From: an uncultured Collinsella sp.
GTDB lineage: Bacteria; Actinomycetota; Coriobacteriia; Coriobacteriales; Coriobacteriaceae
Direction: 5' to 3'
Length of the DNA stretch: 15,431 bases
Assembly (NCBI GenBank): GCA_938036665.1
Contig: CALHWR010000019.1
Location: forward strand, 1-15,431
The first letter of the stretch is position 1. Each line of letters opens with the position of its first letter. The notes below the pieces were generated by a model. That model saw nothing but the letters and a program-made list of their open reading frames with translations. It was not told the origin of the DNA and did no database searches. Shown here in pieces: positions 1-15,431 of this stretch. A program made the translations under genes and the position numbers.

Positions 1-1
1 C

Positions 2-1324
2 CTGTTCGGTGAGCTGACCGCCGAGGCCACCCGGTTTGACGGCTACGATATGCTGAGCGAGTCCGCCAAGGTCATCGCCCTGTCTGACGGCGAAGAGTTG
101 GCCGATGCCATCGCCACCGACGAGGCAGGCGAGAGCAAGGACGGTGTGCTGGTCGTGCTGGACCGCACCCCGTTCTACGCCGAGATGGGCGGCCAGCAGG
201 GTGACGCCGGCGAGCTTTCCGCCGAGGGCGTTGCGCTGACCGTTTCCGATACCAAGAACCACAACGGCCTGTATGCTCACGTCGCCCACGTCACCGAGGG
301 TACGCTGACCGTCGGTACTACCGTGACCGCCGCGCTCGACGCCGAGCGCCGTGGCTTCCTGCGTCGCAATCACACCGCCACGCACCTGCTCGACGCCGCG
401 CTTAAGCAGGTCCTGGGCGAGCATGTCTCCCAGGCTGGCTCGCTGGTGACGCCCGAGCACCTGCGCTTTGACTTCACGCACTTCGAGGCCCTGTCCTCCG
501 AGCAGCTCAAGGCTGTCGAGGACCTGGTCAACCAGCAGATCTTCGCCTCCAAGCCGGTCGTGACCCGCGTCATGGGCATCGACGAGGCCAAGGCCGCCGG
601 TGCTGTCGCCCTGTTTGGCGAGAAGTATGGCGACGTCGTCCGCGTTGTCTCCGTGGGCGCCGAGGACCAGCCGTTCTCCCGTGAGCTCTGCGGTGGCACC
701 CATGCTGCCAACACCGCCGAGATCGGCCTGTTCAAGATCATTTCCGAGTCCTCTACGGGCTCCAACGTCCGCCGCATTGAGGCCGTGACCTCTAAGGGTG
801 CTCTCGACTACATGGCCGACCGTCTGGCGCTCGTCGACGCCGCTGCTGCTGCGCTCAAGTGCCGTGTGGATGAGGTTCCCGCCCGCGTGGAAAACCTGCA
901 GGCTGAGCTGCGCGAGACGTCCAACAAGCTCAAGAAGGCACTCACCGGTGGCTCCTCTGATGCGATCTCCAGCGCCATCGAGGGCGCCGTCGAGCTCGAC
1001 GGCTACAAGCTCGTCGTCGCTGAGCTCCAGGGCCTTGAGGCCGCTGACCTGCGAAACGTCTGGGATACCGTGCACCAGAAGGTTGCCGGTCCTGTCGCCT
1101 GCGTCGTCGCCAGCGTGACTGAGAAGGGCACCCCGGCCCTGCTCGCCGCCGGCTCTGATGACGCTGTCAAGGCCGGTTTCCACGCCGGCAACGTGATCAA
1201 GCAGATCGCGGGCCTGGTCGACGGTCGCGGTGGCGGCCGTCCCAACATGGCCCAGGCCGGTGGCAAGAACGCCGCCGGCATCGCCGATGCCCTCGCGGCC
1301 GCTAAGACCGCGCTCGGCGCCTAA
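2..1324 (+). CDS. alaS: Alanyl-tRNA synthetase, C-terminal part (5' truncated by window edge)
   Basis: Alanyl-tRNA synthetase charges tRNA-Ala in the cytoplasm and hydrolyses mischarged Ser/Gly-tRNA-Ala. The frame is open from base 2 with no start, so the aminoacylation core lies outside the window. The visible start, TRFDGYD (about 32-52), is typical of the end of the tRNA-binding region. The editing domain carries the zinc motif HTATH at 371-385 and CGGTH at 689-703. A coiled segment follows (about 860-960), then the C-Ala (DHHA1-type) domain with its glycine motif GGGRP at 1229-1243 and the downstream MAQAGG. The product ends at a TAA (1322-1324), 17 bp before ruvX, so the genes are probably co-transcribed. 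The alaS-ruvX-mltG order is common in Actinobacteria and Firmicutes and supports the call. No frame damage is visible. Confidence 0.97.
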   Translation: MFGELTAEATRFDGYDMLSESAKVIALSDGEELADAIATDEAGESKDGVLVVLDRTPFYAEMGGQQGDAGELSAEGVALTVSDTKNHNGLYAHVAHVTEGTLTVGTTVTAALDAERRGFLRRNHTATHLLDAALKQVLGEHVSQAGSLVTPEHLRFDFTHFEALSSEQLKAVEDLVNQQIFASKPVVTRVMGIDEAKAAGAVALFGEKYGDVVRVVSVGAEDQPFSRELCGGTHAANTAEIGLFKIISESSTGSNVRRIEAVTSKGALDYMADRLALVDAAAAALKCRVDEVPARVENLQAELRETSNKLKKALTGGSSDAISSAIEGAVELDGYKLVVAELQGLEAADLRNVWDTVHQKVAGPVACVVASVTEKGTPALLAAGSDDAVKAGFHAGNVIKQIAGLVDGRGGGRPNMAQAGGKNAAGIADALAAAKTALGA

Positions 1325-1341
1325 GAATCTAGGTAATCGCT

Positions 1342-1770
1342 GTGGTCGCGCTTGCGCTGGACATAGGGGAGACCAGGATCGGCATCGCCGTCTCGAGCCG
1401 TGATGGCAAGATGGCGATGCCTGTCAAGGTGCTCCCGGCTGCAGAGGTCACCGGTATGGCCAAGACGTTCCGCTACCTGGTCGAGGACTATGAGCCCGAT
1501 ATCCTGGTAAGTGGGCGTCCCCTGACCATGGCCGGTGAGCCCGGTCCCCAGGCCGAGCGTGTTGCCGCTGTTGCGCAAAAGATTGCCGACGAGCTCGATC
1601 TTCCGTTGGAGTTTGAGGACGAGCGCCTGTCCTCGCAAGAGGCCAAGCGTATCCTGCGCGAGCAGGGCCTCAACGAAAAACAGATGAGGGGCAAGATTGA
1701 CATGATTGCCGCCAGCCTGTTTTTGCAGACGTGGCTTGATCGTAAAAACGAGGAGGTTTCGCATGCCTAG
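1342..1770 (+). CDS. ruvX: RuvX/YqgF family nuclease (putative pre-16S rRNA nuclease / Holliday junction resolvase)
   Basis: A 142-residue RNase H-like protein, normal for the family. YqgF/RuvX proteins process the 5' end of 16S rRNA and are also described as Holliday-junction resolvases. The acidic active-site set is present: D7 in LDIGETRIG, E94 in FEDERLSS and D120 in KIDMIAA. The conserved strand VSGRPLTMAGEPG is at about 57-68. The start is the GTG at 1342; an in-frame TAG at 1330-1332 excludes a start farther upstream, and only a weak AGG-like site precedes it, consistent with coupling to alaS. The last 8 bases overlap the start of mltG, whose ribosome binding site lies inside this gene. 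I see nothing unusual in the protein. Confidence 0.95.
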   Translation: MVALALDIGETRIGIAVSSRDGKMAMPVKVLPAAEVTGMAKTFRYLVEDYEPDILVSGRPLTMAGEPGPQAERVAAVAQKIADELDLPLEFEDERLSSQEAKRILREQGLNEKQMRGKIDMIAASLFLQTWLDRKNEEVSHA

Positions 1771-3196
1771 CGCTCCCGATCCGCGCCAGCCGAATCGTAC
1801 ACGTCAGCCGGCGTCGCGCCCTGCCCAGCCTGGCCAGCGTCCGGCACAGCCGACCCAGCGCGCAGCTCAGTCTGCCGCGCGCCCGGTGCAGTCCTCCTCT
1901 CGTTCGGCCCAACCTGTTCAACGGACGGGTCAGCAGCCTTCTGCTCGTTCGGTTCAGTATCCGGCTTCTCACGCGGCTCAGCAGCCCACTGCTCGTTCGG
2001 CTCAGCCTGCAGGCGGTGCTCGCTTTAAGCAACAGGCACCTACCCAGCGAACGCAGGTCCCCCAATCGCATTTGCATCACGCTCGCGGTTCGCATGGCGT
2101 TGCTCCGGCGACTCGCTCGAGCTACAACACGCATGCTCGTCGCGGTGCTCAAAAGAAGAGTTCTCCGGTTCCTATGATCATCGGCGTTGTGGTGGCCGTA
2201 ATTGCGCTTGCTACTATCGCTTTCTTTGTCGTGCCTGCCGTCAAGGGCTTCTTTGCCGGTGAGGATACGAAGGTCACGGCTGGTCAGCAGGTTACGGTGA
2301 CCATTCCCGACGGTGCTTCGGGTGATGCGATCGCCTCGATTCTCTCCGAGAACCATATCGTCGAAAATCCCAAGGATTACTACGCGGCGGTGAAAAAGCT
2401 CAACGCCGATATGTCGCTCAAGCCTGGTACTTATTCGTTCACCACACTCATGGATGCGACCAAGGTTGTTCAGCAGCTCATGGAAGGCCCCAACGCGGGC
2501 TCCAATGCGCTGACTATCCCTGAGGGTCTGACAGTCGATCAAGTCGCCGACCGCGTGGCCCAGGCCTACGACAGCATCTCTAAGGAAGACTTCCTCAACC
2601 AGGCCAAGGCCTCCAACTACGTGGACGACTATAGCTTCCTTAAGGGCGCCGCCAACGATTCGCTCGAGGGTTTCTTGTTCCCCAAGACCTATTCGTTGGG
2701 TGATTCGCCGACGGCCGATGACGTGATTCGTGCCATGCTCGATCAGTTTAAGACTGAGTACAAGTCGCTTGACTTTGCGAGCTGCGAAGCCAAGATCAAG
2801 GAGCGCTACGGTGTGGAGATGTCCGACTACGACATCGTTAACTTGGCCTCTATCGTTGAGCGCGAGGGCCTCAACGCCGATCAACGTGCGCACGTGGCCT
2901 CGGTCTTCTACAACCGCCTTGCCGGCAAGCTCGACGGTCTGCGCTATCTCAACAGCGATGCGACCATGATGTATGTCACCGGTGGCGAGGTTACCGCCGA
3001 CGACCTGCAGAGCGATAGCCCGTATAACACCTATAAGCACGAGGGCCTACCACCCACGCCCATCTGCTCTCCGTCGCTCGAGGCACTCAAGGCCACGCTT
3101 GAGCCGACCGACTCCGATGACCTGTATTTCTACATTACGCAGGACGAGGAGTACTTCTCGCAAACCTACGAAGAGCATCAACTGTCTTGGAATTAG
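1763..3196 (+). CDS. mltG: Endolytic transglycosylase MltG (YceG-like) with long disordered N-terminal tail
   Basis: MltG is a membrane-anchored enzyme that cleaves nascent peptidoglycan glycan strands and is thought to set their length. The ATG at 1763 is chosen because a perfect AGGAGG (1751-1756) sits 6 bp before it; the frame is open farther upstream but without a comparable site. This gives 477 residues, longer than the roughly 340 of E. coli. Residues 1-135 are Gln/Pro/Arg/Ser/Ala-rich, presumably disordered and cytoplasmic. One membrane segment covers about 136-160. The YceG catalytic domain follows, with ASIVEREG holding the expected catalytic Glu at residue 366, then FYNRL, LNSDATMMY and the SPYNTYKHEGLPPTPICSP block typical of the family. 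It overlaps ruvX by 8 bp and is 1 bp from the next gene. The catalytic assignment is by family; the role of the tail is unknown. Confidence 0.95.
   Translation: MPSAPDPRQPNRTRQPASRPAQPGQRPAQPTQRAAQSAARPVQSSSRSAQPVQRTGQQPSARSVQYPASHAAQQPTARSAQPAGGARFKQQAPTQRTQVPQSHLHHARGSHGVAPATRSSYNTHARRGAQKKSSPVPMIIGVVVAVIALATIAFFVVPAVKGFFAGEDTKVTAGQQVTVTIPDGASGDAIASILSENHIVENPKDYYAAVKKLNADMSLKPGTYSFTTLMDATKVVQQLMEGPNAGSNALTIPEGLTVDQVADRVAQAYDSISKEDFLNQAKASNYVDDYSFLKGAANDSLEGFLFPKTYSLGDSPTADDVIRAMLDQFKTEYKSLDFASCEAKIKERYGVEMSDYDIVNLASIVEREGLNADQRAHVASVFYNRLAGKLDGLRYLNSDATMMYVTGGEVTADDLQSDSPYNTYKHEGLPPTPICSPSLEALKATLEPTDSDDLYFYITQDEEYFSQTYEEHQLSWN
1931..2005 (+). repeat. Intragenic direct repeat (27 bp, two copies) in the mltG tail
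   Basis: Two copies of a 27-bp unit at 1931-1957 and 1979-2005 differ at three positions and start 48 bp apart. Both begin CAGCAG and contain CTGCTCGTTCGG. They encode the related peptides QQPSARSVQ and QQPTARSAQ inside the disordered N-terminal tail of MltG. The tail probably grew by local duplication. Confidence 0.8.
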
Positions 3197-3197
3197 C

Positions 3198-3695
3198 ATG
3201 AGGATTTTTAGCCCCAAACGATACGTTGCCTCGGTCGATCGCATCGACCTTGATACCCTGTGGGCCGACGGCAAACGCGCCATTCTGCTCGATCGCGATA
3301 ACACTCTGGTTCCGCGCGACACCGAGCAGGTTCCCGCCGCGGTTTCCGCTTGGCTCGATACCGCCCGCGCCAAAGGCTTTAAGCTGTGCATGGTGTCCAA
3401 CAACTGGCATCGCGATCAGGTCATGAGCTCTGCACGCGAGCTGGGACTCGAGGCCATCAGCCACGCCATGAAGCCCGCCCCGTTTGCCTTGAAGGCGGGT
3501 CTTAAGCGCCTTGGCGCCACGGCAGACGAGGCGGTGCTGATCGGCGATCAGCTGTACACGGACGTGTGGAGCGGTAACCTCGCCGGCGTTGACACTATTC
3601 TGGTCAAGCCGCAGGCGACCCAGGACCTGTGGTACACGCAGATCTTTCGTATCTTTGAGCGCCGGGCCCTGCGCGACCTTCCCTGCGAGGAATAG
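3198..3695 (+). CDS. YqeG family HAD IIIA-type phosphatase
   Basis: A 165-residue HAD-superfamily hydrolase, matching the YqeG group in length and layout. All four HAD motifs are visible: motif I DRDNT with nucleophile D32 and acid/base D34, motif II Ser67 in MVSNN, motif III Lys92 in MKPAPFAL, and motif IV GDQLYTD with D117 and D122. The N-terminal PKRYVASVDRIDLDTL resembles the family lead-in, which supports the ATG at 3198. The frame is open farther upstream but there it would overlap mltG. No clear Shine-Dalgarno site is seen; the 1-bp gap to the mltG stop suggests translational coupling. The physiological substrate of YqeG proteins is not well defined; phosphatidylglycerophosphate phosphatases are among their distant relatives, but I cannot assign that activity here. 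Confidence 0.9.
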   Translation: MRIFSPKRYVASVDRIDLDTLWADGKRAILLDRDNTLVPRDTEQVPAAVSAWLDTARAKGFKLCMVSNNWHRDQVMSSARELGLEAISHAMKPAPFALKAGLKRLGATADEAVLIGDQLYTDVWSGNLAGVDTILVKPQATQDLWYTQIFRIFERRALRDLPCEE

Positions 3696-3703
3696 GTTTC
3701 GCC

Positions 3704-4237
3704 ATGTCTCAGCACATCAAACACGGCTGCGACCATATCTTCTTTATCGGCTTTTTGGGCGCGGGCAAGTCGACGCTTGCGCGCAACGTGGGCACTATGT
3801 TCAAGCGTCGATTCATCGATACCGATCGTTTGGTTGTGCGTCGATGCGGCAAGTCGGTGACCGAGATATTTGATACCGAGGGCGAGGATCGTTTTCGCGA
3901 ACTCGAGACCTCGGCACTCCGTTCGCTTCAAAGCGAACGCAGCCTGCTGGTATCGTGCGGGGGCGGCATCGTCGAGACGCCGGTGAACATTGAACTGATG
4001 CACGAGATGGGTACATGCGTGTACCTCGAAGGCGACTTTGAGGACTCGTTGCGCCAGATTCGCCGTTCTGATACCCGGCCCGATTTCCGCTCGCCCGAGC
4101 ATGCTGCGCGCCTGTTTGAGCATCGCCGTCCGCTGTATCGCCAAGCCGCCGATATTACCCTTGATATTCGCAACAAGTCCTTCGAGGACGTTTCCTACCT
4201 TTGTGCCGAGATGCTTTTGGAGCGTGGACTGCTATGA
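3704..4237 (+). CDS. aroK: Shikimate kinase
   Basis: Shikimate kinase phosphorylates shikimate to shikimate-3-phosphate with ATP, in aromatic amino acid and folate precursor synthesis. The protein has 177 residues, the usual size. It shows the Walker A motif GFLGAGKST (16-24), the DTD motif (39-41) with the shikimate/Mg-contacting D41, the shikimate-binding R65 in FRELE, the glycine loop CGGGI (85-89), the lid arginine R125 in DTRPDF, and the adenine-side HRRPLYRQAAD segment. All key residues look intact, in contrast to the neighbouring AroB-like protein. The ATG at 3704 follows a GAGG-type site in the last codons of the previous gene. Its stop overlaps the start of the next gene in an ATGA arrangement, so the two are translationally coupled. 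Confidence 0.94.
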   Translation: MSQHIKHGCDHIFFIGFLGAGKSTLARNVGTMFKRRFIDTDRLVVRRCGKSVTEIFDTEGEDRFRELETSALRSLQSERSLLVSCGGGIVETPVNIELMHEMGTCVYLEGDFEDSLRQIRRSDTRPDFRSPEHAARLFEHRRPLYRQAADITLDIRNKSFEDVSYLCAEMLLERGLL

Positions 4238-5343
4238 TTCGCCGCCAACTTATCAATTTCCAAAACCGCAGTGTCGATGTCCGCGTCGGATTGGGCGCGT
4301 TCGAGGAACTGTCGCGCATGTTTGCCTCGGCTGTGGGCAAGCCTAAGCGCGCGATGGTGGTTTGGAACGACGCCACATCCGAGCGTTTTGGCGAGGCTGT
4401 CGAGCATGCGCTGGTTGACGCCGGTTTTGCCGTGTCGCTGCTCGTCCTCGAGGTTTCACCTGCTGGTGCTACGCTTGCCGATGCCGATACCGTCTTTGGC
4501 GCCCTGTCGGCTAACGGCATTACCTGCGACGATCTCGTTGTCGCTGTCGGCGACACGGCGACCTGCTCGGTCGTTTACTGGTGTGCCAATCAGTGGTGCG
4601 GTCGCACCGAGTGCGCCTTGCTGCCGACGACGTTCGACGCCATGCTCACGGTCGCGACGACCATGAAGCCCCTCGTCGCCTCGTCCGCGCATGCGCTTCC
4701 CGCTATCGCGTTCCGTCCCGAGCCGGGCTTGGTCGTGTGTGACCTCGACCTTGTTCGCGAGGCGGACCCCGAGGACCTCAAGCTCGGCTATGCGGTACTT
4801 GTTGGCACCATGCTTTCGAGCAGCAAGTCCCGCTGGAATCAGTTTACCGAGACCGTTCCCGAGATTCTCGCGGGCGAGGAGGTCGCGCTCGTCAATGCCG
4901 TTCAGTGGTCTCAGACTGCCCGCAAGGACGTACTGATGGCTACGAATCCCAGCGCCCGCCATGCGCTCGATTTTGGCAAGACGGGGGAGCGTACCCTGCG
5001 CGCCTGCTTGGGCGATGCCGCTTCGCAGGTGCCTGCCTACCAGCTGTTGTCCGAGGGCATGCGCTTTGAGGCGCGCCTAGCACACGATGCCTGCGACTTC
5101 GATATCGATTACGTCTTTGAGGTCGATGACTGCCTGGAGGACTTTGGTATCGAGGAGCTTGCCTTCGATCTGGAGCCTGCTGCATATATCGAGGAGTTCC
5201 GCAGGCAGCAGTTTGTCCGCTCGAACCGCAGCATGTTGCCGCTGCCCGCGGCACTCGGCGCCATTCGTTTAACGAGCGTTGAGGACGAGGTTCTCGACCG
5301 CCATGCTCACGCCTACTTGGCTTCTCGCAAAGAACTTCTCTAA
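4234..5343 (+). CDS. aroB: 3-dehydroquinate synthase (AroB) family protein lacking canonical catalytic residues
   Basis: The position next to aroK, the 369-residue length and the overall pattern match AroB, which cyclises DAHP to 3-dehydroquinate using NAD and a divalent metal. Fold-level landmarks remain: the opening VRVGLGAFEEL, LVVAVGDT (about 101-108), LLPTTFDAML (129-138), GLVVCDLDLV (about 168-177), LDFGKT (245-250) and SEGMRFEARLA (273-283). The catalytic signature is gone. The GGGVIGDLAGF-type loop reads VGDTATCSVVY. The GGKTG lysine loop after PTT is absent. The metal-binding Glu of the G-x-AE motif is V188. The GHTxGHA motif reads GKTGERT, and the HGExVA histidine is missing. The frame is intact, with codon use like its neighbours, and no other frame restores the motifs. 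The start ATG at 4234 overlaps aroK by 4 bp. I infer a pseudoenzyme or altered function; the symbol reflects family and context only. Confidence 0.75.
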   Translation: MIRRQLINFQNRSVDVRVGLGAFEELSRMFASAVGKPKRAMVVWNDATSERFGEAVEHALVDAGFAVSLLVLEVSPAGATLADADTVFGALSANGITCDDLVVAVGDTATCSVVYWCANQWCGRTECALLPTTFDAMLTVATTMKPLVASSAHALPAIAFRPEPGLVVCDLDLVREADPEDLKLGYAVLVGTMLSSSKSRWNQFTETVPEILAGEEVALVNAVQWSQTARKDVLMATNPSARHALDFGKTGERTLRACLGDAASQVPAYQLLSEGMRFEARLAHDACDFDIDYVFEVDDCLEDFGIEELAFDLEPAAYIEEFRRQQFVRSNRSMLPLPAALGAIRLTSVEDEVLDRHAHAYLASRKELL

Positions 5344-5349
5344 GATTTA

Positions 5350-5375
5350 TTGACATCCATCGTCTTTCGTATCAT
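5350..5375 (+). promoter_or_regulatory. Possible promoter before the M24 peptidase gene
   Basis: A perfect TTGACA at 5350-5355 is followed by TATCAT at 5370-5375. The spacer is only 14 bp, shorter than the usual 16-18, so the pairing is doubtful. An alternative -10 at 17 bp (CATGTT) is poor. The site lies just after the aroB-like stop and before the long hairpin at 5382, so a transcript from here would start close to that hairpin. Confidence 0.35.
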
Positions 5376-5381
5376 GTTGAG

Positions 5382-5443
5382 GGGCGGGTTTTCAATCGGT
5401 TGCGGATTGCATGCGATTCCATCGTTCGGTTGAGACCCGTCCC
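5382..5443 (+). other. Long imperfect hairpin between the AroB-like gene and the M24 peptidase gene
   Basis: Bases 5382-5398 (GGGCGGGTTTTCAATCG) pair with 5427-5443 (CGGTTGAGACCCGTCCC) over about 16 bp, including some G-U pairs, with one bulged base on each arm and a loop of about 28 nt. The 3' side is followed only by GTCTTTAT, not a strong T-run. It could be a weak terminator for the upstream operon, or a structured leader of the peptidase mRNA, which starts 33 bp downstream. Confidence 0.6.
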
Positions 5444-5475
5444 GTCTTTATGGAGACAACAAGAAAGGAATCTGC

Positions 5476-6606
5476 ATGTCTGAGTTTGCTGCCGGTCCTG
5501 CCGGTCGTATCGAGCGTGTCCGTGCCCTGATGGCTGAGCGCGGCTACGATGCTATCGTGGTGCGCGACGAGGCCAACCTTCGTTGGCTCACGGGCGTGAA
5601 GGGCGTCTTCGATTACACCTTCGAGTTCCCGCACGCTGCGTTTATTACGGCTGACCAGTGCCTGTTCCATACCGACTCGCGCTACCTCAACAGCTTTGAG
5701 GAGAACACGCCTGCCGGCAGCCCCTGGGTCTACGACATGGACGAAGGCACCATCCCCGGTTGGGTCGCCGGCAAGATCGCGGCCAACAAGTGCCGCGTCT
5801 GCGCTGTCGAGGACGACATGCAGATTAACTTCTACCAGGGTATTCAGCGTGGCCTTGAGGATCGTTCCGTCGCCTGCATGCTGCCGCTGATGCATGATGA
5901 CATTCGCAAGATGCGCGCCATCAAGGACGCCGAGGAGATCGAGCTCATGCGCCATGCGCAGTCGATTACCGACGCCGCCTTCCAGCACATGCTCGGATTT
6001 ATTAAACCCGGCATGACCGAGAAGCAGGTTCGCAACGAGCTCGAGAACTTTATGTTCGCCAACGGCGCCGACAGCTTGGCCTTCGGCTCCATCGTGGCGA
6101 GCGGCCCCAATACCGCCAACCCGCATGCCGTCCCGAGCGACCGCGTGATCGAGAAGGGCGACTTCGTTCTCATGGATTACGGCGCGGGCTACTGCGACTA
6201 TCGCTCCGATATGACGCGTACCGTCGTGATGGGCGAGCCCACGCAGGAGCAGCTCGACTTGTACGCGCTCGTGCGCCGTGCGCACGAGGAGTGCGTCGCC
6301 GCCATCCATCCGGGCGTCGAGGGCAACGACATTTTCAAGCTTTCCAAGAAGATCATTGGCGATGCCGGCTATGGCGATTACTACAACCATGGTCTGGGCC
6401 ACGGCGTGGGCATTGACATCCACGAGCTGCCCAACTTCAACCGCAGCAAGAATATCATCGAGGTCGGCTCGGTTATCACCATGGAGCCCGGCGTCTACCT
6501 GCCCGGCGTGGGCGGTGTGCGCCTGGAGGACTACGGCGTGGTCACCGAGAACGGCTACGAGCCCTTCACCAAGACGCCGCATGACCTTCACGTCATCGAT
6601 TGCTAG
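5476..6606 (+). CDS. M24 family metallopeptidase (Xaa-Pro aminopeptidase/dipeptidase type)
   Basis: A 376-residue cytoplasmic peptidase with the creatinase-type N-terminal domain (about 1-140) and the pita-bread catalytic domain (about 150-376). The five metal ligands expected for M24 enzymes are present: D234 and D245 in DYGAGYCDYRSD, H309 in GLGHGVGIDIHE, E337 in MEPGVYLP and E351 in RLEDYG. The substrate-side motif ASGPNTANPHAVPSD is also conserved. Such enzymes remove N-terminal residues before proline or split Xaa-Pro dipeptides; I cannot separate PepP from PepQ by sequence alone. The ATG at 5476 follows AAGAAAGGA (5461-5469). The gene is flanked by its own possible promoter and a strong terminator, so it is likely monocistronic. 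It precedes efp, as yqhT does in B. subtilis. Confidence 0.95.
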   Translation: MSEFAAGPAGRIERVRALMAERGYDAIVVRDEANLRWLTGVKGVFDYTFEFPHAAFITADQCLFHTDSRYLNSFEENTPAGSPWVYDMDEGTIPGWVAGKIAANKCRVCAVEDDMQINFYQGIQRGLEDRSVACMLPLMHDDIRKMRAIKDAEEIELMRHAQSITDAAFQHMLGFIKPGMTEKQVRNELENFMFANGADSLAFGSIVASGPNTANPHAVPSDRVIEKGDFVLMDYGAGYCDYRSDMTRTVVMGEPTQEQLDLYALVRRAHEECVAAIHPGVEGNDIFKLSKKIIGDAGYGDYYNHGLGHGVGIDIHELPNFNRSKNIIEVGSVITMEPGVYLPGVGGVRLEDYGVVTENGYEPFTKTPHDLHVIDC

Positions 6607-6629
6607 TCTACTTCGGTAGATAGTTTGGG

Positions 6630-6672
6630 GCGGGGCCTCCGGAGCAATTCGGACGCCCCGCGTTCTCTTTTT
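6630..6672 (+). terminator. Rho-independent terminator after the M24 peptidase
   Basis: GCGGGGC (6630-6636), one mismatched base and TCCG (6638-6641) pair with CGGA (6650-6653), one base and GCCCCGC (6655-6661). The loop is 8 nt. The stem is followed by GTTCTCTTTTTAT. It lies 24 bp after the peptidase stop codon and before the efp promoter. Confidence 0.9.
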
Positions 6673-6703
6673 ATGCGCCCGCTGCAGGCGCCGTCTGCAA
6701 GTG

Positions 6704-6709
6704 TATAAT
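6704..6709 (+). promoter_or_regulatory. -10 box of the efp operon promoter
   Basis: A perfect TATAAT, with TG immediately upstream, lies 57 bp before the efp start and just past the upstream terminator. No good -35 is seen at 17 bp (GCTGCA), so the -10 box carries the call. It is the only strong promoter-like element ahead of the efp to recN run. Confidence 0.65.
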
Positions 6710-6766
6710 TTCGCTCGTATGTAATTTGGACGCTTGTGCGTTCTGCCCATAACAAGAAAGGTCGCT

Positions 6767-7330
6767 ATGCCTACCATTTCTACCGCCGACTTCAAGAACG
6801 GCCTCGGTCTCCGCATTAAGGACAAGGTCTACACCATCGTCGAGTTCCAGCATGTCAAGCCGGGCAAGGGCGGCGCGTTTGTGCGCTACAAGACCCGCGA
6901 CATCAAGAGCGGCCGCGTCGTCGAGAACACCTGCAACGCCGGCACCAAGTTCGAGAGCGTCATGCTCACCACCCGTGAGTTCCAGTACCTCTACAACGAT
7001 GGCACCGACTACATCTTCATGGACAACGAATCCTATGAGCAGGTTCCCGTTCCCGAGGACATGGTGGGCGAGAACTCCAAGTGGCTGCGCGAGAACGACA
7101 TCTGCCAGCTGCTCTTCGCCGACGATGAGCTCATGGGCGTGACTCCGCCGATGTTCATCGAGACCACCATCGTCCAGACCGACCCGGGCTTTAAGGGCGA
7201 CACCGTCCAGGGTTCCACCAAGCCGGCCACGATCGACACCGGCGCTGTCATCCAGGTCCCCATGTACCTCAACGAGGGCGAGGTCATCAAGGTTGACACC
7301 CGCGACGGCAAGTTCTTCTCCCGCGTCTAG
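6767..7330 (+). CDS. efp: Translation elongation factor P
   Basis: EF-P binds between the P and E sites of stalled ribosomes and helps form peptide bonds at consecutive prolines. The protein has 187 residues, the standard length. It has the KOW-like N-terminal domain (about 1-62), a central OB domain (about 65-125) and a C-terminal OB domain (about 130-187). The functional loop is KPGKGGAF, with the tip lysine at K34, the same position as the beta-lysylated K34 in E. coli. No modification enzyme is encoded in this window. The ATG at 6767 is chosen because MPTISTADFKNGL is the canonical N-terminus and AAGAAAGG precedes it; an in-frame start at 6734 would add a non-homologous leader. It is the first gene of the run to recN, and 24 bp separate it from the next. 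Confidence 0.97.
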   Translation: MPTISTADFKNGLGLRIKDKVYTIVEFQHVKPGKGGAFVRYKTRDIKSGRVVENTCNAGTKFESVMLTTREFQYLYNDGTDYIFMDNESYEQVPVPEDMVGENSKWLRENDICQLLFADDELMGVTPPMFIETTIVQTDPGFKGDTVQGSTKPATIDTGAVIQVPMYLNEGEVIKVDTRDGKFFSRV

Positions 7331-7354
7331 CAACCAACTCTTCTAGGAGGACTC

Positions 7355-7717
7355 ATGCCCCAGGAAATCAAGATTGACGGCATCGGCATTTCGCCCGATG
7401 TTCTGACCGCCATCGTCTCGCGCGCCGTGTCCGATGTCGAGGGCATCGCCTCCGTTGGCGTCAAGGACCTTGCCACCAACCTTGTCTCCATGATGCTCTC
7501 GTCCAAGGCCCCGGCTTCCGAGCCGGCGGTCGAGGCCGAGGTCGTCGGCGACAAGCTCGCACTCACCGTGCGCGTTGTGGTGTTCTTTGGCTATCCGTTC
7601 AAGAAACTCGCCGAGGCCGTTCGCGCCGCTGTAGTCGCCGCCATCGATGCCCAGGTGGGTGTCGAGGTCGAGCGCGTTGACGTTTGTATCGACGGCCTCG
7701 TTTTCCCCAAGGAGTAA
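7355..7717 (+). CDS. Asp23/Gls24 family envelope stress response protein (YqhY-like)
   Basis: A 120-residue single-domain Asp23/Gls24 (DUF322) protein. Typical features are the opening IDGIGISPDVLTAIVSRAVSDVEGIASVG, the middle strand LALTVRVVVFFGYPFKKLAEAVR and the C-terminal VGVEVERVDVCIDGLVF. It starts 13 bases after a strong TAGGAGGA (7344-7351 region). The gene lies directly before nusB, as yqhY does in B. subtilis, where YqhY has been linked to control of acetyl-CoA carboxylase. No accB or accC gene is present here, so that link cannot be assumed. There is no signal peptide or membrane segment, so it is probably cytoplasmic. The exact function is unknown. Confidence 0.9.
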   Translation: MPQEIKIDGIGISPDVLTAIVSRAVSDVEGIASVGVKDLATNLVSMMLSSKAPASEPAVEAEVVGDKLALTVRVVVFFGYPFKKLAEAVRAAVVAAIDAQVGVEVERVDVCIDGLVFPKE

Positions 7718-7720
7718 CCT

Positions 7721-8308
7721 TTGAGCCTTAAGGTTTATCGCGGGCGCACGCTTGCCCGCAGTCAGGCGCTGCAGCTGCTGTTCCAGGCCGAGGCCACGGA
7801 CAGCCCGCTCGAGCGCGTCCTCGAGGGCGATTTCCTGATCTCGAAGGGCCCCCTCGACCCCTATGCACTGGAGTTGTGCCGCGGTGCCTACGAGCATATC
7901 GATCGCATCGACTGCGCTCTGCGCTCCGTTGCCAAGAACTGGGATCTTATGCGCATGCCCGGCGCCGACCGCAATCTGCTGCGTATCGCCGTCTACGAGA
8001 TGCGCTTCCTCACCGACGAAGAGGTCTCGGACGCTATCGTGATCAACGAGGCCGTCGAACTTGCCAAGGCCTATGGCACCGACCAGTCCGCGTCGTTCGT
8101 CAACGGCGTGCTGGGCAAGATCGCGCGCAGCGAGGAGTTGCCGGGCGAGGACCTGTACCAGGAACTGCTGGCCGAGGATCGCGCTCGCGAGGAGGTCCAG
8201 GCTGCTGAGGCTGCCGCCAAGGTCGCTGCCGCTCAGGCTACCGCCGGTGTACTTGCCGAGGATGTGGACGCTGCTGAGGCCGTCGAGGCCGACTCCGTCG
8301 AGGAGTAG
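7721..8308 (+). CDS. nusB: Transcription antitermination factor NusB with Ala/Glu-rich C-terminal extension
   Basis: NusB forms a complex with NusE (S10) that binds boxA RNA and supports antitermination at rRNA operons. The all-helical core is clear: GRTLARSQALQLLFQAEA near the N-terminus, then IDCALRSVAKNWDLMRMPGADRNLLRIAVYEMRFL, then VINEAVELAKAYGTDQSASFVNGVLGKIA ending near residue 136. The remaining roughly 57 residues are Ala/Glu/Asp/Val-rich and probably disordered; typical NusB proteins are about 130-160 residues, so this one (195) is long. The start is a TTG at 7721 with AAGGAG at 7709-7714. No better in-frame start retains the conserved N-terminus. It lies 3 bp after the Asp23-family stop and 2 bp before xseB. 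Confidence 0.95.
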   Translation: MSLKVYRGRTLARSQALQLLFQAEATDSPLERVLEGDFLISKGPLDPYALELCRGAYEHIDRIDCALRSVAKNWDLMRMPGADRNLLRIAVYEMRFLTDEEVSDAIVINEAVELAKAYGTDQSASFVNGVLGKIARSEELPGEDLYQELLAEDRAREEVQAAEAAAKVAAAQATAGVLAEDVDAAEAVEADSVEE

Positions 8309-8310
8309 CC

Positions 8311-8550
8311 ATGCCAGAGGGTTCTGTCCGCAACTTTGACGAGATTTCGGACCGTCTGGACCAGATCATCGCTACCGTTCGCTCCAAGGATACGTCCTTG
8401 GAGCGTTCACTCGATCTGTTTGACGAAGCGATTGAGCTGGGCTCCCGCGCGGTCGATATGGTCGACAAGTTTGAGCTGACGCCGCGTGAGGCCGATAAGC
8501 TCGAGCAGGAATACGATGAGGATGCGGCAAACGAATCCCAGGATAGCTAG
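8311..8550 (+). CDS. xseB: Exodeoxyribonuclease VII small subunit
   Basis: The small subunit of ExoVII, a single-strand-specific exonuclease that needs the large subunit XseA. The protein has 79 residues. The family helix-turn-helix core is visible: NFDEISDRLDQIIATVRSKDTSLERSLDLFDEAIELGSRAVDMVDKFE, followed by an acidic tail. The ATG at 8311 is 2 bp after the nusB stop, and GAGGAG (8300-8305), inside the end of nusB, serves as its binding site. The large subunit gene xseA is usually adjacent but is not in this window. Confidence 0.9.
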   Translation: MPEGSVRNFDEISDRLDQIIATVRSKDTSLERSLDLFDEAIELGSRAVDMVDKFELTPREADKLEQEYDEDAANESQDS

Positions 8551-8576
8551 GCCGCATCTCCGGATACGAATGGTTG

Positions 8577-9389
8577 ATGGCATTCATGAAACGCGTGCGT
8601 CTTGATGACGAACTGATTTCACAGGGCATCTGCGCCGATCGCGCGGATGCCCTTCGCACTCTTATGGCCGGCTTGGTCTCGAGCGGCGGCGAGCGCTTGA
8701 CTTCGCCGGGGCTTAAGGTGACCCCGGGTCTGCCGCTGCACGTGAAGGGGCGCATTCCCTATGTTGGCCGCGGCGGTCTTAAGCTCGAAGGCGCGCTTGA
8801 TGCGTTTGGCATCAATCCGACGGGCCTTAGCTGTCTGGATGTGGGCTGCTCTACCGGCGGCTTTACCGATTGCCTGCTCAAGCACGGAGCTGCGACCGTT
8901 ATCTCGGTGGACGTGGGTCGCGCACAGTTCGATTGGTCGTTGCGTCAGGATGATCGCGTGACGCTGCATGAGCGCACAAACGTGACGCAGCTGCCTGAGC
9001 TTGGCTATGCCGGTGCCATCGACCTGGCTGTATGTGATGTCTCGTTTACCGGCATCGCGAATATCATCGACGCCGTGCTGGCGTGCCTGAAGCCTTCGGG
9101 TTCGTTCTGCACGCTCGTAAAGCCCCAGTTTGAGGCGCCGGCTGCGCTGGTGGGCGAGCGCGGTATCGTGACCGACCCCGCCGTCCGCCGCGATACGCTC
9201 GTGGCGGCGATTGAGCTTTTTGCCGCCAAGGGCCTGTTCCCGCTTGACGTGTGCGTGTCGCCCATCCATGGCGCTAAGGGCAACGTTGAGTTTTTCCTGT
9301 ACGGCACAAGGTTTGCCCCTGGTGAACGCACCGACGATGAGCTGCAATCCCAGGTATCGGCTTTGAGCGAGAAAGCTGCAACGCTATGA
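8577..9389 (+). CDS. tlyA: TlyA family rRNA 2'-O-methyltransferase
   Basis: TlyA (YqxC in B. subtilis; often called hemolysin A) is a SAM-dependent methyltransferase that methylates ribose 2'-O positions in 16S and/or 23S rRNA, and its loss can give capreomycin resistance. The protein has 270 residues: an S4 RNA-binding domain (about 4-63) followed by an FtsJ-like Rossmann domain. The SAM loop is LDVGCSTGGF (87-96). The catalytic K-D-K-E set is K69 (GGLKL), D154 (VCDVSF), K182 (VKPQFE) and E238 (GNVEFF). The start is uncertain: ATG 8577 is used, but TTG 8574 and ATG 8586 are possible and none has a clear binding site. The stop overlaps nadK by 4 bp (ATGA). Confidence 0.93.
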   Translation: MAFMKRVRLDDELISQGICADRADALRTLMAGLVSSGGERLTSPGLKVTPGLPLHVKGRIPYVGRGGLKLEGALDAFGINPTGLSCLDVGCSTGGFTDCLLKHGAATVISVDVGRAQFDWSLRQDDRVTLHERTNVTQLPELGYAGAIDLAVCDVSFTGIANIIDAVLACLKPSGSFCTLVKPQFEAPAALVGERGIVTDPAVRRDTLVAAIELFAAKGLFPLDVCVSPIHGAKGNVEFFLYGTRFAPGERTDDELQSQVSALSEKAATL

Positions 9390-10246
9390 AGGTCTTTCTG
9401 GTTCCCAATTACTACAAGCAAGAGGCGGTCGAGAGCGGCCTGATGCTCGAGCTTTGGCTTTCGCGCCAGGGCTACGAGGTCGCATGGGCTGCCGACCAGC
9501 GATCGAAGATTCAAAGCGCGCCTGATATTGATGGCTCAGATCTGGTCATTACGCTCGGCGGCGACGGTACGTTGCTGCGCGCTGCCCGCATCCTCAACCA
9601 TCGCGAGATTCCTATCCTTGGTCTTTCCTATGGTCACCTGGGCTTTTTAACGGCCGCGAGCCCCGAGGAGCGCGACATTTTGCAGGTTGTGAGCGATGCC
9701 CTGTCCGGCGAGCTCCACGTGAGCCGCCGCGCCACCATCGCCGCCGATATCGTTTCGGTGCGCGAAGATGGCACGAAGGATGTCGTGCGCACGTTTGCCC
9801 TCAACGATATGGCACTTACGCGCGGACCTCTTTCCGATATGGTCGAATTTGACATCACGGTTTCCGGCCATCATATCGATCGCCTGCGCGGTGACGGTGT
9901 CGTCGTGTCGACGGCGACTGGCTCTACCGGCTATGCGCTTTCCGCCGGCGGCCCCATCGTCAGCCCCGATTACACGGGTATGGTCTGTGTGCCCATCGCT
10001 CCGCATACCATTCAGGCTCGCGCTTTTTTGACCTCGCCGAGTGATGTCGTCGAGATCTTTATGTCCGATGATCGTCCGAGCGTGCCGGCGATTGCCATCG
10101 ACGGACAGTTTATTACCTGCGATGGCACGGTCGAGAGCGTGGCGGTGCGTCGCGGTCCCGGCGATGTGTTGCTGCTGGATTACGGCCCCGAGAGCTTCTA
10201 TAACTCGGTGAGCCGCGTGTTCTACGGAGTGCGTCATGATCGATGA
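9386..10246 (+). CDS. nadK: NAD kinase
   Basis: NAD kinase phosphorylates NAD to NADP in the cytoplasm. The protein has 286 residues, normal size. The GGDGT motif is at 58-62, followed by LLRAAR. The substrate-pocket motif N140-D141 is in ALNDMALTRG; Asp replaces the more common Glu, which is tolerated in the family. The glycine-rich GDGVVVSTATGSTGY (169-183) and the VPIAPHTIQAR segment (202-212) are conserved. The start overlaps tlyA by 4 bp and the end overlaps recN by 11 bp, so all three are probably translated in a coupled way. The tlyA-nadK-recN order is frequent in Clostridia and Coriobacteriia-like genomes. Confidence 0.95.
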   Translation: MKVFLVPNYYKQEAVESGLMLELWLSRQGYEVAWAADQRSKIQSAPDIDGSDLVITLGGDGTLLRAARILNHREIPILGLSYGHLGFLTAASPEERDILQVVSDALSGELHVSRRATIAADIVSVREDGTKDVVRTFALNDMALTRGPLSDMVEFDITVSGHHIDRLRGDGVVVSTATGSTGYALSAGGPIVSPDYTGMVCVPIAPHTIQARAFLTSPSDVVEIFMSDDRPSVPAIAIDGQFITCDGTVESVAVRRGPGDVLLLDYGPESFYNSVSRVFYGVRHDR

Positions 10247-11864
10247 GCTGCAGGTTTCTAACATTGCACTCATTCGTGAGGCGACGCTGGTTCCGAGTGC
10301 TGGCCTGACTGTCCTGACCGGCGAGACCGGTGCCGGTAAGACCGCGCTGCTTTCGGCGCTCAAGCTCATATTGGGCGAGCGTGCAGATTCGTCGACGGTG
10401 CGCGAGGGAGAGGAGCTTGCCAGCGTCGAGGCGCGCTTGTTCGATGGCCCGCACGACTCGGAGGGTTTCACCGTGCAGCGCAGCCTTTCTGCCGAAGGCC
10501 GCAGTCGCGTAAAAATTGACGGCCGCATCGCCAGCGTGCGTGAGCTTTCGGAGCGCGTCGGCGTCATGATGGATCTTTGCGGTCAGCACGAGCACCAGCG
10601 CTTGCTCGATCCGGCGCATCATGTTGCCATGGTCGATGCCTGGGCTGGACGCGCAGCGCATGAGGCGCTCGAGAAGTATCGCGCCTGTTTTAAGGCTTCG
10701 CGTGACGCCGCCAAGGAGCTTCGCCGTGTGGAGGAAGCCTCGCGTGCGCAGGGGAGCCGTGTCGAGGAGGCTCGCTTTGCCCTCGAGCGCATCGGCGCGG
10801 TCGACCCCAAGCCGGGCGAGTATGAGGAACTCGAGGAACTGCTGCCGCGCTCCGAACATGCCGAGGTTCTGGTTGCCACAGCTAACGATGCCCATGCATC
10901 GCTTGTCGCCGAAGGGGGAGCGCTCGATGCCGTGAACAGCGCCGTGGCAGAGCTTTCCCGTATGGCTACCGTCGATCGCAAACTGGGCGACATTGCTGAT
11001 GCGCTTTCGGATGCCTGTATCTCCCTTGAGGATAGCGCGAACGAGCTTCGTGCCTATCGCGATGGCGTCGCCTTCGACCCGCGCGAGCTCGCTCGCATGC
11101 GTGAGCGGTATTCCGACCTCAAGGGCCTGTTGCGTCAGTGGGGTCCCACCATGGACGATGTTTTTGCCATGCGCGATCGCTCGCAAGAGCTGCTGTCCTT
11201 GGTCGATGATGGCGATGAACAGATCAAAAAGGCGCGTGAATCACTTGGTGCTGCCGAGCGCGAGTTGTTTGCCGCTGCCAAGGCGCTTAAGCGCGCTCGC
11301 AATACGGCTGCCCCGCGCTTCTGCCACGAGGTTGGTCGTCAGATGGCACGCTTGGAGATGGGCGGCGCCGAGCTCGTTTGGGAGTCGCGTGATCTTCCGC
11401 GCGCCGAGTGGACGCCGGCGGGTCCTTCGAGCTACGAGCTTTTGTATCGCAGCGGTGCCGGCTTGACGCCGCGACCCCTGCGCCGCATTGCGTCGGGCGG
11501 CGAGCTCAGCCGCGTTATGCTGGCGAGCAAAGTGGTCTTGGGTAATGCTGACGGCGTCGACACACTGGTATTTGACGAGGTCGATGCCGGCGTCGGCGGC
11601 TCCACGGCTCGTGCTCTTGCTGGCGTGCTGGCCGATCTTGCCGCTACGCATCAAGTGATTGTCGTAACCCACTTGGCGCAAGTCGCCGTCATGGCCGACA
11701 AGCATTATGTTGTCAGCAAGGAGCCGGGCGATGTTCCCCAGACGCATTTGGACGAGGTAACCGGCGAAGCGCGTACCGCCGAGATCGCCCGCATGCTCAG
11801 CGGCGATCAGTCCGAGGCAAGCTTGGCCCACGCAAAGCAGATGCTCGAAGAAGTTCGAGGCTAG
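10236..11864 (+). CDS. recN: DNA repair protein RecN
   Basis: RecN is an SMC-like ATPase recruited early to DNA double-strand breaks. The protein has 542 residues, against about 553 in E. coli. The N-terminal head has the opening IDELQVSNIALI and Walker A GETGAGKT (29-36), followed by MMDLCGQHEHQRLLD. A coiled-coil middle spans roughly 140-370. The C-terminal head has the ABC signature ASGGELSRVMLASK (419-432), Walker B TLVFDEVD with D447/E448, and the H-loop QVIVVTHLAQVA. The ATG at 10236 has GGAG (10226-10229) upstream and overlaps nadK by 11 bp. It is the last gene of the efp run and converges on the regulator gene that follows. There is no sign of a LexA box at this internal position. Confidence 0.96.
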   Translation: MIDELQVSNIALIREATLVPSAGLTVLTGETGAGKTALLSALKLILGERADSSTVREGEELASVEARLFDGPHDSEGFTVQRSLSAEGRSRVKIDGRIASVRELSERVGVMMDLCGQHEHQRLLDPAHHVAMVDAWAGRAAHEALEKYRACFKASRDAAKELRRVEEASRAQGSRVEEARFALERIGAVDPKPGEYEELEELLPRSEHAEVLVATANDAHASLVAEGGALDAVNSAVAELSRMATVDRKLGDIADALSDACISLEDSANELRAYRDGVAFDPRELARMRERYSDLKGLLRQWGPTMDDVFAMRDRSQELLSLVDDGDEQIKKARESLGAAERELFAAAKALKRARNTAAPRFCHEVGRQMARLEMGGAELVWESRDLPRAEWTPAGPSSYELLYRSGAGLTPRPLRRIASGGELSRVMLASKVVLGNADGVDTLVFDEVDAGVGGSTARALAGVLADLAATHQVIVVTHLAQVAVMADKHYVVSKEPGDVPQTHLDEVTGEARTAEIARMLSGDQSEASLAHAKQMLEEVRG

Positions 11865-11881
11865 GTCGTATCAGCGGTGTT

Positions 11882-11903
11882 GGTGGGAAATTTTTGTCCC
11901 ACT
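11882..11903. terminator. Candidate hairpin terminator between convergent recN and the regulator gene
   Basis: GTGGGA (11883-11888) pairs with TCCCAC (11897-11902) around an 8-nt AT-rich loop. A G-T pair can extend it by one. It lies in the 46-bp gap between two convergent genes. No strong T-run follows on either strand (only TTTT at 11909-11912 on plus), so termination efficiency is uncertain. Confidence 0.45.
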
Positions 11904-11910
11904 ACGCGTT

Positions 11911-12768
11911 TTACTCAACGACCTTGTCCGGCTGGATGAGCTCCTCGTAGTAGCTGATATGTTCGCGAGCGTCTTCAATCTCGGGCAGCAGGAAGTTGTA
12001 GATAACTTCGATGATCATCGTGGCGCTGATCTTGGAGAACGCAAAGTCACCCGTCGTCAGCAGCGCCTCGTGGTTGACGGTATTAAAAGTGTAGTCTGCC
12101 AGGCGCGCGAGTGGAGACTTGCTGTCGCTGCTGATGACGACTACGGTGGCACCGCAGTCGCGAGCCGCTTTTGCCATGCGATTCAGTCGGCGCGACTTGC
12201 CGGAGTTTGAGATGAGCACGATGACGTCACCCGGGCGCAACGTGAGCGCAAAGCCGATTGATGTCTCGCTAATGGTGCTCGCCATGCAGCGCAGGCCCAG
12301 CTGCGAAAACTTAAACGTCGCATCGAGCGCGACCGCGTTCGTATTGCCCACAGCCGCAAACTCAATAACTCCTGCATGCTTAAGGGCATGCACAACAGCC
12401 GCCAACGTATCGTGGTCGATCCCGTCGATGGTCGCATTAAGCTCGCTCACCTTGGCAGCCAGGATGTTCTTAAGGCTCTGCTCCATATTGTCGAGCGAGA
12501 CTTCGTCAGTCAGGCCCTCGTTGCGCTGGCTTTCCAAATCCCTCGCCAACGAAAACTGAAAGCTGCGGAAGCTGCCAAAGCCAAGCTTGCGGCAGAAGCG
12601 CGAAACGGTCGCCTCGGACGTGGCGGCGGCGCGCGAGAGCTGAGCCGCCGTGAGGCGTGGCGCCTCGGACTGGTGCTCCAATATATAGTCGACAATACGC
12701 TGCTCGGACTCGCTGTATCCCTGATGGGTACTAATGAGGGAAAGTGCGCTCTTGCTACTATCGGTCAT
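11911..12768 (-). CDS. MurR/RpiR family transcriptional regulator (HTH plus SIS)
   Basis: A 285-residue regulator with an N-terminal HTH_6 domain (about 5-80; recognition region LTAAQLSRAAATSEATVSRFCRKLGF at 39-64) and a C-terminal sugar-isomerase (SIS) domain (about 125-255) that binds phosphosugars. The SIS phosphate-binding loop is ISNSGKS (186-192). The ATG at 12768 is chosen because an AGGAG lies 6 bp upstream on this strand. An in-frame ATG at 12816 lacks a binding site and sits against the -10 box. The gene diverges from the PTS permease with a 272-bp gap, which suggests that it controls that permease in response to the phosphorylated sugar, and probably itself. Whether it represses or activates is not shown by the sequence. 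Confidence 0.93.
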   Translation of the reverse strand: MTDSSKSALSLISTHQGYSESEQRIVDYILEHQSEAPRLTAAQLSRAAATSEATVSRFCRKLGFGSFRSFQFSLARDLESQRNEGLTDEVSLDNMEQSLKNILAAKVSELNATIDGIDHDTLAAVVHALKHAGVIEFAAVGNTNAVALDATFKFSQLGLRCMASTISETSIGFALTLRPGDVIVLISNSGKSRRLNRMAKAARDCGATVVVISSDSKSPLARLADYTFNTVNHEALLTTGDFAFSKISATMIIEVIYNFLLPEIEDAREHISYYEELIQPDKVVE

Positions 12769-12816
12769 GGATGGCTCCTGGTTGGCATGAAAATCGGACT
12801 CGTTTTGTAATGTCAT

Positions 12817-12822
12817 AGTATA
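12817..12822 (-). promoter_or_regulatory. -10 box for the MurR/RpiR regulator
   Basis: On the minus strand this reads TATACT, 48 bp before the chosen regulator start. No convincing -35 is found at 16-18 bp. The next upstream minus-strand sequence is AT-rich (TTGTAATTGAAAAT) after a C-run. Confidence 0.45.
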
Positions 12823-12849
12823 GGGGGATTTTCAATTACAAGATACACC

Positions 12850-12877
12850 TTGCCGTTTCAAGTGTTGATGGTAAACT
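12850..12877 (+). promoter_or_regulatory. Possible PTS promoter
   Basis: TTGCCG (12850-12855) and TAAACT (12872-12877) are separated by 16 bp. Both boxes are partial matches. The -10 overlaps the first CTTTCACC element at 12876, which would fit repression. Other pairings in this gap are no better. Confidence 0.3.
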
Positions 12878-12967
12878 TTCACCTACCGTTTACGGTTATG
12901 AAAGAACCTTTCACCGGAGAATTGCGCCTTGTCTCTTCTCACGCGGACGGTAGGTTGGTATCTTTCA
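12876..12967 (+). promoter_or_regulatory. Cluster of CTTTCA/TGAAAG elements, candidate operators in the divergent gap
   Basis: CTTTCACC occurs at 12876-12883 and again at 12908-12915, exactly 32 bp apart (about three helical turns). TGAAAG at 12899-12904 forms a perfect dyad with the second copy across three bases (TGAAAG-AAC-CTTTCA). Another CTTTCA lies at 12962-12967, and TTTCA also occurs at 12856-12860. A near-palindrome ACCGTTTACGGT (12885-12896 region) and the pair GTAAAC/GTTTAC lie between them. The arrangement between a regulator and its likely target permease suggests binding sites for the divergent MurR/RpiR protein. Confidence 0.55.
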
Positions 12968-12978
12968 GTTGTGGAAAA

Positions 12979-13018
12979 GCGCGCAAGGACGCGCGTGTAG
13001 GGGAGCGCCTGCGGGCGC
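12979..13018 (+). other. Two adjacent GC hairpins in the PTS mRNA leader
   Basis: GCGCG (12979-12983) pairs with CGCGC (12990-12994) with a 6-nt loop. GCGCC (13005-13009) pairs with GGCGC (13014-13018) with a 4-nt loop. They end 12 bp before the GGAGGG binding site (13031-13036). No T-run follows, so they are not terminators on their own. They may stabilise the leader or be chance GC structure. Confidence 0.4.
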
Positions 13019-13040
13019 AAAACTTAAAAAGGAGGGACAC

Positions 13041-15044
13041 ATGGCTAAGTTTGACATCATCGCCGCCACCGGTTGCCCGACCGGCATTGCGCACACCTTC
13101 ATGGCGAAGGAGGCACTGGAGAAGGCAGCTGCCGAGCGAGGTCTGACTATTAAGGTCGAGACCCATGGCCAGGTCGGTGTCGAGAACGAGCTCACCAAGA
13201 GCGAGATCACCGGTGCCAAGGCCGTCGTCGTCGCAGCCGATAAGGATGTCCAGGCTGAGCGTTTCGCCGGCAAGCCCATGGTTTCCGTTGGTGTTTCCAA
13301 GGCCCTGTCTGTTGAGGCCGCCGGTAAGCTGATTGACCGCGCGCTCGCCGCCAAGAGCGACGGCACGGTTGCAGCCGCTGCCGATGTCGAGGACGAGGTC
13401 GAGGAGAAGGAGTCTATCGGCCACGTCATCTATAAGCACCTTATGAACGGCGTCAGCCATATGCTGGTCTTCGTCGTTGCCGGTGGTGTTCTGACCGCCG
13501 TCTCGTTCCTGTGGGGCATTACGTCCTTCGATTCGACTGCGTCTGACTACAACAGCTTTGCTGCGATGCTCAAGATCATCGGCGGCATCGCCATGAACCT
13601 CATGGTTCCGGTGCTTTCCGCCTACATCGCCGAATCCATCGGCAAGCGTCCTGCGCTCGTCCCCGGTTTTGTTGCCGGTATGATCGCCATCCAGGGCCTG
13701 CCTGTTAACGCCGAGACCGGTATGATCGACGCCGGTGGCGCCGGCGTGGGTTTCGGCTTCCTGGGCGGCATCGTCGGCGGCTTCCTCGCCGGCTATGTCA
13801 TCCTGCTGCTCGAGAAGGTCTTTGCCGGTCTGCCCAAGAACCTGGACGGCCTCAAGGCCATCTTCCTGTACCCGCTGTTCTCGACGGCTATCGTCGGCCT
13901 GGTCATGCTCGGTATTTCCGGCCCCATGGCTGCCATCAACACCGCCATGATGGACTTCCTCAAGGGCCTGTCCGCCTCTGGCGCCGTTGTCCTGGGTCTT
14001 GCCATCGGCTGCATGTGCGCCTTTGACATGGGTGGCCCGGTCAACAAGGCTGCTTACGTCACCGGTACCGCTATGCTCACCGAGGCACTGGCTGCTGGCG
14101 TTGGCACCGATACCTACAACTTCGGCACCAACTTCATGGCTGCCGTCTCCGCCGCTTGCATCGTTCCGCCGCTGATCACCACCTTCGCCGTCGTTGTCGG
14201 CAAGAAGTACTTCAGCCAGGAGGATCACGACGCCGGTATCGTCAACCTCATCCTTGGTTGCACCCACATCACCGAGGGCGCCATTCCGTTCATGACCAAG
14301 AACATCTGGCCCGTCATGCCTATCATGATGCTCGGTTCCTCTATCGCTTCGATCCTGACCATTATGTTCAACGTTCACGACCCGGCGCCTCACGGTGGCT
14401 TCCTGGTCCTGCCCGTTGTCGAGAACGGTCCGCTGTGGGTCCTCGCGATCCTCATCGGCGCTGTGGTCGGTGGCATCCTGTTCGTGGCCTTCAAGAAGTA
14501 CGACTTCGAGAAGAACCAGAAGGCCGCTCCTGCAGCCAAGCCGGTTGAGGCTCCCAAGGCCGCTGCCGTCGAGGCCCCCAAGGCCGAGGCTGCCGACTTC
14601 GTGAAGGTCGAGAATGTCTTTGTCGCCGAGGACTTCGCTTCTCGTGACGAGGCTCTGAGCTTCGTTTCCAACCAGGCCGTCAAGGCCGGTATCGCCAGCG
14701 ACGCCGACGCCGTCATGAACGCCTTCCTGGCCCGCGAGGCCGAGGGCACCACGGGCATGATGGAGGGCTTCGCCATCCCGCATGCCAAGTCCGACGCCAT
14801 TACCGAGGCTGCCGTCATCGTCGTCAAGGACGAGTCCGGCGTGACCGGTTGGGACACCATGGACGGCGCTCCCGTCAACGTGGCTATCGCCCTGCTCATC
14901 CCCGGTGCCCAGGCCGGCACTACGCACCTCAAAATCCTGTCCAAGGTCGCCGAGGCGCTCATGGACGAGGACTTCCGTGCCACCGTCAAGGGTTCCACCG
15001 ACGCCGCCGAGATCGCCAAGACGATCAACGCCCGCCTGGTCTAA
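13041..15044 (+). CDS. PTS fructose/mannose-family permease, fused EIIB-EIIC-EIIA
   Basis: A 667-residue sugar permease that imports and phosphorylates its substrate using phosphate from HPr. The domain order is IIB-IIC-IIA. IIB (about 1-105) has the phospho-cysteine C12 in ATGCPTGIAHTFMA. IIC (about 125-490) has many membrane segments and the substrate-site motif GCTHITEGAIPF (406-417). An Ala/Pro/Lys/Glu linker (about 494-518) leads to IIA (about 519-667) with the active histidine H581 in GFAIPHAKSDAI. The order matches B. subtilis ManP; B. subtilis FruA is A-B-C. The ATG at 13041 has an excellent AAGGAGGG site; the frame is open farther upstream but without such a site. No 1-phosphofructokinase or sugar isomerase gene is adjacent, so the substrate (fructose, mannose or another hexose) is open. 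The divergent MurR/RpiR gene is the likely regulator. Confidence 0.93.
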   Translation: MAKFDIIAATGCPTGIAHTFMAKEALEKAAAERGLTIKVETHGQVGVENELTKSEITGAKAVVVAADKDVQAERFAGKPMVSVGVSKALSVEAAGKLIDRALAAKSDGTVAAAADVEDEVEEKESIGHVIYKHLMNGVSHMLVFVVAGGVLTAVSFLWGITSFDSTASDYNSFAAMLKIIGGIAMNLMVPVLSAYIAESIGKRPALVPGFVAGMIAIQGLPVNAETGMIDAGGAGVGFGFLGGIVGGFLAGYVILLLEKVFAGLPKNLDGLKAIFLYPLFSTAIVGLVMLGISGPMAAINTAMMDFLKGLSASGAVVLGLAIGCMCAFDMGGPVNKAAYVTGTAMLTEALAAGVGTDTYNFGTNFMAAVSAACIVPPLITTFAVVVGKKYFSQEDHDAGIVNLILGCTHITEGAIPFMTKNIWPVMPIMMLGSSIASILTIMFNVHDPAPHGGFLVLPVVENGPLWVLAILIGAVVGGILFVAFKKYDFEKNQKAAPAAKPVEAPKAAAVEAPKAEAADFVKVENVFVAEDFASRDEALSFVSNQAVKAGIASDADAVMNAFLAREAEGTTGMMEGFAIPHAKSDAITEAAVIVVKDESGVTGWDTMDGAPVNVAIALLIPGAQAGTTHLKILSKVAEALMDEDFRATVKGSTDAAEIAKTINARLV

Positions 15045-15079
15045 TTCCGCAGTACGCGAATAACATCGCCCCCTGTAAC

Positions 15080-15115
15080 AAAGGCGAGGACTCCCTACGG
15101 GTCCTCGCCTTTTTT
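15080..15115 (+). terminator. Strong rho-independent terminator after the PTS gene
   Basis: AAGGCGAGGAC (15081-15091) pairs perfectly with GTCCTCGCCTT (15101-15111) around a 9-nt loop, followed by an unbroken T-run to 15115. It lies 36 bp after the PTS stop codon and shows that the permease is the last gene of its transcript. Confidence 0.95.
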
Positions 15116-15123
15116 CATACCAC

Positions 15124-15177
15124 CCGGCACTCAGGGACGTTCCTTTCCTGCCGGCACCCCGGGACACTCCTTAGTCC
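15124..15177. repeat. Imperfect 27-bp tandem repeat, two units
   Basis: Units at 15124-15150 and 15151-15177 share CCGGCAC, then GGGAC, then TCCTT at the same offsets (GGCAC at 15126 and 15153; GGGAC at 15134 and 15161). They differ mainly in the spacer bases. The sequence is non-coding as far as I can tell. It resembles a dispersed intergenic element, but this window holds only this one cluster. Confidence 0.7.
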
Positions 15178-15294
15178 CCGACAGGGCATAAATAGCCCTC
15201 ATCGACTGAATCACCCACGCGAACAATAATTCAGCCAGAATTCCTTTTGCACGATATTTCTTGGACGGAAGCATGTTCCCGCAGCTCGCCCGCC

Positions 15295-15399
15295 GGGCGG
15301 GGCGGTTAAGTTTGTCGCGAGTTCCGCACGCAAAGGAAAGCACTTAATGTGCTTTCCGTCTTGCGCAGGACTGTAGAGCAGCAAACTTAACCCCCGCCC
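15295..15399. other. Nested long inverted repeat (~105 bp), possible structured RNA or palindromic element
   Basis: Outer arms: GGGCGGGG (15295-15302), two bulged bases, and GTTAAGTTTG (15305-15314) pair perfectly with CAAACTTAAC (15382-15391) and CCCCGCCC (15392-15399). Inside, AGTTCC (15320-15325) pairs with GGACT (15368-15372) with one bulge. Then CGCAA (15329-15333) pairs with TTGCG (15361-15365), and GGAAAGCAC (15335-15343) pairs perfectly with GTGCTTTCC (15349-15357) around a TTAAT loop. No T-run follows the outer arm on plus, so this is not a simple terminator. The outer arms, middle stem and inner hairpin together make one extended foldback. Confidence 0.7.
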
Positions 15400-15431
15400 C
15401 CAGCCCCGGAGACCCTCCCGGAGGGACCGAA

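Follow-up and report, generated by a model that had tools for sequence, protein, structure and literature searches.

A selected, apparently non-catalytic relative of 3-dehydroquinate synthase accompanies a shikimate-kinase-family protein in two families of Coriobacteriia

The window analyzed here, a 15,431-nucleotide stretch of DNA from an uncultured Collinsella, encodes a protein, AroB2, which by sequence and predicted structure retains the fold of 3-dehydroquinate (DHQ) synthase (AroB) and appears to have lost its chemistry, as the model and its matches are AroB-like and invariant catalytic residues are missing. We are close to certain that AroB2 is a dead, superseded paralogue that remains under selection. 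As an explanation we favor, with moderate confidence, a selected pseudoenzyme with a non-catalytic ligand-binding, signaling or scaffolding role. The organism belongs to the C. aerofaciens group (the nearest genome compared has 53% of sampled 31-mers in common), and the gene order runs alaS (its end), ruvX, mltG, HAD phosphatase, AroK2, AroB2, pepP and efp, followed by an Asp23-type gene, nusB, tlyA, nadK and recN, neighbor names that we presume from the sequence. The relevant features, of which pepP is presumably of Xaa-Pro peptidase type and the HAD phosphatase of YqeG type, are:

3198..3695, plus strand: HAD phosphatase, upstream anchor of the locus
3704..4237, plus strand: AroK2, a shikimate-kinase-family protein with catalytic residues kept and LID motif RPD (D127), not RPL
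4234..4237, plus strand: ATGA, where the AroK2 stop overlaps the AroB2 start by 4 bases
4234..5343, plus strand: AroB2, an AroB-fold protein of 369 amino acids apparently without catalytic centre (from the open reading frame, family models, PDB search, AlphaFold model and alignment)
4795..4797, plus strand: V188 codon, at the position of the metal-ligand Glu (from the alignment)
4975..4995, plus strand: GKTGERT (residues 248-254), replacing GHTxGHA (from the alignment)
5053..5076, plus strand: EGMRFEAR (residues 274-281), a helix signature common to ancestral-site AroBs (from the alignment)
5476..6606, plus strand: pepP, downstream anchor of the locus

The first-pass annotation described an intact frame and a coupled ATGA junction, and both are present: the AroB2 frame is full length and free of stops, and the 4-base overlap recurs in 40 of the 41 loci read in the family of Collinsella (window counted, starts picked by script), suggesting that the two genes may be translationally coupled. 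A promoter scan of positions 3100-5600 found no promoter-like site, and terminators there were not above chance. Mobile DNA or an odd strain was ruled out as a source of the window, given relatives with identical gene order and AroB2 copies, 89-98% identical to that of the window, at 19 loci of named Collinsella records.

A Pfam search with AroB2 returned no family above its cut-off, and against the NCBIfam model TIGR01357 (aroB) the protein scores 45.5 bits over residues 15-354, below the cut-off of 305; the ancestral-site AroB of locus L058 scores 354.6. AroB chains are the best matches in a PDB sequence search (E 0.0013), and the AlphaFold model built from 93 sequences (96.1 / 0.93; pLDDT 96) has DHQ synthases as its best structural matches, which bears out the earlier remark that length and fold landmarks remain. 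To judge the catalytic centre, we aligned 178 sequences: 135 AroB2 rows, 132 of them distinct and some from the same species, 42 canonical AroBs from the class, and L064, an unusual old-site copy that was kept out of the canonical set; L066 and L089 were left out of the consensus row, and L167 was dropped wholly. Replacements were judged against residues invariant in 42/42 canonical AroBs and are given from L052 numbering to window numbering. The metal-ligand positions are changed from Glu185 to V188, His250 to K249 and His266 to A268, and the replacements extend to H254 (R253), N247 (D246), D137 (T139), K152/N153 (H153/P156), K188 (G191) and E74/K77 (P76/A79). Of the NAD-binding GGG loop, G106 is kept and followed by D107 and T108, and its Asp110 is S112 in the window and preserved in 0/135 AroB2 rows. 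The DKK loop (D322/K323/K324) reads Q325/Q326/F327, and the substrate Lys/Asn/Lys set is likewise missing.

The complete metal-ligand trio, present in 42/42 canonical AroBs, occurs in 0/135 AroB2 rows, where lone ligands are left in a few (Glu in six, the first His in five, the second His in one) and two together in one row; this agrees with the earlier prediction that AroB2 would not act as a standard DHQ synthase. The claim that all canonical motifs are lost was too broad: metal ligands, NAD loop, Lys/Asn and DKK are replaced, but R242, G106 and K145 are kept in the window and R230 is a conservative change. R242 (canonical Arg243) is retained in 128/135 rows, R230 stands for canonical Lys229 in 125/135, and K145, aligned with canonical Lys143, is kept in just 4/135. 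The catalytic roles given to these residues, including R242 and R230 as the old substrate-anion site, are those of AroB structures; a search of the open-licence literature for the metal-ligand numbering found none. Newly fixed residues are R4, S112, W121, R230, N331 and R332; C122 is the sole new conserved Cys (116/135 rows), and no new conserved catalytic-looking His or Glu was found among the AroB2 rows.

AroB2 is present at no less than 280 bits in 34/35 genomes of the genus (query P0001), and a 43-sequence profile matches it, over nearly its whole length, in 63/65 genomes belonging to the family. Chance or a frameshift as the origin of the frame is ruled out by this conservation, and sequencing error, which the first-pass annotation had named as a possible refutation, is excluded by the open frame in those 63 genomes. 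The exceptions are G028 (72% complete), without AroB2, and G375, where it lies in scrambled pieces: at that locus (L167) fragments of AroB2, HAD, ruvX and alaS are in shuffled order and AroC is split likewise, a probable misassembly. In a second family, presumably Atopobiaceae judging by the names of protein records such as P0150 and P0270, 139/140 genomes have a match of at least 140 bits (five partial by the listed ranges), a threshold exceeding the best canonical AroB among the matches listed (127 bits). The remaining genome, G174, holds the canonical copy only; AroB2 and AroK2 are both lost there with the pathway intact, so AroB2 is dispensable in G174, which counts against our explanation.

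In the C. aerofaciens group, AroB2 has a dN/dS of 0.094, AroK2 of 0.031, pepP of 0.024 and HAD of 0.042 (n=19 for each of the four); canonical AroB is at 0.060 (n=16). The earlier view that selection keeps AroB2 is upheld by the AroB2 value and by the open frame across the family, and purifying selection on AroB2 is real, yet looser than on its neighbors. Across the family, identity to the window is 41-49% for AroB2 vs 69-80% for AroK2, and the faster evolution of AroB2 relative to its neighbors counts against our explanation.

Where AroB2 came from is best read from its surroundings. Pathway statements for the window are drawn from the genomes of close relatives, in which the second canonical aroB, aroA, aroC and aroE that the first-pass annotation proposed to look for proved to be present: 34/35 genus genomes carry canonical AroB (>305 bits) as a second gene, and six (G001, G033, G021, G002, G039, G047) have an operon of aroB, aroA, aroC, an aroE::aroK fusion and aroQ. 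With a canonical operon elsewhere in relatives, the idea that AroB2 forms part of a changed aromatic pathway finds no support. One such fusion lies at 13545-14795 of L052, inside a canonical Collinsella aro operon. At seven outgroup loci a single canonical AroB adjoins pepP-efp, and in G052 and G046 it stands within a full aroE-aroC-aroK-aroB-aroQ run. AroB2 and the ancestral-site AroBs have E274, R277, F278, D298 and H357 in common (14/14), residues absent from the 25 second-operon AroBs, one D excepted. In an unrooted tree, a branch with support value 100 separates second-operon AroBs and three relatives from AroB2 and the ancestral-site copies; the ancestral-site AroBs do not cluster together, and long branches lead to L066 and to the kinase fusions, both of which count against our explanation. 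Together these sequence comparisons support that AroB2 descends from the ancestral AroB lying between ruvX-mltG-HAD and pepP-efp, and that aroE, aroC and aroQ were lost from that old site in lineages with a second complete aro operon. Also supported is that AroB2 lost metal, NAD and most substrate residues, but in both families its fold, reading frame and position are preserved and it remains under purifying selection.

Other genomes hold further arrangements. G050 has an old-site and a second AroB copy, both with all motifs. G040 has the second operon and an old-site copy (L064, 7307-8395, no adjacent kinase) in which the metal Glu is A, the first His is Q and the DKK loop is partly lost, two His being kept; it is either an intermediate or an independent case. 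In G042 (family f8), where a canonical AroB search found no match, a very divergent AroB2 (L066) lies beside an AroK whose LID motif is the ancestral RPLL.

AroK2 retains the P-loop/Walker A, two Asp, FR, GGG, the LID Arg and the Arg before PLY, and its catalytic positions are kept in 62-64 of 64 sequences, P-loop S/T and A/S swaps excepted. The residue after the LID Arg-Pro is as a rule acidic instead of hydrophobic (D in 62, E in one and L in one; n=64); it is L in 12/12 ancestral AroKs, and all seven fusion kinases read have a hydrophobic residue there, five of twelve having been dropped for want of a P-loop match. For M. tuberculosis shikimate kinase, a review counts Pro118 and Leu119 among the residues that form the lipophilic side of the shikimate pocket (PMC7144000, in the part accessible). 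An acidic residue where a lipophilic LID leucine is expected makes it plausible that AroK2 acts on a substrate other than shikimate; the kinase called normal in the first-pass annotation is thus normal in its catalytic residues and not at this pocket position. AroK2 is separate from fusion kinases and ancestral AroKs in the tree (support value 97, with long-branch warnings), and a kinase match outside the aroE fusion occurs in 64/65 genomes of the family of Collinsella. NCBIfam shikimate kinase cut-offs were uninformative as a test of AroK2, as two ancestral AroKs fail them too; NF006015 is among its weak NCBIfam matches. An apparent natural AroK2::AroB2 fusion, P0237, was set aside and is probably an assembly or sequencing frameshift, since its kinase part seems to leave the frame.

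The pairing is not universal. In the second family AroK2 is present in 124/140 genomes and absent in 16, of which 15 retain AroB2; at the 12 loci read, from six genera, the order is HAD, AroB2 and pepP with no kinase match. AroB2 as a regulatory partner of AroK, suggested earlier, is possible but insufficient for these 12 loci. Some kinase-less loci have a prepilin-peptidase-like gene in between, and a small membrane-protein gene with a GxGDxK motif, which we take to be prepilin-peptidase-like, lies between HAD and AroK2/AroB2 at L053, L072, L111, L158 and L160 of this family. Among four genomes of genus g36, which lack AroK2, AroB2 remains constrained: its dN/dS is 0.15-0.38 vs 0.085-0.27 for pepP, a ratio of ~1.3-1.9 compared with 3.9 in Collinsella. 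Two findings in g36 count against our explanation: dN/dS against G145, of the same genus, is 0.59-0.73, and signature residues are lost (D15 and R17 in 6/6 genomes, C122 and R345 in 5/6). Part of the constraint on AroB2 may therefore depend on AroK2.

A role apart from aromatic biosynthesis is suggested by genomes in which the search for chorismate synthase found no match, namely 5/140 in the second family (G271, G317, G318, G319, G373) and 2/65 in the family of Collinsella (G205, G030). G319 (57% complete) was excluded, and G030 was left uncounted, its kinase-fusion match lying within an 'open frame' of 24,363 aa, which points to a likely masked stretch of N. The five counted genomes all retain AroB2; four are incomplete drafts (79-94%), which counts against our explanation. 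The fifth, G205, is a single 2.1-Mb contig, 99% complete, with AroK2 as its only shikimate kinase, and its loss of the pathway was judged from the chorismate synthase and shikimate kinase searches and from the recN-side locus, where genes that we take to be of RNase J and FtsK type stand in the place of the aro operon of G033, G021 and G002. AroK2 is also the lone shikimate kinase of G318 and G373, kept as in G205 with no chorismate synthase match, and the shikimate kinase search found none in G271 or G317. One EPSP-synthase-type match each, taken as MurA, occurs in G271, G317, G318 and G373, against two in G265 and G174; G366, with a partial AroC, also has one. The AroB2 of G271, a 1.0-Mb genome, is very divergent, has lost most signature residues (counting against our explanation) and matched no NCBIfam model. 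These observations support that AroB2 has persisted after loss of the pathway in some genomes, as it has in six genera after loss of the neighboring kinase.

We consider it quite probable that AroB2 functions outside the shikimate pathway, and lean slightly toward a ligand-binding or regulatory protein over a new enzyme; a different, non-catalytic job is most likely because fold, place and selection are kept, even in some pathway-less species. The ancestral AroB would have been displaced by the second aro operon and turned into a non-catalytic protein whose old cleft may hold an acidic or phosphorylated metabolite and which may signal to or scaffold a partner. In most genomes that partner would be co-translated AroK2, which may handle a non-shikimate substrate, given the acidic residue that replaces its LID leucine. 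Binding of an anion is the likeliest mechanism given R242 and R230 of the old site together with the newly fixed R4, W121, N331 and R332. More tentatively, and as a possibility we hold at less than even, AroK2-AroB2 may constitute a previously undescribed module of two proteins in two families of Coriobacteriia, in which a re-tuned kinase on a new substrate is joined by a dead DHQ synthase as ligand-binding partner. Such a module would have been built from an ancestral aro cluster freed by the second operon, and could endure where aromatic biosynthesis is absent.

Four other readings compete with this. AroB2 might sense a shikimate-pathway intermediate and tune AroK2, the pair regulating aromatic biosynthesis in the manner of QutR; the adjacent, overlapping genes in the family of Collinsella, the wide occurrence of the kinase there and in the second family (64/65 and 124/140 genomes) and the fungal precedent of AROM-derived QutR, which represses quinate use (PMC10512348, in the part available), all fit, yet we consider it unlikely, as AroB2 is kept in five genomes with no chorismate synthase match, one of them a near-complete single contig, and without AroK2 at 12 loci in six genera. 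Similarly improbable is a new metal-free, NAD-free chemistry on the product of AroK2: the altered LID and the fixed R4, S112, W121, R230, N331 and R332 suit a two-step path, but survival without AroK2, fast evolution and the want of any catalytic-looking new His or Glu, with C122 the one new conserved Cys, argue otherwise. The repurposed cyclase of the first-pass annotation finds no support, the metal and NAD sites being gone.

Slow decay of AroB2 as a relic, retained by chance or by polar effects on pepP-efp, would explain its dN/dS above that of its neighbors, its loss from G174, the divergent copy in G271 and the high dN/dS against G145; set against the near-full-length frame in 63/65 genomes, the presence in 139/140, and a dN/dS of 0.094, pLDDT of 96 and newly fixed residues unlike decay, we judge it very improbable. 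The least credible reading, to which we give hardly any weight, is that AroB2 still works as a DHQ synthase, its metal ligands having moved elsewhere in the protein; the substrate site does retain R242 and R230, but the three ligands are found in none of the 135 rows, the NAD and DKK loops are gone and canonical AroB is present in 34/35 genus genomes.

Compared with AroB itself (TIGR01357; solved as 3okf, 5eks and 6lk2), AroB2 is alike in whole fold, length, locus, descent and R242, and unlike in having no metal-ligand set, NAD loop or catalytic lysines. BzdR is reportedly a regulator with a shikimate-kinase-like domain that responds to benzoyl-CoA. It resembles the present pair as a bacterial enzyme fold turned sensor (PMC3602430, in the text available); unlike it, AroK2 has no DNA-binding domain. 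The fungal repressors QutR, GaaX and TanX, homologues of the SK-DHQase-SDH portion of AROM, offer a parallel of shikimate-pathway enzymes turned regulator with the gene beside its partner, as far as the available portion of PMC10512348 describes them; they differ in being fungal, in their domains and in being built round a transcription factor, whereas AroB2 derives from DHQ synthase and carries no additional domain. Pfam and NCBIfam searches found no DNA-binding domain in AroB2 or AroK2, and the immediate neighbors are HAD and pepP, with no transcription factor. Plant SKL1 and SKL2 likewise arose by old duplication within the shikimate pathway, no longer have the original activity and are retained in all major plant lineages (PMC2593004, in the part accessible), but they derive from shikimate kinase and lost that activity, while here the kinase residues are kept and those of DHQ synthase lost.

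No description of an AroB2 pseudoenzyme was found in the open-licence PubMed Central literature. If our reading is correct, AroB2 would represent a bacterial DHQ synthase that became a pseudoenzyme and was retained in two families. Its successive states survive, as the old copy only, both copies intact (G050), the old copy partly dead (G040), dead but selected, and pathway lost, and with these in-between states one can test what becomes of a metabolic enzyme after its displacement. Some AroB2 proteins (P0129, P0150, P0270) are annotated as 3-dehydroquinate synthase or synthetase, which could make pathway-less genomes appear more complete than they are. Elsewhere in the window, a gene that we take from its sequence to encode an RpiR-type regulator (11911-12816, minus strand) adjoins a presumed fructose-type PTS gene (12969-15044).
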